Source: Acidimicrobiales bacterium (lineage in GTDB: Bacteria > Actinomycetota > Acidimicrobiia > Acidimicrobiales > MedAcidi-G1). From it: DNA of 64,000 bases. Where the stretch lies: the NCBI GenBank assembly GCA_022452145.1, contig JAKURY010000008.1, forward strand, positions 1 to 64,000, in the 5' to 3' direction. The position numbers were made by a program, and so were the translations under genes. The notes under the pieces were generated by a model. That model ran no database searches and was not told where the DNA came from. It worked only from the letters and a program-made list of their open reading frames with translations. Shown piece after piece: positions 1 to 64,000 of this stretch (its first letter is position 1; each line of letters begins with the position of its first letter).

Positions 1-121
1 GTTGACGGCCTCGATGCTGGTCCACGGGGAGAAGCCCGAGGAGTTGCGACCGTTCGGGTTCGGATGCTACGCGGACGGTACGACGTTCGGGGACCGCAAC
101 TCCAACTGCCCCTGGGTCTGA
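1..121 (+). CDS. C-terminal end of an unidentified protein
   Basis: An open frame enters from the left edge and stops at TGA 119-121. About 39 residues are visible, containing two cysteines and ending in NSNCPWV. I do not recognise the family from this tail. It is probably the last gene of an upstream unit, because a separate -10-like box lies before the next gene. No function is assigned. Confidence 0.45.
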   Translation, partial: LTASMLVHGEKPEELRPFGFGCYADGTTFGDRNSNCPWV

Positions 122-183
122 TCGCGGGATCCGTCGGCAGGTGGCCGCGGTGCCGGGCAGGATCGCACAGGGGATGCCTGTCC

Positions 184-189
184 TAGGCT
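184..189 (+). promoter_or_regulatory. -10-like box TAGGCT
   Basis: TAGGCT lies 8 bases before the ATG at 198 with no Shine-Dalgarno sequence in between. This is the arrangement expected for a leaderless transcript. No convincing -35 is visible. The box helps choose ATG 198 over the upstream GTG 141. Confidence 0.4.
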
Positions 190-197
190 CCCGGCCG

Positions 198-1658
198 ATG
201 AGCGGTCCCGAGGTCCCAGGCCGGCTGGCCGACGAACTGCGGGACCTGCTGGGTCCCGGCGGCTGGTTGGACCCCGCCGATGCCCCCGGCCTGACCGTCG
301 ACTGGCGGGGCACCTACTCGGGCACGCCAGTCCTCGTTGCCCGCCCCGACACAGTCAGCGGCGTTCAGGAGGTCGTGCGGGCCTGTGCCCGGTCCGGGGT
401 CGCCGTGGTCACCCAGGGCGGTCACACGTCGCTGTCCGGTGGTTCGGTCCCGACGAGCGACCGGCCGTCGGTGTTGCTCTCCACGTCGCGCCTGAACCGG
501 ATCCTGTCGGTGGATCCGGCCCGGTTCACCATCACCGTCGAGGCCGGTTGCACCATCGAGCAGGTCCAGAAGGCGGCGGCGGCAGTGGATCGGCAACTGG
601 GCATGGACTGGGGGGCCCGGGGCACGGCGACGGTAGGTGGGGCGGTCTCGACCAACGCCGGAGGCCTGAACGTCCTGCGCTACGGGTCGACCCGGGAGAA
701 CGTGCTGGGTCTCGCCGCGGTACTGGCCGACGGTCGTGTGTTCGACGGGCTCCGGGCACTGCGCAAGGACAACACCGGCTACGACCTCAAGCAGCTGTTC
801 ATCGGCGGGGAGGGAACGATCGGCGTGGTGACGGCGGCGGTGCTGAAGTTGTATCCCCGCCAGGACCACCACCGGTCGCTGTTCGCCGCCATTGGCGACC
901 TGGAGCACCTGAACGAGCTATACGGCCGGGCGTGCGCGATCGACCACGGGGGACTAACCGCCTTCGAGTTGGTTCCCGAGATGGGGGTGGCCGCAGCGGT
1001 TGCCGAGATCGGCGTGGCCCGACCAATTCCGACGGCTGCCGACTGGTACCTGCTGGCCCGGTTCAGCGGCAGCGCACCCGTGGACGGCACGGTCACCCGG
1101 TTCCTAGGCGAGGCGGTCGAAGCGGGGCTGCTGCTGGACGCGGTCGTGGCCGACACGGCCGCCCAGGAGGAGAACCTGTGGCGAATGCGTGACGAGCTGC
1201 CACCGGAGACCCTCATCGACTGCAAGGGGGCCAAGTTCGACGCGGCCGTGCCCATCGACAGGATCGCCGAGTTCCAGCGGGGGACGGAGGCCATCGCCGG
1301 AGACCTCTGTGGACCCGACGCCGTCGTCTTCTCGTTCGGGCACCTGGGCGACGGCAACCTCCACGTCTACGTCCTGCCGTCCCTGGATAGGGGTGGACGC
1401 CTGGCGCCCGACCTGGTGGCGACGACCACGGCGGCCGTCGACGACCTGATCTGGAGCCTCGGGGGCACCATCAGCGCCGAGCACGGCGTCGGCCAGGACC
1501 TCCTGGTCCGGCTGGCCGGCCAGAAGTCCGAGGTCGAGCTGGACCTGATGCGGCGCGTCAAGGCGGCACTCGACCCCGACGACATGTTCAACCCTGGGCG
1601 GGGTGCCCACGCCGTCGCGGCCACGTCCGGCCACCCCGAAGAAGGTGGGCGACCATGA
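198..1658 (+). CDS. FAD-linked oxidase (GlcD / D-2-hydroxyacid dehydrogenase family)
   Basis: A flavoprotein of about 486 residues in the glycolate oxidase GlcD, D-lactate and D-2-hydroxyglutarate dehydrogenase family, expected to oxidise a 2-hydroxy acid. The N-terminal FAD_binding_4 half has the Gly-rich stretch TQGGHTSLSGG. The C-terminal FAD-oxidase_C half ends with the usual SAEHGVGQDL and a closing DDMFNPG motif. ATG 198 is preferred because a TAGGCT box sits 8 bases upstream; GTG 141 is an alternative start 19 codons earlier. The stop overlaps the next gene by 4 bases (ATGA), so the two are translationally coupled. The substrate cannot be read from the sequence. Confidence 0.85.
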   Translation: MSGPEVPGRLADELRDLLGPGGWLDPADAPGLTVDWRGTYSGTPVLVARPDTVSGVQEVVRACARSGVAVVTQGGHTSLSGGSVPTSDRPSVLLSTSRLNRILSVDPARFTITVEAGCTIEQVQKAAAAVDRQLGMDWGARGTATVGGAVSTNAGGLNVLRYGSTRENVLGLAAVLADGRVFDGLRALRKDNTGYDLKQLFIGGEGTIGVVTAAVLKLYPRQDHHRSLFAAIGDLEHLNELYGRACAIDHGGLTAFELVPEMGVAAAVAEIGVARPIPTAADWYLLARFSGSAPVDGTVTRFLGEAVEAGLLLDAVVADTAAQEENLWRMRDELPPETLIDCKGAKFDAAVPIDRIAEFQRGTEAIAGDLCGPDAVVFSFGHLGDGNLHVYVLPSLDRGGRLAPDLVATTTAAVDDLIWSLGGTISAEHGVGQDLLVRLAGQKSEVELDLMRRVKAALDPDDMFNPGRGAHAVAATSGHPEEGGRP

Positions 1659-2743
1659 CCGTCGGACGCGTCCGGCCCGCAGTGGCCGCCATGGCCAGCT
1701 ACCGACCGGGGAAGTCGGCCGCACAGGCGGAGGACGAGCACGGGATCACAGATGCCATCAAGTTGGCGTCCAACGAGAACCCGTACCAGCCCGTGCCTGC
1801 CATCGTGGCGGCGATCGCCGCGGCGGCCGGTGACGTCAACCGGTACGGCGACCACCGGGCGGCCGACCTGCGGTCGGCCATCGCCGACTGGCTGGACGTC
1901 GACGTGGATCGGGTCACCGCCGGCTGCGGGTCGGTGGGGCTCCTCCAGCAGCTCCTGCTGGCCTACGTGGATCCGGGCGACGAGGTGGTCTACCCGTGGC
2001 CGTCGTTCGAGGCCTATCCCATCGACGTCCAGCTGACCGGCGGGGTGGAGGTGACGGTGCCGCTCGTCGACCACGCCTTCGACCTGGACGCGGTGGCCGC
2101 TGCGGTCACTGACAGGACGAAGCTGGTGCTCCTGGCCAACCCCAACAACCCGACCGGCACAGCGGTCCACGTGGACCAGGTCCGCCGTCTGGTCGAGCGG
2201 ATCCCGGGCGACGTCATCGTCGTGGTCGACGAGGCCTACCGGGAGTTCGTGACCGCGGAGCTCGGCGATCCGATTGCCGACCTGCAACCCGACCACCCGA
2301 ACGTGGTCGTGCTGCGAACCTTCTCCAAGGCGTTCGGCCTTGCCTCCCTGCGCACCGGCTACGCGGTGGCCGACCCAGAGGTGGTCGTCGAGCTTGACAA
2401 GGTGCTCATCGCATTCGCGGTGAACCACCTGGCACAGGTGGCCTCGCTGGCCGCGATCGCGGCCCGTGACGAGGTGCAGGCGGTGGTCGACCGGATCACC
2501 GCCGAGCGTGACCGGGTGGTGGCAGCCCTACGGGCCGACGGCTGGGACCTCCCCGACGCACATGCCAACTTCGTGTACCTGCCGCTAGGGCCGAGGACCG
2601 ACGTCGTCTTCGGTGAGATGGAGAGACGGGGCGTGGTGGTCAGGCCGTTCCCCGCCGTTGGCATGCGGGTCACCATCGGAACTCCGGCTGAGAACGACCG
2701 CTTCCTGGCCACGCTCGCCGCCGTGACGACGGCCGGTACGTAG
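1655..2743 (+). CDS. Histidinol-phosphate aminotransferase-like (HisC family)
   Basis: A PLP-dependent class I/II aminotransferase of 362 residues, the usual HisC length. Visible motifs are SNENPY (about 40-44), NPNNPTGT (162-169), DEAYREF (192-198) and the PLP-lysine segment FSKAFGLASLRTG with Lys225. HisC enzymes transaminate imidazole-acetol phosphate, but this gene is not in a his operon. It overlaps the 2-hydroxyacid oxidase by 4 bases. The pair could form an oxidase-transaminase step that makes an amino acid from a 2-oxo acid, or the enzyme could be a broad aromatic aminotransferase. The family is clear; the substrate is inferred. Confidence 0.85.
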   Translation: MTVGRVRPAVAAMASYRPGKSAAQAEDEHGITDAIKLASNENPYQPVPAIVAAIAAAAGDVNRYGDHRAADLRSAIADWLDVDVDRVTAGCGSVGLLQQLLLAYVDPGDEVVYPWPSFEAYPIDVQLTGGVEVTVPLVDHAFDLDAVAAAVTDRTKLVLLANPNNPTGTAVHVDQVRRLVERIPGDVIVVVDEAYREFVTAELGDPIADLQPDHPNVVVLRTFSKAFGLASLRTGYAVADPEVVVELDKVLIAFAVNHLAQVASLAAIAARDEVQAVVDRITAERDRVVAALRADGWDLPDAHANFVYLPLGPRTDVVFGEMERRGVVVRPFPAVGMRVTIGTPAENDRFLATLAAVTTAGT

Positions 2744-2769
2744 GCTGGCATCCACCAGAAGGAGCCCCC

Positions 2770-3201
2770 ATGAGCAGGCTGCAGTTGGCCATCGATGTCG
2801 GCGACCTCGACGAGGCCGTCGACTTCTACTCCAGGATGTTCGGAACCGGGCCGGCCAAGGTGAGGCCCGGCTACGCCAACTTCGCCATCGACGAACCACC
2901 GCTGAAGTTGGTTCTGTTCGAGAAGCCCGGCGGTGGCGGCACGATCAACCACCTGGGCGTGGAGGTCGGCACCACCGCCGAGGTGGTGGCCGCCGAGGCC
3001 CGATTGGCTGGCGCCGACCTGGAGACCACCGGCATCGAGGACACCGAGTGCTGCTACGCCGAAAAGACCGAAACCTGGCTGGAGGCCCCCGACGACCTCC
3101 GGTGGGAGTGGTACGTCAAGACCGCGGATACCGAGCAGTTCGCCAACGTCGTGGTCGGCAGCCATTCCACAGACGAGGCCGACACGACCTGCTGCGGCTG
3201 A
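2770..3201 (+). CDS. VOC-family protein, ArsI/CadI type
   Basis: A small VOC metalloprotein of 143 residues resembling the ArsI C-As lyase, which demethylates trivalent organoarsenicals, and mycobacterial CadI. The opening MSRLQLAIDV, the RPGYANFAI stretch, and the putative Fe(II) ligands Gln5, His61 and Glu113 follow the ArsI pattern. Vicinal cysteines C94-C95 match the As(III)-binding thiols, and a second CC pair closes the protein. A good AAGGAG ribosome site precedes the ATG. No arsR or arsB gene is adjacent, so an arsenic role is inferred from residues only. Confidence 0.8.
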   Translation: MSRLQLAIDVGDLDEAVDFYSRMFGTGPAKVRPGYANFAIDEPPLKLVLFEKPGGGGTINHLGVEVGTTAEVVAAEARLAGADLETTGIEDTECCYAEKTETWLEAPDDLRWEWYVKTADTEQFANVVVGSHSTDEADTTCCG

Positions 3202-3219
3202 GGCAACCGCCCGGGCCGC

Positions 3220-3963
3220 CTACTGGATGGCCCGCAGCGAGCCGCCTTCCACGGGCAGCGCTGCTCCGGTGATCGACCGGGCCGACTCGGAGCAGAGGAA
3301 GGCCACGACCCGCCCGAAGTCGTCGGGGTCGCCCAGACGGCGCACCGGCACGCCCGCGGCCACCGCATCCAGGTCGTCGTAGATCTCGGCCAGGCGATCC
3401 GTGGCATGAGGGCCGGGTTGGACCGAGTTGACGGTCACCCCGTCTGGGGCCACCTCGGTGGCCATCGTCTTGAGGAAGCCGGTGAGGCCGGCACGGGCCG
3501 TGGTCGACGGGATCAGCACCGGGCTGGGCTCGCGCACCGTGGACGAGGTGATGGCCACCACCCTTCCCCAACCGCGTTCCTGCATGGACGGGACGAGTGC
3601 CCTGCACATCCGGATCGCCGACAGCAGGTTCAGCTGCAGGGCCAGGGAGTAGGTCTCCAGGTCCGTGGAGGCGAAGCCGCCGGGCGGTGGGCCGCCGGCG
3701 TTGGCCACCAGGATGTCGACGTGGCCGAGGGCCCCCGTTACCTCTGTGAGCATGGCGTCGATCGACGTACCGTCGGAGAGGTCCGCCGTGGAGGTAAGCG
3801 GGTCGCCGTTCACGGTGGCAACGGCTGCTGCCAGCTTCTCGGCGGAACGCGACACCAGGGCCACCCGGACGCCCTCGACGGCGAGTGCCCGTGCCGTTGC
3901 CAGCCCCAGCCCACTCGACGCACCGGTGACCAGCGCTGTCCTCCCCGAGAGTCCCAGGTCCAC
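3220..3963 (-). CDS. SDR-family protein lacking the YxxxK catalytic pair
   Basis: A 247-residue Rossmann SDR with the cofactor motif TGASSGLG near residue 14, ANAGG, and the catalytic Ser in ITSST. At the usual YxxxK position the sequence reads IPSTTARAGLTG, so both Tyr and Lys are missing. This matches a known divergent group of FabG-like SDRs with an RAG.xGF.KT segment, whose chemistry is poorly defined. It converges on the VOC gene with an 18-base gap. It may be a non-canonical reductase or a binding protein. Confidence 0.8.
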   Translation of the reverse strand: MDLGLSGRTALVTGASSGLGLATARALAVEGVRVALVSRSAEKLAAAVATVNGDPLTSTADLSDGTSIDAMLTEVTGALGHVDILVANAGGPPPGGFASTDLETYSLALQLNLLSAIRMCRALVPSMQERGWGRVVAITSSTVREPSPVLIPSTTARAGLTGFLKTMATEVAPDGVTVNSVQPGPHATDRLAEIYDDLDAVAAGVPVRRLGDPDDFGRVVAFLCSESARSITGAALPVEGGSLRAIQ

Positions 3964-4055
3964 AGGTCGCTCCTCAGTCCGGTGGTGGGGGCCGACGGTA
4001 GTCCGTTCGCGCCGCGGCGTCGCCGTCCTGGCATCCCGGCTGGCAGGCTGTCGGG

Positions 4056-4223
4056 ATGCGAGACACCGAGGGAATGAGCTGGTGGCTGTTCGTGGCCTGC
4101 GCGGCCTTCTTCACCGCCGGGTCGATACGGGCCGGTGACACGCTGTTCATCATCGGCTCGTTGCTGTTCCTGACTGCCTGCGTGCTGTTCCTGATCGGGC
4201 GTGACCGCCCGCCCCGGACCTAG
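4056..4223 (+). CDS. Small two-helix membrane protein (55 aa)
   Basis: ATG 4056 to TAG 4223 encodes 55 residues. Two hydrophobic stretches (WWLFVACAAFF and LFIIGSLLFLTACVLFLIG) flank a short RAGD loop, and the C-terminus is basic and proline-rich (GRDRPPRT). A CAGGCT box sits 6 bases before the ATG. I recognise no family. It lies just ahead of the TPP-enzyme gene with a 15-base gap and may be co-transcribed with it. A coding role is supported only by amphipathy and position. Confidence 0.5.
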   Translation: MRDTEGMSWWLFVACAAFFTAGSIRAGDTLFIIGSLLFLTACVLFLIGRDRPPRT

Positions 4224-4238
4224 GCCCCGTTCGTCGCG

Positions 4239-5933
4239 GTGACCGAACGGACCGGGGGCCGGCTCCTCGTCGACTGCCTGCTGGCCCAGGGGGTCGACAC
4301 GGCGTTCGGGGTGCCCGGCGAGAGCTACCTGGCGGTGCTGGACGCCTTCCACGACGTGGAGGACCGGCTGCGGTTCGTGACGTGCCGCCAGGAGGGCGGC
4401 GCCGCCTACATGGCCGAGGCATGGGGCCGGCTCACGGGCCGGCCCGGGATCTGTTTCGTGACCCGGGGCCCGGGTGCGACCAACGCCTCCATAGGCGTGC
4501 ACACGGCAGACCAGTGCTCCACCCCCATGATCCTCTTCGTGGGCCAGGTGGGTCGGTCCCACCGTGGCCTGGAGGCATTCCAGGAGATCGAGTACACGTC
4601 GTTCTTCGACGACCTGGCCAAGTGGGTTGTAGAGGTGGACGACGCCGACGACCTCCCGAGGGTCGTGGAGACTGCGTTCACCGTGGCCATGTCGGACCGG
4701 CCCGGCCCGGTGGTGGTATCGCTCCCCGAGGACATGCTGCGCGACGTGGCGTCCGCCCGGCCCGGGCCGCGTGTCGAGGCGGTCGAACGGGCACCCTCGG
4801 CCGACGACGTGGAGGCCGTGCGAGCCGTCCTGGCCGCCGCCGAGAGACCCGTCCTGCTGATCGGCGGCGGAGGGTGGACTACCGGCGGCCGGGCGGCGTT
4901 GCGCGACCTCGCCATCCGGTACGACCTGCCGGTGGTGGCGACCTTCCGACGACACGACCTGTTCGACAACAACGATGACCGGTACGTCGGCGAGGCCGGC
5001 GTGGGCATGCCGCCCGCAGTACGCCGGACCCTGGTCGAGGCCGACGTGGTGCTGGCCATCGGCGCCAGGTTCGGCGAGATCACCACCGACGTGTACACCC
5101 TCTTCGGGACGGACGGGTCGTCCAGCGACCAACGGATCGTCCACGTTCACGCTTCGGCCTACGAGTTCGGCAAGGTGGTCAGGGCCGAGGTGACGGTCCA
5201 CGCCGGCCCCAACGCCGCCTGCCGCACCCTGGCCGACGTCGAGGTGGCGGTAGCCGACCGTTGGACCGACTGGAGGGCCAACCGCCGGACCGCCTTCCTC
5301 GAGACCCTCGAGTGCCCGCCGCAGTTGGGCGAACTGGACATGGGCGAGGTGTCGGCGTGGCTGCGCGACCGCCTGCCGGCCGACGTCGTGGTCACCAACG
5401 GTGCGGGCAACTACTCGGTGTGGCCCAACAAGTTCCTGCTCTACGGCGAGGATGCCCGGCTCCTGGCCTCGCAGAACGGGACGATGGGCTATGGGATGCC
5501 GGCCGCCGTGGCCGCCAAGGTCGCCGATCCCTCCAGGACCGTCATCTGCTTCACCGGCGACGGCGACCTCCAGACGAACCTGCCGGAATTGGGCACCGCT
5601 CTCCAGGCTGACGCCAGGCCCATCATCCTGGCGATCGACAACTCCTCGTGGGGCACCATCCGTATGCACCAGGAACTGCACCACCCCGGACGGGTCTCGG
5701 CCACCGACCTCGTCAACCCGGACTTCGTGGCCATTGCCGGGGCCTACGGCATGCACGCCGAGCGGGTCACCCGGACCGAGGGGTTCGCTCCGGCCTTCGA
5801 GCGGGCTATGGCTTCGCCCACCGGCGCCCTGCTGCACCTGATCACGGCCACCGACCAGCTGAACCCCCGACTGACGGTGGAGGCGGCCCGCCGGTCCGGA
5901 CAGGCCGCCGGTCAGGTCGACCCTCCGGCTTGA
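4239..5933 (+). CDS. Thiamine-diphosphate enzyme, acetolactate synthase-like
   Basis: A TPP-dependent enzyme of 564 residues with the IlvB layout. The N-terminal pyrimidine-binding domain carries the catalytic glutamate in GVPGES (Glu28). A central domain follows, and a C-terminal PP domain has the GDGDLQ...N metal/TPP motif near residue 440. Relatives include acetolactate synthase, glyoxylate carboligase, sulphoacetaldehyde acetyltransferase and benzoylformate decarboxylase. No ilvN regulatory subunit is adjacent, so a catabolic carboligase or decarboxylase is as likely as valine biosynthesis. The start is GTG. The 3' end overlaps the convergent amidohydrolase gene by 92 bases. Confidence 0.85.
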   Translation: MTERTGGRLLVDCLLAQGVDTAFGVPGESYLAVLDAFHDVEDRLRFVTCRQEGGAAYMAEAWGRLTGRPGICFVTRGPGATNASIGVHTADQCSTPMILFVGQVGRSHRGLEAFQEIEYTSFFDDLAKWVVEVDDADDLPRVVETAFTVAMSDRPGPVVVSLPEDMLRDVASARPGPRVEAVERAPSADDVEAVRAVLAAAERPVLLIGGGGWTTGGRAALRDLAIRYDLPVVATFRRHDLFDNNDDRYVGEAGVGMPPAVRRTLVEADVVLAIGARFGEITTDVYTLFGTDGSSSDQRIVHVHASAYEFGKVVRAEVTVHAGPNAACRTLADVEVAVADRWTDWRANRRTAFLETLECPPQLGELDMGEVSAWLRDRLPADVVVTNGAGNYSVWPNKFLLYGEDARLLASQNGTMGYGMPAAVAAKVADPSRTVICFTGDGDLQTNLPELGTALQADARPIILAIDNSSWGTIRMHQELHHPGRVSATDLVNPDFVAIAGAYGMHAERVTRTEGFAPAFERAMASPTGALLHLITATDQLNPRLTVEAARRSGQAAGQVDPPA

Positions 5934-7539
5934 CCAGCCCGGCGGCGGCGGTCCACGCCGGGCGCCCGTCGACCCACGTCCCGATGACCGACACGTCCGG
6001 GAGTCGGTCGGTGGCGACCTCGAACGGGTCGGCGTCCAGGATCGCCAGGTCGGCGAGGCGTCCAGCCGACAGTGATCCCACGTCGTCGCGGCGCAGGGCG
6101 TGGGCCCCACCCCGGGTGTAGCCCTCGAATGCCTGCCGGCGGGTGATCCGGCACGCCTCGCCCAGGACCCGTCCCGCCGAGGTGGTCCGCGTCTCGGCGG
6201 CCCAGCAGGCCATCGGCACGTCCGGAGTGGTCACAGGGGCATCAGATGAGAGCACGACCGGGAGGCCGGCGTCTGCCATCAGACCCGATGGGTACATCCG
6301 GTCGGCCAGGTCCGGGTGGTCTCGGCGGACCCCCTCGCCGAAGAGGTGGACCTGGGTGGGTTGTGGTACCGGGACGACGCCGAGGCGCCGCATGGCCACC
6401 AGCTGGTCGTCGGTGGGGAAGCCGCAGTGTTCGATTCGGTGGCGGAGCCCTGGCCGTGGAGGCAGCCGGTCCAGCGCGTCCAGCACCAGCTGGATGGCGT
6501 CCGGTCCCTGGGCGTGGGTGGCGGTCTGGAGGCCGGTCGCCGCCGAGGCAGCCAGCAGGTCCTCGAGCCGGCCCGCCTGGTGGTACAGGTAGCCGTGCGT
6601 GGCCCCGCAGCCACACGGCAGGTAGGCGGTGCCACCGGTCAGCGCCCCGTCGGCGTAGTGCTTGACGCCGCCGAAGGCCAGCAGGTCGTCGCCCAGGCGG
6701 GAGTCCAACCCGAGGCGCCGTAGGGCGTCCACGTGGCTGGAGAGCACGTACATGGTGACGCGCAGCTGGAGGCGACCGTCGTCACGAGCGGCCAGGAAGG
6801 TCCGCATCTCGCGTTCTGTGACCTGGCAGTCGCCGACCGACGTGATCCCGGCGGCGAGGAACTCTTCCTGGGCCACGTCCAGCATCCGCGCCAGGTCGTC
6901 GGGATGGTCCGGGACGTGGAGGTTCGGTCCGTGGCTGCCGACCTTCACCCCGTCGACGCCGGTAAGGAGGTCGCAGGCGGCATCGAAGACCCGTCCGGTC
7001 GGCCTCCCGGCGGTGTCGCGGTCGATCAGGCCTCCCGTGGGGGTCTCGGTGTCGACCGTGATCCCGGCCGCGGCGAGGCCGTGGGTGTTGACCGAGAACC
7101 CATGGCCGCTGACGTGCATGACGGTGACCGTCCGGTCGTCGGCCACCCGGTCCAGCTCGGCTGCCGTCGGGTGGCGGCCCTCGGCGAGCCTGTGGTGGTC
7201 GTAGCCGAAGCCCCGGATCGGACCCGGCCGACCATCCGTCCGGGCGTGCTCGCCCAGCAGCTTCACCACCTCGTCCACGCTCGAGGCCATGGACAGGTCG
7301 GCCCAGCTCCTGCACTGGCCGTGCATGAGGGGGTGGGTGTGTGCATCGACGAACCCGGGCATCAGGCACCCACCGTCGAGGTCAACGAGGTCGGCGTCGC
7401 CCATGCAGCGGGCCTCGGCGAGGCTCCCGACGTGGGTGATCCGACGACCGTCCAGACGGATCGCCTCGACGGCGCCGGCGGCGTCGACGGCCATCGGATG
7501 GACTGGCCCACCGGTGAGGATCACCCCACCAGGCGTCAT
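5842..7539 (-). CDS. Amidohydrolase family protein (YtcJ-like)
   Basis: A metal-dependent hydrolase of about 565 residues in the YtcJ branch of the amidohydrolase superfamily. It starts with the usual beta-sandwich strand and the metal-binding HTHPLMHGQ after LMPGFVDA. Later come HAQGPDA, RIEHCGF and the C-terminal SSDAPV Asp region, then a returning beta-sandwich (GRLADLAILDADPF). The ATG overlaps the psuG stop by 4 bases, so the two are co-expressed. The substrate is unknown. About 30 C-terminal residues overlap the opposite-strand TPP gene and are Pro/Gly/Arg-rich, possibly an unselected extension. Confidence 0.85.
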   Translation of the reverse strand: MTPGGVILTGGPVHPMAVDAAGAVEAIRLDGRRITHVGSLAEARCMGDADLVDLDGGCLMPGFVDAHTHPLMHGQCRSWADLSMASSVDEVVKLLGEHARTDGRPGPIRGFGYDHHRLAEGRHPTAAELDRVADDRTVTVMHVSGHGFSVNTHGLAAAGITVDTETPTGGLIDRDTAGRPTGRVFDAACDLLTGVDGVKVGSHGPNLHVPDHPDDLARMLDVAQEEFLAAGITSVGDCQVTEREMRTFLAARDDGRLQLRVTMYVLSSHVDALRRLGLDSRLGDDLLAFGGVKHYADGALTGGTAYLPCGCGATHGYLYHQAGRLEDLLAASAATGLQTATHAQGPDAIQLVLDALDRLPPRPGLRHRIEHCGFPTDDQLVAMRRLGVVPVPQPTQVHLFGEGVRRDHPDLADRMYPSGLMADAGLPVVLSSDAPVTTPDVPMACWAAETRTTSAGRVLGEACRITRRQAFEGYTRGGAHALRRDDVGSLSAGRLADLAILDADPFEVATDRLPDVSVIGTWVDGRPAWTAAAGLVKPEGRPDRRPVRTGGPPPPSVGGSAGRWP

Positions 7540-8477
7540 CCGGCGTCCCCGTCCCGACCATGCGGGCGGCCGCGACGGGCCGCCAGCGCCACGGCGATGT
7601 GACCGGCGGTGGCTGCATTGTGGCGCGCCAGGGCCACGTTGGCATCCAGGCTCCGGCCGTCGGTGGCCTCCGCGACGTGGGCGAGCAGGAACGGGGTGAC
7701 CTCGCGTCCCCGTATCCCGTGGGCGGTAGCGGCGGCGAGGCCGGACTCGATTGCTGCGGCGATCAGGTCGCGATCCACCACGTGCCCGACGGGGATCGGG
7801 TTGGCCACCACGACACCGGTGGTGAGGCCGCAACCCCAGTGGGCTTCCAGGATGGCGGCGGTCTGCGCCGGGTCGTCGGATCTGGTACTCACCGCCACGT
7901 CGGTTCCCCAGGTCCAGAACTCCGGGACCACGTCGGTGCCCTGTCCGACGACGGGCACCCCGAGCGTCTCCAGGGCCTCGACGGTGCGGGCCACATCCAG
8001 CACGGCCTTGGGGCCGCTGCAGACCACGGCCACCGGGATGGTTCCGAGTGCCGTCAGGTCGGCCGACACGTCGTGGTCGTCGCCGCGGTGCACGCCACCG
8101 ATCCCGCCGGTGGCGAAGACCGGGATGCCGGCGAGGGCCGCCGCGTGCATGGTGGCGGCAACCGTCGTGGCACCCAGTCCACCACCGGCAACCACGGCGC
8201 CGAGGTCGCGGAGGCTCACCTTGGCCACCCCGTCCGCCAGGCCCAGCCTCTCCACCTCGTCGGCGGCCAGGCCGACCCGGATCGCTCCGTCGATCACGGC
8301 GACCGTGGCCGGGACCGCCCCGGCGTCTCTGACCTCCCGTACGCATGCCATCGCCGTCTGGACGTTGCCGGGAGGGGGCATCCCGTGGCTGATGATCGTG
8401 GACTCCAGGGCCACGACCGCCCGCCCGTCGGCCAGAGCCCCTGACACCTCATCGGCGACCACCAGCCTCCGATCCAT
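7536..8477 (-). CDS. psuG: Pseudouridine-5'-phosphate glycosidase
   Basis: PsuG reversibly cleaves pseudouridine 5'-phosphate to uracil and ribose 5-phosphate. At 313 residues it has the family length. Diagnostic motifs are VALESTIISHGMP with the catalytic Glu, KVSLRDL with the Schiff-base Lys, ATGGIGGVHRG followed by the metal-binding D.SADL, and the closing ANPIP and TPFLLA...EAT segments. ATG 8477 is chosen because a GGACGG-like site precedes it; ATG 8495 is 6 codons upstream. No PsuK kinase is adjacent. Instead the gene is coupled to a YtcJ-like amidohydrolase, an unusual partner. Confidence 0.93.
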   Translation of the reverse strand: MDRRLVVADEVSGALADGRAVVALESTIISHGMPPPGNVQTAMACVREVRDAGAVPATVAVIDGAIRVGLAADEVERLGLADGVAKVSLRDLGAVVAGGGLGATTVAATMHAAALAGIPVFATGGIGGVHRGDDHDVSADLTALGTIPVAVVCSGPKAVLDVARTVEALETLGVPVVGQGTDVVPEFWTWGTDVAVSTRSDDPAQTAAILEAHWGCGLTTGVVVANPIPVGHVVDRDLIAAAIESGLAAATAHGIRGREVTPFLLAHVAEATDGRSLDANVALARHNAATAGHIAVALAARRGRPHGRDGDAG

Positions 8478-8612
8478 ACTGATTCCGTCCACCATCGTCA
8501 CAGTGTTGCCGCTGGATGGAGCCGATTTGGCGGTCGGGACATCTGACGGCGGTCGGGGCCGGGAGGTACCGCCGGTAGAATCGACGGGTCCACACCTGCG
8601 GGAGGCACCCTG

Positions 8613-8948
8613 GTGGCAAGTACCTCTAAGTCCAGCACGGCGGCGGCAATCGGAATCGTGAAGTCGGTAGAGATCGATGACCGTGGCTCGGTCCTGAGCT
8701 TCGGCGACTCGTCCACCACGGCGACGCTCGTGGTCGATGCCAGGCCCAACATCAGCGGTGCCGAGCGTCGCCTGAAGGCCTTCCACGACGTGTACTCGGT
8801 GGTCGTGAGGGCCGATGCCGACGACATCTCGGCCGAGCTCTACGGCGTCAACCACAACGGCGAGGTGAACCGGCCGGTGCCGGTGGCCGACGCCCTCGGA
8901 CTCTGGGAGTTGGGCGTGCCGATACGCGTGGAGCGGTCCGTCGCCTGA
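8613..8948 (+). CDS. Hypothetical protein (111 aa)
   Basis: GTG 8613 follows a strong GGAGG site 7 bases upstream, and a TAGAAT -10-like box lies at 8576-8581. The product is small, soluble and beta-rich, with a Ser/Thr/Ala-rich N-terminus. I recognise no family. It is transcribed divergently from psuG and converges on the AraC-type regulator with a 6-base gap. Codon use resembles its neighbours, supporting a real gene. Confidence 0.65.
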   Translation: MASTSKSSTAAAIGIVKSVEIDDRGSVLSFGDSSTTATLVVDARPNISGAERRLKAFHDVYSVVVRADADDISAELYGVNHNGEVNRPVPVADALGLWELGVPIRVERSVA

Positions 8949-8954
8949 ACCCGG

Positions 8955-9713
8955 TCAGCCGCCCTTGGCAGCCCGGAAGCGTGCCGGTGTCTCCCCGATG
9001 AGGCGTCCGAACTGACGGGTCAGGTTCGCCTGGTCCGAGAACCCGCACTCGGCGGCGATCTCGGCTATGGGCCTGTCGGTGTCGACCAGCAGGCCGGCTG
9101 CACGGTCCACGCGGGTCCGCAGCACGTACTGCGTCGCGGTCAGGCCGAACACCTTCTTCATCCGCCTCTCCAGCTGGCCCTCCGAGCAGCCGGCAGCTGC
9201 GGCCAGGTCGGCCACCTTCAGGGCTTCGCCACTATGCGCCTGCACCAGCTCCACCACCCGTGTCAGCGACTCGACGGCGATGCCCTCGTCGCTGGGCGTC
9301 TCGAGGTCGCGGCTGACGCTGACCAGGCCGACCACCTCGCCGTTACGTACCACCGGCAACTTGGTGGTCAGGTACCAGCCGGTGGAACCGTCGGGCCGTC
9401 GGATCAGCTCCAGCTCGTCGCGTAGAGCCTCGCCCTCGGCGAACACCTGGCGGTCCTGCTCCTCGTAGCGCTCGGCCAGCGGCCCCGGAAAGAGGTCCAC
9501 GGCCCTGGCGCCCACCACGTCCCGCCGGTCGGTTCGGCCCGACCGTCGGACGAAGGCGTGGTTGACGGCCACGTACCGGTCGTCTGGGCCCTTCCAGCAG
9601 AACATGACGTTTGGGAGGGCGTCGAACAGGTCGAGCAGTTCCGGTGGACAGCCGGGGGCCGCCGATCCGTCTGGCGCCGGGTCCGCCGTCGATTTGTCCG
9701 ATACCGGGGTCAT
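8955..9713 (-). CDS. AraC-family regulator with N-terminal PAS domain
   Basis: A 252-residue regulator. A PAS fold (about 25-130, with PNVMFCWKGPDDRYVAVN and a terminal VSVSRDLE) precedes an AraC-type double helix-turn-helix (about 155-250, with LAAAAGCSEGQLERRMK and IAAECGFSDQANLTRQF). It starts at ATG 9713, only 52 bases from the divergent PutA gene, so it most likely controls proline catabolism. The PAS domain may sense redox state or a small ligand; no haem- or flavin-specific residue is evident. Confidence 0.85.
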   Translation of the reverse strand: MTPVSDKSTADPAPDGSAAPGCPPELLDLFDALPNVMFCWKGPDDRYVAVNHAFVRRSGRTDRRDVVGARAVDLFPGPLAERYEEQDRQVFAEGEALRDELELIRRPDGSTGWYLTTKLPVVRNGEVVGLVSVSRDLETPSDEGIAVESLTRVVELVQAHSGEALKVADLAAAAGCSEGQLERRMKKVFGLTATQYVLRTRVDRAAGLLVDTDRPIAEIAAECGFSDQANLTRQFGRLIGETPARFRAAKGG

Positions 9714-9765
9714 CTGCGCGCGGATCGTACAAGACCCGGACCGGTCCGATCCCGACGATGTAGGC
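9714..9765. promoter_or_regulatory. Divergent promoter region, regulator/putA
   Basis: A 52-base spacer separates the AraC-type gene and putA. On the plus strand TAGGCA (9761-9766) lies just before the two candidate putA ATGs, consistent with a leaderless mRNA. No clear inverted repeat for AraC binding was found by eye. The region must hold both promoters. Confidence 0.4.
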
Positions 9766-12700
9766 ATGGCCATGACCGATGCTGCGCGCCGCGCCTCCGA
9801 TGCCGACGAACCCGTCCCCGGAACCACTGACCCGGCCGCTGACAGGGCACTCGGCCACGTCGACCCGGAGGCCCTTGCCGAGGACGCCGTGGCGGTCGTC
9901 GCCCGCTGGCTGACAGAGTCCCACTCGGCCGAGACGCCCGCCGAACGACGGTCGGCCGACCGCATGCGGGGGATCATCGCCGACCCGGAGGGCATCGGGT
10001 TCACCATGCGGTTCGTCGACCGGGTGGCCCGTCACCGCCATGATCGCCTGGCGGCCGACCAGCTGGTTCGCCTGGTCACCGACCGGGACCTGCCGGGGTT
10101 CCTGGGTCGGTTCGACCGCCTCATGCTGCAGGTCGGGGCCCGTCTCGCGCCCGTGCTGCCCCGCCTCGTCATGCCGGTGGCGCGACGACGGCTCCGCCAA
10201 CTGGTCGGCCACATGGTCGTGGATGCCGCACCTGGTCCTGTTCACGACCACCTGGCCCGGCGGAGGGGCGAGGGCTATTCGATGAACGTCAACCTCCTGG
10301 GCGAAGCCGTCCTGGGCGAGGGTGAGGCTGCCCGCCGCTTCGAACGCACCCTGGCGCTGATCGAGGATTCGGCGGTCGACTACGTCTCCGTGAAGGTGTC
10401 GGCCATCGCCAGCCAACTCAACATGTGGGCGTTCGACCACACCCTGGAGCGCGTCAAGGACCGGCTCCGGATCCTGTACCAGCGGGCGGCCGTGGCGCCT
10501 ACCGACACCGGTCGGACCACCTTCGTCAACCTCGACATGGAGGAGCACCGGGACCTGGAGATCACCATCCGGGCGTTCATGGAACTGCTCGACGAGCCCG
10601 ACCTGCGGGACATGGATGCCGGCATCGTGCTGCAGGCCTACCTGCCGGAGGCGTTCGGGGCCCTGCAGCGAATCACGGCGTGGGCCGGTGCCCGCTCCGC
10701 TTCCGGCGGCGGCGAGGTGAAGGTCCGGCTGGTCAAGGGCGCCAACCTGGCCATGGAGAAGGTGGAGGCGGCGATTCACGGCTGGGTACAGGCGCCTTAC
10801 GGCACCAAGGCCGAAGTCGACGCCAACTACAAGCGGTGCGTGGACTGGGCGCTGCGACCCGTCCACGCCCGGGCCGTCCGCATCGGGCTGGCCAGCCACA
10901 ACCTGTTCGACGTGGCGTGGGCCCACCTGCTGGCCGAGGCCCGGGGCGTGGCCGACAGGGTGGAGTTCGAGATGCTCCAGGGCATGGCGCCATCCCAGGC
11001 CCGCACGGTCCGGGCCGACGCAGACGGCCTCCTCCTGTACACGCCGATCGTGGGACGGGACGACTTCGACGTGGCCGTCAGCTACCTCTTCCGTCGGCTG
11101 GAGGAGAACAGTTCCAAGGAGAACTTCCTCCACCACCTGTTCACGTTGCGTCCGGGCACGGCGGACTTCGAGGAGCAGGCCGGGTGCTTCCGCGTAGCGG
11201 TGGCCGATCGTTGGAACGTCGCCGACCTGCCCCGCCGGGAGGCCGAGGTGCCACCGTCGGGCGGTGGCACCTTCCGGAACCAGCCCGATGACGATCCGAC
11301 GCTTCCCGCCACCCGCCGGCGACTGGCCGTCCTGGCCGCCCGCCCGTTCGAACCGGTCAGCACTCCGGTGACGACGACGGTCGACGGTATTGACGCCGAG
11401 GTGGCGACAGCCCGTGCCGCGCAGGTCGACTGGGCTGCCAGACCGGCCGTCGAGCGACGGGACGTGCTGCGTCGGGTGGCCGACGAGCTCGTGGCCCGAC
11501 ACGACGACTTGCTGCTGGCCATGGTGCACGAGGCGACCAAGACGGTGGCCGAGGCGGACCCGGAGATCAGCGAGGCGGTCGACTTCGCCCGCTGGTACGC
11601 CGAGCGGGCCGCGGAGCTGGAACGGATCGACGGCGCGGAGTTCACGCCGTTGGGCGTGGTGGCCGTGATCCCTCCGTGGAACTTCCCGGTGGCCATCCCG
11701 GCCGGTGGGACGCTGGCGGCCCTGGCAGCCGGCAACGCCGTGGTGTTCAAGCCGGCGCCCGAGACGCCCCGCTGCGCCGAGGTGGTGGCCGAGGCCTGCT
11801 GGGCGGCCGGCGTTCCGACCGAGGTGCTGCGGTTCGTACGTACCCACGACGACGAGGTGGGCCGTCGGCTGGTGACCACCGTCGACGGGGTGATCCTGAC
11901 CGGGTCCCACGAGACGGCGGACCTGTTCCGGTGCTGGGACCCGAACCTGCGCCTGTTCGCCGAGACCAGCGGCAAGAACGCCCTGATCGTCACCCCCCAG
12001 GCCGACCTGGACCTGGCGGCTGACGACCTTGTGCGCTCGGCGTTCGGCCACCAGGGCCAGAAGTGCTCGGCGGCCAGCCTGGGGATCCTCGTCGGAACGG
12101 TGGCGACCGACGAACGGTTCCTCCGCCAGGTGGTTGACGCGGCGGCCTCGCTCCATGTCGGTCCCACCACCGATCCGGCCACCATGTTCGGTCCCCTGGT
12201 GGCGCCGGCCTCCGGCAAGCTGCTGGATGCCCTGACCGTGCTCGCCCCGGGCGAGGAGTGGCTGCTCGAACCCCGCTGCCTCGACGACGAGGGCCGCACC
12301 TGGACGCCCGGGATCAAGGCGGGTGTCCGGCCCGGTTCGCAGTTCCACCGGACCGAGTACTTCGGACCGGTGCTGGGCCTGATGGCGACCGACACCCTGG
12401 AGGAGGCCATAGACGTCCAGAACGCCGTGGACTACGGGTTGACGGGGGGCATCCACTCGTTGGATCCGGTGGAGGTGGATGCCTGGCTGGAGCGGGTCGA
12501 GGTGGGCAACGCCTACGTGAACCGTGCCATCACGGGTGCCATCGTGCAGCGTCAGCCGTTCGGAGGCTGGAAGAGGTCGTCGGTCGGGGTGGGGGCCAAG
12601 GCCGGCGGGCCCGACTACCTACTGCAGCTCGGCACCTGGACGCCGACCAGGGACCTCTCCGAGGTGGATCCGACCGAGTTGGCGATCGCCGACGACGGGT

Positions 12701-13137
12701 GGTGGGAGGGTCGATACGGCATCCCGCAGGATCCGGCGGGCCTCTTCTGCGAGGCGAACGTGCTGCGCTACCTGCCGTTCCCCGACCTGATCGTACGGGT
12801 CGGACCCGGAGCGACGCAGGCCGAGGTGGACCGGGTGCTGGCAGCGGCGACCCGGTGCGGGGTGGCGCCCCGGATCAGCCGGGCCACCGACGACGACGAC
12901 GCCACGTTCGCCGGCACCTTGACGGCCCACAGGTTCGGCCGGATCCGGGCCGTGGGCTTCGTATCGGAGACGATCCGACGGGCGGCCATCGCCGCCGAGG
13001 TGGAGCTAGTTGACGAGTCGGTCACGGCCAGCGGTCGTCTTGAGCTCCGCCACCACCTCCGCGAACAGGCCATCAGCCGGACCCTGCACCGCTTCGGCAA
13101 CCTGATAGGGGTTCGGGGCACCGATTCCATCAATTGA
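9766..13137 (+). CDS. putA: Bifunctional proline dehydrogenase / pyrroline-5-carboxylate dehydrogenase
   Basis: PutA oxidises proline to P5C with FAD, then glutamate semialdehyde to glutamate with NAD. At about 1,123 residues it has a PRODH barrel (roughly 50-430, with LVKGANLAMEK and EFEMLQGM) and an ALDH domain (roughly 490-940, with PPWNFPVAIP, catalytic Glu in FAETSGKN and Cys in GQKCSAAS). A C-terminal extension of about 150 residues follows. No ribbon-helix-helix DNA-binding domain is present, so this is not the trifunctional enterobacterial type. ATG 9766 or 9772 is the start. It is divergent from a PAS-AraC regulator. Confidence 0.95.
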   Translation: MAMTDAARRASDADEPVPGTTDPAADRALGHVDPEALAEDAVAVVARWLTESHSAETPAERRSADRMRGIIADPEGIGFTMRFVDRVARHRHDRLAADQLVRLVTDRDLPGFLGRFDRLMLQVGARLAPVLPRLVMPVARRRLRQLVGHMVVDAAPGPVHDHLARRRGEGYSMNVNLLGEAVLGEGEAARRFERTLALIEDSAVDYVSVKVSAIASQLNMWAFDHTLERVKDRLRILYQRAAVAPTDTGRTTFVNLDMEEHRDLEITIRAFMELLDEPDLRDMDAGIVLQAYLPEAFGALQRITAWAGARSASGGGEVKVRLVKGANLAMEKVEAAIHGWVQAPYGTKAEVDANYKRCVDWALRPVHARAVRIGLASHNLFDVAWAHLLAEARGVADRVEFEMLQGMAPSQARTVRADADGLLLYTPIVGRDDFDVAVSYLFRRLEENSSKENFLHHLFTLRPGTADFEEQAGCFRVAVADRWNVADLPRREAEVPPSGGGTFRNQPDDDPTLPATRRRLAVLAARPFEPVSTPVTTTVDGIDAEVATARAAQVDWAARPAVERRDVLRRVADELVARHDDLLLAMVHEATKTVAEADPEISEAVDFARWYAERAAELERIDGAEFTPLGVVAVIPPWNFPVAIPAGGTLAALAAGNAVVFKPAPETPRCAEVVAEACWAAGVPTEVLRFVRTHDDEVGRRLVTTVDGVILTGSHETADLFRCWDPNLRLFAETSGKNALIVTPQADLDLAADDLVRSAFGHQGQKCSAASLGILVGTVATDERFLRQVVDAAASLHVGPTTDPATMFGPLVAPASGKLLDALTVLAPGEEWLLEPRCLDDEGRTWTPGIKAGVRPGSQFHRTEYFGPVLGLMATDTLEEAIDVQNAVDYGLTGGIHSLDPVEVDAWLERVEVGNAYVNRAITGAIVQRQPFGGWKRSSVGVGAKAGGPDYLLQLGTWTPTRDLSEVDPTELAIADDGWWEGRYGIPQDPAGLFCEANVLRYLPFPDLIVRVGPGATQAEVDRVLAAATRCGVAPRISRATDDDDATFAGTLTAHRFGRIRAVGFVSETIRRAAIAAEVELVDESVTASGRLELRHHLREQAISRTLHRFGNLIGVRGTDSIN

Positions 13138-13158
13138 TCGCCAGAATCCAACGGAGGC

Positions 13159-13164
13159 CATACT
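13159..13164 (+). promoter_or_regulatory. -10-like box CATACT
   Basis: CATACT lies 6 bases before ATG 13171, consistent with a leaderless transcript for the C45-family gene and so with separate transcription from putA. Confidence 0.35.
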
Positions 13165-13170
13165 GAGCGC

Positions 13171-14262
13171 ATGCGACGTCCTCCCCTTCGGATCCTGGAT
13201 CTGGTCGGCAGCCCGGAGGCCCGGGGCCACGCCCACGGCGCGGCGTTCGCCGACGAGATCCGTACCTACACCGACGAGCGGGTCCGTCTCGCCGGATCGG
13301 AGTTCTGGACCGGAGGGCGGATCGGCCGGGGCGACGTCCTGGATATCGCCCGGTCCTGTCTCCCGGCCCACGAGGCCCACTCGGCTGATCTCTACGCCGA
13401 ATTGTGCGGCATCGCTGAGGGCGCCGGGATCACCCCCGAGGAGGCCGTGGTGGTCGGGGGCTTCACCGACTTCGTCGACACGGTGCGCTCCGTGGTCGGC
13501 GGACGGCACCCCGACGAGGTCGTCGAGGATGACTGCACGGCGTTCATCGTCCCCGACCACCGTTGCGACGGGCAGGGCTTTTATGGCCAGACCTGGGACA
13601 TGCACGACACCGCCACAGAGCACGTCGTGCTGCTCCGGATCCACCCTGGCGGCGGACCGGCCGCCCTGGTGTTCACCACCACGGGCTGCGTCGGCCAGTT
13701 GGGCATGAACGAGGCCGGCGTTTGCGTGGGGATCAACAACCTCGTGGCCATCGACGGTTGTCCGGGCGTGATGTGGACCTCGGTGGTGCGCGATGCCCTC
13801 CTCTGCGACTCGGCCGCCGCCGCCCGCGACGCCATCCTCGACGCCGACCTTGCCGGGGCCCACAGCTTCCTGGTCTTCGACGCCAGCGGGGACGGCCACA
13901 TGGTCGAGGCCTTCCCCTCGTCCCGTCCGATCGCCAGCCTCGACGCCGACGCCCTCGTCCACACAAACCACGCCCTTTGGGAGGAGGCCATCGCCGTGGA
14001 GGCGCCCAAGCACGGTGATCTGAAGGACAGCTCGACCCGGCGCAGGGCCCGGGCACTCGAGCTGCTGGACCGCGACGGAATCGGCGTGGACGACCTGATG
14101 GCGGTGACCCGCGATGGCGGGGCCATCTGCCAGACCTCCCGGGAGCCGTTCCACATCGAATCCAGCGGGGCGGCGATCATGCGCCCCCGCACGCTGGACT
14201 TCTGGGCGGTATGGGGCCTGCCCAGCCACAACGAGTACGTCCACGTTCCGTTCGCCGCCTGA
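13171..14262 (+). CDS. C45-family acyltransferase/peptidase (AAT-like)
   Basis: A 363-residue Ntn-hydrolase related to acyl-CoA:6-aminopenicillanate acyltransferase and MEROPS C45. The candidate N-terminal nucleophile after autocleavage is Cys122 in VEDDCTAF, followed by a typical GQTWDMH segment. The first 121 residues would form the released propeptide. Family members hydrolyse amides or transfer acyl groups to amines. A GNAT acyltransferase starts 4 bases after the stop, suggesting a two-gene unit acting on an amine or amino-acid derivative. Confidence 0.85.
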   Translation: MRRPPLRILDLVGSPEARGHAHGAAFADEIRTYTDERVRLAGSEFWTGGRIGRGDVLDIARSCLPAHEAHSADLYAELCGIAEGAGITPEEAVVVGGFTDFVDTVRSVVGGRHPDEVVEDDCTAFIVPDHRCDGQGFYGQTWDMHDTATEHVVLLRIHPGGGPAALVFTTTGCVGQLGMNEAGVCVGINNLVAIDGCPGVMWTSVVRDALLCDSAAAARDAILDADLAGAHSFLVFDASGDGHMVEAFPSSRPIASLDADALVHTNHALWEEAIAVEAPKHGDLKDSSTRRRARALELLDRDGIGVDDLMAVTRDGGAICQTSREPFHIESSGAAIMRPRTLDFWAVWGLPSHNEYVHVPFAA

Positions 14263-14266
14263 TCCG

Positions 14267-14896
14267 ATGCCCGAGATCACCTATGCACCGATCCAGGTCC
14301 GTTGGGCAACGGAGTTGGCTGCCATCGAGCGGGCTGCCTTCCCGACAGCGGGGATCGCCGACCTTATGGTCGAGGCGGACATCATCGCCCTCTGCGAGAA
14401 GTTCCCAGACGGCGGGTTCGTGGCCCTGGACGGCGACACCCCGGTCGGCATGGGAGTGGGGATCCTCATCGACTTCGACTTCGACGAGCCGAACCACTCG
14501 CTGGACGACCTCACCGGCGAGAACTCGTGCGGCAACCATTCCGACGACGCCGACTGGTACTACGGCGTCACCATCGCCGTCGACTCGAACTACCGGCGCC
14601 TGGGGATCGGCCACCAGCTGTATATCCGCCGCAAGGACGTCGTCCGCCGCCTCGGCAAGAAGGGCATCGTGGCCGGCGGAGTCATTCCCGGGTACAAGGA
14701 CCACATCGACGACATGACGGCAGACGAGTACGTCGGCCGAGTGCGGGCCGGCGAGCTGTACGACCCGACGCTGAGCTTCCAGCTGGAGAACGGGTTCGAG
14801 GCCGTCGGCGCCATCCCGGACTACATGGACGATCCGGCCGTGGGTAACAACGCCGTTCTCATCGTCTGGCGCAACCCCGACCTGGTCGATACCTGA
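14267..14896 (+). CDS. GNAT-family N-acetyltransferase
   Basis: A 209-residue GNAT with the acetyl-CoA motif region VAVDSNYRRLGIGHQLY (written here as part of TIAVDSNYRRLGIG) near 105. The C-terminal LSFQLENGF...NNAVLIVWRNP resembles the acetyltransferase half of the YhcX-type GNAT-nitrilase fusions, but no nitrilase domain follows. Its start lies 4 bases beyond the C45 gene stop, without a strong ribosome site, so it is likely translated by coupling. The acceptor is unknown. Confidence 0.8.
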   Translation: MPEITYAPIQVRWATELAAIERAAFPTAGIADLMVEADIIALCEKFPDGGFVALDGDTPVGMGVGILIDFDFDEPNHSLDDLTGENSCGNHSDDADWYYGVTIAVDSNYRRLGIGHQLYIRRKDVVRRLGKKGIVAGGVIPGYKDHIDDMTADEYVGRVRAGELYDPTLSFQLENGFEAVGAIPDYMDDPAVGNNAVLIVWRNPDLVDT

Positions 14897-14969
14897 CCCC
14901 GACCCGTGGGAACGGTCGGCAACCCCCGCCTAGGCTCTGCGACGACGACGACCGACCGGAGGCTGACCC

Positions 14970-15758
14970 GTGACATGGGTCGACGGCCTGCTCATCGACA
15001 TCGACGGGGTGCTGTCCGTCTCGTGGGAGGCGATCGACGGCGCGCCCGGGGCACTTGCCGAACTCCGTGATCGGGGCCTGCCGCTGCGGTTCGCCACGAA
15101 CACCACCACGCGGACCCGCGCCCAGGTGGCCGACCTGCTGACGTCCGCCGGCATGGTCGTGGGCGCCGACGAGATCCTGACCGCGCCGGTCGCGACGGCG
15201 GCCCACCTCCGGCGTCACCATCCGGGGGCCCGATGCTTTGTCCTCAACTCCGGCGACCTGTCCGAGGACCTGGAGGGAATCGATGTGGTCCGGGGCGACG
15301 TGGACGACGGACCGGTCGACGTCGTGGTCGTCGGCGGTGCCGGCCTCAACTTCACCCACACGCAGCTGAATCGGGCCTTCCGGCACCTGCTCGACGGAGC
15401 CGCCTTCGTGGCCATGCACCGGAACCTCTACTGGCGCACCGCGGCGGGAATGGAGTTGGACACCGGCGCCTACGTGGCGGCACTGGAGGAGTCCTCGGGG
15501 CTCACGCCGGTGGTCTTGGGCAAGCCCTCGCCCGAGTTCTTCGTCGCCTGCCTGGCCGAACTCGGCCTGGCGGCCGATCGGGTGGCCATGGTCGGCGACG
15601 ACGTGGAGAACGACGTGGCGGCCGCCCAGCGGTGCGGCCTGCGCGGCGTGCTCGTCCGGACCGGCAAGTTCAGGTCCGAGGCACTGGATCGGGCCTCGGC
15701 GACGCCGGAGCACGTGGTCGACTCGTTCGCCGACGTTCCGTCCCTGCTCGACGGCTGA
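14970..15758 (+). CDS. HAD-superfamily class IIA phosphatase
   Basis: A 262-residue HAD hydrolase of the NagD/LHPP type. The nucleophile and acid/base are Asp10 and Asp12 in LIDIDGVL. Motif II is ATNTTTRT, a large C2 cap follows, then GKPSPEFF with the motif III Lys and MVGDDVENDV with the metal Asp residues. GTG 14970 has a GGAGG site 7 bases upstream, and TAGGCT lies at 14931. The substrate is a small phosphate ester, not predictable here. Confidence 0.87.
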   Translation: MTWVDGLLIDIDGVLSVSWEAIDGAPGALAELRDRGLPLRFATNTTTRTRAQVADLLTSAGMVVGADEILTAPVATAAHLRRHHPGARCFVLNSGDLSEDLEGIDVVRGDVDDGPVDVVVVGGAGLNFTHTQLNRAFRHLLDGAAFVAMHRNLYWRTAAGMELDTGAYVAALEESSGLTPVVLGKPSPEFFVACLAELGLAADRVAMVGDDVENDVAAAQRCGLRGVLVRTGKFRSEALDRASATPEHVVDSFADVPSLLDG

Positions 15759-15765
15759 TCGGGTT

Positions 15766-15777
15766 CCGGTAGTCCGG
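15766..15777. terminator. Short hairpin CCGG-TAGT-CCGG between convergent genes
   Basis: A 4-bp stem with a TAGT loop lies between the HAD gene stop and the SDR gene stop. No T-run follows. The 13-mer CCGGTAGTCCGGT recurs at 60452-60464, also after a gene end. A termination role is only suggested by position. Confidence 0.25.
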
Positions 15778-16584
15778 TCAGGCGTCGTCGGCCAGCGAGG
15801 CGGGGATCGACAGCCGGGTCATGCGGCCGCCGTCGACGGCCACCACCTGTCCGGTCACGAAGCCGGCGTCGGTCGAGGCCAGCCAGAGGGCGGTGGCGGC
15901 GATGTCTGTCGGGTCGCCGATCCGGCCCATCGGGTGGAGGGAGGCCAGTTCGGCGATCGCCATCTCCCGGTTCGGGTGCCTGTCCACGTAGCCGCGGTTC
16001 AGCTCGGTGTCGATCCACCCCGGGGCGATGGCATTGACCCGGACGCCCACGGGGCCGAGGTCCACGGCCAGCGCCCGGGTGAGGCCGTGGACGCCTGCCT
16101 TGGACGTCGCGTAGGCGGCGTGCAGGGCGTTGGCGGCCAGCCCCTCGATCGAGCCGATGTTGATTATCGACGGACCGTCCCGTCCCTCCATCAGGGGCAG
16201 CAGGTGCTTGACCATCAGGAATGGGCCCCGCAGGTTGACCGCCATCGTGAGGTCCCAGTCTGCGACCGTCTCGTCGGTGATCGACCGGGTGTCCATGATC
16301 CCGGCGTTGTTGACCAGCACGTCCACGCCGCCGTGCCCGGCCTGCACGGACTCGGCGAACTCCAGGACCGAGGTCTCGTCGGTGACGTCCAGGGGCACCC
16401 ACTCGCGGTGTCCGGCGACGTCGAGGCCCGCCCCCACGTCGCCCGGGTCTGTGAGGTCGCCGATCACGACCGTGGCGCCCTCGGCGGCGAGTCGGTCAAC
16501 GATGGCCCGGCCGATCCCCCGTGCACCACCGGTCACCACGACGATCCGATCGGCCATCCGCCCCGGTGCGTCCTGTCCGCTCAT
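15778..16584 (-). CDS. SDR-family oxidoreductase
   Basis: A classical SDR of 268 residues with TGGARGIG (cofactor), NNAGIMD, the active Ser in INIGSIEG and YATSK (catalytic Tyr and Lys). Asp at the end of beta-2 (VIGDLTD) suggests NAD(H) preference. It is last in the six-gene minus-strand operon; its ATG overlaps the previous SDR stop by 4 bases. It probably oxidises an alcohol intermediate of the operon's substrate. Confidence 0.88.
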   Translation of the reverse strand: MSGQDAPGRMADRIVVVTGGARGIGRAIVDRLAAEGATVVIGDLTDPGDVGAGLDVAGHREWVPLDVTDETSVLEFAESVQAGHGGVDVLVNNAGIMDTRSITDETVADWDLTMAVNLRGPFLMVKHLLPLMEGRDGPSIINIGSIEGLAANALHAAYATSKAGVHGLTRALAVDLGPVGVRVNAIAPGWIDTELNRGYVDRHPNREMAIAELASLHPMGRIGDPTDIAATALWLASTDAGFVTGQVVAVDGGRMTRLSIPASLADDA

Positions 16585-17378
16585 GCTGCCGTGTACCCCC
16601 CGTCGATGCTGAGGTTCGCTCCGTTGACGTGACGGGACCGGTCGTCGGCCAGGAAGGCCACCACCTCGGCAACCTCCTCGCCGGCCGGTATGCGGCCCTC
16701 GGGGATGGTCGTCAGGTTGGCAGCCCGTACCTCGTCTACGGTGTCGCTCCGCTCCGAGTAGAGCATGTGGGTGTCCACGGCGCCCGGGCAGACGGCGTTG
16801 ATGCGGATGCCCTCGTGGGCATGGTCCAGCGCCATGGCACGGGTGAGGTTGGTGACTGCGCCCTTGGAGGCGCAGTAGGCCGCCAGCCCGGCCGCACCGA
16901 CCAGGCCGTTGGTGGAGCTGATGTTGACGATGGACCCACCGCCGGCCGCCCGGATGGCCGGTAGGGCCGCCCGGCTGGTCCTGAACAGGCCGTCCAGGTT
17001 GGTGGACATGACCCGGTGCCACTCGGCGTCCGACGTGCCCTCGGCGTCGGCCCGGGTGATCACCCCGGCGGCGTTGACCAGCACGTCGAGGCGACCGAAG
17101 GCGTCCAGGGCGGCGGCCACGGCGGCGTCGCCGTAGCCGGGATCGGCCACGTCGCCCAGCGCGGTGGTGGCCGTACCACCGGCGGCGGTGATGTCGTCAA
17201 CCACGGCGCCGGCCCGCTCGACGTCGCGTCCGCCGACCAGGACTGCGAAGCCGTCGGCCGCCAGTCGGATGGCACAGGCCCTTCCTATGCCCGAGGTGGC
17301 GCCGGTGACCAGGGCGACCCGCCCGCCCGGCGTCGATCCGGTGACCGGGGCTTCCCGCTGCGTGTCGGCATGTGTCAT
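16581..17378 (-). CDS. SDR-family oxidoreductase
   Basis: A classical SDR of 265 residues with TGATSGIG, NAAGVIT, the active Ser in VNISSTNG and YCASK. GGRD after beta-2 favours NADP(H). ATG 17378 has a GGAGGGAG ribosome site upstream. It is the fifth gene of the methyltransferase operon, 31 bases after the FAD oxidase and overlapping the next SDR by 4 bases. The two SDRs are only moderately similar, so they are unlikely to be a recent duplication. Confidence 0.88.
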   Translation of the reverse strand: MTHADTQREAPVTGSTPGGRVALVTGATSGIGRACAIRLAADGFAVLVGGRDVERAGAVVDDITAAGGTATTALGDVADPGYGDAAVAAALDAFGRLDVLVNAAGVITRADAEGTSDAEWHRVMSTNLDGLFRTSRAALPAIRAAGGGSIVNISSTNGLVGAAGLAAYCASKGAVTNLTRAMALDHAHEGIRINAVCPGAVDTHMLYSERSDTVDEVRAANLTTIPEGRIPAGEEVAEVVAFLADDRSRHVNGANLSIDGGYTAA

Positions 17379-17409
17379 TTCGATGCTCCCTCCGGGCCCT
17401 GAGGCGGCC

Positions 17410-18729
17410 CTACATCTCCCGACCGGACTGTCGGCGCAGGCGGCGGGCGTACAGGTTGACCCCCCATCCGAGGAGCGGGTCGGGGACGTTCCGGTTCGGC
17501 CTTCCCCTGGCAAGCATGGCGTCGAGCAGGTCCGAGCCCTCGCCCCAGGCCATCTCGGCGATCAGCTTCCCGCAAATCGCTCCCCGGCTCAGCCCCGTGC
17601 CGTTGTGCACCAGGGCCCCGTGTATCCCGTCGGCCAGGCGACCGAAGACCGGCTCGCCGTTGCGGGCCATGGACAGCGCGCCGCCCCACGAATAGTCGAA
17701 GGGCACGTGTGCCAGGTCAGGGAACCGGCGTTCGAAGGCCACCCGGTGGGCCTGGGCGGCCCGACGCCGGTAGCGGCCTCCGGCCATCGAGTGGCGGCTG
17801 TAGCTGTAGACGTTGCGGACCAGGATGCGACCGTCGACAAGGCGTCTGACCGTCGTACCCGACGGTGCCGCCGGGATCACGCCCCAGGTGCGGTCGCCAC
17901 CGATCGACGCCGACTCCTCGTCGGTCAGGGGCCGTGTCATCGACCCCCAGGTGACGACCGGGATGAGGTGGTGGGCGTAGAACCCGAATCCGGCGGCAAA
18001 GCCGTTGTTGGCCAGCACGAGCTCCGGCGTGCGGATGGTGCCGCCGTCGGTGTGCAGTTCGTGGGGCGGGCCCTCGTCCAGCCACGTCACCGGGGTCTCC
18101 TCGTGGACGGTGACGTTTGTCGGCAGGAAGGCGGCAAGGCCCCTGCAGAGCGCTGCCGGCTGGAGCAGGACGGTTCCCGGCGTGTGCAGCGCCCGGTGGT
18201 AGTAGTCAATCCCCAGGCGGTCCACGGTGGCGTCCCGGTCGAGCAGCTCGTGGTCCTCGCCGATGAGGTCCAGGCTGGCGGCGAAGCGGTCCAGGTCCCG
18301 AGCACCCTGGTCGGTACAGGCAGCATGCGTCTTGCCCGCCCAGGTCCAGTCGCAGTCGATGCCGTGGGCCTTCACCGCTTCGGCGAGGTAGGCCTGCCCG
18401 GCACGGTTCAGGGCGATCTGCTGCCTCTCGTACGCGGCCGAGTCGGCGAATCCCTCTGAGCGGATGTTGTGGGCGTGGTCGATGGCGAAGCCCGACGACC
18501 GTCCGGCGGCGCTGTTGCCGATCCGGCCGGCCTCGACGAGGAGCACCCGCGCTCCGGGGCGCAGCTCGGCCAGCCTGCGAGCGGCGGCCAGGCCCGTGAA
18601 CCCGGCGCCGACCACCACGACATCGGCCTCCGTGGGGCCGATCAGCGGCGCAGCCGGCGGCACCTCGGGCAGCGTCTCGAACCAGCCGTTGTTCCGGTCG
18701 TAGCGGGGTAGGAGGGTGACGGCACCCAT
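17410..18729 (-). CDS. FAD-dependent amine oxidoreductase (DAO / PuuB-like)
   Basis: A 439-residue DAO-fold flavoprotein with the dinucleotide motif VVVGAGFTGLAAARRL near 38, the VEAGRIGNSAAGRSSGF stretch typical of gamma-glutamylputrescine oxidase (PuuB/OrdL) relatives, and a C-terminal HNGTGLSRG FAD-contact region. Such enzymes oxidise primary or secondary amines to an imine or aldehyde and H2O2. It lies 33 bases downstream of the PuuC-like aldehyde dehydrogenase, so the two probably act in sequence. D-amino-acid or D-hydroxyproline oxidation is an alternative. Confidence 0.85.
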   Translation of the reverse strand: MGAVTLLPRYDRNNGWFETLPEVPPAAPLIGPTEADVVVVGAGFTGLAAARRLAELRPGARVLLVEAGRIGNSAAGRSSGFAIDHAHNIRSEGFADSAAYERQQIALNRAGQAYLAEAVKAHGIDCDWTWAGKTHAACTDQGARDLDRFAASLDLIGEDHELLDRDATVDRLGIDYYHRALHTPGTVLLQPAALCRGLAAFLPTNVTVHEETPVTWLDEGPPHELHTDGGTIRTPELVLANNGFAAGFGFYAHHLIPVVTWGSMTRPLTDEESASIGGDRTWGVIPAAPSGTTVRRLVDGRILVRNVYSYSRHSMAGGRYRRRAAQAHRVAFERRFPDLAHVPFDYSWGGALSMARNGEPVFGRLADGIHGALVHNGTGLSRGAICGKLIAEMAWGEGSDLLDAMLARGRPNRNVPDPLLGWGVNLYARRLRRQSGREM

Positions 18730-18762
18730 GGCGGCGTCCTTCGTCCGATCAGCGTGCCGCTG

Positions 18763-20259
18763 TCAGGACAGGTCCATCCAGATGGTCTTCAGCTCGGTGT
18801 ACTGCTCGTGGGCGGCGATCGACTTGTCCCGGCCACCGAAGCCCGACTGCTTGAAGCCACCGAATGGCGTGGTGATGTCGCCCTCGCCGTAGCAGTTGAC
18901 GGCCACCGTGCCGGCCCGGATGGCCCGGGAGGCCAGGTGGGCCGTCCGCAGGTCGGTGGTGTGGATGGTGGCAGCCAGCCCGTAGTCGGTGTCGTTGGCG
19001 AGGCGTACGGCCTCCTCCGGGCTGTCGAAGGTGGTCACCGCCAGCACAGGTCCGAAGACCTCCTCGCGAGCCAGGCGGCTGGAAGGGTCGACGTCGGTGA
19101 ACACGGTGGGTTCGACGAACCATCCGCCGCTCTCCTCGCGTACCCGGTTGCCTCCGATGGCACACGTCGAGCCGGCCGAACGCGCGTCCGCTATGTGGCC
19201 CAGCACCTTGTCCATGTGGGCCTCCTCGATCATGGCCCCGACGGTCGTCTCGAAAACCAGGGGGTCGCCCACCACCCAGTCGCGGCTGCGTTCGGCAATG
19301 CGCTCCATGAGGTCGTCTTCGACCGAGCGCTGCACGATGAGCCGGGAGTTGGCGCTGCAGTTCTGGCCGCCGTTCCAGAAGATGCCCTCGCAGATGCTTG
19401 TCGCGGCGGCATCCAGGTCATCGGCATCGGCCATGACGATCACCGGGCTCTTGCCACCGCATTCCAGCAGCACCTCCTTGAGGTTGGAATCGGCCGAGTA
19501 GCGGAGGAAGTGGCGACCCACCTCGGTGGAGCCGGTGAAGGCGACGCAGTCCACGTCCGGGTGCAGGCCTATGGCCGCGCCGGCCGTCTCGCCGAAGCCG
19601 GGGACCACGTTCAGCACGCCGTCGGGGACCCCGGCCTCAACGGCCAGCTCGGCGATCCGGATGGTCGACATGGACGTCTGCTCGGCCGGCTTGACGACAC
19701 ACGTGTTGCCGGCGGCCAGGATGGGGCCGATCTTCCAGCCAGCCATCATCAGCGGGTAGTTCCACGGCAGCACGGCTCCGACCACGCCGACGGGCTCCCG
19801 TACCACCATGCCGACCTTGCCGGGGCCCGACGGCGAGAGCTGATCGTAGAGCTTGTCGCAGGCCTCGGCGTGCCAGCGCAGCGTCATGACCAGGTCCGGG
19901 ACGTCGATGCCCGAGCAGTCGCTGATCGGCTTGCCGGCCTCCAGCGTCTCGATGATGGCGAGCTCGTCGGTGTGGGCCTCGACCAGGCTGGCGAACCGCA
20001 GCAGGAGTCGCTTGCGGTCGGCCGGAGCCATGCGGCCCCACGGTCCCTCCTCGAAGGCGGTACGGGCTGCGGTGACCGCCCGGTCGACGTCGACGGCGTC
20101 GCACTCGGCTACCTGGGCCAGCTCGCGACCGGTGGCAGGGTCCAGGGTGGCGAAGGTCTTCCCGCTGGCGGCATCCACGCTGCGACCGCCGATGACGGCC
20201 CGGGTCGGCGGTCGCACGGAGGCGGCCAGGGCCGCCGGATCGGCGAGGTCGGTGGTCAT
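18763..20259 (-). CDS. Aldehyde dehydrogenase, PuuC-like
   Basis: An NAD(P)-dependent aldehyde dehydrogenase of 498 residues with PWNYP, Glu266 in LLECGGKSP and catalytic Cys301 in GQNCS. The end (GDITTPFGGFKQSG, GRDKS, then YTELKTIW) closely follows gamma-glutamyl-gamma-aminobutyraldehyde dehydrogenase PuuC, though relatives also oxidise betaine and 2-oxoglutarate semialdehydes. It overlaps the DapA-like gene by 4 bases and precedes the amine oxidase, so it probably removes the aldehyde made by that operon. Confidence 0.92.
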   Translation of the reverse strand: MTTDLADPAALAASVRPPTRAVIGGRSVDAASGKTFATLDPATGRELAQVAECDAVDVDRAVTAARTAFEEGPWGRMAPADRKRLLLRFASLVEAHTDELAIIETLEAGKPISDCSGIDVPDLVMTLRWHAEACDKLYDQLSPSGPGKVGMVVREPVGVVGAVLPWNYPLMMAGWKIGPILAAGNTCVVKPAEQTSMSTIRIAELAVEAGVPDGVLNVVPGFGETAGAAIGLHPDVDCVAFTGSTEVGRHFLRYSADSNLKEVLLECGGKSPVIVMADADDLDAAATSICEGIFWNGGQNCSANSRLIVQRSVEDDLMERIAERSRDWVVGDPLVFETTVGAMIEEAHMDKVLGHIADARSAGSTCAIGGNRVREESGGWFVEPTVFTDVDPSSRLAREEVFGPVLAVTTFDSPEEAVRLANDTDYGLAATIHTTDLRTAHLASRAIRAGTVAVNCYGEGDITTPFGGFKQSGFGGRDKSIAAHEQYTELKTIWMDLS

Positions 20260-21287
20260 GGGGTGCTCCTCTTCGAGTTGGTCCTGCCGACTCCGGCCCG
20301 GTCCGTCATGCGGACCAGCCAGTCCCGTTCGTCATCCCATTCCCGGAAGACCAGGCGGTCCCGGTCAACCCGGTTCGTGGGCAGCGTGGACAGGGCGGCA
20401 GTCAGGGCCACGCGACCCTGTCGGGTCATGGGCATCACCGGTCGGCGGCACGGGCCGATGGGCCGACCGACCATGTTGGCGGCGGTCTTGACCGCAGCGT
20501 TGTACTCGGCACCCACGGCGTTGTCCCAGAAGAACAGGTTGGCCGGGAGCATCCGGGACCAGAGCTCGAGTGCCTCGGCGTGACGGCCGGCGGTGAGGTG
20601 GTCGTAGAGGGCCACGCATTCGTGCGGCATGACGTTGGCCGCCCCCCAGATCCAGCCGGCGGCGCCGGCCATCAGGGCGTACGGGGCGAGAGGGTCGGCG
20701 CCGGCCAGGACGTGGCCACCGATCCCCAGCAACTGCTGGATGCGGATCAGGTCACCGGTCGAGTCCTTGATGTAGTCGATGTTCTCCATGGCGATGAGCT
20801 TCCGGTACAGGTCCGGGGTTATGTCGAAGCCGGACTGTGCCGGGATGTTGTAGAGCACGATCGGGGCGTCGATGGCCCGGGCCAGCTTCTCGTAGTGGTA
20901 CATGACGCCCCGCTCGAACGGGCCCTCGAAGTACGGTGGGAGGACCATCACGGCGCTGGCCCCCATGTCGATGGCCGCCCGTGAATTCCCAATGGCATCC
21001 ACGGTGGTGATTGCCGACGTCTGGCAGATAACCGGGATACGACCGGCCACCTGGTCGATACCGACCTCGAAGATGCGCTGCTTCTCGTCCGTCGACAGGA
21101 AGGCGAATTCCCCGGTACCGGCGGCCAGCACCAGGCCGTGGACGCCGGCTTCGATCAGGCTCTCGACATGGTCGCGGATGCGACCCTCGTCGATCGACTC
21201 ACCGGAGTCGTCGAACGGGCTGCTCATGGCGGCGCAGACGCCGTGGAGCAGCGGGAGTTCAGGGGCGGTTCCGTTCGTGGTCGTCAT
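20256..21287 (-). CDS. DapA/NAL-family lyase (dihydrodipicolinate synthase-like)
   Basis: A class I aldolase-fold lyase of 343 residues. Tyr146 (LYNIPAQSG) and Schiff-base Lys174 (YIKDSTGD) are conserved, and the usual GTTGE loop reads GTGE. About 40 extra C-terminal residues are Arg/Asp-rich. Relatives include 1-pyrroline-4-hydroxy-2-carboxylate deaminase, 5-dehydro-4-deoxyglucarate dehydratase and N-acetylneuraminate lyase. Its place between a methyltransferase and an aldehyde dehydrogenase argues against lysine biosynthesis and fits degradation of a hydroxyproline-like or sugar-acid intermediate. Confidence 0.88.
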   Translation of the reverse strand: MTTTNGTAPELPLLHGVCAAMSSPFDDSGESIDEGRIRDHVESLIEAGVHGLVLAAGTGEFAFLSTDEKQRIFEVGIDQVAGRIPVICQTSAITTVDAIGNSRAAIDMGASAVMVLPPYFEGPFERGVMYHYEKLARAIDAPIVLYNIPAQSGFDITPDLYRKLIAMENIDYIKDSTGDLIRIQQLLGIGGHVLAGADPLAPYALMAGAAGWIWGAANVMPHECVALYDHLTAGRHAEALELWSRMLPANLFFWDNAVGAEYNAAVKTAANMVGRPIGPCRRPVMPMTRQGRVALTAALSTLPTNRVDRDRLVFREWDDERDWLVRMTDRAGVGRTNSKRSTP

Positions 21288-21325
21288 CTCGTGCTCCTCG
21301 GGGTCCTCGATCGGCCGGTTCGGTC

Positions 21326-22873
21326 TCAGGTGACCAGGTCGGGCAGCTCGGCGTCACGTCGGGCCACGTACTCGTCGAGTTCGTCGCGTACGTCGTCGTC
21401 CAGGGCGGGTTCCTCGTACTCGTCGAGCATCTCACGGCACCGCGCCGTGGCCCGGTCCTCCGCGCTCCGCGCACCGTCGGCCAGCCACTGCTCGTAGTTG
21501 TCGCTGTTCATCATCTCGGGCATCGAGAAGGCGGTCTGGAAGTTGGCCAGCGTGTGGTTGGTGCCGAGGTGGTGTCCACCAGGTGGTACTTCGCGCATCG
21601 TGTCCAGCACCTCGTCCAGGTCGTCGAACGACACCCCACTGCCCAGGCGGTACATCATCTCCAGCTGCTCGCTGTCCAGTACCCACTTGGCGTACGACTG
21701 GCACATGGCACTCTCGAGGTAGCCGGTGGTCGACAGCACGAAGTTGGTTCCGGCCATCAGCACGCCGTACATGTTGCGTGCCGCCTCGTAGCCGGCCTGA
21801 GCGTCGACCATCTTCGAGCTCGTGCACGAGCCGCTGCAGCGCGACGGCAGCCGGTAGTGGCGAGCCATCTGCGCGGTCAGCAGGTTCATGTGGCAGATCT
21901 CAGGCGTACCGGCCTGGGGGGCTCCCGTCCGCATGGACACCGTGGACAACCACTGGCCGTAGAGCGCCGGCACCCCGGTCCTGACGAGTTGGGAGAACGC
22001 CACACCGGTTAGTGCCTCAATGTTGACCTGGATGACCGCTCCGACCGTGGAGGCCGGAGTGGAGGCACCACCCAGCACGAACGGGCTGAACAGGGTTGCC
22101 TGGTTGGCCCCGGCGAACACCCTGACGCTGTCCAACATGGTCTTGTCCCACACCAGGGGGGTGTTGGCGTTGGCCAGGCAGGTCATGACGGTGGTCTCCA
22201 GCACGAACTCCTGGCCGAACACGATCCCGGCCATGTACAGGCTGTCCTCGGCCCGCTCCATTGAGGTGACTGCGCCCATGAACGGCTTCGAGGAGTACTT
22301 CAGCAGGCTCTCGGTCATGTATAGGTGCCGCTTCGGAACGGGCACGTCCATCGGCTCGCAGACCACCCCGCCCGACATGTGCAGTGCCGGCGACAGGTGG
22401 TTGAGCCTGGTGAAGTTGCGGAAGTCCTCGAGGCTGCCCGGGCGTCGGACGCCGTCCAGGCCCAGGACGTAGGGGGCTCCGTAGGACGGGGTGAAGATCG
22501 TCTTCCCGTCGCCGACCGTGACGCTGTGGGCGGGATCGCGGGCCACCATCGTGTACGACGAGGGGGCGGTGCCCACGAGGGCCATCAGGTGCTCGCGGTC
22601 GATGCGCACGGTGGCGCCGTCGACACGGGCTCCCGCCGCCTTCCACATGGCCAGGGCGTCATCACACCGGAACTCGACGCCAACCTCCTCGATGACGTCC
22701 ATCGAGGCGTCGTGGATGGTCCGGACCTGGTCCTCGGTGAGCAGGTCCACCCAGGGGATCTTCCTCTCCAGCTCGGGCAGCCAGGTGCGGACCCGGGTAC
22801 GGCGCTGCGCGGCCCGGGCGTTGCGACCGCGGCGGACCCTGCCCGAAGCCTGGTCGACCCTCGTTTCCGTCAT
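21326..22873 (-). CDS. Trimethylamine methyltransferase family protein (MttB superfamily, non-pyrrolysine)
   Basis: A 515-residue MttB-superfamily protein. The segments PSYGAPYVLGLDG, GGASTPAS, NIEALTG and the HHLGTNHTL region are characteristic of this TIM-barrel corrinoid methyltransferase family. The frame runs without an internal TAG, so it lacks the pyrrolysine of true trimethylamine methyltransferase and belongs with MtgB-like betaine demethylases. No corrinoid protein or activating ATPase is nearby. It is the first gene of the minus-strand operon, starting at ATG 22873 after a GAGAGA site, and probably demethylates a quaternary amine or betaine. Confidence 0.9.
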   Translation of the reverse strand: MTETRVDQASGRVRRGRNARAAQRRTRVRTWLPELERKIPWVDLLTEDQVRTIHDASMDVIEEVGVEFRCDDALAMWKAAGARVDGATVRIDREHLMALVGTAPSSYTMVARDPAHSVTVGDGKTIFTPSYGAPYVLGLDGVRRPGSLEDFRNFTRLNHLSPALHMSGGVVCEPMDVPVPKRHLYMTESLLKYSSKPFMGAVTSMERAEDSLYMAGIVFGQEFVLETTVMTCLANANTPLVWDKTMLDSVRVFAGANQATLFSPFVLGGASTPASTVGAVIQVNIEALTGVAFSQLVRTGVPALYGQWLSTVSMRTGAPQAGTPEICHMNLLTAQMARHYRLPSRCSGSCTSSKMVDAQAGYEAARNMYGVLMAGTNFVLSTTGYLESAMCQSYAKWVLDSEQLEMMYRLGSGVSFDDLDEVLDTMREVPPGGHHLGTNHTLANFQTAFSMPEMMNSDNYEQWLADGARSAEDRATARCREMLDEYEEPALDDDVRDELDEYVARRDAELPDLVT

Positions 22874-22921
22874 CGGTCTCTCTGGCGGGCTCGCACCGTC
22901 GGATGCTTGCCATGATCGGTC

Positions 22922-24169
22922 GTGAAAGCAAGGGGGGCCGCTGCATTGCCGTGTTCCGCCGTCGCTGCGAGACTCCCGCCCGTGCCGGAGAGCCCTGACG
23001 ACCAGCAGCGCGCCGACAGGGGTGCGCTCGGCCACCTCCGGATTGCCGACTTCAGCCGGGTGCTGGCGGGGCCGGTGGCCACGATGGTGCTCGGCGACCT
23101 GGGGGCCGACGTGGTCAAGGTCGAGCAGCCGGGCGTGGGCGACGAGACCCGCACCTGGGGGCCACCCTGGTGGGGTGAGGGCGATGCGGCGACCAGCACC
23201 TACTACCTGGGCCTGAATCGCAACAAGCGCAGCATCGCCCTGGACCTCAGGGATGCCGACGACCTGGCGGTGGCCCGGCAGATCGCTCTCGGCGCCGACG
23301 TCGTGGTCGACAACTTCCGGGTGGGGACCATGGCCCGGTTCGGCCTCGACAGGGAGTCGCTGGTCGCCGGACGGCCCGACCTGGTCACCTGTTCCATAAC
23401 CGGCTTCGGCAGCACCGGCGAGGGTGCCCGCCTGGCCGGCTACGACTTCCTGGTCCAGGCCATGAGCGGGGTGATGTCCATCACCGGCGAGGCCGACGGA
23501 GAACCGACCAAGATCGGCTCAGCCATGGTCGACAACCTGACAGGCCTCTACGCGGTAATCGCAATCCTGGCCGCTATCGAGGAGCGCCGCCAGACCGGCC
23601 GCGGCCAGCACGTCGAGGTCTCGCTCATGAGCGCCGGGCTGGCAGGCCTGCTGAACGTGGGCTCCGGCCACGTGGTGGCCGACACCGATCCCGCCAGGCA
23701 GGGAAACCGCCACCCGTCGATCGTCCCCTACCAGCCGTACCGGACCGCCGACAGCGTGCTGGCCATCGCCGCGGCCAGCCCCGCCCTGTGGGAGAAGTTC
23801 TGTGTCCTGTTGGGCCGCGACGGCTGGCTGGCCGATGACCGCTTCGTCGACAACGGTTCCCGGATACTCCATGCGGACGAGTTGGAGGCCGAGGTCGAGG
23901 CCGTCCTGGCCACGGACTCCACGGATGCGTGGCTGGAGCGCTTGCGGGTCGCCGGGATCCCGGCCGGACGGATCAACACCGTGCGCGGCGCCTTCCTGGA
24001 AGCTGCCGAGTTGGGCCTGGATCCGGTCGACGTGCTGGACGACGGAGCGGGGGAGTTCCGGTCGGTACGGTCGCCCATCCGCATGTCGGCCACGCCCCCG
24101 ACGGTCCGACGACGACCACCCACCAACGACCAGCACGGTGTCGAGGTCCGTGCCGAACTGGACTCCTGA
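22922..24169 (+). CDS. CaiB/BaiF-family CoA transferase
   Basis: A class III CoA transferase of up to 415 residues. It has RIADFSRVLAGP, the GADVVKVE stretch, LNRNKRSIALDL, and Asp175 in AGYDFLVQAMSG at the position of the formyl-CoA transferase nucleophile. It moves CoA between carboxylic acids. GTG 22922 gives 20 residues before the conserved domain; GTG 22982 is an equally plausible start. It is divergent from the methyltransferase operon by 48 bases, so the two may share regulation, for example activating the carnitine- or betaine-like substrate. Confidence 0.88.
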   Translation: MKARGAAALPCSAVAARLPPVPESPDDQQRADRGALGHLRIADFSRVLAGPVATMVLGDLGADVVKVEQPGVGDETRTWGPPWWGEGDAATSTYYLGLNRNKRSIALDLRDADDLAVARQIALGADVVVDNFRVGTMARFGLDRESLVAGRPDLVTCSITGFGSTGEGARLAGYDFLVQAMSGVMSITGEADGEPTKIGSAMVDNLTGLYAVIAILAAIEERRQTGRGQHVEVSLMSAGLAGLLNVGSGHVVADTDPARQGNRHPSIVPYQPYRTADSVLAIAAASPALWEKFCVLLGRDGWLADDRFVDNGSRILHADELEAEVEAVLATDSTDAWLERLRVAGIPAGRINTVRGAFLEAAELGLDPVDVLDDGAGEFRSVRSPIRMSATPPTVRRRPPTNDQHGVEVRAELDS

Positions 24170-24173
24170 CAGG

Positions 24174-24210
24174 CCCGTCGTCCCTGCCGTCGGAGACCGG
24201 GACGATCGGG
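24174..24210. terminator. Imperfect hairpin between convergent genes
   Basis: CCCGTCGTCCC (24174-24184) pairs with GGGACGATCGGG (24199-24210), with one bulged base and a 14-base loop. It fills the space between the CoA transferase stop (24169) and the alkylsulfatase stop (24211), so it could terminate both. No T-run follows, as is common in GC-rich actinobacteria. Confidence 0.45.
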
Positions 24211-26133
24211 CTACGGCTCGATTACGTTCCAGAAGAGCGGGAAGTCGTTCAGGTTCCCGAAGAGGTCCAGTACCCGCCCGGTGTCGCCCGTGATGGTGGC
24301 CGATCCGGCATCCACCACCTCTGCGAACGGGGTGCCGCGGGCGATCATGTCCTCGAGCGACGCCCGGTCCCCGGTGACCGTGGCGTCCGGCGAGGCGTGG
24401 ACCCGGCCCGGGAGCGAGTGCAGCGTTCCGTTGGAGAGCTCTACCCGGACGGTGTCGGCGACGTCGGGGAGGACCCAGTCGATCGCCAGGTGGCCCAGTG
24501 GCACTACGGCAGGACCGTCGAGGCGGACGGCCAGGAAGTCGAAGATCTGCTGGAGGCTCATGCCCCGGAGCACCTCCTCCTTGGGGCGCTGGATGGCTGG
24601 GACGTCGATGGGCCCGTTCCGGAGTTCCTGGGCGCCGGTCAGGTAGATGTCGCGCCACGGGCCGGACTCGGCCCGGTAGCCCAGCTGTTCGAAGGCATCG
24701 GCTTGGAGCAGGCGGGCCTCTTCGCACGTCGGGTCGGCGAACACGGCGTGGCGGAGCACCTCGGCCACCCAGCGGTGGTCGCCGGCCTCGTACGAGGCCC
24801 GGGCCTTTTCCAGGAGGCTGTCCATCCCACCCATGAAGCCGAGGTAGCGCTTCCCAGCCTCGACCGGCTCGTAGGGGTCGAGGCTGGACGGGTGCCCGTC
24901 GTAGAAGCCGAGGTACCGCTGGTACACGGCCCGGACGTTGTGGCTGACAGTGCCGTAGTAGCCGTGGCAGAGGTAGTCGTCCCAGAGGCCGGGTGGCAGG
25001 TCGATGGAGGCCGATATCTCGTTCGGCGTCAGGCCCCTGTTGGCCAACCGCATGGCCTCGTCGTGGAGCCAGCGGTAGAGGTCCCGTTGGCGGGTGAGGT
25101 AGCCGTGGACCGCCTCGGCGCCCCAGTGGGGCCAGCCGTGGCTGGCGAACACCACGTCGGTGACGTCGCCCCAGCGGTCCATGGCCTCGTCGATGTAGCG
25201 GCTCCACATGAGGGCGTCGCGCACCAGCGCGCCGCGCAGGGTGAGCACGTTGTGCATGGTGCCGGTGCAGTTCTCGGCCATGCAAAGGGCACGGTGGTCC
25301 GGGAAGTAGAAGTGCATCTCGGCCGGCGCCTCGGACTCCGGGGTGAGCTGGAACTCGATCCGGACGCCGTCCAGCACCAGCTCCTGTCCGGTCTCGGTGA
25401 TCTCGATGGTCGGGGGTACCAGGGCCGAGGAGCCGGTGGGTACCCCCTTGCCCAGGCCCTGGTCGACGTGGCCCTGCTCGTCGGCCGGCAGGAGCATTCC
25501 GAATTGGTAGGTGGCCCGGCGACCCATGGCCGGGGCGGCGACCACGTTCTCGGCGACCGCCTCGTGGAGGAAGCCTTCCGGGGCCACCACCGGTACCTCG
25601 CCGGCGTCTACGCGGGCCCGGTCGACCACGCCCAGGATGCCGCCGTAGTGGTCGACGTGGGAGTGGGTGTAGATGACAGCGGTGACCGGCCGCTCGCCGA
25701 GGTGCTCGGTGACCAGCTCGTAGGCCGCCGTGGCCGTCTCGGTGGTGGTCAACGGGTCGATGACCACCCACCCCTCGTCCCCCCGGATGAACGTGACGCT
25801 GGAGGTGTCGAAGCCCCGCACCTGGTAGAAGCCGTCGAGGACCTCGTATAGGCCGTGCTGGGCGTTGAAGCCTGCCTGGCGCCACAGCGACGGGTTGACG
25901 GTGTCGGGGCAGGGGCCGTGCACGAAGTCAGACGCCGAGAGGTCCCAGGTGACGGGCTGCCAGGGGTTGGGGACCAACTTCTGGATGACCGGTTCGGTTC
26001 TCGTGGCGATGAAGCCCCGGGCCACGTTGGCGGCGTCGGTGCCGTCGTCGGGTGGCAGGGTCGCTGCGAAGGCAGCGATGTCGGCCCGGGCGTGCCCGCT
26101 GGCCGGCTTGCGGGCGCGTGGCTCGTCGGTCAT
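24211..26133 (-). CDS. Alkyl/aryl-sulfatase, metallo-beta-lactamase fold (SdsA1-like)
   Basis: A 640-residue linear primary alkylsulfatase. The zinc-binding THSHVDHYGG lies at about 156-165, with the second-site MAENCTGTMHN, an alpha-helical dimerisation domain, and a C-terminal SCP2-like lipid-binding domain (about 520-640). SdsA1-type enzymes release sulphate and an alcohol from alkyl sulphate esters such as dodecyl sulphate. There is no obvious signal peptide, unlike the secreted Pseudomonas enzyme, so it may act in the cytoplasm. It may supply sulphur or carbon from surfactant-like or sulpholipid compounds. Confidence 0.9.
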   Translation of the reverse strand: MTDEPRARKPASGHARADIAAFAATLPPDDGTDAANVARGFIATRTEPVIQKLVPNPWQPVTWDLSASDFVHGPCPDTVNPSLWRQAGFNAQHGLYEVLDGFYQVRGFDTSSVTFIRGDEGWVVIDPLTTTETATAAYELVTEHLGERPVTAVIYTHSHVDHYGGILGVVDRARVDAGEVPVVAPEGFLHEAVAENVVAAPAMGRRATYQFGMLLPADEQGHVDQGLGKGVPTGSSALVPPTIEITETGQELVLDGVRIEFQLTPESEAPAEMHFYFPDHRALCMAENCTGTMHNVLTLRGALVRDALMWSRYIDEAMDRWGDVTDVVFASHGWPHWGAEAVHGYLTRQRDLYRWLHDEAMRLANRGLTPNEISASIDLPPGLWDDYLCHGYYGTVSHNVRAVYQRYLGFYDGHPSSLDPYEPVEAGKRYLGFMGGMDSLLEKARASYEAGDHRWVAEVLRHAVFADPTCEEARLLQADAFEQLGYRAESGPWRDIYLTGAQELRNGPIDVPAIQRPKEEVLRGMSLQQIFDFLAVRLDGPAVVPLGHLAIDWVLPDVADTVRVELSNGTLHSLPGRVHASPDATVTGDRASLEDMIARGTPFAEVVDAGSATITGDTGRVLDLFGNLNDFPLFWNVIEP

Positions 26134-26186
26134 CGGAGCTCCTCGTGGCCGGGGTGGGCGTCGCTGGGTGGGGACACCATGGTCGA

Positions 26187-27509
26187 TCAGGGACCGGTGA
26201 AGACCGGGCCGGTCGCATCCAGTGTCGGGACCTCGCCGGGGCCGTCCTGGTAGCGGTTCAGCTCGAACCGGGCGACGACGAAGTGGTGCACCTCGTCAGG
26301 ACCGTCGGCAAGGCGCAGGGTGCGCTGGCGGGTGTACATGCCGGCCAGCGGCGTCCACTGCGATACGCCGGTGGCGCCGTGTATCTGGATGGCCGCGTCG
26401 ATTATCTGGCAGACCTTCTCCGGGACCATCGCCTTCACGGCGCTGATCCACACCCGGGCCTCAGCATTGCCCATCGTGTCCATGGCCTTGGCGGCCCTCA
26501 GCACCATGAGGCGCATGGCCTCGATCTCGATCCGGGCCCGGGCGATGACCTCCATGTTCTTGCCCAGGTGGGCGATCGGCTTGCCGAACGCCTCCCGGTT
26601 GATGCCTCGGCGGCACATCATCTCGATCGCCCGTTCGGCGGCACCGATGGATCGCATGCAGTGGTGGATGCGGCCGGGCCCCAGGCGGAGTTGCGAGATC
26701 TCGAATCCCCGGCCCTCGCCCAGCAGCATGTTCGAGGCCGGAACCCGGGCGTCGTCGAACGTGATGTGCATGTGGCCGTGTGGGGCGTCGTCGTCGCCGA
26801 AGACCTGCATCGGATGGTCGATGGTGACCCCGGGAGTGTCGATGGGGACGAGGATCTGCGACTGGCGACGGTGGGGCGGGCCGTCGGGGCTGGTCTGCAC
26901 CATGGTGATCATCACCTTGCAGCGGGGGTCACCGGCTCCCGAGATGTAGTACTTGGTGCCGTTGATGACCCACTCGTCGCCGTCCAGGACCGCCCGGCAG
27001 GCGATGTTCTTGGCGTCCGACGAGGCCAGGTCGGGTTCGGTCATGGCGTAGGCCGACCGGATCTCACCGTTCAGCAGCGGCTCCAGCCACTGCTTCTTCT
27101 GCTCCGGCGTACCGACCCGTTCCAGCACCTCCATGTTCCCGGTGTCGGGGGCCGAACAGTTGAGGCTCTCTGACGCCAGCGGGTTCTTGCCCAGTTCGGA
27201 GGCTATGTACGCGTAGTCCAGGTTCGAGAGGCCCTCACCGGTCTCGGCGTCGGGGAGGAAGAGGTTCCAGAGCCCGACCTCGCGGGCCTTCACCTTGAGC
27301 CCGTCGAGGATGTCCAGCTGGCCCGGGTGGTAGCCCCAGTGGTCCGTCCGTTCAGTTCCGAGTCGGTGGAATTCCATGGTGACGGGTTCCACCTCGCCGG
27401 CGATGAAGGCCCGTACCCGGTCGTAGATGGGACGTGCCCCCTCGGACATGGTGAGGTCCAACGAGGGGTCGGTGGGGTCCTCTATGTGCAGGCCGGGGCC
27501 GATTGCCAT
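26187..27509 (-). CDS. Acyl-CoA dehydrogenase family protein
   Basis: A 440-residue flavoprotein with AYAMTEPDLASSDA (FAD/substrate motif), ING.KYYISGAGDP, GPGRIHHCMRSIGAAERA and IQIHGATGVSQWTPLA. Length and motifs match the long ACAD10/11-like acyl-CoA dehydrogenases that handle branched or 4-hydroxy acyl chains. It lies 53 bases upstream of the alkylsulfatase on the same strand and may share its mRNA, fitting beta-oxidation of the freed alcohol after conversion to acyl-CoA. ATG 27509 follows an AGGACG site. Confidence 0.9.
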   Translation of the reverse strand: MAIGPGLHIEDPTDPSLDLTMSEGARPIYDRVRAFIAGEVEPVTMEFHRLGTERTDHWGYHPGQLDILDGLKVKAREVGLWNLFLPDAETGEGLSNLDYAYIASELGKNPLASESLNCSAPDTGNMEVLERVGTPEQKKQWLEPLLNGEIRSAYAMTEPDLASSDAKNIACRAVLDGDEWVINGTKYYISGAGDPRCKVMITMVQTSPDGPPHRRQSQILVPIDTPGVTIDHPMQVFGDDDAPHGHMHITFDDARVPASNMLLGEGRGFEISQLRLGPGRIHHCMRSIGAAERAIEMMCRRGINREAFGKPIAHLGKNMEVIARARIEIEAMRLMVLRAAKAMDTMGNAEARVWISAVKAMVPEKVCQIIDAAIQIHGATGVSQWTPLAGMYTRQRTLRLADGPDEVHHFVVARFELNRYQDGPGEVPTLDATGPVFTGP

Positions 27510-27599
27510 GGGTGCGTCCTCATGCTGGGTGGCGCCTTCTGACGGGCGGAACCGGGCCGAACCTAGGCGCGCTGGTCGCACGCCTCCCCAGCGGGCAGA

Positions 27600-28142
27600 A
27601 TGCGCGCGATGCACGTCACGGACGAGGTCCTGGGGCTGTTCGCGGCACGCGGTGGGAACACCTACGCCGAGTCGGTGAGCATGGAGCAGCACGCCTTGCA
27701 GGCCGCGGCCCTGGCCCGCGCCGCCGGCGCGCCTGACGCACTCGTGCTGGCTGCCCTGCTCCACGACGTCGGGCACTTCCTGGACGAACCCGACTCGGAG
27801 TTCGGGGTCACCGACCACGGAACCTCGGGTGGGGCCTGGCTGGCCGAGCGGTTCGTCGCCGCTGTCAGCGAGCCCGTTCGCCTGCACGTGGAGGCCAAGC
27901 GGTTCCGATGCTTCGTGGACCCGGGCTATGAGGACGAGTTGAGCCCGGCCTCGGTCGGGACGCTGAAGCTCCAGGGTGGCCCCATGTCGGCTGCCGAGGC
28001 CGAGGCGTTCGAGGCCGAGCCGTTTGCCGCCGACGCCCTGGCGGTGCGGTCGTTCGACGACGGGGGCAAGGTCGCTGGCCTGGCGATACCGGCCCTGGAT
28101 GGATGGCGCCCACTCCTGGACGCACCGGAGGTCCGTAGATGA
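27600..28142 (+). CDS. HD-domain mixed-valent diiron oxygenase, PhnZ/TmpB-like
   Basis: A 180-residue HD-fold protein with the hallmarks of PhnZ-type oxygenases rather than phosphohydrolases: Tyr22 and Glu24 before His31 (SMEQHALQAA), the HD pair His55-Asp56 (LLHDVGH), a following DHG...AWLA, HVEAKRF (substrate Lys) and SFDDGGK with the last metal Asp. PhnZ and TmpB cleave the C-P bond of alpha-hydroxylated aminophosphonates with O2. The 3' end overlaps a 2-oxoglutarate dioxygenase gene by 4 bases, exactly the PhnY/PhnZ or TmpA/TmpB pairing. A CAGAAT box 7 bases before ATG 27609 makes that a possible start. Confidence 0.82.
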   Translation: MRAMHVTDEVLGLFAARGGNTYAESVSMEQHALQAAALARAAGAPDALVLAALLHDVGHFLDEPDSEFGVTDHGTSGGAWLAERFVAAVSEPVRLHVEAKRFRCFVDPGYEDELSPASVGTLKLQGGPMSAAEAEAFEAEPFAADALAVRSFDDGGKVAGLAIPALDGWRPLLDAPEVRR

Positions 28143-29245
28143 CCGGGTTCACGGTCTTGGCGCTGGAGGCCGACGTGCTGACCGTGGAGCTGGCGGACGG
28201 ACCAGCCAGGTTCCATGCCATCTGGCTGCGGGACAACGCCCGTGACGACGCCTCGCGTGATGCCTCCAACGACCAGCGCCTGTTCGACGTGTCCGAGCTC
28301 CCGGACGAGGTTGCCATATTGGCTGCCGAGGTGGTGGACGGCCACCTGTGCGTGGAGTTCGCTCCGGACGGTGCGGTCAGCACCTTCGACGTCGGGTGGC
28401 TGGAGGCCCACCGGTACGACGGAGGGGGGTGCCGGTCGCAGGGGGCCGTTCCCTGGCTGGCGGCGGGGTTCGACCCGCACCGCCTGGCGTGGTCACGACA
28501 GGACGATCCGGCTGCCAGGTCGGCGGCGACCACGGCGCTCGTGCGGGACGGCCTGGCCATCGTCGACGGCCTTGCCGGTGGCTCCGATGGGGTGGGTCCG
28601 TCCATCTCCGACGTCGCCGGAATCTGGGGCCCGGTCCGGGAGACCAGCTACGGCGAGGTGTTCCACGTGCGGGCCGAGGCCGATCCGGTGAACCTGGCGT
28701 TCACACCGAGGGCTCTGAACGTCCATACCGACAACCCGTACCGCCGACCGGTGCCCGGCTTCCAGCTGCTGCACTGCCTGGTTGCCAGCAGAACCGGTGG
28801 GGTGACCGTGCTTGTCGACGGCTTCAGAGCCGCTGAGTCGCTGCGGGTCGAGGACCCGGCGGCCTTCGACATGCTGGCCGGCCACCGGGTGCCGTTCCGG
28901 TGGCGGGGCGACGGCTTCGACCTGAGGAGCCGTTCGGCGGTCATCGAGGTGGACGACCGGGGGGTGGTGCTGGCCGTCCACTACAACAACCGCTCGGCCG
29001 CGCCGTTCGACCTGCCATACGACGAGATGTCCGGCTTCTACGAGGCCTACCGCACCTTCGCCCGGCTGCTGCACCGTCCGGAGCTGGAGTTCCGGTTCAA
29101 GCTGTTGCCCGGCGAGTGCCTGGTGTTCGACAACGAACGGATCCTGCACGGCCGGGAGGGCGAGTCCGACTCGGAGCGGTATCTCCAGGGTTGCTACATC
29201 GATCGGGACTGGGTCCACGGGCGGGTCGGCGCACTCCCCGACTGA
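28139..29245 (+). CDS. Fe(II)/2-oxoglutarate dioxygenase, gamma-butyrobetaine hydroxylase/TmpA-like
   Basis: A 368-residue protein. The N-terminal DUF971-like domain (IWLRDNARDD) seen in gamma-butyrobetaine hydroxylase is followed by a TauD fold. The iron ligands His and Asp lie in NVHTDNPYR and the distal His in NERILHGREG. The same architecture occurs in TmpA, which hydroxylates 2-trimethylaminoethylphosphonate. Coupled to the HD oxygenase by an ATGA overlap, it would install the hydroxyl that the partner needs for C-P cleavage. Hydroxylation of a non-phosphonate betaine is the main alternative. Confidence 0.85.
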   Translation: MTGFTVLALEADVLTVELADGPARFHAIWLRDNARDDASRDASNDQRLFDVSELPDEVAILAAEVVDGHLCVEFAPDGAVSTFDVGWLEAHRYDGGGCRSQGAVPWLAAGFDPHRLAWSRQDDPAARSAATTALVRDGLAIVDGLAGGSDGVGPSISDVAGIWGPVRETSYGEVFHVRAEADPVNLAFTPRALNVHTDNPYRRPVPGFQLLHCLVASRTGGVTVLVDGFRAAESLRVEDPAAFDMLAGHRVPFRWRGDGFDLRSRSAVIEVDDRGVVLAVHYNNRSAAPFDLPYDEMSGFYEAYRTFARLLHRPELEFRFKLLPGECLVFDNERILHGREGESDSERYLQGCYIDRDWVHGRVGALPD

Positions 29246-29258
29246 GGTCCTGCACAAG

Positions 29259-29299
29259 TATGACCTGTGTAACACGGAATATGTGATACACAGGTCATA
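29259..29299. promoter_or_regulatory. Palindromic operator of the toxin-antitoxin unit
   Basis: A perfect 12-base inverted repeat, TATGACCTGTGT (29259-29270) and ACACAGGTCATA (29288-29299), has a 17-base AT-rich spacer. It ends two bases before the antitoxin ATG at 29301. Arc/MetJ-type antitoxins typically bind such repeats to repress their own operon. The region is strikingly AT-richer than its surroundings. Confidence 0.75.
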
Positions 29300-29300
29300 T

Positions 29301-29528
29301 ATGGCGAACCTGACCCTGGCCGTCGACGACGACCTCCTCCACAGGGCCCGCGTGCGTGCCGCGGAGCAGGGAACCTCGGTGAACGCCGTGGTCCGCGACC
29401 TCCTCACCGCCTATTCGGCGGCCGACCGGGTGGGAGCGACCCGTCGGCGGCTCGTCGCCCTGTCGATCTCCTCGGCCTCCGGCTCCGGACGTCGGTCGGT
29501 TGTCGGCGGCCCGGAGCCCCGGGCCTGA
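29301..29528 (+). CDS. Antitoxin, ribbon-helix-helix (VapB/FitA-like)
   Basis: A 75-residue protein starting MANLTLAVDDDLLHRARVRA, the beta-strand plus helix of a ribbon-helix-helix antitoxin, with EQGTSVNAVVRDLL as the second helix. The C-terminal half is basic and Ser/Gly-rich and would wrap the toxin. ATG 29301 is chosen because the operator ends just before it; GTG 29283 would lie inside the repeat. It precedes the PIN toxin gene by 27 bases. Confidence 0.85.
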   Translation: MANLTLAVDDDLLHRARVRAAEQGTSVNAVVRDLLTAYSAADRVGATRRRLVALSISSASGSGRRSVVGGPEPRA

Positions 29529-29555
29529 CGTGGACCGCCACCGGAGCCAACCCGG

Positions 29556-29981
29556 GTGAGCCGGTCCTTCCTGGACGCCTCGGTCCTCGTCCGGCTGTTC
29601 GACGACGACGAGCCTGTCCTCCAGGCGGCGGCGCGGGCCCTGGTCGGTGACGTCGACGGCCCGGTCCTTGTGACCTCGGCCCCGGTGCTGGCCGAGTTCC
29701 ACGAGGCGGTGACGTCGGGGATGGCCCGACCGCTGGCCCCGCTGGTGGCACGCCGGGTGGTGGCCGAGCTGGCCGACCTGACCGTCGTCGCGGCCGACGC
29801 CGCCCTGGTGCTGGCTGCCACCGACACCGCCGACGAGTGCGGCCTGGCCCTCCGGGACGCCCTCACCCTGGAGGCTGCAGCCGTGGGCGGGTGCGACCGG
29901 GTGCTCACCGAGGCCCTCCCACATGGCACCATCGTCCGCGGCCTCCTAGTGGAGGACCCGGCCGAGAGGAGCGACCCATGA
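29556..29981 (+). CDS. PIN-domain ribonuclease toxin (VapC-like)
   Basis: A 141-residue PIN domain with the acidic metal site Asp7 (SFLDASVLV), Glu47 (VLAEFHEA), Asp101 (LRDALTLEAA) and Asp114 (GCDRVLTEA). VapC toxins cut tRNA or rRNA when released from their antitoxin. Start is GTG 29556. The stop overlaps the epoxide hydrolase ATG by 4 bases, so an ordinary metabolic gene is coupled to a toxin cistron. Confidence 0.87.
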   Translation: MSRSFLDASVLVRLFDDDEPVLQAAARALVGDVDGPVLVTSAPVLAEFHEAVTSGMARPLAPLVARRVVAELADLTVVAADAALVLAATDTADECGLALRDALTLEAAAVGGCDRVLTEALPHGTIVRGLLVEDPAERSDP

Positions 29982-30958
29982 TGGAGATCGACGGGCTGGT
30001 CCGCCACGACGTGGACGCGAGCGGCACCCTGATCCACGTGGCCGAGGTGGGCGACGGGCCGATGGTGCTCTTCGTCCACGGATTCCCGGAGTCGTGGTAC
30101 TCGTGGCGCCACCAACTGCCAGCGGTCGCTGCGGCCGGCTACCGGGCCGTCGCCATCGACGTCCGGGGCTACGGGTCGTCCGAGGCCCCCGCTGACGTGG
30201 ACGCCTACCGCCTGGTCGACCTCGTCGGGGACTGCGTCGGGGTGGTCGAGGCGCTCGGCGATACCGGAGCCGTGATCGTGGGCCACGACTGGGGGTCGCC
30301 GATTGCCAGCACTGCAGCGTTGCTGCGTCCCGAGGTGTTCCGGGCCGTCGCTCTCCTGAGCGTGGCCTACACCCCGCCCAACGAGGTCAGACCCACCGAC
30401 ATCTTCCGGATGATGGGCGGCGACGACACGTTCTACATCGAGTACTTCCAGGAACCCGGGGTGGCGGAGGCCGAGATCGGCACTGATCCGGCCCGGTGGC
30501 TGGAGGGGATGATCTTCAGCGCCTCCGGGGACGCGCCGCCGCCGCTCCCGGGAGAACCTGCGGGGTTCGCCGTAGCCAGCGGAGGCCGGTTGGACGACCG
30601 GTTCCGCTACCCGGAAGGACCGTTGGCATGGCAGGGCGCCGACGACCTCGCCTTCTATGTCGGCGAGTTCGCCCGTGCCGGATTCTCCGGTGGCCTGAAC
30701 CGGTACCGCTGCGTGGACCACGACTGGGTCGACCTGCGGGCATGGCGTGGGGCGCCGATCCACCAGCCCTCGCTCTACATCGGCGGGGAGAAGGACGGCC
30801 CCACCATCTGGGGAGCCGGGAGCATCGCCCGGTATCCCGAGACCCTGCCCGGCCTGCACGACTCCGTGGTCCTGCCCGACGTCGGCCACTGGATGCAGCA
30901 GGAGGACGCCGCTGGTGTCAACGCGCTCCTGCTGGACTTCCTGGACGCCTGTTCCTGA
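29978..30958 (+). CDS. Alpha/beta hydrolase, epoxide hydrolase-like
   Basis: A 326-residue alpha/beta hydrolase. Oxyanion HGFPESWYSWR is at 34-44, nucleophile Asp104 is in VGHDWGS, a cap domain spans about 135-240, and catalytic His304 is in DVGHWMQQE. An Asp nucleophile and HGFP fit soluble epoxide hydrolases; haloacetate dehalogenases are the alternative. GAGAGGAG precedes ATG 29978. It follows the VapC cistron by overlap and ends in a stop-codon hairpin, making a three-gene unit with the TA pair. Confidence 0.85.
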   Translation: MMEIDGLVRHDVDASGTLIHVAEVGDGPMVLFVHGFPESWYSWRHQLPAVAAAGYRAVAIDVRGYGSSEAPADVDAYRLVDLVGDCVGVVEALGDTGAVIVGHDWGSPIASTAALLRPEVFRAVALLSVAYTPPNEVRPTDIFRMMGGDDTFYIEYFQEPGVAEAEIGTDPARWLEGMIFSASGDAPPPLPGEPAGFAVASGGRLDDRFRYPEGPLAWQGADDLAFYVGEFARAGFSGGLNRYRCVDHDWVDLRAWRGAPIHQPSLYIGGEKDGPTIWGAGSIARYPETLPGLHDSVVLPDVGHWMQQEDAAGVNALLLDFLDACS

Positions 30959-30969
30959 CCCCGGTCAGG
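30954..30969 (+). terminator. Hairpin at the epoxide hydrolase stop codon
   Basis: CCTGACC (30954-30960) and GGTCAGG (30963-30969) form a perfect stem spanning the TGA stop. No T-run follows. It probably ends the antitoxin-toxin-hydrolase transcript. Confidence 0.4.
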
Positions 30970-31012
30970 TAGGAGGTCGGCGGGGCCTCCGGGCCTCCGG
31001 GCAGGCGTCGCC

Positions 31013-31018
31013 TAGGGT
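31013..31018 (+). promoter_or_regulatory. -10-like box TAGGGT
   Basis: TAGGGT lies 6 bases before ATG 31025 with no Shine-Dalgarno, consistent with a leaderless transcript of the permease gene. Confidence 0.4.
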
Positions 31019-31024
31019 CCACCC

Positions 31025-33106
31025 ATGGGGAAGGGCGACCACGGCCGGCTGACCCGCTCGCTGGGCCTCCGCCACGTCTTCGCCCTCTCCACGGGGGCGA
31101 TGCTCTCGTCGGGCCTGTTCCTGCTGCCGGGCCTCGCTGCAGCGAAGGCCGGACCGGCGGCCGTGCTGGCATACCTCCTGGCAGGGCTTCTGGCCGTGCC
31201 GGCCATGCTCAGCGTGTCAGAGCTGGCCACCGCCCTGCCCAAGGCCGGTGGGGCGTACTACTTCCTGGAGCGGGCGCTGGGCCCGGCGGTCGGCACGGTG
31301 GCCGGATTCGGGACATGGCTGTCGCTGGTGCTCAAGGACGCCTTCGCCATGGTCGGCATGAGCGCCTACCTGGTCCTGATCCTGGACGTGGATGCCACCA
31401 CCCTCGCCCTGGTGCTCATCGCGCTGTTCACCCTGGTCAACGTCGTTGGCTCGAAGGCCAGCGCCTCCATGCAGCTCGCCCTTGTCGTGGTGGTGCTCGG
31501 GGCCATGGCCTGGTTCATCGTCGAGGGCCTGGCGGAAACGGCCTCGCGCGGCGTCGACGGCTCCAACCTCGACCCGTTCTTCACAACCGGCCTATCCGGG
31601 GTCACCGCGGTTATCGGCCTGGTGTTCGTCTCCTTCGGCGGCCTGACCAAGGTGGCCAGCGCCGCCGAGGAGGTGGAGGACCCCTCGCAGCGCATTCCGT
31701 TGGGCATGGCCCTCTCGCTGGCCACCGCCACGGTGCTCTACACACTCGGGGTCCTGGTGACCGTCGCCCTGGTACCGCCCGACGTGTTGCACGGCAACCT
31801 GGCTCCCATCCACACCGCCGCGGAGGCGGTCCTGCCGAAGGTCGGCGTGTGGCTGGTGGTGGTCGCCGCACTGGCAGCCTTCTCCTCGGCCGTGAACGCC
31901 GGGATCCTGGCCGCCGCCCGGTATCCGATGGCCATGGCCCGCGACGGCCTCCTGCCGGCCCGCCTGGGGCGCCTCAGCCGGTTCGGGACCCCGGTGGTCG
32001 GCGTGGTCATGACGGGATCGGCCATCGCCGTGGTCGTCGTGGCGTTCGATACCGAGTCCATCGCCAAGATGGCCAGCGCCTTCGTGCTCCTGACCCTGGG
32101 CCTGGTCAACCTCGCCGTCCTGGTGCTGAGGGCCTCGGAGATCCGGTCGTACGCACCGGCGTTCCGGTCGCCCCTCTACCCGTTCACCCAGCTGGCCGGC
32201 ATGGCCATCTCGGGCTACCTGATCGTGCGCCTGGGAACTCAGGCCCTGATGTTCGTGGCAGCGGTGGCCGCCGTGGGCTGGGCGTGGCACCACCTCTACG
32301 CCACCCCGCGGACCGACCGGGCCGGCGCCATCCGCCACGTCTTCCGGCGCTGGGGCCGGGAGGCCGACGAGGCCCTGGAGAGGGAGATCAGCGCTGCGAT
32401 GGCCGGACACGGCCTGCGGTCCAACGACGACTATCCCGGCCTCATCGCCCGGGCCGTGGTCCTCTCCATCCCGGCCGGCACCGACATCACGGAGGCGGCG
32501 GCCAGGGCGGCAGCCGTGCTGTCGGACCGCATCGGCGTGCCGACGGAGCGGGTCACAGAACAGTTCCTGGAGACGGGATCGCTGTGGATCCAGCCGTCGG
32601 ACGACCACCCCACGGCCACGCCGGTGGCCCTCTTCGACGCCATCCAGACCGACCAGCTGGTGATCGTCCGGGCGGCGTCGGGCATCCGCATCCCGGCTGC
32701 GTGGGGAGGGTCCGGCGAGCTGGTGAACGCCCTGTTCTTCCTGGCCGGTACGTCGTCGGACCCGGGTCGGTCGTTGCGCCTGGCCGGCGAGCTGGCCGGC
32801 TTCCTGCACACCGGTGCCCGTGCCTGCGGGCTGGCCGCATCCGAGGCCGACGTGAAGTCGTCGCTGCTGCCCGGTTGGACCGTCCGGCAGTACGCCCTGC
32901 TGCCCGAGGGGCGTGACGCGGAGTTGATCGGCAGGCGGGTGGGTGGTCTTCACCTACCGGACGGGGTCGAGGTGGCGGCGGTGACCCGGTTCGGGGTACC
33001 CCTGCTGGTCGACGACAGCCTTGTGCTGGAACCCGACGACCAACTCACCGTCGTCGGCCCGGAGGACGTGATGCCGGCAGCCGGCGCCCCTGCGCCCGTC
33101 GGCTGA
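31025..33106 (+). CDS. APC-family amino-acid permease with EIIA-like and RCK-C domains
   Basis: A 693-residue transporter. Residues about 15-435 form an APC membrane domain with about 12 hydrophobic helices, opening with the usual STGAMLSSGLFLLPG first helix. It is followed by a cytoplasmic region resembling the PTS EIIA-2 fold (about 440-600) and a terminal RCK_C/TrkA-C-like domain (about 610-690, ending LVLEPDDQLTVVGPED). The tails suggest allosteric gating by a nucleotide or small ligand. The phosphorylatable His of true EIIA proteins is not evident. The transported amino acid or amine is unknown. Confidence 0.85.
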   Translation: MGKGDHGRLTRSLGLRHVFALSTGAMLSSGLFLLPGLAAAKAGPAAVLAYLLAGLLAVPAMLSVSELATALPKAGGAYYFLERALGPAVGTVAGFGTWLSLVLKDAFAMVGMSAYLVLILDVDATTLALVLIALFTLVNVVGSKASASMQLALVVVVLGAMAWFIVEGLAETASRGVDGSNLDPFFTTGLSGVTAVIGLVFVSFGGLTKVASAAEEVEDPSQRIPLGMALSLATATVLYTLGVLVTVALVPPDVLHGNLAPIHTAAEAVLPKVGVWLVVVAALAAFSSAVNAGILAAARYPMAMARDGLLPARLGRLSRFGTPVVGVVMTGSAIAVVVVAFDTESIAKMASAFVLLTLGLVNLAVLVLRASEIRSYAPAFRSPLYPFTQLAGMAISGYLIVRLGTQALMFVAAVAAVGWAWHHLYATPRTDRAGAIRHVFRRWGREADEALEREISAAMAGHGLRSNDDYPGLIARAVVLSIPAGTDITEAAARAAAVLSDRIGVPTERVTEQFLETGSLWIQPSDDHPTATPVALFDAIQTDQLVIVRAASGIRIPAAWGGSGELVNALFFLAGTSSDPGRSLRLAGELAGFLHTGARACGLAASEADVKSSLLPGWTVRQYALLPEGRDAELIGRRVGGLHLPDGVEVAAVTRFGVPLLVDDSLVLEPDDQLTVVGPEDVMPAAGAPAPVG

Positions 33107-33113
33107 GTGTCCT

Positions 33114-33125
33114 GTCGCCGGCGAC
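33114..33125. terminator. Palindrome GTCGCCGGCGAC between convergent genes
   Basis: A perfect 12-base palindrome 8 bases after the permease stop and ahead of the LLM gene stop on the other strand. It has no real loop and no T-run, so a terminator role is weakly supported. Confidence 0.25.
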
Positions 33126-33158
33126 CCTGACTCCCTCGGCCGAACGCCCGGCGCCTGG

Positions 33159-34091
33159 TCACCCGACCAGAAGGCTGCGGATCTCGGCTGTGCCGGCCAC
33201 GCGCTCGGCGTCGGTGACAGCGATCGGGGCGATGTTGAAGTCGACGGCACCGGCGTCCACGTACGGGCGGAGCCAGTCGGCGATCTGGGCCGGCGTTCCG
33301 ACCGGGGAGTACCTCTCGAATGCCGAGTACGGGGCACCGTAGAACCTCTCCATGGCCGGACCCAGGAGTGCGGCGCCCTCTGCAGGTGTGTCGCCCAGCC
33401 CGACCCAGATCTGGTAGCCGTGCTGCCAGAACACCCCGGTGCGCCCGGCCTCGGCGGCGGTGGCCTCGGCCAGGGCCACGCCTTCGGCGAACCGCCGGGG
33501 AGAGCACCACGAGGCCAGCCAGCCGTCGCCGCGTAGGCCGGCCCGCCGGACGGCGGCATCGGAGCGACCACCCACGGTGATCGGGACCGGAGGTGCGGGT
33601 GCCGGGAGTACCGCCGCCTCAGGTGCGTCGTAGAACTCGCCGTGGTGGTCGACGGTCTCGCCCGCCAGGAGCGGTCGCAGGACGTCGAGGGCCTCATCGG
33701 TGCGGCGCCCCCGGGTGGCAGGGTCGACGGCCACCACCTCCATCTCGTGGCGGTCCTCTCCACCCACGCCCACGCCGAAGGTGAGGCGCCCGGGGGCCTG
33801 GTCTGCGAGCGTCGAGACCTGTCGGGCCACGGCGACCGGGTGTCGCAGCGCCAGGAGGTAGACGCCCACGTAGACGCCGATGGTCGGATGCAGGCCTGCC
33901 AGCCAGGAAACGGTCATGAGGCCGTCGCGTCCCCGACCGCCGAAGAAGGAGATGTGGTCGGCGGTGACCAGGTGGTCCAGGCCGGCTTCGGCTGCCGAAT
34001 GCACGTAGGCCACCGCCTCGCCGTGTGAGGCGAACCCGGCGGGTGGTATGGACAGCCCGACCCGGATCCCGGTCGGCGGGGGCGCGCTCAA
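33159..34091 (-). CDS. LLM-class flavin-dependent oxidoreductase
   Basis: A luciferase-like TIM-barrel protein of about 310 residues, with LVTADHISFFGGRG, LLALRHPVAVARQVSTL, GVGVGGEDRHEMEVV and VPITVGGRSDAAVRRA, typical of F420- or FMN-dependent members. TTG 34091 overlaps the nitroreductase stop by 4 bases (TTGA), mimicking the ATGA couplings elsewhere, and is the best start because no ATG or GTG lies near the domain start. It is last in a five-gene flavoenzyme operon and could oxygenate or reduce that operon's substrate. Confidence 0.82.
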   Translation of the reverse strand: MSAPPPTGIRVGLSIPPAGFASHGEAVAYVHSAAEAGLDHLVTADHISFFGGRGRDGLMTVSWLAGLHPTIGVYVGVYLLALRHPVAVARQVSTLADQAPGRLTFGVGVGGEDRHEMEVVAVDPATRGRRTDEALDVLRPLLAGETVDHHGEFYDAPEAAVLPAPAPPVPITVGGRSDAAVRRAGLRGDGWLASWCSPRRFAEGVALAEATAAEAGRTGVFWQHGYQIWVGLGDTPAEGAALLGPAMERFYGAPYSAFERYSPVGTPAQIADWLRPYVDAGAVDFNIAPIAVTDAERVAGTAEIRSLLVG

Positions 34092-34774
34092 GGCGTGCGC
34101 TTCTCCCCGAAGCGGTCCCAGGAGGTGATCCTCTCGGCTCCCCGGTGGCGGGGGGCCACCCCCCATTTCCCTGTCGGGTGTCCGAGCGGGAGCAGCGCCA
34201 GCACCTCGTAGCGCTCCGGGATGCCGAGCAGGTCGCGCACGTCGTCCTCGTAGATGCGGTGCAGGGTGGTCATCGCCGTTCCGAGGCCCAGCGAGCGGGC
34301 GGCCAGCATGAAGTTCTGGATGGCCGGGTACACCGAGGCATGCGTCGGACCGACGGGCATCGGTCCCTCGTCGTCGTGAACCGTCATGTCGATGGACGGC
34401 ATGAGCAGGAGGACGATCGCGGGGACGTGCTCGAGGTTCTCGGCCAGGTGCACGGTGGCCCGGTTGTTGCGCTCCCAGCCCTCGCGCACCTCGTCGTTGG
34501 GGAACTCGGACGGGGCGATCGCCGGCTCGTACCGTGCCCAGCCCCGCCGGTAGATCTCGGCCAGGCCGAGCCGCAGCCCGGGGTCCCGCACCACCATGAA
34601 CTGGTAGGGCTGGATGTTGCCACCGCTGGGCGCCTGTACGGCGGCCTGCAGGCAGGTCCAGATGTCCTCGTCGGCGACAGGCTCGTCGGTGTAGCGGCGC
34701 ATGGCCCGGTTGGTCATCAGGCCGTCCAGCAGCCCGATGTCGTTGCCCCGGGGTCCTCCGGTCTCGAATGGCAT
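34088..34774 (-). CDS. Nitroreductase family protein
   Basis: A 228-residue FMN-binding protein. It has TNRAMRRYTDEPV near 22, the FMN motif APSGGNIQPYQF, and the distal RSLGLGTAMTTL and LLPLGHPTGKWG. These homodimers reduce nitro, quinone or dehalogenated aromatic substrates with NAD(P)H. It lies 14 bases after the enoyl-CoA hydratase gene in the TetR-divergent operon. Confidence 0.87.
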   Translation of the reverse strand: MPFETGGPRGNDIGLLDGLMTNRAMRRYTDEPVADEDIWTCLQAAVQAPSGGNIQPYQFMVVRDPGLRLGLAEIYRRGWARYEPAIAPSEFPNDEVREGWERNNRATVHLAENLEHVPAIVLLLMPSIDMTVHDDEGPMPVGPTHASVYPAIQNFMLAARSLGLGTAMTTLHRIYEDDVRDLLGIPERYEVLALLPLGHPTGKWGVAPRHRGAERITSWDRFGEKRTP

Positions 34775-34788
34775 CGCTGCGGTCCTCC

Positions 34789-35580
34789 CTACTTCCCGGT
34801 GAACCGGGGCTCGCGCTTCTCGGACAGGGCCGAGAGGGCCTCGGTGAAGTCCTCGGAGCCGAAGGTCACGGTCTCCAGAGCGGTCGACAGGTCGAAGGCA
34901 GGGCCGCAGGTTTGCCTGATCCAGGCGTTCACCGCCTGCTTCGTGAACTGGACCGCCTGTGGTGCTCCTGCGGCCAGGCGCTTCGCCCAGGCCAGGCCGG
35001 CGGCAACGCAGGCTCCGGGGTCGGGTGCCGACTCCACGATGAGGCCCATCTCCACGGCCTCGGTGGCCGTCACCGGGTCTCCGGTCAGCAGGAAACGCTT
35101 GGCCAGCTGCGGGCCGAGGGCCAGCGGCCATGCGATGGTGCCACCGTCGCCGGCCACGATGCCCACCCGTACATGGGGGTCGCCCAGGCGGGCCGTCTCG
35201 GACATGACCGTGATGTCGGCGAGCAGGGCGATGCTGGCCCCGAGTCCCATCGCGTGTCCGGTCACCGCGCAGACCAGCGGTAGGTGCAGGTCCAGCAGGT
35301 CCCACACGATGGACCTCCCGTCGAGGCGGATGTCGGCGGCGTAGCCGGGCTTCGAGAACTCCGGGAACCAGCCGAAGTCGCCGCCGGCGGTGAACGCCCG
35401 CTCGGTTCCGGCCAGCAGCACGGCCCGGGCTTCCCGCTCGTTGCGGAGGTGCTTGAACAGGTGCGTGAGCTCGTGGTGCATCTGCTCGTCGACCTTGTTG
35501 AGGTCGTCGTCGGGCTTGTCGACGGTCACCACCAGCACGTCGCCGTCCCGGTCGAAGCGGAGGTATTCGAAGTCGGTCAT
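34789..35580 (-). CDS. Enoyl-CoA hydratase/isomerase family protein
   Basis: A 263-residue crotonase-fold protein with oxyanion-hole segments TAGGDFGWF and TGHAMGLGASIALLADI, and the usual GDPHVRVGIVAGDGG. The first catalytic Glu position reads HVRVGI and the second falls at GDGG, so activity may differ from a standard hydratase. C-terminal helices end KREPRFTGK, as in mycobacterial EchA proteins. Gene order (two acyl-CoA dehydrogenase-like proteins, then this) suggests a side-chain beta-oxidation step. Confidence 0.85.
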   Translation of the reverse strand: MTDFEYLRFDRDGDVLVVTVDKPDDDLNKVDEQMHHELTHLFKHLRNEREARAVLLAGTERAFTAGGDFGWFPEFSKPGYAADIRLDGRSIVWDLLDLHLPLVCAVTGHAMGLGASIALLADITVMSETARLGDPHVRVGIVAGDGGTIAWPLALGPQLAKRFLLTGDPVTATEAVEMGLIVESAPDPGACVAAGLAWAKRLAAGAPQAVQFTKQAVNAWIRQTCGPAFDLSTALETVTFGSEDFTEALSALSEKREPRFTGK

Positions 35581-35617
35581 GGTCGCTCCCGTGGTCGGTA
35601 GTTCGTCGGTTGGCTGG

Positions 35618-36742
35618 TCAGGCGGCGGGTCGTGGCTCCCGGGGGAGACCGAGGAGCCGTTCGCCGATGATGTTGCGCTGCACCTCGCTGGTGCCACCGC
35701 CGATGGTCAGGGCCCGTGAGAAGTAGTGGCCCCAAGCCCATGGGTCCTCATGTTCGTCGTACGGGTAGTGCCCGTCCAGCATGGTCGACGGGCCCTCGAG
35801 GTCCTTCACCAGCGACATGGCCTTCTGGCCGTGCACGTCGCCAATGGCCTTGCGAACCGACGACAGCGGCCCCGGGTCGGTGCCAGCCACCCTGGCGCTC
35901 ATGATCCGCCGGTTCAGGAGCCGCAGGATCACCATCTCCGTGTACAGGTCGGCGATGCGTTGCCGCAGCACGGCGTCGTCGCAGCCGAACGTCCTGATCC
36001 GGTCCAGCACCGTGTCGTCGTCTGGCCCGCGACCCCAAAGCACGCCGCCCTCCGAGAGCGAGACCCGCTCGTTGGCCAGCGTCACCTTGGCCAGGCGCCA
36101 GCCCTCGTTCTCCGCCCCCACGAGGTGCTCGGCAGGGATGCGGACGTCGGTCAGGAACGTCTCGTTGAAGTGCCGGCCCCCGGTCATCTCGATGATCGGG
36201 CGAACCTCGATGCCTGGGGTGGTCATGTCCAGGAGGAAGTAGGAGATGCCCTTCTGTGGCGGGCCGTCGTCCGAGGTCCGGGCCAGGAGGATCCCCCAGT
36301 CGGTCACGTCGGCCCGGGTCGACCAGAGCTTCGAGCCGTTCACCACGTAGCAGTCCCCGTCGCTTACGGCCCGGGTACGCAGCGACGCCAGGTCGGAACC
36401 GGCCTCCGGCTCGCTGAACAGCTGGCACCAGTCCTCGGTGTCATCGAGCATCGGGGGGAGGAAGCGCCGCTTCTGGGCCTCGGTGCCACCGGCGAGGATC
36501 GTCGGTCCGGCCCACCCCACGCCTATCGAAGCTCCGGGGATCTTCACCCCGGCCGCCCTGAACTCGTCGTCGATGATGAGCTGGGCCTCGGCATCGGCGT
36601 CGCGGCCCCACGGTCCGGGCCAGTGGGGGGCTATGAACCCGCCCTCTGCGAGGTCTCGTCGGGACGGCGACGGGTTGGAGGCGAGCCAGGCGCGGACCTC
36701 GAGGCGGCGGGGGTCGTCGTCCGGGGGGAGGGCGAAGTCCAT
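35618..36742 (-). CDS. Acyl-CoA dehydrogenase family protein
   Basis: A 374-residue acyl-CoA dehydrogenase with FSEPEAGSDLASLRT, VNGSKLWST, ANERVSLSEG and a C-terminal GGGTSEVQRNIIGERLLGLPRE. It resembles actinobacterial FadE proteins, including the heterotetrameric steroid side-chain enzymes. It is the second gene of the operon, 23 bases after the HsaA-like gene. ATG 36742 directly precedes the FALPPDDD start of the fold. Confidence 0.9.
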   Translation of the reverse strand: MDFALPPDDDPRRLEVRAWLASNPSPSRRDLAEGGFIAPHWPGPWGRDADAEAQLIIDDEFRAAGVKIPGASIGVGWAGPTILAGGTEAQKRRFLPPMLDDTEDWCQLFSEPEAGSDLASLRTRAVSDGDCYVVNGSKLWSTRADVTDWGILLARTSDDGPPQKGISYFLLDMTTPGIEVRPIIEMTGGRHFNETFLTDVRIPAEHLVGAENEGWRLAKVTLANERVSLSEGGVLWGRGPDDDTVLDRIRTFGCDDAVLRQRIADLYTEMVILRLLNRRIMSARVAGTDPGPLSSVRKAIGDVHGQKAMSLVKDLEGPSTMLDGHYPYDEHEDPWAWGHYFSRALTIGGGTSEVQRNIIGERLLGLPREPRPAA

Positions 36743-36765
36743 GGTCGGGCAGTCTCCCGCACCGA

Positions 36766-37917
36766 TCAGAGCAGCGCGGTGTCGGTGTCCAGGCCGAGCC
36801 GGAGCCGACCGGTCAACTCGCGGATGCGGGGAGCCACCATGGCATGCGTGGCCGCCACCTGGCCGTCCCGGACCATGCGCTGGAGGGGTTCGCGGAGGTA
36901 GACGGCGCTGCCGCCGGCCTCCCGCTGCAGGTGTCCCAGGGCGTCGGCACACCGCTGGGCGGCGTCGCAGGCGGCCAGTCGCAGGCTCCGCCGGTGCTCG
37001 ACGGTGAGGGGGTCGCCGGCTCGGGCGGTCTCCCAGGCCTCGCCCAGCACGTCGTGGAGGAAGGCCAGGGAGGAACGGGCGGTGGCCTCGGTGCTGGACA
37101 GCACGGTCTGGCCGGAGGCCCGCTCGGAGAGCGTGCGGCCGGAACCCTCGGGCTTCCTGGCCACGGCGATCTCGGCGAACCGGTCCACGGCCCCGTTCAG
37201 CAGGCCGACGGCCACCGCGGCGACCCCGGCGGCCAGCATCCCGTAGAAGGGGAACCGCCACTGCGGGCCGTCCAGGCGGGGCACGGCGGTGGGGAGTTGG
37301 AGCCACCGACCCTCAGGGACGAAGGCGTCGTCGACCCGGTAGTCGGCCGACCCGCTGCCCGCCAGCCCGGTCACGTGCCAGGTGTCGAGGTGTTCCACGT
37401 CGTCCCGGTCGAAGAAGACGAACGGCGCGAACAGGCCGTCGTCCCGCCTGGTGGGCGTCCCGTCGGCGTCGACGATCCGGGCCCCGCCGCCGATCCAGGT
37501 GCAGTGGTGCGTTCCGGACCCCCAGGCCCACGTCCCGGTCACCCGGAGCCCACCGTCAACGGCGACCGCCCGCCCGACCGGCGCGGCGTAGCCCCCGACG
37601 CACGAGTCGGCCGGGCCGAAGATCAGGGTGGCCACGTCGAGGGGTAGGAAGCCGGCCTGGAGCGATGTGGTGCCGGCGATCATCACGCACCATCCGGCAG
37701 CTCCGTCGTGTCGGGACACCTCGGCGATGACGTCGATGGCCGTTGCCACGTCCAGTTCCGGCCCGCCCAGGTCCGCAGGAGTCAGCAGCCGGAACAGCCC
37801 GGCGTCGGTGAGGTCGGCCACGACGTCGTCGGGCAGCGTGCGGTGGGCCTCGATGCGTTCGGAGCGTTCAGCCAGCGTGGGTCCGAGGTCTCGGGCCCGC
37901 TGGAGTAGGTCGGCCAT
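36766..37917 (-). CDS. Acyl-CoA dehydrogenase-fold flavin monooxygenase (HsaA-like)
   Basis: A 383-residue group D flavoprotein of the Acyl-CoA_dh_2 type. LLTPADLGGPELD, HDGAAGWC, TGTWAWGSGTHHC and the long C-terminal helical domain with AGGSAVYLREPLQRMVRD are typical of HsaA, HpaB-like and DszC-type monooxygenases that use reduced flavin from a partner reductase. It is the first gene of the minus-strand operon, and the nitroreductase or LLM protein may supply flavin. TCTAGT lies 8 bases before its ATG. It is divergent from the TetR regulator. Confidence 0.85.
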   Translation of the reverse strand: MADLLQRARDLGPTLAERSERIEAHRTLPDDVVADLTDAGLFRLLTPADLGGPELDVATAIDVIAEVSRHDGAAGWCVMIAGTTSLQAGFLPLDVATLIFGPADSCVGGYAAPVGRAVAVDGGLRVTGTWAWGSGTHHCTWIGGGARIVDADGTPTRRDDGLFAPFVFFDRDDVEHLDTWHVTGLAGSGSADYRVDDAFVPEGRWLQLPTAVPRLDGPQWRFPFYGMLAAGVAAVAVGLLNGAVDRFAEIAVARKPEGSGRTLSERASGQTVLSSTEATARSSLAFLHDVLGEAWETARAGDPLTVEHRRSLRLAACDAAQRCADALGHLQREAGGSAVYLREPLQRMVRDGQVAATHAMVAPRIRELTGRLRLGLDTDTALL

Positions 37918-37977
37918 GGGACAAAACTAGAAGAGACTTCCAAAAGAAGCAAATAGAACTATAAGTGACCTAGAGTC
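37918..37977. promoter_or_regulatory. AT-rich divergent promoter/operator of the TetR unit
   Basis: These 60 bases are far more AT-rich than flanking DNA. On the minus strand TCTAGT lies 8 bases before the HsaA-like ATG. On the plus strand TATAAG (37960-37965) lies 12 bases before the TetR ATG. GAAG-AGA-CTTC (37930-37940) is a short palindrome overlapping the minus-strand -10, a candidate TetR operator. Confidence 0.55.
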
Positions 37978-38613
37978 ATGCCCGTGATGGGGGTCGGTGG
38001 AGATCTCGACGAAGGCGCACCGGTCGGCCGGTCGGAGCGGACCCGGCGGATCCTGGTGGATGCGACCGTGGATCGCCTGCGCTCTGACGGCGCCTTCACG
38101 GCCGAGCAGGTGGCCGCCGATGCCGGGGTGAGCGTCGCCACCATCTACAACCGCTTTCCCGAGGGGCGCGACGGCCTGCTTGCCGCAGCCTTTGACCGGG
38201 CGCTGGACCGTGTGGTCGCCGTCGGCGCCGTGCTGACCGTGGAGCGCTTGCTGGACGACGGCCTCGAGGCCACCCTGCGGGCAATGGTCGAGGGCCTCGT
38301 CGCCGTGTTCGCCGACGAGGCCCTCGTAATGCGGGCCGGGCTAGCCAGGCTGCCCGAGAGCCGGATGCTGCGGGAGTCCTACCGCCGGCACGAGGCCGAC
38401 GCCCGCTCCCGCAACCACCGCTTCGTCCAACTCGGCCAGGCCGCTGGTCGGATCGTCGACGGAGATACCGACGAGTTGGCGGACGTGCTTGTCGTCCTGG
38501 GCCAGGGCCTCAACAACCCGGTGCTGCTCGGGTCGGTCCGCCGTGGCCGACTCGTGGGCCACATGACGGCGGCGCTGGTGGCCATCCTGGAACCCGGAGG
38601 ACCGACGACGTGA
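37978..38613 (+). CDS. TetR/AcrR-family transcriptional regulator
   Basis: A 211-residue regulator. The helix-turn-helix spans about 20-65 ([15 protein letters not shown]...[22 protein letters not shown]), followed by a helical ligand domain. It is divergently transcribed from the HsaA-like/acyl-CoA operon across a 60-base AT-rich spacer and is the most likely local repressor, with an acyl-CoA or aromatic ligand inferred. Its stop overlaps the glutaredoxin GTG by 4 bases. Confidence 0.9.
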
Positions 38614-38864
38614 GCAAACCAACCACCGAGAGCGTCGTCGTGTACTGGCGTCCGCTCTGCGGCTTCAGCCTGCGACTCCTCCAGGCGCTCGAAGCCGCCG
38701 GCATCCGCCCGGAACTGCACGACATCTGGGAGGAACCGGAGGCTGCCGAGTTCGTCAGATCCGTCAACGACGGTGCGGAGACCGTGCCGACCGTTGTAGT
38801 CGACGGGACCGCCTACACCAACCCGCCGCCAGACCAGCTGGTCGCCCACCTCCTACAGGCCTGA
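38610..38864 (+). CDS. Glutaredoxin-like protein, CGFS type
   Basis: An 84-residue thioredoxin-fold protein with [14 protein letters not shown] (single-Cys CGFS active site), the cis-Pro in [10 protein letters not shown] and the terminal Pro-rich [12 protein letters not shown] proteins elsewhere carry Fe-S clusters or act as mycoredoxin-like reductases. GTG 38610 overlaps the TetR gene by 4 bases. Its nearness to the Fe-S hydroxylase operon may be coincidental. Confidence 0.85.
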
Positions 38865-38899
38865 CGGGCCACGGTTGGAGGTGGCGCCGGGTCCGGTGG

Positions 38900-38920
38900 C
38901 GCGCGTCCGAAAGACGCGCG
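38900..38920 (+). terminator. Perfect 8-bp GC hairpin
   Basis: CGCGCGTC (38900-38907), loop CGAAA, GACGCGCG (38913-38920). It lies between the glutaredoxin stop and the coxS start, 84 bases before the latter. It has no T-run, so it is either an actinobacterial-type terminator or a 5'-leader structure of the cox mRNA. Confidence 0.5.
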
Positions 38921-39004
38921 ACGATGCGGAGTCCGGGCGGGATCGGGGGATCGCACCGACGGCGTTGTGACGAACCGTCCGGGGACACGAAAGAGGGGTT
39001 GGAG

Positions 39005-39457
39005 ATGGAGGTCTCCGTCACCGTCAACGGGACGACGCGTTCAGCCGACGTCGAGCCGCGCACGCTGCTGGTGCACTACCTGCGCGACGACCTGGGCCTG
39101 ACCGGCACCAACATCGGGTGCGACACGAGTTCCTGCGGTGCGTGCACCGTGCTGGTCGACGGCAGGTCGGCCAAGTCGTGCACCCTGCTGGCCGCCCAGG
39201 TGGACGGCGCCGAGGTCACCACCATCGAGGGCCTGGCCGGCGACGACGGCCTGCACCCCATGCAGCAGGCCTTCCACGAGTGCCATGCGCTGCAGTGCGG
39301 GTACTGCACCCCTGGGATGGTCATGGCCGCCGTCTCGCTGGTCGACGAGTACGACGACCTGGACGCGGCCGGAGTCCGGGTCGGCCTGGAGGGCAACCTC
39401 TGCCGCTGCACCGGCTACCAGAACATCGTCAAGGCCGTCCTGGCCGCCAGCGAGTGA
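39005..39457 (+). CDS. coxS: Small [2Fe-2S] subunit of a molybdenum hydroxylase (CoxS-like)
   Basis: A 150-residue iron-sulphur subunit. The plant-type 2Fe-2S site is [16 protein letters not shown] with the fourth Cys in KSCTLL. The C-terminal helical domain binds the second cluster with CGYCTPGM and [12 protein letters not shown]. It passes electrons from the Mo centre to the FAD subunit. It starts the S-L-M operon at ATG 39005, 10 bases before coxL. Confidence 0.92.
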
Positions 39458-39467
39458 GGGGGCCGAG

Positions 39468-41849
39468 ATGACAGACACCATGAACCCGTTCACCGGCGGC
39501 ATCGTCGGTACGCCGCGACTCCGCAAGGAGGACCCGGCCCTGCTGACCGGGGAGTCGAAGTTCATAGACGACCTGAACCTCCCGGGCGCACTGTGGATCT
39601 CGTGTGTCCGCAGCCCGCACGCCCATGCCCGCATCGGCGCCATAGACGCCTCGGCTGCACTGGCCACCGACGGCGTGGTCGCGGTCTACACCGGTGCCGA
39701 CCTGGAGGGCGACTGGGCCGGACCCCTGCCCTGTGCCTGGCCGGTCACCGATGACATGAAGAACCCGGCCCACCTGCCGGTGGCCGTGGGCAAGGCCAAC
39801 TTCGCAGGCGATGCAGTCGCCGTCGTGGTGGCCACCTCGCGCTACACGGCCGCCGACGGTGTCGAGGGCGTGGTCGTCGACTACGAGCCGCTCGAGGCCG
39901 TGGTCGACCTCGATGACGCGGCCAGCGACAGGGTGGTCATCCACGAGGACTGCGGAACCAACGTCTGCTACGACTGGCCGCTGGTACCGGACCCCGACGC
40001 CGTCGCCGCAGCCTTCGAGAACGCCGTCCACCACGTGACCGAGACCTACGTACACCAGCGGCTCATACCGGCGCCCATGGAACCGCGCGGCGTCGCGGCC
40101 GTACCTGCTCCGCACAACGGGGACATGACGCTCTACTCGTCGACCCAGATCCCCCATGTCCTGAAGGTCATGGGAGCCCTCACACTGGGCATGCCGGAGC
40201 AGAAGTTGCGGGTCATCGCTCCCAGCGTGGGCGGTGGCTTCGGTTGCAAGCTGAACGTCTACGCCGAGGAACTGGTTTGCATGGCGTTGGCCAACCGCCA
40301 CGGCGTGCCGGTGCGGTGGACCGAGACCCGGACGGAGGCCGCCACGTCCACGATCCAGGGTCGGGCCCAGCGCCAGACCATCGAGTTGGCCGCCGACGCC
40401 GACGGGAAGCTGACGGCCGTACGGGCCACCCTCCTGGCCGACATGGGGGCATACCTGCAGCTGGTGGCCCCCGGCGTACCGCTGCTCGGGGCGTTCCTCT
40501 ACCACGGCCTCTACGACGTGCCCGCGTACTCGTTCACCTGCCGGAGCGTGTTCACCAACCTGGCGCCTACCGACGCCTACAGGGGTGCCGGTAGGCCGGA
40601 GGCCACCTACGCCATCGAACGTGCCATGGACGCCCTGGCGGTGGCCGTCGGCGTCGGCCAGGACGAGATCCGGTCCCGGAACTTCATCCCGACCGAGAAG
40701 TTCCCCTACGACTCACCGGCCGGCCTCATCTTCGACTCCGGGAACTACCAGCCGACCCTGGATCGGGCAAAGGAGCTCGTGGACTGGGACGGTCGCCAGG
40801 CCGAGCAGGCCGAACGCCGGGCCGCCGGGTCGACGCTGCACCTGGGAATTGGCATCTCGTCCTACGTCGAGATGTGCGGCCTCGCCCCCAGCCGCACGTT
40901 GGCCGCCCTCAACTACGGCGCCGGCGGCTGGGAGTCGGCCACCGTCCGGATCCTGCCGACGTGCAAGGTCCAGGTGGTAACGGGCTCCACGCCCCACGGC
41001 CAGGGCCATGAGACCTCCTGGTCGATGATCGTGGCCGACCAACTGGGGGTGGATCCCGACGACGTCGAGGTGCTGCACTCCGACACGGCGATCAGCCCGT
41101 TGGGAATGGACACCTACGGGTCCCGGTCGCTGTCGGTTGGCGGGACGGCGCTGTGGATGGCCACCGAGAAGGTCATCGACAAGGCCCGGGCCATAGCGGC
41201 CCACATGCTGGAGGCCAACGCCGACGACCTGGACTTCGCCGGTGGCACCTTCACGGTGAAGGGCAGCCCCGACAAGGAGGTCCCGCTGGCCGGCGTGGCG
41301 TTCGGCGCGTTCACCGCCCACGACCTTCCCGACGGGATGGAGCCGAACCTCGAGGCCCAGGTCACGTGGGACCCGGGGAACTTCGTGTTCCCGTTCGGAA
41401 CCCACATAGCCGTCGTCGAGGTCGACGAGGAGACCGGGGCCGTCGAGCTGCTCGACTACGCGGCGGTGGACGACTGCGGCAACCAGATCAACCCGTTGAT
41501 CGTGGAGGGCCAGTTGCACGGCGGCATCGTCCAGGGGGTGGCCCAGGCACTCTGGGAGGACGCCGTCTACGACGCCGACGGGCAACTCCGGTCGGCCAAC
41601 CTGGCTGACTACCTGGTTCCCTCGGCCGCCGAGTGCATCGACATGAAGTTGGACTACACGGTCACGCCGTCGCCAACCAACCCGATGGGGGTGAAGGGCA
41701 TCGGCGAGGCGGGGACCATCGCCTCGACCCCGGCAGTGATGAACGCGGTGGTCGACGCGCTGCGGCCAATGGGTATCACCGACGTGCGGATGCCGGCGTC
41801 GCCCATGACCGTGAGACGGGCCATCGAGGCGGCGGGAGGTGCGTCATGA
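39468..41849 (+). CDS. coxL: Large Mo-cofactor subunit, form II CO dehydrogenase-like (CoxL family)
   Basis: A 793-residue molybdopterin subunit of the xanthine oxidase family. The active-site loop reads AYRGAGR (370-376), the form II signature, not the AYXCSFR of authentic CO dehydrogenase. SVGGGFGCK, GQGHETSW and the catalytic Glu in VKGIGEAGT are present. Form II enzymes mostly hydroxylate small aromatic or N-heterocyclic substrates, and CO oxidation is doubtful. The S-L-M gene order also fits form II. No coxD/E/F/G maturation genes are visible. Confidence 0.92.
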   Translation: MTDTMNPFTGGIVGTPRLRKEDPALLTGESKFIDDLNLPGALWISCVRSPHAHARIGAIDASAALATDGVVAVYTGADLEGDWAGPLPCAWPVTDDMKNPAHLPVAVGKANFAGDAVAVVVATSRYTAADGVEGVVVDYEPLEAVVDLDDAASDRVVIHEDCGTNVCYDWPLVPDPDAVAAAFENAVHHVTETYVHQRLIPAPMEPRGVAAVPAPHNGDMTLYSSTQIPHVLKVMGALTLGMPEQKLRVIAPSVGGGFGCKLNVYAEELVCMALANRHGVPVRWTETRTEAATSTIQGRAQRQTIELAADADGKLTAVRATLLADMGAYLQLVAPGVPLLGAFLYHGLYDVPAYSFTCRSVFTNLAPTDAYRGAGRPEATYAIERAMDALAVAVGVGQDEIRSRNFIPTEKFPYDSPAGLIFDSGNYQPTLDRAKELVDWDGRQAEQAERRAAGSTLHLGIGISSYVEMCGLAPSRTLAALNYGAGGWESATVRILPTCKVQVVTGSTPHGQGHETSWSMIVADQLGVDPDDVEVLHSDTAISPLGMDTYGSRSLSVGGTALWMATEKVIDKARAIAAHMLEANADDLDFAGGTFTVKGSPDKEVPLAGVAFGAFTAHDLPDGMEPNLEAQVTWDPGNFVFPFGTHIAVVEVDEETGAVELLDYAAVDDCGNQINPLIVEGQLHGGIVQGVAQALWEDAVYDADGQLRSANLADYLVPSAAECIDMKLDYTVTPSPTNPMGVKGIGEAGTIASTPAVMNAVVDALRPMGITDVRMPASPMTVRRAIEAAGGAS

Positions 41850-42661
41850 TCCCGGCGGCGGTGGACTACGTCAGGGCGGACTCAGCCGAGGCCGCGATCG
41901 CCGCGCTCGTCGAGCACGGCGACGAGGCCAAGCTGCTGGCCGGTGGCCAGTCCCTGGTTCCGCTGATGAGGCTGCGACTGGCCACGCCCACCGTGTTGGT
42001 GGACGTGGGCCGGGCGGCCGACCTGGCCGGCATCTCGGTGGACGGCGAAACGGTCTCGATCGGTGCCCTGACCACCCACAGCACGCTGGAACACTCGGCG
42101 GACCTGGCAGCGGCCTGTCCCCTGCTGGCCCACGTGGCCTCGGTGGTGGGCGATCCGGCGGTGCGCCACCGTGGCACCCTGGGTGGCTCGCTGGCTCACG
42201 CCGATCCGGCATCGGACCTGCCGGCGGCCGTGCTGGCCCTCGGAGGGACGCTGGTGGCCGCCGGTCCGGGTGGTACGCGTGAGATCGCGGCGACCGACTT
42301 CTTCACCGGCTTCCTGGAGTCGGTACTGGCTGTCGACGAGGTGCTGACGGAGGTTCGCGTGCCGGTCTCGACCGGTGGATGGTCCTACCAGAAGTTCAAC
42401 CGCCGGGCCCAGGACTGGGCCATCGTCGGGGTGGTCGTGGCCGAGGGCGGCGCCGGTGTGTCGCTGGTGAACATGGGATCCACGCCGCTGCGGGCCCCGG
42501 CGGTGGAAGCCGCCGTGGCCTCGGGAGCCTCGGTGACAGAGGCGGCCGCCGGAGCGGCGGACGGTACGGAGCCGCCGACCGACACGCAGGCCGACGCCGC
42601 GTACCGGGAGCACCTGGCCCGGGTGCTTACGGCCCGGGCGCTGGAGGTCGCCGGGGCCTAG
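41846..42661 (+). CDS. coxM: FAD-binding subunit of a molybdenum hydroxylase (CoxM-like)
   Basis: A 271-residue FAD subunit with the paired motifs LLAGGQSLVPLMRLRL (about 30-45) and RGTLGGSLAHADPASDLPA (about 110-128), plus the small C-terminal CO_deh_flav_C domain (QKFNRRAQDWAIVG). It receives electrons from the Fe-S subunit. The ATG overlaps the coxL stop by 4 bases. Confidence 0.92.
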   Translation: MIPAAVDYVRADSAEAAIAALVEHGDEAKLLAGGQSLVPLMRLRLATPTVLVDVGRAADLAGISVDGETVSIGALTTHSTLEHSADLAAACPLLAHVASVVGDPAVRHRGTLGGSLAHADPASDLPAAVLALGGTLVAAGPGGTREIAATDFFTGFLESVLAVDEVLTEVRVPVSTGGWSYQKFNRRAQDWAIVGVVVAEGGAGVSLVNMGSTPLRAPAVEAAVASGASVTEAAAGAADGTEPPTDTQADAAYREHLARVLTARALEVAGA

Positions 42662-42758
42662 GACGAGGCGGAGAGGCCTGTCGCGGGACCGGTCCGGACA
42701 TGCCAGGTGAAGGGGATCCCGGTCCGGCCCCCGACACGGCCGGCTGGTCGGTAGCCGT

Positions 42759-43751
42759 TCAGGGGCCTCCCGGGAGGGACTCGCAGGGTTCCCCGTCCCC
42801 GTCCCCGTCGAGTCGGGCCACGTCGCCGTAGGCGGTGAAGAACCGGTCGAACCAGGCCTTCGCCTCGGGGTAGGAGTCGAAGTCGCCGCAGTTCCGCACG
42901 TCGCCGGGGTTTGGGGGCGGACCGCCGTCGGTGGTCCCGTCGAGGTCGATCGGGTCGCCGAGGTCAATCGGGTCGCCGAGGGTGATCTCGGGGAGGGCGA
43001 CGACCATCGGCTGTGGGTCGCCCTGGCAGGTCTCGAGCATCTGGTGCAGGGCGGCCAGTTCGGCGCTGGTGACGGTCAACGCCCAGCGGACCTTGATGTC
43101 AGCCCAGGTGTCGGCGTAGGTGCACCAGTACGACCGGTCCGGCGGTCGCCAGGCTTCGGGCCCCCGGTCGCCCTTGGACCGGTTGGCCGAGGCCGTCACG
43201 GCCATCAAGTGTCGCGGGTCGGCCTGGTCGTTGGCGTAGCGGCGTTTGGTGGCTCCGTCCCACGCCCAACCGCCGCTGCGGTGGGCGTTGGCCAACGGGA
43301 CGAGGTGGTCGATGTCCAGGGCGCGGGGGTCGTCCACGGTGGACCCTGTGAAGGCGGCCAGCCACCGACCGCCGGTCACCAGGCAGCCGTCGTTCCGCAG
43401 CACCGGCGAGGCAGTGGCTTCGGCCATCAGCACCTCGTGCCGGGTGTTCAGGCAGTCGCCGTCATCGTCCGACCAGCCCCCGCCCCAGTCGTCGCGGTCG
43501 TAGCCCCCGGTTCTCGGGGTGTCCTCCACGACCAGCAGGTCGAGCACCGACCCGGGCCAGCTGGTGTCTGGCGGTTCCCGGGTGGTCGTCGTCGGTGCGC
43601 TGGTCGTCGGTGCGCTGGTCGTGGCGGGTGCGCTGGTCGTCGGTGCGGTGGTCGTGGGGTCGGGGTCCTCGCCGCCCGCGGCGCACCCGGCGCCCAGCAG
43701 TGCGGTGAGGGCCAGCGCGGCGGCTCCCGTACGCCCGGGGAAGTGCGGCAC
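42759..43751 (-). CDS. Secreted HNH nuclease-like lipoprotein with Excalibur domain
   Basis: A 330-residue predicted lipoprotein. The signal peptide ends in LLGAGC (Cys23). A Thr/Pro/Ala-rich linker spans about 30-60. A DUF1524-type HNH domain (about 95-215) has DIDHLVPLANAH and the downstream TASANRSKGDRGPEAW. The C-terminal Excalibur calcium-binding module ends DGDGDGEPCESLPG. The segment LGDPIDLGDPIDL is a small internal repeat. It likely degrades extracellular DNA for nutrients or defence. No immunity gene is evident. Confidence 0.85.
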   Translation of the reverse strand: MPHFPGRTGAAALALTALLGAGCAAGGEDPDPTTTAPTTSAPATTSAPTTSAPTTTTREPPDTSWPGSVLDLLVVEDTPRTGGYDRDDWGGGWSDDDGDCLNTRHEVLMAEATASPVLRNDGCLVTGGRWLAAFTGSTVDDPRALDIDHLVPLANAHRSGGWAWDGATKRRYANDQADPRHLMAVTASANRSKGDRGPEAWRPPDRSYWCTYADTWADIKVRWALTVTSAELAALHQMLETCQGDPQPMVVALPEITLGDPIDLGDPIDLDGTTDGGPPPNPGDVRNCGDFDSYPEAKAWFDRFFTAYGDVARLDGDGDGEPCESLPGGP

Positions 43752-43776
43752 CGGCCCATCCTCGCAGGCCCGGAGG

Positions 43777-43926
43777 CCAACAAATGTCTACGTGGTGGCT
43801 GACCAACTGCCGCGACAGTTATGTGGCGTTGCTACAGACACGCTGACGAGGACCCCGGACATCGATCGGTTGGCCGGAGAGGCCATGCGCTTCGACAAGG
43901 CGGTCGTTTCGTTGCAGCTCTGCGCC
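43777..43926 (+). pseudogene. Relic of a sulfatase N-terminus
   Basis: Read in the frame of 43777, about 50 residues match the start of type I sulfatases: NVYVVADQLPRQLCG, RTPDIDRLAGEAMRFDKA and VSLQLCA, where the Cys would become formylglycine. The expected C-x-P-S-R is destroyed (CARFSSR) and similarity ends at once. No start codon or ribosome site precedes it. It is a truncated remnant between the HNH lipoprotein and aminotransferase genes. The rest of 43752-44000 shows nothing else. Confidence 0.6.
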
Positions 43927-43999
43927 AGGTTCTCCTCGAGGCCATGGTCTAGATGGGGGCCTGATCCTGTCGGAGGGTTCAGCCCCGGATAGGCGGCGG

Positions 44000-45205
44000 T
44001 CAGCGGAGCGCCGCCTCCGTGGCGTCGATGATGCGGCCCACCTCGTCGTCGGTGATGACCAGCGGCGGGCAGATGGCCAGGCACGTACCGATGGGTCGCA
44101 CGATCACTCCGTTGGCCAGGATCTCGTTGCGTACCGGGATCGAGTCCCGGCCCAGCTCGGCGGCGTAGACGGCTCCCATCCCGCGCCACGACTCGATGAG
44201 GCCGTCGGCCTCCAGGGCCCTGAGGCCCTCCTGGAGCCGGTCGCCGACGTGGTTGGCGCGTGTGTCGAGGCCCTCGCTGGTCATCAGCTCCAGGTTGGCG
44301 ATACCTGCGGCACACGAGGCCTGATGGCCCGAGTAGGTGTAGCCGGTGCGCAGCAGGAAGCCGGGCTCCTCCAGCTCCTCGCAGACGTGGCGCGAAAGGA
44401 TCACGCCCGACAGCGGGAGGTAGCCGGAGGTGACGCCCTTGGCGAACGTGATCAGGTCGGGGGTGACGCCGAAGGCCTGGGCGCCGAACCACTCGCCGAT
44501 CCGACCGAACCCGCAGATCACCTCGTCGAAGATGAGCAGGGCCCCGTTGTCGTCACAGAGGCGACGCAGGCCCTCCAGGTATCCGTCCACCGGCGGGAAG
44601 ACGCCCCCGGCACCCTGGACCGGCTCGGTCAGCACGGCCGCGATGCGGTCACCGTGGTCGGCGAAGACCGAGGCGGCGGCCTCCAGGTCGTCGTGCGGTA
44701 CCTCCACGAAGTGGGGGACCAGGTCGCCCCAGCCCTCACGGTTGGGGGCGATGCCCTGTGCGGAGGTTCCACCGAAGTTGGTGCCGTGGTAGCCGTTGGT
44801 GCGCTTCACGATGACCTGGCGGCCCTCCTGGCCACGGCGCTGCTGGACCTGCCTGGCGATCTTGAGGGCCGTGTCGACGGCCTCGGAACCGGAGCAGCCC
44901 AGGAACACCCGCCCGTCGGGGTGTGGCGACCGTTCCGCGATCATCTCGGCCACCCGGGCGGCCGGCCCGTTTGTGAACGGAGCGAAGGTGTTGTAGGCCT
45001 CCATCTGGTGCATCTGGGCCGTGACGGCGTCGATGATCTCGGTCCGCCCGTGGCCTACCTGGCAGAGCCACAGGTTGGCCATGCCATCGACGTATTCCCG
45101 ACCGTTGGAGTCGAAGACCAGCGATCCCTCTCCCCGCACGATCTCGACGAAGTCGCCCTCGGGCATGCCCGGTGGAGAGAACGGGTGGAGCAGGGCGTCG
45201 GTCAT
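44000..45205 (-). CDS. Class III (omega-amino acid) aminotransferase
   Basis: A 401-residue fold type I PLP enzyme. YVDGMANLWLCQVGHG, GSEAVDTALKIAR, the GYHGTNFGGTSAQG substrate loop, LIFDEVICGFGR and the PLP-Lys segment LITFAKGVTSGYLPLS are class III signatures. Relatives transfer the amino group of beta-alanine, GABA, putrescine or taurine to pyruvate or 2-oxoglutarate. It is the last gene after an agmatinase-family hydrolase and an MFS transporter, so GABA or beta-alanine from a guanidino acid is the likely donor. Confidence 0.9.
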   Translation of the reverse strand: MTDALLHPFSPPGMPEGDFVEIVRGEGSLVFDSNGREYVDGMANLWLCQVGHGRTEIIDAVTAQMHQMEAYNTFAPFTNGPAARVAEMIAERSPHPDGRVFLGCSGSEAVDTALKIARQVQQRRGQEGRQVIVKRTNGYHGTNFGGTSAQGIAPNREGWGDLVPHFVEVPHDDLEAAASVFADHGDRIAAVLTEPVQGAGGVFPPVDGYLEGLRRLCDDNGALLIFDEVICGFGRIGEWFGAQAFGVTPDLITFAKGVTSGYLPLSGVILSRHVCEELEEPGFLLRTGYTYSGHQASCAAGIANLELMTSEGLDTRANHVGDRLQEGLRALEADGLIESWRGMGAVYAAELGRDSIPVRNEILANGVIVRPIGTCLAICPPLVITDDEVGRIIDATEAALR

Positions 45206-46428
45206 TGGAAGGGCCTCCTGATCGGGTCGGTCGGAACACCGGGCCGGACGGGTTGACGGTCGGTCGGACGGGTGAGTATCGCACCGATCGATAGCAGGAT
45301 TGCCATGGTGACCGCCGTCGTTCTCCAGGCCACGGCGTCGCCGTGGGCGTCGTAGACGATGGCGATGACCATGGCGGCCACGGCCCCCGAGGCCACCTCG
45401 ACGGCCACCATCAGGCCCTGGGCCGCGGCCTGGCGGTTCTCGGGGACGGCGGCCGCCACGAGCATGGGGGTGGACGGGAATCCGAATCCCTCTACGACCG
45501 AGGTGGCGACGGTCAGCGCGATCAGGCCGACCACTCCGGGCACGATCCCCCAGAAGATGACCATCAGCGTGATTATCCCGAGAGATCCGACCGCCCACCG
45601 TCGGGCCCCATATCGCTGGGCCAGCATGCCACCGAGAGGTGATAGAAGGGCGATGGGAAGGGCACCGACCGTGAGGGCAACGCCCAGCACGGCCCGTGAG
45701 GCGCCTCGCGTGTCCATCTCCAGTACCCAAACTGCCTCGAAGGCCCCGATGAACACGAAGTAGGCGGCCACCATGAAGAAGGCGCCGATTAGGCGCCGGA
45801 TCCGAAGGAGTCCCTGTAGCCCGAGGCGCTCCTGGTCTTGAGCCGCCACGTCCGGCTGGGCCCGAAAGGCCACCGGCAGGAGGAGGGCCAGGGCTCCGGC
45901 CATGGTCCAGAAGGTGAACCGGAAGCCGCCAACCGCCGTCAGGCCTGTGGCGATTATCGGCCCGGCCACGAAGCCACCGACGTCCCACGCCCCCAGCCGA
46001 CCTATGTTGCGGCCCAGGTTCTCCGGGTCGGCCACGATCACCGTGCGCCGGGCGGCCGGGCCAGCGGTGCCCAGCGCGAAGCCGAACACGACCCGACCGG
46101 CCACGTAGTGCCACAGCTCCTGGCCGACGGCCAGCAGGACCATGCCGGCCACGGCCAGGGCCAGGCCGGCTCGCAGCATGGCCGGGGCCCGGCCCCGGTC
46201 GGCGTGAGGGGCCATCACCAGGTTGGCCACGAACGCCGCTCCGAACCCCGAGCCGATCGCCAGGCCGATGCCGATCTCCGAGAAGCCCAACTGGTCCCGG
46301 AGATCTGCGAGCAGCACGATGATGCAGGCCAGGCCGGCCGACGACCCGAACAGGATCAGGTAGTAGGGAAACAGGCTGGGTCCGGCCGGGCCTCCGGGCG
46401 CGGGGGACTCAGGCGCGGAACTCGACAC
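45202..46428 (-). CDS. MFS transporter
   Basis: A 408-residue major facilitator with about 12 hydrophobic helices. The loop 2-3 motif appears as NLVMAPHADRGRAPAMLRAG, and the second half repeats it weakly as GGMLAQRYGARRW. GTG 46428 lies inside the end of the agmatinase-family gene (20-base overlap), and its stop overlaps the aminotransferase ATG by 4 bases, so all three form one operon. It may import the guanidino compound or export a product. Confidence 0.87.
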   Translation of the reverse strand: MSSSAPESPAPGGPAGPSLFPYYLILFGSSAGLACIIVLLADLRDQLGFSEIGIGLAIGSGFGAAFVANLVMAPHADRGRAPAMLRAGLALAVAGMVLLAVGQELWHYVAGRVVFGFALGTAGPAARRTVIVADPENLGRNIGRLGAWDVGGFVAGPIIATGLTAVGGFRFTFWTMAGALALLLPVAFRAQPDVAAQDQERLGLQGLLRIRRLIGAFFMVAAYFVFIGAFEAVWVLEMDTRGASRAVLGVALTVGALPIALLSPLGGMLAQRYGARRWAVGSLGIITLMVIFWGIVPGVVGLIALTVATSVVEGFGFPSTPMLVAAAVPENRQAAAQGLMVAVEVASGAVAAMVIAIVYDAHGDAVAWRTTAVTMAILLSIGAILTRPTDRQPVRPGVPTDPIRRPFQ

Positions 46429-47359
46429 CGGGCAGCACGCAGAGCATCTCGTAGAGCAGGTTGGCGCCGACCAGGCTGGTCATCCCGCTGGTGTCGTAGA
46501 TGGGGGCGACCTCGACCAGGTCGCAGCCCACGAGGTCGAGGCCCCGGCATCCCCGTACCACCTCGAGGGCCTGGGGCATGGTCAGCCCGCCGACCTCCGG
46601 GGTGCCGGTTCCAGGAGCGAAGGCCGGGTCCAGCCCGTCGATGTCGAAGCTCAGGTAGACGGGGCCCTCGCCGAGTTGGTCCCGGACCTCGGCCATGAGG
46701 GGTTCGAGGCTCCGGTACCAGCACTCCTCGGCCTGCACCACGCGGAAGCCCTGCTCCCTGGACCAGTCGAAGTCGTCGGCGGCGTAGCCGGTGCCCCGGA
46801 CGCCGATCTGGACCACCCGTTCGCCGTCCAGCAGGCCCTCCTCGACGGCCCGCCGGAACGGGGTGCCGTGGGCGACCTTGGAGCCGAACATGGTGTCGTT
46901 GATGTCGGTGTGGGCGTCGACGTGGACCAGGCCTACCGGCCCGTGCTTCTTCGCCATGGAGCGCAGGATGGGCAGCACCACGGTGTGGTCGCCACCCATC
47001 GAGGCGGTGATGACGTCGTCGTCCAGGAGGCCGTCGAAGTGGTCCTCGATGGCCTCTACGGCGGCCATCAGGTCGTACGGGCTGGCCGCCACGTCACCGG
47101 TGTCGTCGATGCGCAGGCTGTCGAACGGGGCGGCCCGGGTGGCCATGTTGTAGGGGCGTAGCAGCACCGACTCGTCGCGTATCCCCCGGGGGCCGAACCG
47201 TGCGCCCGGGCGGTTCGAGGTGCCGGTGTCCAACGGGACTCCGACCACGGCGACGTCCAGGTCGGTCGGTGCCGTGGTTCCCGGTAGGCGCATGAACGTG
47301 GCTATGCCGCCGAACCGGGGCATCTCGTTTCCGCTGAGTGGCTGGGGATTCTGAGGCAC
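46409..47359 (-). CDS. Agmatinase/guanidino-acid ureohydrolase (arginase family)
   Basis: A 316-residue binuclear Mn ureohydrolase with metal ligands in GGDH (122-125), HVDAHTD (146-152) and SFDIDGLDP (about 238-246). The NRPGARFGPRGIRDES and PYDLMAAVEAIEDH segments match agmatinase, guanidinobutyrase and guanidinopropionase. It releases urea from a guanidino compound. The downstream omega-aminotransferase suggests 4-guanidinobutyrate or 3-guanidinopropionate rather than agmatine, since the product would be an omega-amino acid. Confidence 0.9.
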   Translation of the reverse strand: MPQNPQPLSGNEMPRFGGIATFMRLPGTTAPTDLDVAVVGVPLDTGTSNRPGARFGPRGIRDESVLLRPYNMATRAAPFDSLRIDDTGDVAASPYDLMAAVEAIEDHFDGLLDDDVITASMGGDHTVVLPILRSMAKKHGPVGLVHVDAHTDINDTMFGSKVAHGTPFRRAVEEGLLDGERVVQIGVRGTGYAADDFDWSREQGFRVVQAEECWYRSLEPLMAEVRDQLGEGPVYLSFDIDGLDPAFAPGTGTPEVGGLTMPQALEVVRGCRGLDLVGCDLVEVAPIYDTSGMTSLVGANLLYEMLCVLPGVEFRA

Positions 47360-47460
47360 CGGCAGAGTCTCCCATGCCGGTCACAGCCTCACCCCGTCGG
47401 ATCGTGGCAGGCTCCCGGCTGGCGACCGGTGGGCGCCGGCGATCCGAGGAGCAGGCCCTG

Positions 47461-48090
47461 ATGGCCCACGACCATCACAGACACGACCACGACAAGGGCC
47501 TGATGGCCAAGCTTCACTGGCTGTTCCTGATCGGGCACTTCTGGATGTCGGACGTGAACCGTGCGGTCGTCGACCTGGCCGACCCGAAGCCCGGCGAGCG
47601 TGGGTTGGACGTGGGTGCCGGCATGGGTCCGGCCACCGTCCTGGCCGCGAAGCGGGGAGCCCACGTGGTTGCCGTGGACCCGTCGGCCTTCATGCGGGCC
47701 TTCTGCGGGTTCCGACGTCTCCTACAGCGTGCCAGGGCCCGGATCACCGTCGAGTCCGGAGTGGCCGAGGACCTCCCGGTGGCCGGAGGGTCGACCGAGG
47801 TGCTGTGGGCCGTCAACGCCGTCCACCACTGGGTCGACCATGGGGCGGCGTTTCGGGAGTTCGCCCGGGTGCTGGCTCCGGGCGGTCGCCTGGTGCTGGT
47901 CGACGAGGACTTCGACGACCCGACCCATCCTGACCACGAGAAGCGCAGCGGCCACGAGGCCGAGATGACACCGGTTGACGTTGAGTTGATAGCCGCTGCG
48001 ATGGCCGAGGTCGGCCTGGAGGCCACCGGGGAGCACATGACGATCGCCGGGGTTCCGGCCAAGGTGATCCGGGCGGTCCGCACCGCCTGA
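47461..48090 (+). CDS. Class I SAM-dependent methyltransferase
   Basis: A 209-residue methyltransferase with a His-rich N-terminus (MAHDHHRHDHD), SAM motif I LDVGAGMGPATVLAAK, VAVDPSAFM, and the ubiE-like VNAVHHWVD and RVLAPGGRLVLVDEDF. The His/Asp leader could bind metal. ATG 47461 with a GAGGAG site is preferred; an open frame extends upstream without similarity. It stands alone between the guanidino operon and the amidases. The acceptor is unknown. Confidence 0.82.
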   Translation: MAHDHHRHDHDKGLMAKLHWLFLIGHFWMSDVNRAVVDLADPKPGERGLDVGAGMGPATVLAAKRGAHVVAVDPSAFMRAFCGFRRLLQRARARITVESGVAEDLPVAGGSTEVLWAVNAVHHWVDHGAAFREFARVLAPGGRLVLVDEDFDDPTHPDHEKRSGHEAEMTPVDVELIAAAMAEVGLEATGEHMTIAGVPAKVIRAVRTA

Positions 48091-48121
48091 GCGGGCCGGG
48101 TCGTGAGGCGACCGGCCCGCT
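48090..48121. terminator. Strong bidirectional hairpin
   Basis: A 13-bp stem with one bulged G: AGCGGGCCG-G-GTCG, loop TGAGG, CGACCGGCCCGCT. It sits exactly between the methyltransferase stop (48090) and the amidase stop (48124), so it probably ends both convergent transcripts. No T-tract is present. Confidence 0.65.
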
Positions 48122-48123
48122 GG

Positions 48124-49524
48124 TCAGCCTGTGACCGGGTCGATCGGCGTGATGGTGCCGAGTGCCGCCTCGATGTCGGCTGCAGCATCCAGGCATAGGT
48201 CCTCCCTGTAGCGGTCGGCTATGACCTGCACCCCCTGGGGAATGCCGTCGGCCACCCCCACCGGGACCGCCGCGGCGGGGATTCCCAGCAGGTTCACGGG
48301 GGTGATGCAGCGCATCACGTCGAGCATCAGGTCGATTCCACCCTCGGAGACGTCGGCATCGTGGGCGAACGGCGTTCGGGTCCACGTCGGCGCCACGAGA
48401 ACAGGGTTGGCGTCGAAGAACCCGGCCCATGCGGTTGCGAGGCGGTGGTACTCGGTGTGCACGAGGATGGCCGGTACCTCGTCGGGTGGGAAGCGCCCGA
48501 TGAGGTCATTTAGCAGCCCCAGGGCGCCCTCGCTCATGATCTCGGTGGCGGCGCCGACCATGGCTGGCATGTCGCAGCTGAGCATCCGGGCCCAGACCTC
48601 CTGGCACTGCTCCATCTCGGGTGGCGTCGCCTCGACCAGCTCCCAGCCGGCGGCCTCCATGGCATCAGCCGCCTTCCTGACACCGTCGGCGACGGCGGGG
48701 TGGATCGGACCGCCCGGAACCTCGGTGAGGATCGCGGCTCGCCTGGCCGTTGGTGCACCGTCGAACGGCACGGTCACAGAGCGCGGATCACGGGGGTGTC
48801 GGCCCGCCATCACCTCCAACCCGAGCCTCAGGTCCGCTACGTGTCGGGCCATCGGGCCCTCGACGCCCATCAGCTGGAATGACAGCGGTTGGGTGTCGGC
48901 AGGTGGGAGGCAGCCGGCGCCCGGAAGGCGGCCGAAGGAGGTCTTCAGCGACGTGATGCCACAGCAGTAGGCAGGGTTGCGAAGCGAGCCGCCCAGGTCG
49001 TTGCCGAGTCCGAACGGCGACATGCCGGACGCCAGCGACGCGGCCTCGCCACCGCTCGAACCACCGGCGGTGAGGTCGGGCGTCCAGGGGTTGCGGGTGA
49101 GGCCGTGGAGTGGGTTGTTCGTGCTGATCCGCAGCCCCAACTCGGGCAGGTTCGTGCGTGCCAGCGGGATCGCTCCGGCGGCCTTCATGCGCTCGACCAC
49201 CGGGGAGTCGACCGTCGGCACCGCTTCGGCGAAGGCCGGCACGCCCTGGGTGGTGGGCGAGCAGGTGCAGTCCAGGTTCTCCTTGATGGTGAACGGCACG
49301 CCGTGGAAGGGCCCCAGGGGTCCGCCGGCCGCCACAGCAGCATCGGCGGCGTCTGCGCCGGCCCGGGCACCGTCGGCCAGCACGCGAACGACCGCGTTGA
49401 GGTCTCCGTTCACCTCGTCGATCCGGGCAAGGTGGGCGTCGACCACCTCCCGGCTGGAGGTCTCGCCGCCGGCGATCATCGCCGCCAACTCGTTCGCTGC
49501 CCGAGTCCACAGTTCGTCAACCAT
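48124..49524 (-). CDS. Amidase signature enzyme
   Basis: A 466-residue amidase-signature hydrolase with the complete Ser-cisSer-Lys triad: Lys81 (TIKENLD), Ser156 (GGSSGGE) and Ser180 (LGGSLRN). It cleaves a carboxamide to acid and ammonia or amine. It aligns without gaps through residue 180 with the amidase at 50571-51983, so the two are paralogues in inverted orientation around an alpha/beta hydrolase. The substrate is not predictable. Confidence 0.9.
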   Translation of the reverse strand: MVDELWTRAANELAAMIAGGETSSREVVDAHLARIDEVNGDLNAVVRVLADGARAGADAADAAVAAGGPLGPFHGVPFTIKENLDCTCSPTTQGVPAFAEAVPTVDSPVVERMKAAGAIPLARTNLPELGLRISTNNPLHGLTRNPWTPDLTAGGSSGGEAASLASGMSPFGLGNDLGGSLRNPAYCCGITSLKTSFGRLPGAGCLPPADTQPLSFQLMGVEGPMARHVADLRLGLEVMAGRHPRDPRSVTVPFDGAPTARRAAILTEVPGGPIHPAVADGVRKAADAMEAAGWELVEATPPEMEQCQEVWARMLSCDMPAMVGAATEIMSEGALGLLNDLIGRFPPDEVPAILVHTEYHRLATAWAGFFDANPVLVAPTWTRTPFAHDADVSEGGIDLMLDVMRCITPVNLLGIPAAAVPVGVADGIPQGVQVIADRYREDLCLDAAADIEAALGTITPIDPVTG

Positions 49525-49588
49525 GGCGGTATCGAAACAGGATCGACGAGCCGGTGTCCACCCGGTCGGCGGTACCGCCGGGCGTGGT

Positions 49589-50527
49589 CTACCCGGCGAC
49601 CGTCCTCGGTGGCACTGCCGGTTCCTGTCCGTGACCGGTCCGGGCGGCCTCGACACGGGCGATGAGCGCACATATCGGGTCCAGGATCTGGGGCCAGGCG
49701 CCCTCGGGAAGCTCGTGGCCCATGCCCTCGATCCAGACCAACTCTGCGTCGGGAATCGCGTCGGCGGTCTCCTGACCACCCTGGGGTAGGACCAGCGGAT
49801 CGTCGGTGCCGTGGACCACCAGCGTCGGCACGGTGACCGCTCCGAGCGCTGGCCGGCGGTCGCCATCGGCCAGGGCCGCAACCACCTGCCTTACGCCTCC
49901 GTCCGGATGCCAGGCCCGATCCAGGTTGGCCAGCGCCTCCCGCCGCGCGTACGCCTCGTCGAAGGGGAAGCCCGTGCCCGTTATGAGCCGGGCCGCTTCG
50001 ACCCCCGCCGCGACTATGGCCTCGCGATCGGTCGGGTCCACGTCCGGGGGCTGCAGGGACATCGCCACATCGATCTCCATGGGGATGAACCGGGGCATGG
50101 ACATGATCGATGTGAACGTCCTGACCCGATCGGGGTGTCGTGTGACGACGTGCTGTCCGATCATGCCGCCTAGAGACGCCCCGACTACATGTGCCGATCC
50201 GAGGCCCAGGGCGTCGAGAACGCCGACGGCGTCGTCGGCCATGTCGGCCAACGAGTAGGGCGCCTCGACGGTCCCACCGCCGAGGACGGTGAAGAGGGCT
50301 TCGATCGGATCGACAGGCGGATGGTCGTCCAGCCAGGAGCTGAGCCCGACGTCCCGGTTGTCGAAGCGGACCACCCGGTGGCCCCGGTCGGCCAGCCCAC
50401 GGCAGAACCCCTCGGGCCACACAGTCAACTGGGCGTTCAGCCCCATGATCAGGAGGATCGGGGGATCGGCCGGATCGCCCGTCTCCTCGACCTCGATGGT
50501 GATCCCGTTGGCCCGGACCTTCGCCAT
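49589..50527 (-). CDS. Alpha/beta hydrolase
   Basis: A 312-residue alpha/beta hydrolase. LLIMGLNAQLTVWP carries the oxyanion region, DNRDVGLSS follows, the nucleophile Ser is in VGASLGG, Asp is in HGTDDPLV and His in GMGHELPEG. The NRDVGLS motif is common in esterases and aclacinomycin-methylesterase-like proteins. It lies between two paralogous amidases, so ester plus amide hydrolysis of one substrate is possible. The 43-base gap to the divergent amidase holds that gene's TAGGTT box. Confidence 0.83.
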   Translation of the reverse strand: MAKVRANGITIEVEETGDPADPPILLIMGLNAQLTVWPEGFCRGLADRGHRVVRFDNRDVGLSSWLDDHPPVDPIEALFTVLGGGTVEAPYSLADMADDAVGVLDALGLGSAHVVGASLGGMIGQHVVTRHPDRVRTFTSIMSMPRFIPMEIDVAMSLQPPDVDPTDREAIVAAGVEAARLITGTGFPFDEAYARREALANLDRAWHPDGGVRQVVAALADGDRRPALGAVTVPTLVVHGTDDPLVLPQGGQETADAIPDAELVWIEGMGHELPEGAWPQILDPICALIARVEAARTGHGQEPAVPPRTVAG

Positions 50528-50558
50528 CCCCGCTCCTCGCCGCCTGGTGGACGGTGGT

Positions 50559-50564
50559 TAGGTT
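50559..50564 (+). promoter_or_regulatory. -10-like box TAGGTT
   Basis: TAGGTT lies 6 bases before GTG 50571 with no Shine-Dalgarno, consistent with a leaderless transcript. Confidence 0.4.
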
Positions 50565-50570
50565 GCCACG

Positions 50571-51983
50571 GTGGACGACGTTCTCTGGAACCGGACCGGG
50601 CTGGAGTTGGCCGCCATGATCGCCGGGGGCGAGGTGTCCAGCCGGGAGGTGGTCGACGCCCACCTCGAGCGCATAGATGCCGTGAACGGCCGGCTGAACG
50701 CCGCCGTGCTGATCCTGGCCGACGAGGCGCGGAACGCCGCCGATGCCGCCGACCGGGTCATCTCCTCAGGGCTTCCCACGGGTCCGTTGCACGGGGTGCC
50801 CATCACGGTCAAGGACGGCCTGGACCTGGCCGGCCACCCCACCACCTATGGCGTCGAGGCCTTCGCCGACGGGATCGCCGCCCTCGACGACCCGGGCATC
50901 GGACGGCTGAAGGCCGCAGGGGCCATCCCCATCGCCAAGACCAACCTCCCGGAGATGGGGATGCGCCTCGCCACCGACAACCCCCTGTTCGGCCTGACCC
51001 GGAACCCGTGGCACCCGGACAGGACGGCCGGGGGCTCGTCGGGCGGCGAGGCCTCGGCCATCGCCTCGGGCATGTCCCCGATGGGGATGGGAACCGACCT
51101 CGGGGGTTCGGTCCGCAACCCCGCCTACTGCTGCGGCATCGCCGCCACCAAGACCTCTCTCGGTCGCCTTCCGGTATGCGGCTCGTCGCCGAATGCGGCC
51201 GAACCGATGGTGGCCCGCCAACTCATGGCGGTCGCCGGCCCGATGGCACGCAGCGTCGCCGACCTGGAGGCCATGCTCCGGGTGACCATCGGTCGCCACC
51301 CCAGGGACCCCCGGACGGTGGACGTGGCGTACGACGGAGCGCCGGTGGCGAGGCGGGTGGCGATCCCCACCGACCTGCCCGGCGGTCCGGTCCACGCGGA
51401 TGCACGACAGGCGATCCAGCGGGCCTCCGACGCCCTGGTCGACGCCGGCTGGGAGGTGGTCGACACCTTGCCGCCAGAGGTGGAACGTTGCCTGGAGGTC
51501 TGGGGCCACCTGCTCGGCCACGACTTCCCGGCGACGCTGGCCAGCCTCGACGATGCCATGTCCGTTGACGGCAGCCACCTGATGCGGGCGTTGGTGGACT
51601 TCTGGCCTGCGTCCGGCATGCCGTCCCACGTCGCACACGCCGAGCGCTTCCGGCTGGCCAGGCTCTGGGCCGAGTTCCTCGCCGACCACCCGGTCGTGGT
51701 CCTTCCCACCTGGTACCAACCTCCCTTCGACCACCACGAAGACCTGGCCGACGACAGGGACGCCCTGCGATCGCTCTACGACGGTGTGTTCACCCCGATC
51801 GTCCCGGCCAACCTGCTGGGCCTCCCGGCCACCCAGGTCCCGGTCGGTCTGGGCGCTGACGGGACCCCGCTGGGAGTCCAGTGCCTCGCAGACCGCCATC
51901 GCGAGGACCTCACCCTGGTCGCAGCGGCGATCGTCGAGGCGGCATTCCCACCGCTCACCCCGATCGACCCGGCCACGGGCTGA
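50571..51983 (+). CDS. Amidase signature enzyme
   Basis: A 470-residue amidase with Lys81 (TVKDGLD), Ser156 (GGSSGGE) and Ser180 (LGGSVRN). Shared blocks with the minus-strand paralogue include ELAAMIAGGE.SSREVVDAHL and GLTRNPW.PD..AGGSSGGE. Start is GTG 50571 behind TAGGTT. The second half diverges more, suggesting different substrates. It is convergent with the aldehyde dehydrogenase gene. Confidence 0.9.
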   Translation: MDDVLWNRTGLELAAMIAGGEVSSREVVDAHLERIDAVNGRLNAAVLILADEARNAADAADRVISSGLPTGPLHGVPITVKDGLDLAGHPTTYGVEAFADGIAALDDPGIGRLKAAGAIPIAKTNLPEMGMRLATDNPLFGLTRNPWHPDRTAGGSSGGEASAIASGMSPMGMGTDLGGSVRNPAYCCGIAATKTSLGRLPVCGSSPNAAEPMVARQLMAVAGPMARSVADLEAMLRVTIGRHPRDPRTVDVAYDGAPVARRVAIPTDLPGGPVHADARQAIQRASDALVDAGWEVVDTLPPEVERCLEVWGHLLGHDFPATLASLDDAMSVDGSHLMRALVDFWPASGMPSHVAHAERFRLARLWAEFLADHPVVVLPTWYQPPFDHHEDLADDRDALRSLYDGVFTPIVPANLLGLPATQVPVGLGADGTPLGVQCLADRHREDLTLVAAAIVEAAFPPLTPIDPATG

Positions 51984-52012
51984 TCAGGCAGCGGCGTCCT
52001 GTCGATTCGGTA

Positions 52013-52032
52013 CCGGGGGCGGAATACCCCGG
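52013..52032. terminator. Hairpin between convergent amidase and aldehyde dehydrogenase genes
   Basis: CCGGGG (52013-52018), an 8-base loop and CCCCGG (52027-52032), located 30 bases after the amidase stop and 34 bases before the aldehyde dehydrogenase stop. No T-run. Confidence 0.4.
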
Positions 52033-52065
52033 GGCCCGGGACGCTCCGGCCGGGTCGGAGTGCCG

Positions 52066-53487
52066 TCAGGCCTGGATGACTACCAGGCGCTCCTCGGTCA
52101 TCTCGCGCACCGTGTAGGCGGGCCCCTCCCGGGTGTTGCCCGAGTCCCGGATGCCGCCGTACGGCATGTGGTCGGCACGCCACGACGGCGACTCGTTGAT
52201 CAGCACCCCGCCGTACTCCAGGACCTCGGCGGCCCGCAGGGCCCTGGCCAGGTCGTTGGTGAACACCGCGGCCTGCAGGCCGTAGGTGCTGGCGTTTGCA
52301 CGGGCCAGGGCGTCATCGAAGTCGGTGTAGGTGGCGATGCCGACAACCGGTCCGAACACCTCGATGCAGCTGACCTTCATGTCGTCGGTGACTCCGGCGA
52401 GGATGGTGGGGGCCAGCACGCCGTCGACCATGGTGCCGCCGCAGACCAGGGTGGCACCGGCCGCCGTGGCCTCGTCCACCCAGGAGGCCACCCGGTCGGT
52501 CTCGTCGCCGTCTATGAGCGACGACAGGTCGGTCGCCGGGTCGGCGGGGTCGCCCACCGTCAGGGTGGCCGCCTCGGCGGCCATGGCCTCGGTGAATGCG
52601 GTGGCAATGTCATCGTGCACGTAGATCCGCTGGGTGGATATGCACGTCTGGCCTGAGAAGCCGAAGGCGGCGCCCTTCAACTTGGCCGCGGCGACGGCCA
52701 CGTCCACGTCGGGCTCGATGATGATCGGCGAGTTGTTGCCGAGCTCCAGCGACACCTTCTTCCTGGGTGCGGTGGCCCGGATGTTCCAGCCGACGGGTGG
52801 TGAACCGGTGAAGGTGATCATGGCCACGTCGTCGTGTTCGACCATGTGGGCTGCGGTCCGACCGGGGCATGTCACGACGTTCAGCCAGCCGGGGGGAAGG
52901 CCGCACTCGTCCAGGAGGACCTCGGCCAGGCGGATGGCCGTCAGCGGGGTGGCCGATGCCGGCTTCAACACGACGGGGCAGCCGGCCGCGATCGCGGGGG
53001 CGACCTTGTGGCAGACGAGGTTCAACGGGAAGTTGAAGGGCGAGATGGCGCCGACGACGCCTATCGGCACCCGCTTCACGAAGCCCGTCTTGCCTTCACC
53101 CGCCGAGCTGGCGTCCATGGTCACCAGCTCGCCGCCCAGGGTGCGGGCCACCGCGGCGGCGAACCGGGCGGTGTCGACGGCCCGGGCCGCCTCGATGCGT
53201 GCCGTCGAGATGGGCTTGGCCGCCTCGGCCGAGATGCTCTGGGCGAACTCCTCGTGGTGGGCGGCGAGCGAGTCGGCCATGCGGTCCAGGATGGATGCCC
53301 GCTCGTGGGTGGGCATGACCCCGGCGGCAAGCGTGGCCTTCGCAGTGGCGATGGCTGCGTCCAGGTGGTCGGTGGTGCCGACGGGCACGGTGCCCAGGAC
53401 CCGTCCGTTGTAGGGGGATCGGACCTCGGTGGCTTCCTCGGCGTCTACCCGGTCGGCGCCGATGATCATCAGGTGGTGTTCGCTCAT
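52066..53487 (-). CDS. Aldehyde dehydrogenase family protein
   Basis: A 473-residue aldehyde dehydrogenase with SPFNFPLNLVCHK, the active Glu in SLELGNNSP and Cys in FSGQTCISTQR. The overall pattern resembles lactaldehyde, succinate-semialdehyde and phosphonoacetaldehyde dehydrogenases. ATG 53487 has a GGAGGTG ribosome site. Its divergent upstream region contains operator site 1 of the shared regulon, so it is probably co-regulated with the plus-strand operon beginning at 53581. Confidence 0.9.
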   Translation of the reverse strand: MSEHHLMIIGADRVDAEEATEVRSPYNGRVLGTVPVGTTDHLDAAIATAKATLAAGVMPTHERASILDRMADSLAAHHEEFAQSISAEAAKPISTARIEAARAVDTARFAAAVARTLGGELVTMDASSAGEGKTGFVKRVPIGVVGAISPFNFPLNLVCHKVAPAIAAGCPVVLKPASATPLTAIRLAEVLLDECGLPPGWLNVVTCPGRTAAHMVEHDDVAMITFTGSPPVGWNIRATAPRKKVSLELGNNSPIIIEPDVDVAVAAAKLKGAAFGFSGQTCISTQRIYVHDDIATAFTEAMAAEAATLTVGDPADPATDLSSLIDGDETDRVASWVDEATAAGATLVCGGTMVDGVLAPTILAGVTDDMKVSCIEVFGPVVGIATYTDFDDALARANASTYGLQAAVFTNDLARALRAAEVLEYGGVLINESPSWRADHMPYGGIRDSGNTREGPAYTVREMTEERLVVIQA

Positions 53488-53538
53488 GGGCACCTCCGAG
53501 GCAGCACGTCTTCTGGTGACAACCTACACTGACCAGAC

Positions 53539-53556
53539 TCCTTTGGATCCAAATGA
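53539..53556. promoter_or_regulatory. Operator site 1 (near-perfect palindrome)
   Basis: The minus strand reads TCATTTGGATCCAAAGGA, with the perfect 12-base palindrome TTTGGATCCAAA in the centre. It matches sites 2 and 3 at 15 of 18 positions. It lies between the two divergent aldehyde dehydrogenase genes. The core resembles the VanR (GntR/FadR-type) operator ATTGGATCCAAT as I recall it. Confidence 0.72.
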
Positions 53557-53580
53557 ACGAGTCGAGGAAGGCCGCAGGAG

Positions 53581-55047
53581 ATGGGCGAGCGACCACGGGT
53601 CACCGTTGCCGGAGTGCCGGTGTCGGTCGACCACTACGTGGGCGGCCGCCGGGTGTCGTCGGCCACCACGTTCGAGGACCGCTCCCCGCTGGACTGGTCG
53701 ACGCTGCTGGCCGAGGTCTCCGCAGGCGACGCGGACGTCGCCGGGGAGGCCGTCACCGCGGCCGCCGCCGCCTTCAGGGGCTGGGCGGCCCTCGGCCCGG
53801 CCGGTCGTGGTCCCTACCTGCGACGCCTAGCCGACCTGATCGACGAACGGGTGCCCGACATCGCCGCGGTCGAGTGCGTGGACATGGCTATGCGCCACGA
53901 GAGCCTCCGCAACCGGGTCATCGGACGCGGCGCCCGCAACTTCCGGGCCTATGCGGACCTGGCCGAACAGCACGAGGAGCGGTCCTGGTCTTCCAACGGC
54001 ACGGCCAACCGGGTCCAGCGGCTCCCGGCCGGACCGGCGGTGGTCATCACCCCGTGGAACGCCCCGTTCATGCTGGCCACCTGGAAGGTGGCACCGGCGT
54101 TGGCCGCCGGCAACCCGGTCGTCCTCAAGCCCGCCGAGTGGTCACCGCTCTCGGCCAGCCTCCTGGCCGACCTGGCCGACGAGGCCGGCCTGCCGCCCGG
54201 CGTGCTCAACGTGGTGCAGGGCATCGGTTCCGACGTGGGCCCGCCCCTGACGTCTGACCAGAGGGTGCGGCGCCTCTCGTTCACCGGATCCCCGGAGACG
54301 GCACGCCTCATCGGGGCGGCTGCGGCGGCCAACATCGTGCCGTTCACCGCGGAGTTGGGCGGCAAGGGCGCCCTCGTCGTGTTCGCCGACAGCGATCTGG
54401 AGGCGGCTGCCCGCACCGCTGCCGGCCAGTACGACGACTCGGGGCAGGTCTGCCTGGCCGCCACCCGCCTGCTGGTCGAGGCATCGGTGGCCGACGAATT
54501 CCTGGAGCGGTTCGACACCCACGTCGACGCCCACGTGCTGGGCGACGCCCACGACGACGCGACCACCATCACGCCGATGATCCACCCCGAGCACCTTGCC
54601 CGGGTGGAGGCGTTCGTGGACCGTGCCCGTGCCGCCGGCGACACGATCCTGCGGGGCGGTCAACGGCATGCACCGGACGGACTCTGGTACGAGCCCACGC
54701 TCATCGCCCCGGCCTCCAACGACAGTGAGATCGTGCAGCACGAGGTGTTCGGACCGGTGCTCACCTTCCAGGCCTTTGCCGACGAGGATGAAGCTGTGGC
54801 CCTCGCCAACAGCACCGCCTACGGACTCTCGGCCACCCTCTTCACCGGGTCGGCCGACCGGGCCGAGCGGGTGGGTTCGGCGCTGCGGGCCGGCACCACC
54901 TGGGTGAACTGCTTCCTGGTGCGCGACCTCACCGCCCCGTTCGGAGGCCTCGGGATCAGTGGCCTGGGTCGGGAGGGCGGCGACCACGCCCTGGAGTTCC
55001 ACGCCGACCTCAAGACCCTCCAGATCAGGGACGACACCACCACATGA
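53581..55047 (+). CDS. Aldehyde dehydrogenase, HpaE/XylG-like
   Basis: A 488-residue aldehyde dehydrogenase with TPWNAPFMLATWK, Glu in TAELGGKG and Cys in DSGQVCLAATR. The end (VNCFLVRDLTAPFGG, GREGGDHALEFHADLKT) closely follows 5-carboxymethyl-2-hydroxymuconate and 2-hydroxymuconate semialdehyde dehydrogenases, which act right after meta-cleavage of aromatic rings. It is the first gene of the operon with the ACAD-like and NicX-like genes, overlapping the former by 4 bases. GCAGGAG precedes ATG 53581. Confidence 0.9.
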   Translation: MGERPRVTVAGVPVSVDHYVGGRRVSSATTFEDRSPLDWSTLLAEVSAGDADVAGEAVTAAAAAFRGWAALGPAGRGPYLRRLADLIDERVPDIAAVECVDMAMRHESLRNRVIGRGARNFRAYADLAEQHEERSWSSNGTANRVQRLPAGPAVVITPWNAPFMLATWKVAPALAAGNPVVLKPAEWSPLSASLLADLADEAGLPPGVLNVVQGIGSDVGPPLTSDQRVRRLSFTGSPETARLIGAAAAANIVPFTAELGGKGALVVFADSDLEAAARTAAGQYDDSGQVCLAATRLLVEASVADEFLERFDTHVDAHVLGDAHDDATTITPMIHPEHLARVEAFVDRARAAGDTILRGGQRHAPDGLWYEPTLIAPASNDSEIVQHEVFGPVLTFQAFADEDEAVALANSTAYGLSATLFTGSADRAERVGSALRAGTTWVNCFLVRDLTAPFGGLGISGLGREGGDHALEFHADLKTLQIRDDTTT

Positions 55048-56213
55048 GCGATATCTGGACGCCCCTTCGTCGCGAATTAGTCGGTCGTATGGCCGACCTG
55101 GGGCCGACCATCGCGGCGCGCGCCGAGCGCTACGACCGGGAGGCGTCGTTCCCCCACGAGAACTTCGCCGACATGCGCGAGGCGGGGTTCCTGGCCCTGT
55201 GCATCCCCGAGCAGCACGGTGGGCTGGGGGCCGACTTCGTGACCTACGCCCTGGTCTCCGAGGAACTGGGCCGGCACTGCGGCTCCACGGCGTTGACCTT
55301 CAACATGCACACGGCGACCATGCTCCTCACCGGCCAGATCGCCGACGACCTGTCCATGTCCGACGAGGACCGGGTCACCCACGACCGGCGCCGGACCGCC
55401 ATGTGGCGGGGCGTCGTCGAGGACGGCCACATCCACGCACAGCCGTTCAGCGAGGGTCGGGCCCCGGGCGAGACGACCGGCTTCGCCACCCGGGCCGTGC
55501 CGGTGGACGGCGGCTTCCGGGTCTCTGGTCGCAAGATCTTCGCCTCGCTGTCCGAGGCCGCCGACCTGCACAACGTGACCTGCATGGTCGAGGGCGAGGA
55601 CGTGGTGCGGTTCCTCGGCGTGCCCGCCGAAGCGGCGGGCATCACGATCGAGGGCGACTGGGACCCACTGGGGATGCGGGGCACCGTGTCGAAGAACCTG
55701 CTGTTCGAGGACGTGTTCGTGCCCGCCGACAACGAGTTCCTACCTCCGGGATGCTTTGACCAGATGGCCGACCGGTGGCCGTACTTCTACATGACGCTCA
55801 CGTTCTCGTACCTGGGCATCCAACGGGCGGTCCTGGACTTCACCTCGGCCTATCTCCGCGGCGCCGGTGGGCCTGACGAGCGCCGCGAGCATCCGCAGAA
55901 GCGACACGGCTGGGCGGAGATGCGCCTCGCCTACGAGCGCTCGCAGGCGCTGACCTACCGGGTGCTGGGCGAGGCGGGGGTGGATCCGACCGACGAGCAG
56001 GTCTGGCGGGCGTGGGCGGCCACCGTGACGGCCATGGAGACGGCGCCGGAGGTGGCGTCGACCGCGGTGCGGGTCTGCGGTGGCCGGTCGCTGCTGCGGC
56101 CCAGTGCGCTGGAGCGGATGTACCGCGATGCCCGCTGCGGTGCCACGATGCTTCCGTGGAGCGTCGAGGTCTGCCTCGGCCGCCTCGGCCGAGCCGGGCT
56201 CTACGACGACTGA
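55044..56213 (+). CDS. Acyl-CoA dehydrogenase-like flavoprotein
   Basis: A 389-residue ACAD-fold protein: IPEQHGGLGADFVTYALV, QPFSEGRAPGE in place of the usual MTEPxAGSD motif, SGRKIFASLS, GMRGTVSKNLLFEDVFVP and a C-terminal VCGGRSLLRPSALERMYRD. The altered FAD/substrate motif and RDARCG end suggest an oxygenase or a non-thioester dehydrogenase rather than classical beta-oxidation. It is overlapped by the HpaE-like gene and followed after 34 bases by the NicX-like dioxygenase, so it may hydroxylate the ring before cleavage. Confidence 0.82.
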   Translation: MSDIWTPLRRELVGRMADLGPTIAARAERYDREASFPHENFADMREAGFLALCIPEQHGGLGADFVTYALVSEELGRHCGSTALTFNMHTATMLLTGQIADDLSMSDEDRVTHDRRRTAMWRGVVEDGHIHAQPFSEGRAPGETTGFATRAVPVDGGFRVSGRKIFASLSEAADLHNVTCMVEGEDVVRFLGVPAEAAGITIEGDWDPLGMRGTVSKNLLFEDVFVPADNEFLPPGCFDQMADRWPYFYMTLTFSYLGIQRAVLDFTSAYLRGAGGPDERREHPQKRHGWAEMRLAYERSQALTYRVLGEAGVDPTDEQVWRAWAATVTAMETAPEVASTAVRVCGGRSLLRPSALERMYRDARCGATMLPWSVEVCLGRLGRAGLYDD

Positions 56214-56247
56214 CCGACGACCGAACCGACTCGAGGAGGGGAACGAC

Positions 56248-57285
56248 GTGGCCGTGCCATGGCACCGGATCGAGGCCTTCTCCGACCACTTCGCGCGCTG
56301 TGCCGTGACCGCCGGTGAGACGGCCGTGGTGCTGGCCGAGGCCGACAGCCGTCCTGAGCTGGTCGAGGTGGCGACCATCGCCCTGGAACGCCTCGGTGCC
56401 CTGGTGGCAACCGTGGTCATGCCCACGCCGCCCAACCGCGGGCCTGTGCCCATCCGCTCCACAGGTGCCTCGGTAGCCGTCGGTGGTCACAGGGCGGCCA
56501 TCGCCGGCCTGGCCGCGGCGGACTTCATCGTGGACTGCACCGTCGAGGGCCTGCTCCACGCAGTCGAGAAGGAGGCCATCCTGGCCGACGGCGCCAGGGT
56601 CCTGATGCTCTCCAACGAGCACCCGGAGGTATTCGACCGGGTCGGCCACGATCCGTCAATGGGTGAGCGGGTGGCCCGCGGGCGTGCGCGGCTGGCGGCT
56701 GCTTCGACCATGAGGGTCACCTCGGCCGCCGGCACCGACCTCACCGTGGACCTGGCCGGTGCCGTCGTGGCCGGCTCCGACGGGACCGTCCCGAAGCCGG
56801 GGGGCATAGCGCACTGGCCCGGTGGCCTGGTGTTGTGCTTCCCCGCCGCCGGAACGGTGTCGGGCACCGTGGTGATGGCGCCCGGCGACGCCAACCTGAC
56901 CTTCAAGGAGTACGTACGGTCACCGATCACCTGCACGCTGGAGGCCGACCACGTGGTCGACGTGTCCGGCGACGGCCTGGACGCGGAGCTGTTCGCCTCG
57001 TACCTGGCCGCCTGGGAGGAGCCGGAGGCCTACGCCGTCAGCCACGTGGGCTGGGGCATGAACCCGGACTGCCGGTGGGACGTACTCCCGCTCTACGACA
57101 AGGCAGACCTGAACGGCACCGAGCTGCGTGCCTTCGCCGGCAACTTCCTGTGGTCGACCGGCGCCAACGAGGTGGCAGGCCGGTTCTGCCGTGGCCACTT
57201 CGACCTGCCCATGCGGAACTGCACGGTGGCCCTGGACGGCGAACCGGTGGTGGTTGACGGCAGGTTGGTGGGTGACCTGGCCTGA
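56248..57285 (+). CDS. 2,5-dihydroxypyridine 5,6-dioxygenase-like (NicX family)
   Basis: A 345-residue protein aligning over its length with NicX, the Fe(II) dioxygenase that opens 2,5-dihydroxypyridine to N-formylmaleamate. The putative iron ligands His266 (SHVGWG), His317 and Asp319 (GHFDLPMRN) match NicX His265, His318 and Asp320. HWPGG, the LTFKEYVRSPIT segment and RAFAGNFLWSTG are also shared. The fold is that of M29 aminopeptidases, so a peptidase remains possible. GTG 56248 has a GAGGAGGGG site. The context of ring-cleavage-type dehydrogenase and FAH hydrolase supports a catabolic dioxygenase. Confidence 0.8.
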   Translation: MAVPWHRIEAFSDHFARCAVTAGETAVVLAEADSRPELVEVATIALERLGALVATVVMPTPPNRGPVPIRSTGASVAVGGHRAAIAGLAAADFIVDCTVEGLLHAVEKEAILADGARVLMLSNEHPEVFDRVGHDPSMGERVARGRARLAAASTMRVTSAAGTDLTVDLAGAVVAGSDGTVPKPGGIAHWPGGLVLCFPAAGTVSGTVVMAPGDANLTFKEYVRSPITCTLEADHVVDVSGDGLDAELFASYLAAWEEPEAYAVSHVGWGMNPDCRWDVLPLYDKADLNGTELRAFAGNFLWSTGANEVAGRFCRGHFDLPMRNCTVALDGEPVVVDGRLVGDLA

Positions 57286-57340
57286 CCCTCGGGGCGACCT
57301 GGCCTGGTCTCCGCACCGGCGTGACGATCGATCGGTCAGG

Positions 57341-58615
57341 TCAGGAGGTGCGGATGGTGAGGTGCTTGGTGCCGCTGATCAGGTTTGAGCGCAGGCGGTC
57401 CGAGGTCCCGGTGATCTCGATTTCGGTGGTGCGCTTCAGCAACTCCTGCAGGGTGATCCTGATCTCCATGCGGGCCAGCCAGGCCCCCAGGCAGAGGTGT
57501 GGTCCGTTTCGGCCGAACGCCACGTGGTCGTTGGGGTCGCGACCGATGTCGAACCGGTACGGGTCGTCGAACTTCCGGTCGTCGTAGTCGGCCGACACCC
57601 ACCAAAGCACCACCTTGTCGCCCTCGGCGATCGTGCGACCGCCCAGTTCCTGGTCGCTGGTGGCGGTGCGCCGGAAGTGGGTGGTCACCGTGGTCCACCG
57701 CAGAACCTCCTCCACCGCGGTGTCCATGAGCGAGGGGTCGTCGCGCAGTGCCCGCAGCTGGTCTGGGTGGTCGACGAGCGCCCTGAGCCCCTCGGTCAGC
57801 GAGTACCGGGTCGTGTCGTTGCCGGCCGCCACCAGCAGGGCGAAGAAGTTGTTGAATTCCAGGTCGCTGAGCGGTTCGCCGTCGGTGGTGGGTTCCAGCA
57901 GCCGGGAGATGACGTCGTCGTGCGGGCAGCCCCGACGCTCGGCGGCAGCCTCCTGGGCGTACCGGAAGACCTCCAGGCCGGCCGGGCTGCGAAACGGGAT
58001 GAGCCGGAACTCCTCGGTGTCGACCCGGTCGACGACGTGGTCGGTGTACTCGGGGTCCGAGTTGGAGAGCAGCTGGTCGCCCCAGTCCACCAGCTGTTCG
58101 GCGTGCTCGTCCGGGACTCCGAGCAGGCGGCCCAGCATCCGCATGGGCAGCACCCGGGCCACTTCGGCGACGAAGTCGAACTCGCCGAGGGCCAGGGCGC
58201 AGTCCAGGATCCCACCGGTCAACTCACGGATCGGGTCCTCGTAGGATTCGACGGTCTTGCGGGTGAAGCCCCGGTTCACCAGGCGGCGCAGCCGGGTGTG
58301 GTCAGGTGGGTCCAGCTCCATCATGGTGCGCCGGGCCCGGGTCTCCTCGGCGTCCATCTCCTCCAGTCGGATTCCCATGAACGAGGTGAGGTCGTCCCAC
58401 CGGCGGTTGGCGTCGACCACGTCGGCGTAGCGGGTGACTGCCCAGAAGCCCGAGCCGTCCTCCTCGTCCACCCACGAGACCGGCTCCTCGTCACGGAGCC
58501 GCTGCAGCGTTGCATAGGGAACGCCGTCCATCCACGTGTCGTGGGATGCCAGATCCGCGTGGCCGTCGTCGGAGTCGGGCGCCCAGGGGTGGCGGTCGAT
58601 CCGGGCGGTGGTCAT
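57341..58615 (-). CDS. Cytochrome P450
   Basis: A soluble actinobacterial class I P450 of 424 residues. The I-helix is AAGNDTTR (263-270), ExxR is E303-VL-R306, and the haem loop FGRNGPHLCLG carries the thiolate Cys375. It needs an external ferredoxin, and none is adjacent. ATG 58615 overlaps the stop of the upstream acetoacetate-decarboxylase-family gene by 4 bases. Regulation is therefore presumably from operator site 2. It could carry out hydroxylation or O/N-demethylation of the regulon's substrate. Confidence 0.93.
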   Translation of the reverse strand: MTTARIDRHPWAPDSDDGHADLASHDTWMDGVPYATLQRLRDEEPVSWVDEEDGSGFWAVTRYADVVDANRRWDDLTSFMGIRLEEMDAEETRARRTMMELDPPDHTRLRRLVNRGFTRKTVESYEDPIRELTGGILDCALALGEFDFVAEVARVLPMRMLGRLLGVPDEHAEQLVDWGDQLLSNSDPEYTDHVVDRVDTEEFRLIPFRSPAGLEVFRYAQEAAAERRGCPHDDVISRLLEPTTDGEPLSDLEFNNFFALLVAAGNDTTRYSLTEGLRALVDHPDQLRALRDDPSLMDTAVEEVLRWTTVTTHFRRTATSDQELGGRTIAEGDKVVLWWVSADYDDRKFDDPYRFDIGRDPNDHVAFGRNGPHLCLGAWLARMEIRITLQELLKRTTEIEITGTSDRLRSNLISGTKHLTIRTS

Positions 58616-59439
58616 GGTCCGTCCTGCGTCGATCCATCCTCGGCCGACAGGTCCTCCAGCGTGGTGCCGCCGTTCCACGAGACGCCGACGCTGCGCCAGT
58701 AGCCGGCGATCATCTCCCGTGGTGCCAGCCGGTCCAACTCCTCGACCGGGGAGTCGAAGACCCGCAGGTCGACGTCGCCGGTGAAAGCCGGTCCGACCTC
58801 GGCGTCGTAGCCCCGCATGGTGACCAACTCGTTCAACGAGTCGGTGCCGTCGGCCTCTATGGCCGGAAGGAAGCGGTGGTGGAGCATCGGCAGGGCGTTC
58901 ACGAAGCCGGTGTGGTCGCTGGGGCCGGTGATGGTGAACTCGGCCTCCACCAGCCGGCGTCCGTAGGCGGAGCAGGTGGCGCCGAACCGGCCGCCGGGTT
59001 CGAGGCGGGGTCCGGCCCTCCCTACGGTGACAGGTCGAGTCACCCAGATGTCGCCCAACTTCTTGGGGTAGCCCTGCACGTGGCCGCGCAGCATGGCGTA
59101 GTCCTTGTCGACCCAGATGTAGACGCAACGGCTGTAGTGCTCGCCCCGGTAGCGGCAGCGCACGACGACGAAGCACTCCTTGTACTGGAGGCGGTCGGGG
59201 TCCAGTACCTCGTTTAGGTCGTCGGAGCAGGACTGCCAGTCGGCCCAGATGACCGCTACGGCGCCGGGGTCGTCCTCGGCGGGGCTGAGCGGCGCGGGAA
59301 GGAGTTCGGCTACGGCTGCCGGGTCAGTGCGGTACTCGATGGTGAGCATGTCGCCCGAGTAGTGCCAGGGGGGCGATGGGACGAGCGACGACCTGCCGGT
59401 CGGTGTCCTGGGAAAGGTGAATCCCCTGGGTTCTGCCAT
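58612..59439 (-). CDS. Acetoacetate decarboxylase family protein
   Basis: A 275-residue ADC-fold protein. The Schiff-base region HVQGYPKKLGD with Lys126-Lys127 matches Lys115/116 of acetoacetate decarboxylase. ADC-like relatives also act as aldolase-dehydratases or hydrate or decarboxylate 2-oxo compounds. TAGGGT lies 7 bases before the ATG and is overlapped by operator site 2. It leads a two-gene operon with the P450. Confidence 0.85.
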   Translation of the reverse strand: MAEPRGFTFPRTPTGRSSLVPSPPWHYSGDMLTIEYRTDPAAVAELLPAPLSPAEDDPGAVAVIWADWQSCSDDLNEVLDPDRLQYKECFVVVRCRYRGEHYSRCVYIWVDKDYAMLRGHVQGYPKKLGDIWVTRPVTVGRAGPRLEPGGRFGATCSAYGRRLVEAEFTITGPSDHTGFVNALPMLHHRFLPAIEADGTDSLNELVTMRGYDAEVGPAFTGDVDLRVFDSPVEELDRLAPREMIAGYWRSVGVSWNGGTTLEDLSAEDGSTQDGP

Positions 59440-59449
59440 GCCGGGTACC

Positions 59450-59470
59450 CTATCATTTGGACCCTAACGA
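59450..59470. promoter_or_regulatory. Operator site 2
   Basis: Contains TCATTTGGACCCTAACGA (59453-59470) preceded by CTA; the whole 21 bases are identical to site 3. It lies 11 bases from the ADC-family ATG and overlaps that gene's minus-strand -10 box, so binding should repress it. The divergent FAH-family gene starts 96 bases away on the plus strand. Confidence 0.75.
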
Positions 59471-59565
59471 TTTCCATGGGAAGATCCAGTGGAACGGCAT
59501 GGCGGCCGGACCGGCACCGATGGAGCACCGTATGGTGGTCGGCCCCGCACCGAGGGAGCGCGAGT

Positions 59566-60408
59566 ATGGAACGACGACGGATCCTCCTGGACGGGTCGGT
59601 GACCCCGATGGTCGTTGACGGTGACGACCTGGTGGCCGGCGACGGGCGACGCGTGGCCGAGTCCGAGGCCGTCCACCTGCCGCCCAGCGAGCCGTCCAAG
59701 ATCCTGTGCGTACACCTCAACCACGTCAGCCGGGTGGAGGAGTTCCAGGTCTCCCTGCCCGCCGCGCCCACCTACTTCCAGAAGCCGACCTCTGCCCTGA
59801 ACGGCCACCGTGGCGACGTGGTCAGGCCCGACCGCTGCCGGTGGCTCAACTACGAGGGCGAGATCGTCATCGTGATCGGCGAACCCTGCCGCAACATCAG
59901 CCCGGCCGAGGCCGGTGACCATATCGCCGGCTACACGATCGGCAACGACTACGGCCTGCACGACTTCCGCGACACCGACGCCGGATCCATGCTCCGGGTG
60001 AAGGGCTCCGACACCCTCTGTCCGGTAGGGCCCGGCCTGGTCACCGACTGGGATTTCCGGTCCAAGGGGATACGGACGCTGGTCAACGGCGAGGTGGCCC
60101 AGGACGGCAACACCGACGAGATGACCTGGGACATGCACTACCTGGTGGCCGACCTGGCCCGGACCATCACGCTGCTGCCCGGCGACATGGTCTTCTCCGG
60201 TACACCGGCCAACTCCCGACCGGTCCAACCCGGCGACGTGGTGACCGTGGAGGTCGAGGGCCTGGGTTCGCTCACCAACACCATCGTGAACGGGCCCACG
60301 TCCGTACGGGACGACTGCGGGGCCCAGCCCACTGAGTCGGAGGAGGTCCTGTCCACCGCCCTGGGCGGCGACTGGGAGTTCCGGGGGATCCGTCCGCCGA
60401 AGCGCTGA
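59566..60408 (+). CDS. Fumarylacetoacetate hydrolase family protein (HpaG-like)
   Basis: A 280-residue FAH-fold protein with KPTSALNGH, the metal-binding NYEGEIVIVIG (two acidic residues), GNDYGLHDFRDTD, VKGSDTLCPVGP, and the C-terminal LLPGDMVFSGTPA. The family includes the HpaG decarboxylase/isomerase of homoprotocatechuate degradation, 2-oxo acid hydratases and acylpyruvases. It is divergent from the ADC-family gene across operator site 2. With the HpaE-like dehydrogenase it gives two consecutive meta-cleavage-type activities. Confidence 0.88.
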   Translation: MERRRILLDGSVTPMVVDGDDLVAGDGRRVAESEAVHLPPSEPSKILCVHLNHVSRVEEFQVSLPAAPTYFQKPTSALNGHRGDVVRPDRCRWLNYEGEIVIVIGEPCRNISPAEAGDHIAGYTIGNDYGLHDFRDTDAGSMLRVKGSDTLCPVGPGLVTDWDFRSKGIRTLVNGEVAQDGNTDEMTWDMHYLVADLARTITLLPGDMVFSGTPANSRPVQPGDVVTVEVEGLGSLTNTIVNGPTSVRDDCGAQPTESEEVLSTALGGDWEFRGIRPPKR

Positions 60409-60450
60409 CCCGACTCGTTCACCCGGCCGGGGGCCAGAGGGGAGCATGAC

Positions 60451-60464
60451 ACCGGTAGTCCGGT
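60451..60464 (+). terminator. Short hairpin ACCGG-TAGT-CCGGT
   Basis: A 5-bp stem with a TAGT loop, 43 bases after the FAH-family stop. The 13-mer CCGGTAGTCCGGT also occurs at 15766-15778. It may end the FAH transcript before the ABC promoter. Weak support. Confidence 0.3.
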
Positions 60465-60518
60465 AAGGGCCCGGTGGTCGCCTCAGCTATCCACCCGTTA
60501 GCGGACACATTCCAAGAA

Positions 60519-60549
60519 TTTGCATGCAAACGTACGGGGCTTCTATCAT
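60519..60549 (+). promoter_or_regulatory. Promoter of the ABC transporter operon
   Basis: TTGCAT (60520-60525) and TATCAT (60544-60549) with an 18-base spacer form the best -35/-10 pair in the window. The -35 lies inside the perfect 12-base palindrome TTTGCATGCAAA (60519-60530), a second candidate operator. The -10 overlaps operator site 3. A leader of about 80 bases with a GGAGGGG ribosome site follows. Confidence 0.65.
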
Positions 60550-60563
60550 TTGGACCCTAACGA
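60543..60563. promoter_or_regulatory. Operator site 3
   Basis: Identical over 21 bases to site 2, with TCATTTGGACCCTAACGA at 60546-60563. It covers the -10 element and transcription start of the ABC importer operon, so a bound repressor would block it. Confidence 0.75.
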
Positions 60564-60636
60564 CATTAGAGTCGGGCAGGGCTCCAAACGTTGGGGTCCG
60601 TGGGCCGCTGGCCAGATTTCTCCGGAGGGGCATGAC

Positions 60637-61965
60637 ATGAAGTCCAGATCCTTGATCGCGCTGTTGGCGGTATTCGGCCTCATGGCCGCAGCCTGTGGAA
60701 GCAGCGATGACGGGGCTGCGCCGGCAACCACTGCTGCGCCGGCAACCACTGCTGCGCCGGCAACCACTGCTGCGCCGGCCACCACTGCTGCGCCGGCCAC
60801 CACCGCTGCGCCCGAAGACGACGGTGCTGTCGGGGTTCCGGCGACGGTGGGTCTGGATGTTGATGCGATTCTGGGGGCTGACCTGGCCAGTTGTGCTGCT
60901 GTGCCGACGGGTGATCCGATTCGTGTGGGCATGGCGATGGACTTCAGTGATGTCGTCGGGTTCGTCGACATTCCGGGTTCGAACCTGGTGCCCTACGTTG
61001 CCGAGTTGATCAACTGCAGCGGCGGAATCGATGGCAGCCCTGTCGAGGTTCGTGTGGCCGAGGTTGGTGACGACGCCGGTCTTGCCGCCCAGGAGCTGCT
61101 CGACTGGGGGGCACAGTTCATCATCGGTCCACCCTTTGCCGACTTCGCTCTGCCGATCCTGCAGGTCACCGGTGGCCAGGTGCCGCTGTTCGTGGCTGCG
61201 TCCACCGAGCCCACCCTCGCTGATGCGTCGATCAACTCTTACCTTGTGACCTTCGACGACTTCGGCATGTCGGGGGCGGCAGCGCAGTGGGCGCTGGACC
61301 AGGGAATCACCCGTGCGATCGTGTTCACCGAGGGTGAGGGGATCCCCTATACCGGTGTGAACCCTGATGCCTTCGCAGCGGCGTTCGAGGCTGGTGGCGG
61401 TGAGGTTGTCAGCACCCAGACCTACGTGTGGGCTGCTGATACCGACTTCTCTGCGCAGGTGAACGAGATTGCCGGTATTTCCGAGAACAACGAGGTGGTC
61501 TTCTCTGCTGCGTTGGCCTTCCAGGTGACAGCGCTTCGTGGCCAGCTCGAGGGCCAGGGCCTCGACGCCCTCACCTACATCGGCACCGATGCCATGGATG
61601 CCACCGGTATCCAGGTCGAGGCGAACAACGAGGGCATTGCCCACACGCCCCATACCAGCATCAGACCAGGTGATCCGATCGACACGTTGTTGGCCGGCTA
61701 CGAGGCTTCCCGGGGTGAGGCGCTCGAGAGCCGGGGCTTCATGGCCCTGTATGTCGACTCGTTGTTCCTGGGCATCCGGGCCATGTTGGACTGTGGCTGC
61801 GACGAGCCTGCTGATATCGGTGAGGCCGTGAAGCAGATCTCTGGCTTCCAGGGGCTGTCAGGTGAGATCACCTATGCCGGCACCAACGGCATCCCGGCCA
61901 AGGCGGTCCCGATCAACCGGATCGTCAACGGTGAGGACGTTCTCGTCGCCACGATGGGTGGCTGA
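60637..61965 (+). CDS. ABC substrate-binding lipoprotein (branched-chain amino acid type, LivK-like)
   Basis: A 442-residue periplasmic-binding-fold lipoprotein. Signal LLAVFGLMAAAC has the lipidated Cys20, a five-copy APATTA linker spans about 27-57, and a Peripla_BP_6 domain follows (DPIRVGMAMDF...VAELINCSGGIDG...GGQVPLFVAASTEP). Such proteins bind amino acids, amides, aromatic acids or urea. The gene leads the transporter operon behind operator site 3. Third codon positions are richer in T than neighbouring genes, suggesting separate ancestry or different expression. Confidence 0.9.
   Translation: MKSRSLIALLAVFGLMAAACGSSDDGAAPATTAAPATTAAPATTAAPATTAAPATTAAPEDDGAVGVPATVGLDVDAILGADLASCAAVPTGDPIRVGMAMDFSDVVGFVDIPGSNLVPYVAELINCSGGIDGSPVEVRVAEVGDDAGLAAQELLDWGAQFIIGPPFADFALPILQVTGGQVPLFVAASTEPTLADASINSYLVTFDDFGMSGAAAQWALDQGITRAIVFTEGEGIPYTGVNPDAFAAAFEAGGGEVVSTQTYVWAADTDFSAQVNEIAGISENNEVVFSAALAFQVTALRGQLEGQGLDALTYIGTDAMDATGIQVEANNEGIAHTPHTSIRPGDPIDTLLAGYEASRGEALESRGFMALYVDSLFLGIRAMLDCGCDEPADIGEAVKQISGFQGLSGEITYAGTNGIPAKAVPINRIVNGEDVLVATMGG
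60715..60804 (+). repeat. Five 18-bp tandem repeats in the lipoprotein linker
   Basis: Unit GCTGCGCCGGCAACCACT repeated five times, the last two with C for A at one position. It encodes the APATTA spacer between the lipid anchor and the binding domain. It is in frame, so copy-number slippage would only change linker length. Confidence 0.9.
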
Positions 61966-61971
61966 TGTTTG

Positions 61972-62673
61972 ATGCTCGAGGTGTCGGGTCTGACAACCAA
62001 ATATGGTGAGATCTCGGCACTGAGAGAAGCAGGCCTGCATGTCGGGTCCGGTGAGGTCGTAGGCCTCATCGGACCCAACGGTGCTGGCAAGACGACGTTG
62101 CTGAACTCCATCGCCGGGCTCCTGACGCCCAGCGAGGGCAGCGTGACGTTTGAAGGCGAGGACATCACCGGTCGTCCACCTGAGGACCTGGTGAGGCTGG
62201 GGCTGGCCCTGGTGCCTGAGCACCGCCGGGTATTCGTGGATCTGACGGCGGAGGAGAACCTGAAGATCGGCGGGGTCACGACTGCCGGCGCCGATCGGGC
62301 CGAACTGCTCGAGGAGATGGGCGAACGGTTTCCGATGCTGCGCGACAAGTGGACGACCCCGGCCGGCTACCTCTCCGGTGGCGAGGCGCAGCAGTTGGCC
62401 ATTGCCCGTGCCCTCATGTCGGAACCCCGGCTGCTCATGATGGACGAGCCCTCCTTGGGCCTGGCCCCGATTCTCGTGGACGTGGTATTCGACCTCATCG
62501 AATCGCTCCGGGCGCAGGGTCGCACGCTGCTCGTCGTGGAGCAGAACGCAACGCGCATGCTCGACCTGGCTGATCGCGCGTACGTGCTGCGTAGTGGCGA
62601 GGTCGTCGCTGAAGGTACCGGTGCGGAGCTGCGTGGAAACAAGGACCTATTCGACACCTTCGTCGGCAACTGA
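61972..62673 (+). CDS. ABC transporter ATP-binding protein (LivF-like)
   Basis: A 233-residue ATPase with Walker A GPNGAGKTT, the Q-loop region, EHRRVFVDLTAEENL typical of LivF, signature YLSGGEAQQLAIARAL, Walker B LLMMDEPSLGLAP and the H-loop region VVEQNA. The frame is also open from TTG 61969, but ATG 61972 is preferred. It directly follows the binding-protein gene. LivF normally works with LivG, which is not in the window and may lie downstream. Confidence 0.92.
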   Translation: MLEVSGLTTKYGEISALREAGLHVGSGEVVGLIGPNGAGKTTLLNSIAGLLTPSEGSVTFEGEDITGRPPEDLVRLGLALVPEHRRVFVDLTAEENLKIGGVTTAGADRAELLEEMGERFPMLRDKWTTPAGYLSGGEAQQLAIARALMSEPRLLMMDEPSLGLAPILVDVVFDLIESLRAQGRTLLVVEQNATRMLDLADRAYVLRSGEVVAEGTGAELRGNKDLFDTFVGN

Positions 62674-62676
62674 GCA

Positions 62677-63564
62677 ATGGCCGAGCTGCTCCAGAACCTC
62701 ATAGACGGACTTGGACGCGGCAGCATCTACGCCCTGCTGGCGCTCGGAGTGGCGGTGATCTTCGGCGTCATGCACCTGCTCAATTTTGCCCATGGCGAGT
62801 TGATAACGGTCTCGGGCTATGCAGCGTTCTGGGCCATCAATGCCGGCTGGTCCTGGTACCTGACCGTGCCGCTCATCGTGGTCGTCTCCGTCGCGACGTC
62901 ACTGGTCATCGAGCGCATCGCCTTCAGCCGGGTGCGCGGCGCAGACGACTTCACCCTGCTCCTCACTTCGTTCGGCGTGCACTTCGTCGTCTCAGCCGTG
63001 TTCCTCCTGTACGTGTCGGCGTCGTTCAAGACCTTCGCCCGCCCGGGCTGGGTCACCGACACCTACTCGGTGGGCTCGTTGCGGGTAGAGGTATTCGACA
63101 CGGTCGTCATCGCGGTAACAGTCGTGGCCCTGATTGCCACCACCCTGCTCCTGCAGCGAACCATGTTCGGCCTGGCGCTGCGGGCCGCAGCGGCCGATTT
63201 CGATACCGCCCGGCTGATGGGCGTCCGTTCAGACTCCGTGATCCGTGGCGCCTTCGCCCTGTCGGGTGTGCTGGCCGGGATAGCAGGGGTGTTCTGGCTG
63301 ATGCGGGCCGGTAGCACTTTTCCGACCGCCGGGATCAATCCCATGCTCAAGGGAGTGCTCGCTGCGCTCATCGGTGGCCTGGGGAGCCTTCGCGGTGCGG
63401 TACTGGGGGGATTCGCCCTGGGCCTGGCCGAGGTGCTGCTGCGCTCCCGCCTGCCCGACTCGGTGGCCAGCCTCACCGAGGGGGTCGTCTTCTTGCTCAT
63501 CGCGCTGCTGTTCATCTTTCGGCCCCAGGGCCTGGTCGCCGTTGCGCACGCCGAGAGGGTCTGA
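62677..63564 (+). CDS. Branched-chain-type ABC permease (LivH-like)
   Basis: A 295-residue inner-membrane permease with LGRGSIYALLALGVAVIFGVMHLLNFAHGELI at its start (the LivH hallmark is the MHLLNFAHGE part), about eight hydrophobic helices, and GGLGSLRGAVLGGFALGLAE near the end. It follows the ATPase gene by 3 bases. It pairs with the LivM-like permease encoded next to form the translocation pore. Confidence 0.92.
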   Translation: MAELLQNLIDGLGRGSIYALLALGVAVIFGVMHLLNFAHGELITVSGYAAFWAINAGWSWYLTVPLIVVVSVATSLVIERIAFSRVRGADDFTLLLTSFGVHFVVSAVFLLYVSASFKTFARPGWVTDTYSVGSLRVEVFDTVVIAVTVVALIATTLLLQRTMFGLALRAAAADFDTARLMGVRSDSVIRGAFALSGVLAGIAGVFWLMRAGSTFPTAGINPMLKGVLAALIGGLGSLRGAVLGGFALGLAEVLLRSRLPDSVASLTEGVVFLLIALLFIFRPQGLVAVAHAERV

Positions 63565-64000
63565 TGTTCCCCGACCTCCGCCGCGACGTCCTGTACCCCA
63601 TCGTCGGCGGTGTCGTCCTGTTCGCCCTGTTCGTCGGGTTCGGGCTGGTGTACCAGGGCCAACTCGGAGGGGCGGAACGCCTGGTCACCTTCGCCCTGAT
63701 CGACGCCGTCATCGTGCTGGGGATCCAGATCTATGTGGGGAATACGGGCATCCTGTCGTTCGGCCATATCGGCTTCGGGGCCATTGCCGGCTATGCCTTC
63801 GCCCTGTCCGCGATCTCGCCAGCGGAGAAGGCGAAGCGGATCTCGGACGCTCCGTTCGGACTCGCCGATGTGCAGCTGAGTCCGTGGTTGGCTGTCGGGG
63901 TTGCCGTGGCCGCGACCCTCGTCGTGGCTTTCGTCGTCGGAGTCGGGCTGGCCCGGTCCGGAGCCGAGTCTGGCGCGGTCTCTGCCACGGTCATCACCCT
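63564..64000 (+). CDS. Branched-chain-type ABC permease (LivM-like), 5' part
   Basis: ATG 63564 overlaps the LivH stop by one base (TGATG). About 145 residues are visible before the window ends: a basic N-terminus (MFPDLRRDVLY), a first helix, then the LivM hallmark GNTGILSFGHIGFGAIAGY and a further helix from about 118. The frame is open to the right edge, so the gene is truncated by the window only. Confidence 0.88.
   Translation, partial: MFPDLRRDVLYPIVGGVVLFALFVGFGLVYQGQLGGAERLVTFALIDAVIVLGIQIYVGNTGILSFGHIGFGAIAGYAFALSAISPAEKAKRISDAPFGLADVQLSPWLAVGVAVAATLVVAFVVGVGLARSGAESGAVSATVIT

Follow-up and report, generated by a model that had tools for sequence, protein, structure and literature searches.

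The window analysed here, a 64,000-nucleotide stretch of a genome of the order Acidimicrobiales, carries two overlapping genes that we predict to encode a divergent oxidative phosphonate pathway of the TmpAB type, with a probability of roughly 0.8. The pair has a high likelihood of working like TmpAB, and the products of the predicted reaction would probably be phosphate and glycine betaine. As the scores miss the curated cut-offs, we do not claim strict membership of the TmpA and TmpB equivalogs. The initial annotation had described an HD-domain protein overlapping by four bases a gamma-butyrobetaine-hydroxylase-like Fe/2-oxoglutarate dioxygenase, and had read this pairing as the signature of both PhnY-PhnZ and TmpA-TmpB. 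The overlap is as described and the dioxygenase belongs to TauD (PF02668); the TmpAB half of the signature stands, but the PhnYZ half does not, since a GBBH-like partner marks TmpAB only. Coordinates are collected in Table 1.

Table 1. Coordinates of the gene pair and of neighbouring features in the window
Feature	Position	Strand	Remarks
Predicted C-P bond cleaving HD-domain mixed-valent diiron oxygenase, TmpB-like	27600..28142	+	180 aa; profile, PDB and fold matches, invariant ligands
Predicted Fe(II)/2-oxoglutarate hydroxylase, TmpA-like (TauD/GBBH-like)	28139..29245	+	368 aa; profile, PDB, residues, tree, fold search
ATGA start/stop overlap of the HD and TauD genes	28139..28142	+	4 bases
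YxE gate formed by Tyr22 and Glu24, with one residue fewer than YxxE	27663..27671	+	HD protein
YNNRS motif (Tyr282-Ser286), corresponding to phosphonate contacts Asn287/Arg288 of TmpA	28982..28996	+	Dioxygenase
APC permease	31025		
MttB homologue	21326-23035	-	Only methylated-amine gene among the window genes annotated
Operon with the MttB homologue	17410-23035	-	
Alkyl sulfatase	24211-26133	-	
FitA-like antitoxin and PIN-domain toxin	29283-29981		

Both genes are coding and under purifying selection, synonymous change far exceeding non-synonymous change: set against five relatives, the HD gene gave pN/pS values of 0.18-0.27 and the dioxygenase gene values of 0.23-0.36. In the 2.08 Mb genome, a single good match was found for each. 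The HD gene was present in six of the seven genus members sampled, with the dioxygenase gene adjacent every time, and 13 of 17 genomes of the family encoded an HD relative (own genome counted in both cases). Across the order, a relative at E 1e-10 or better was encoded in 120 of the 397 genomes sampled.

All the motifs listed for the HD protein in the initial annotation are present, namely Tyr22, Glu24, His31, the HD dyad at 55-56, HVEAKR (residues 96-101) and FDDGGK (residues 152-157). Enzymes of the PhnZ/TmpB type have the ligand set H...HD...H...H...D, with a YxxE gate before the first ligand histidine (PMC8177086), and the six diiron ligands are all found here (His31, His55, Asp56, His73, His96 and Asp153). 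An alignment of 38 diverse relatives has 22 invariant positions, which include every diiron ligand as well as Tyr22, Glu24, Lys100, Arg101 and Lys157. The gate is spaced YxE, one residue short of the PhnZ/TmpB form, a variant that is frequent among HD relatives. In profile searches, the protein scored 185.5 bits for Phn-HD (TIGR03276, cut-off 214.6), 142.8 bits for the TmpB equivalog (NF049941, cut-off 300) and 136.9 bits for PhnZ1, each below the curated cut-off; because the TmpB score misses 300, we call the protein TmpB-like rather than TmpB. The PDB sequence search retrieved TmpB (6npa, E 5.7e-31) and, less closely, PhnZ (4mlm, E 5.8e-22), and no other solved relatives. The AlphaFold model (mean pLDDT 94.7) matched PhnZ/TmpB with TM 0.82-0.89 and Z 23.6-27.4, compared with Z 10.9 for myo-inositol oxygenase (MIOX) and Z below 10 for hydrolases. 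The predicted fold is that of PhnZ/TmpB, a far better match than inositol oxygenase; TmpB and PhnZ tie in these scores, and the model does not separate one from the other. Clustering with inositol oxygenases or phosphohydrolases, the outcome that had been named as counting against the pathway, was not observed: the protein groups with PhnZ/TmpB in sequence, HMMs and predicted fold, and its identity as an inositol oxygenase or HD phosphohydrolase was rejected on sequence and predicted fold.

The dioxygenase is nearest to TmpA and groups with it, apart from carnitine-linked homologues. A GBBH-like N-terminal domain was detected weakly in addition to the TauD domain. The protein scored 368.8 bits against the TmpA equivalog model (NF049936, cut-off 400), and is named TmpA-like because it falls short of that cut-off, and 292.9 bits against carnitine_bodg (TIGR02409, cut-off 414.75). 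In the PDB search, TmpA (6npb, E 7.9e-85) was followed by human BBOX (4.4e-41) and DfmD (5e-31), and Foldseek, for which E-values alone were used (the TM and rmsd reported were poor), ranked the matches in the same order. The iron ligands HxD...H are His196, Asp198 and His337. Aromatic residues Tyr171, Phe175, Phe188 and Tyr353 fall at the cage positions of TmpA and BBOX, Phe188 standing where TmpA has Tyr. The phosphonate contacts of TmpA are N187, N287 and R288 (PMC9296572), and their aligned equivalents are Asn185, Asn284 and Arg285. Most HD-paired relatives have all three contacts. Every HD-paired relative tested has the Arg285 equivalent, and that of Asn284 is Ser in some of them (L012, L016, L019, L045 and L058). 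A divergent plasmid pair (L163) reads DSPR at this site, while homologues for which no HD partner is annotated or known read SQH, NAH or ANF, and human BBOX reads NNA; one of the records compared (L162) has no gene annotation there. In the tree, a 98/94 branch has the window dioxygenase, TmpA, all HD-paired sequences and L163 on one side, and the homologues with no HD partner annotated or known on the other, where carnitinyl-CoA dehydratase or class II aldolase genes adjoin several of them. A carnitine hydroxylase identity was rejected on residues, HMM scores and tree.

The matches to carnitine_bodg and to the GBBH-like N-terminal domain would fit a gamma-butyrobetaine/carnitine-type hydroxylase overlapped by chance by a phosphohydrolase with no relation to it. 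This explanation is highly improbable and largely refuted: TmpA scores far above in both HMM and PDB comparisons, the tree and the phosphonate-site residues set the dioxygenase apart from homologues whose neighbours are carnitine or aldolase genes, the HD protein has the predicted PhnZ/TmpB fold, and the HD-TauD linkage recurs across phyla, in either gene order or in fused form. Members of the window clade have the HD gene first and TauD second, in most cases overlapping by 4 bases, whereas most other actinobacterial and proteobacterial pairs run TauD then HD. The two domains are fused into one 549-aa ORF in L009/L043, and TauD-HD forms a single ORF in about 22 loci of Kitasatospora, Streptomyces, Nocardioides and relatives. 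The bifunctional fusion of L102 (4936-6510) is about 525 aa long, and about 20 Streptomycetaceae/Nocardioides loci are similar to it. The L102 protein exceeds the cut-offs for TmpA and Phn-HD; near its gene is one for a substrate-binding protein weakly resembling PhnS, and near the related L068 one for a PhnT2-like ATPase, both of the 2-aminoethylphosphonate ABC transporter type. Among TauD/HD pairs outside the window, a PhnX-like gene also occurs nearby. A TauD-HD pair on a Pseudomonas aeruginosa plasmid (L163:2450-5256) adjoins genes for a choline ABC binding protein and choline dehydrogenase and, with its altered DSPR site, possibly has a different substrate. TmpB-type genes were already known from the ocean, at an abundance like that of phnJ (PMC8316502).

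HD proteins with the same type of partner cluster on the tree more than expected (13 changes vs 25.6 when shuffled), and the neighbours of the window clade there are TauD-paired proteins from elsewhere in the order, with modest support (94/79). The HD relatives without a TauD neighbour that were checked (L028, L029, L031 and L127) have a PhyH-type dioxygenase partner, the type of the PhnY* family. A PhnYZ pathway proper, for 2-aminoethylphosphonate, would suit the resemblance of the modelled HD protein to PhnZ (Z 27), but it is very unlikely, given that TmpB is nearer than PhnZ in sequence; we reject it because the partner is a TauD/GBBH-like protein, not PhyH.

For the TmpAB-type pathway, we infer 2-trimethylaminoethylphosphonate as the substrate and glycine betaine as the product. 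The TauD protein, with Fe(II), O2 and 2-oxoglutarate, would hydroxylate the C1 carbon of this substrate to give the (R)-1-hydroxy derivative, the trimethylammonium group being held in the aromatic cage of Tyr171, Phe175, Phe188 and Tyr353 and the phosphonate by Asn185, Asn284 and Arg285. The Fe(II)/Fe(III) pair of the HD protein, carried by its six ligands, would then bind the hydroxyphosphonate; Tyr22 would leave the iron, O2 would bind, and the C-P bond would be cleaved to release phosphate and glycine betaine. The degree of N-methylation of the substrate is not readable from sequence, and the pair might act instead on another aminophosphonate (2-aminoethylphosphonate, its N-mono- or dimethyl forms, or a larger quaternary phosphonate), releasing the corresponding glycine derivative. 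Divergence beneath the equivalog cut-offs, the YxE gate, the equal fold scores for PhnZ and TmpB and Phe188 in place of the TmpA Tyr are all compatible with such a substrate, which we nevertheless consider unlikely: the window dioxygenase retains the NNR site and the aromatic cage found in TmpA, an enzyme described as highly substrate-specific (PMC10574752), and PhyH is the partner of other HD relatives in the order.

In the neighbourhood of the pair across the genus, no flanking phosphonate gene and no co-transcribed phosphonate transporter was found. The genes present there encode a CoA-transferase, an alkyl sulfatase, an acyl-CoA dehydrogenase, the HD and TauD proteins, an alpha/beta hydrolase, an APC permease and an LLM oxidoreductase; automatic clustering of neighbours was muddied by reverse-strand ORFs and served for gene order alone. 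The alkyl sulfatase of the window, conserved near the pair in the genus, has metallo-beta-lactamase, dimerisation and C-terminal domains. The FitA-like antitoxin and PIN-domain toxin lie just after the dioxygenase, and a PIN gene occurs in several relatives too.

The genome as a whole encodes two PhnCDE-type importers, with the PhnD family above cut-off at two places in the profile search and PhnC at 330.6 bits vs a cut-off of 266.1. These ABC importers lie on contigs C10 and C13 of the genome (G000; loci L142 and L143), with a ROK-kinase-like ORF near each, which an HMM confirmed at L142 only. There are also six MttB-family and five FAO_M (dimethylglycine/sarcosine-dehydrogenase-type) matches, together with OpuAC-type betaine-binding matches. 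The MttB and FAO_M matches are spread over contigs C8, C9, C19, C22, C27, C30 and C40, several side by side. At L144:2105-7635, an MttB gene, a sarcosine/dimethylglycine-dehydrogenase-like gene and a DddP-like gene (DMSP lyase family, below cut-off) stand in a row. The richness in methylated-amine genes that the initial annotation had ascribed to the window belongs to the genome, the window having the MttB homologue alone among its annotated genes, and it suggests that this 2.1 Mb genome is specialised in methylated amines. With two importers and the quaternary-amine demethylation genes, the organism could plausibly take up the substrate and use glycine betaine, through genes elsewhere in the genome that are not tied to the locus of the pair.

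The MttB homologue of the window is non-pyrrolysine, as it has no in-frame stop. It shares an operon with DHDPS-family, aldehyde dehydrogenase and DAO oxidase genes. The operon resembles one for hydroxyproline(-betaine) catabolism, and glycine-betaine demethylation is a less likely reading because these partners match the hydroxyproline-degradation set.

Outside the window, relatives of the pair are linked to a third activity. Fifteen genomes, drawn from four families of the order, have a single stop-free frame that spans matches to Phosphodiest (PF01663), HD and TauD; in L027, the phosphodiesterase part begins in another frame. The PF01663-HD-TauD fusion ORFs are about 750-830 aa long (L020, L022, L024, L030, L115-L123, L125 and L149-L156). 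A separate search with a 767-aa fusion recovered seven over nearly full length, the query's own genome included, the others being 48-91% identical to the query. The nearest solved relatives of the phosphodiesterase domain are nucleotide pyrophosphatase/phosphodiesterases. On a Labrenzia plasmid (L157:2465-5048), separate overlapping genes are annotated as TauD, HD and alkaline phosphatase family protein, and similar genes lie beside the pair in L103 (6580-7407) and L099; across these loci, the alkaline-phosphatase/NPP-type gene stands directly after TauD-HD in Labrenzia and close by in Shimia. In L021 and L091, an alpha/beta hydrolase gene precedes the HD oxygenase, with a PF01663 phosphodiesterase close by, and no dioxygenase was seen near the HD oxygenase. 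We found no description of a fusion of phosphodiesterase, HD and TauD in the open literature, which is weak evidence of novelty.

The three-activity fusions and the Labrenzia operon suggest that the phosphonate may first be released from an ester. Tentatively, the TmpAB-type enzymes of this order could take part in a three-activity route, in which a nucleotide-pyrophosphatase-type phosphodiesterase would free the quaternary phosphonate from an ester such as a phosphonolipid headgroup or its glycerol ester, after which the HD and TauD activities would oxidise it to phosphate and a betaine. Such a route would reside in one polypeptide in several families, the genus of the window having retained linkage of the last two activities alone.

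The biochemistry of TMAEP oxidation in the literature reviewed comes from one organism, Leisingera caerulea. A clearly related but divergent pair is now placed in an actinobacterial genus whose small genome abounds in genes for quaternary-amine demethylation, so the phosphonate could be a source of phosphorus as well as of carbon and nitrogen. From the repeated fusions and the link to a phosphodiesterase comes a testable hypothesis on the form in which this phosphonate is encountered in nature.

Among known systems, TmpA-TmpB of Leisingera caerulea (PDB 6npa-6npd) also combines a TauD/GBBH-like hydroxylase and an HD diiron oxygenase in one operon, and has iron-site, cage, phosphonate-site and diiron residues in common with the window pair, which is about 40% identical to TmpA and 37-38% to TmpB. 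The window pair differs in its YxE gate, its actinobacterial origin, its scores beneath the NCBIfam equivalog cut-offs and the absence of a linked phosphonate transporter, and runs HD-TauD where most relatives, the roseobacter ones included, run TauD-HD. PhnY*-PhnZ of bacterium HF130_AEPn_1 and PhnY/PhnZ1 of Gimesia likewise work in two steps, hydroxylation and then C-P cleavage by an HD diiron enzyme, as proposed here, and the PhnZ-type HD fold is very similar to the fold predicted for the window protein. Their hydroxylase is of the PhyH type and their substrate is 2-aminoethylphosphonate or methylphosphonate, as against the trimethylated form inferred for the window. PhoF of Fonsecaea multimorphosa (PMC10574752), a fused PhnY-PhnZ, demonstrates that the two activities can be joined, as they are in some relatives of the window pair; it is a fungal fusion of the PhnYZ type, whereas the window genes are separate and of the TmpAB type. 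Finally, gamma-butyrobetaine hydroxylase (human BBOX, TIGR02409) has the fold, iron site and aromatic cage in common with the window dioxygenase but lacks the phosphonate-site Arg (NNA) and an HD partner, both of which the window dioxygenase has.
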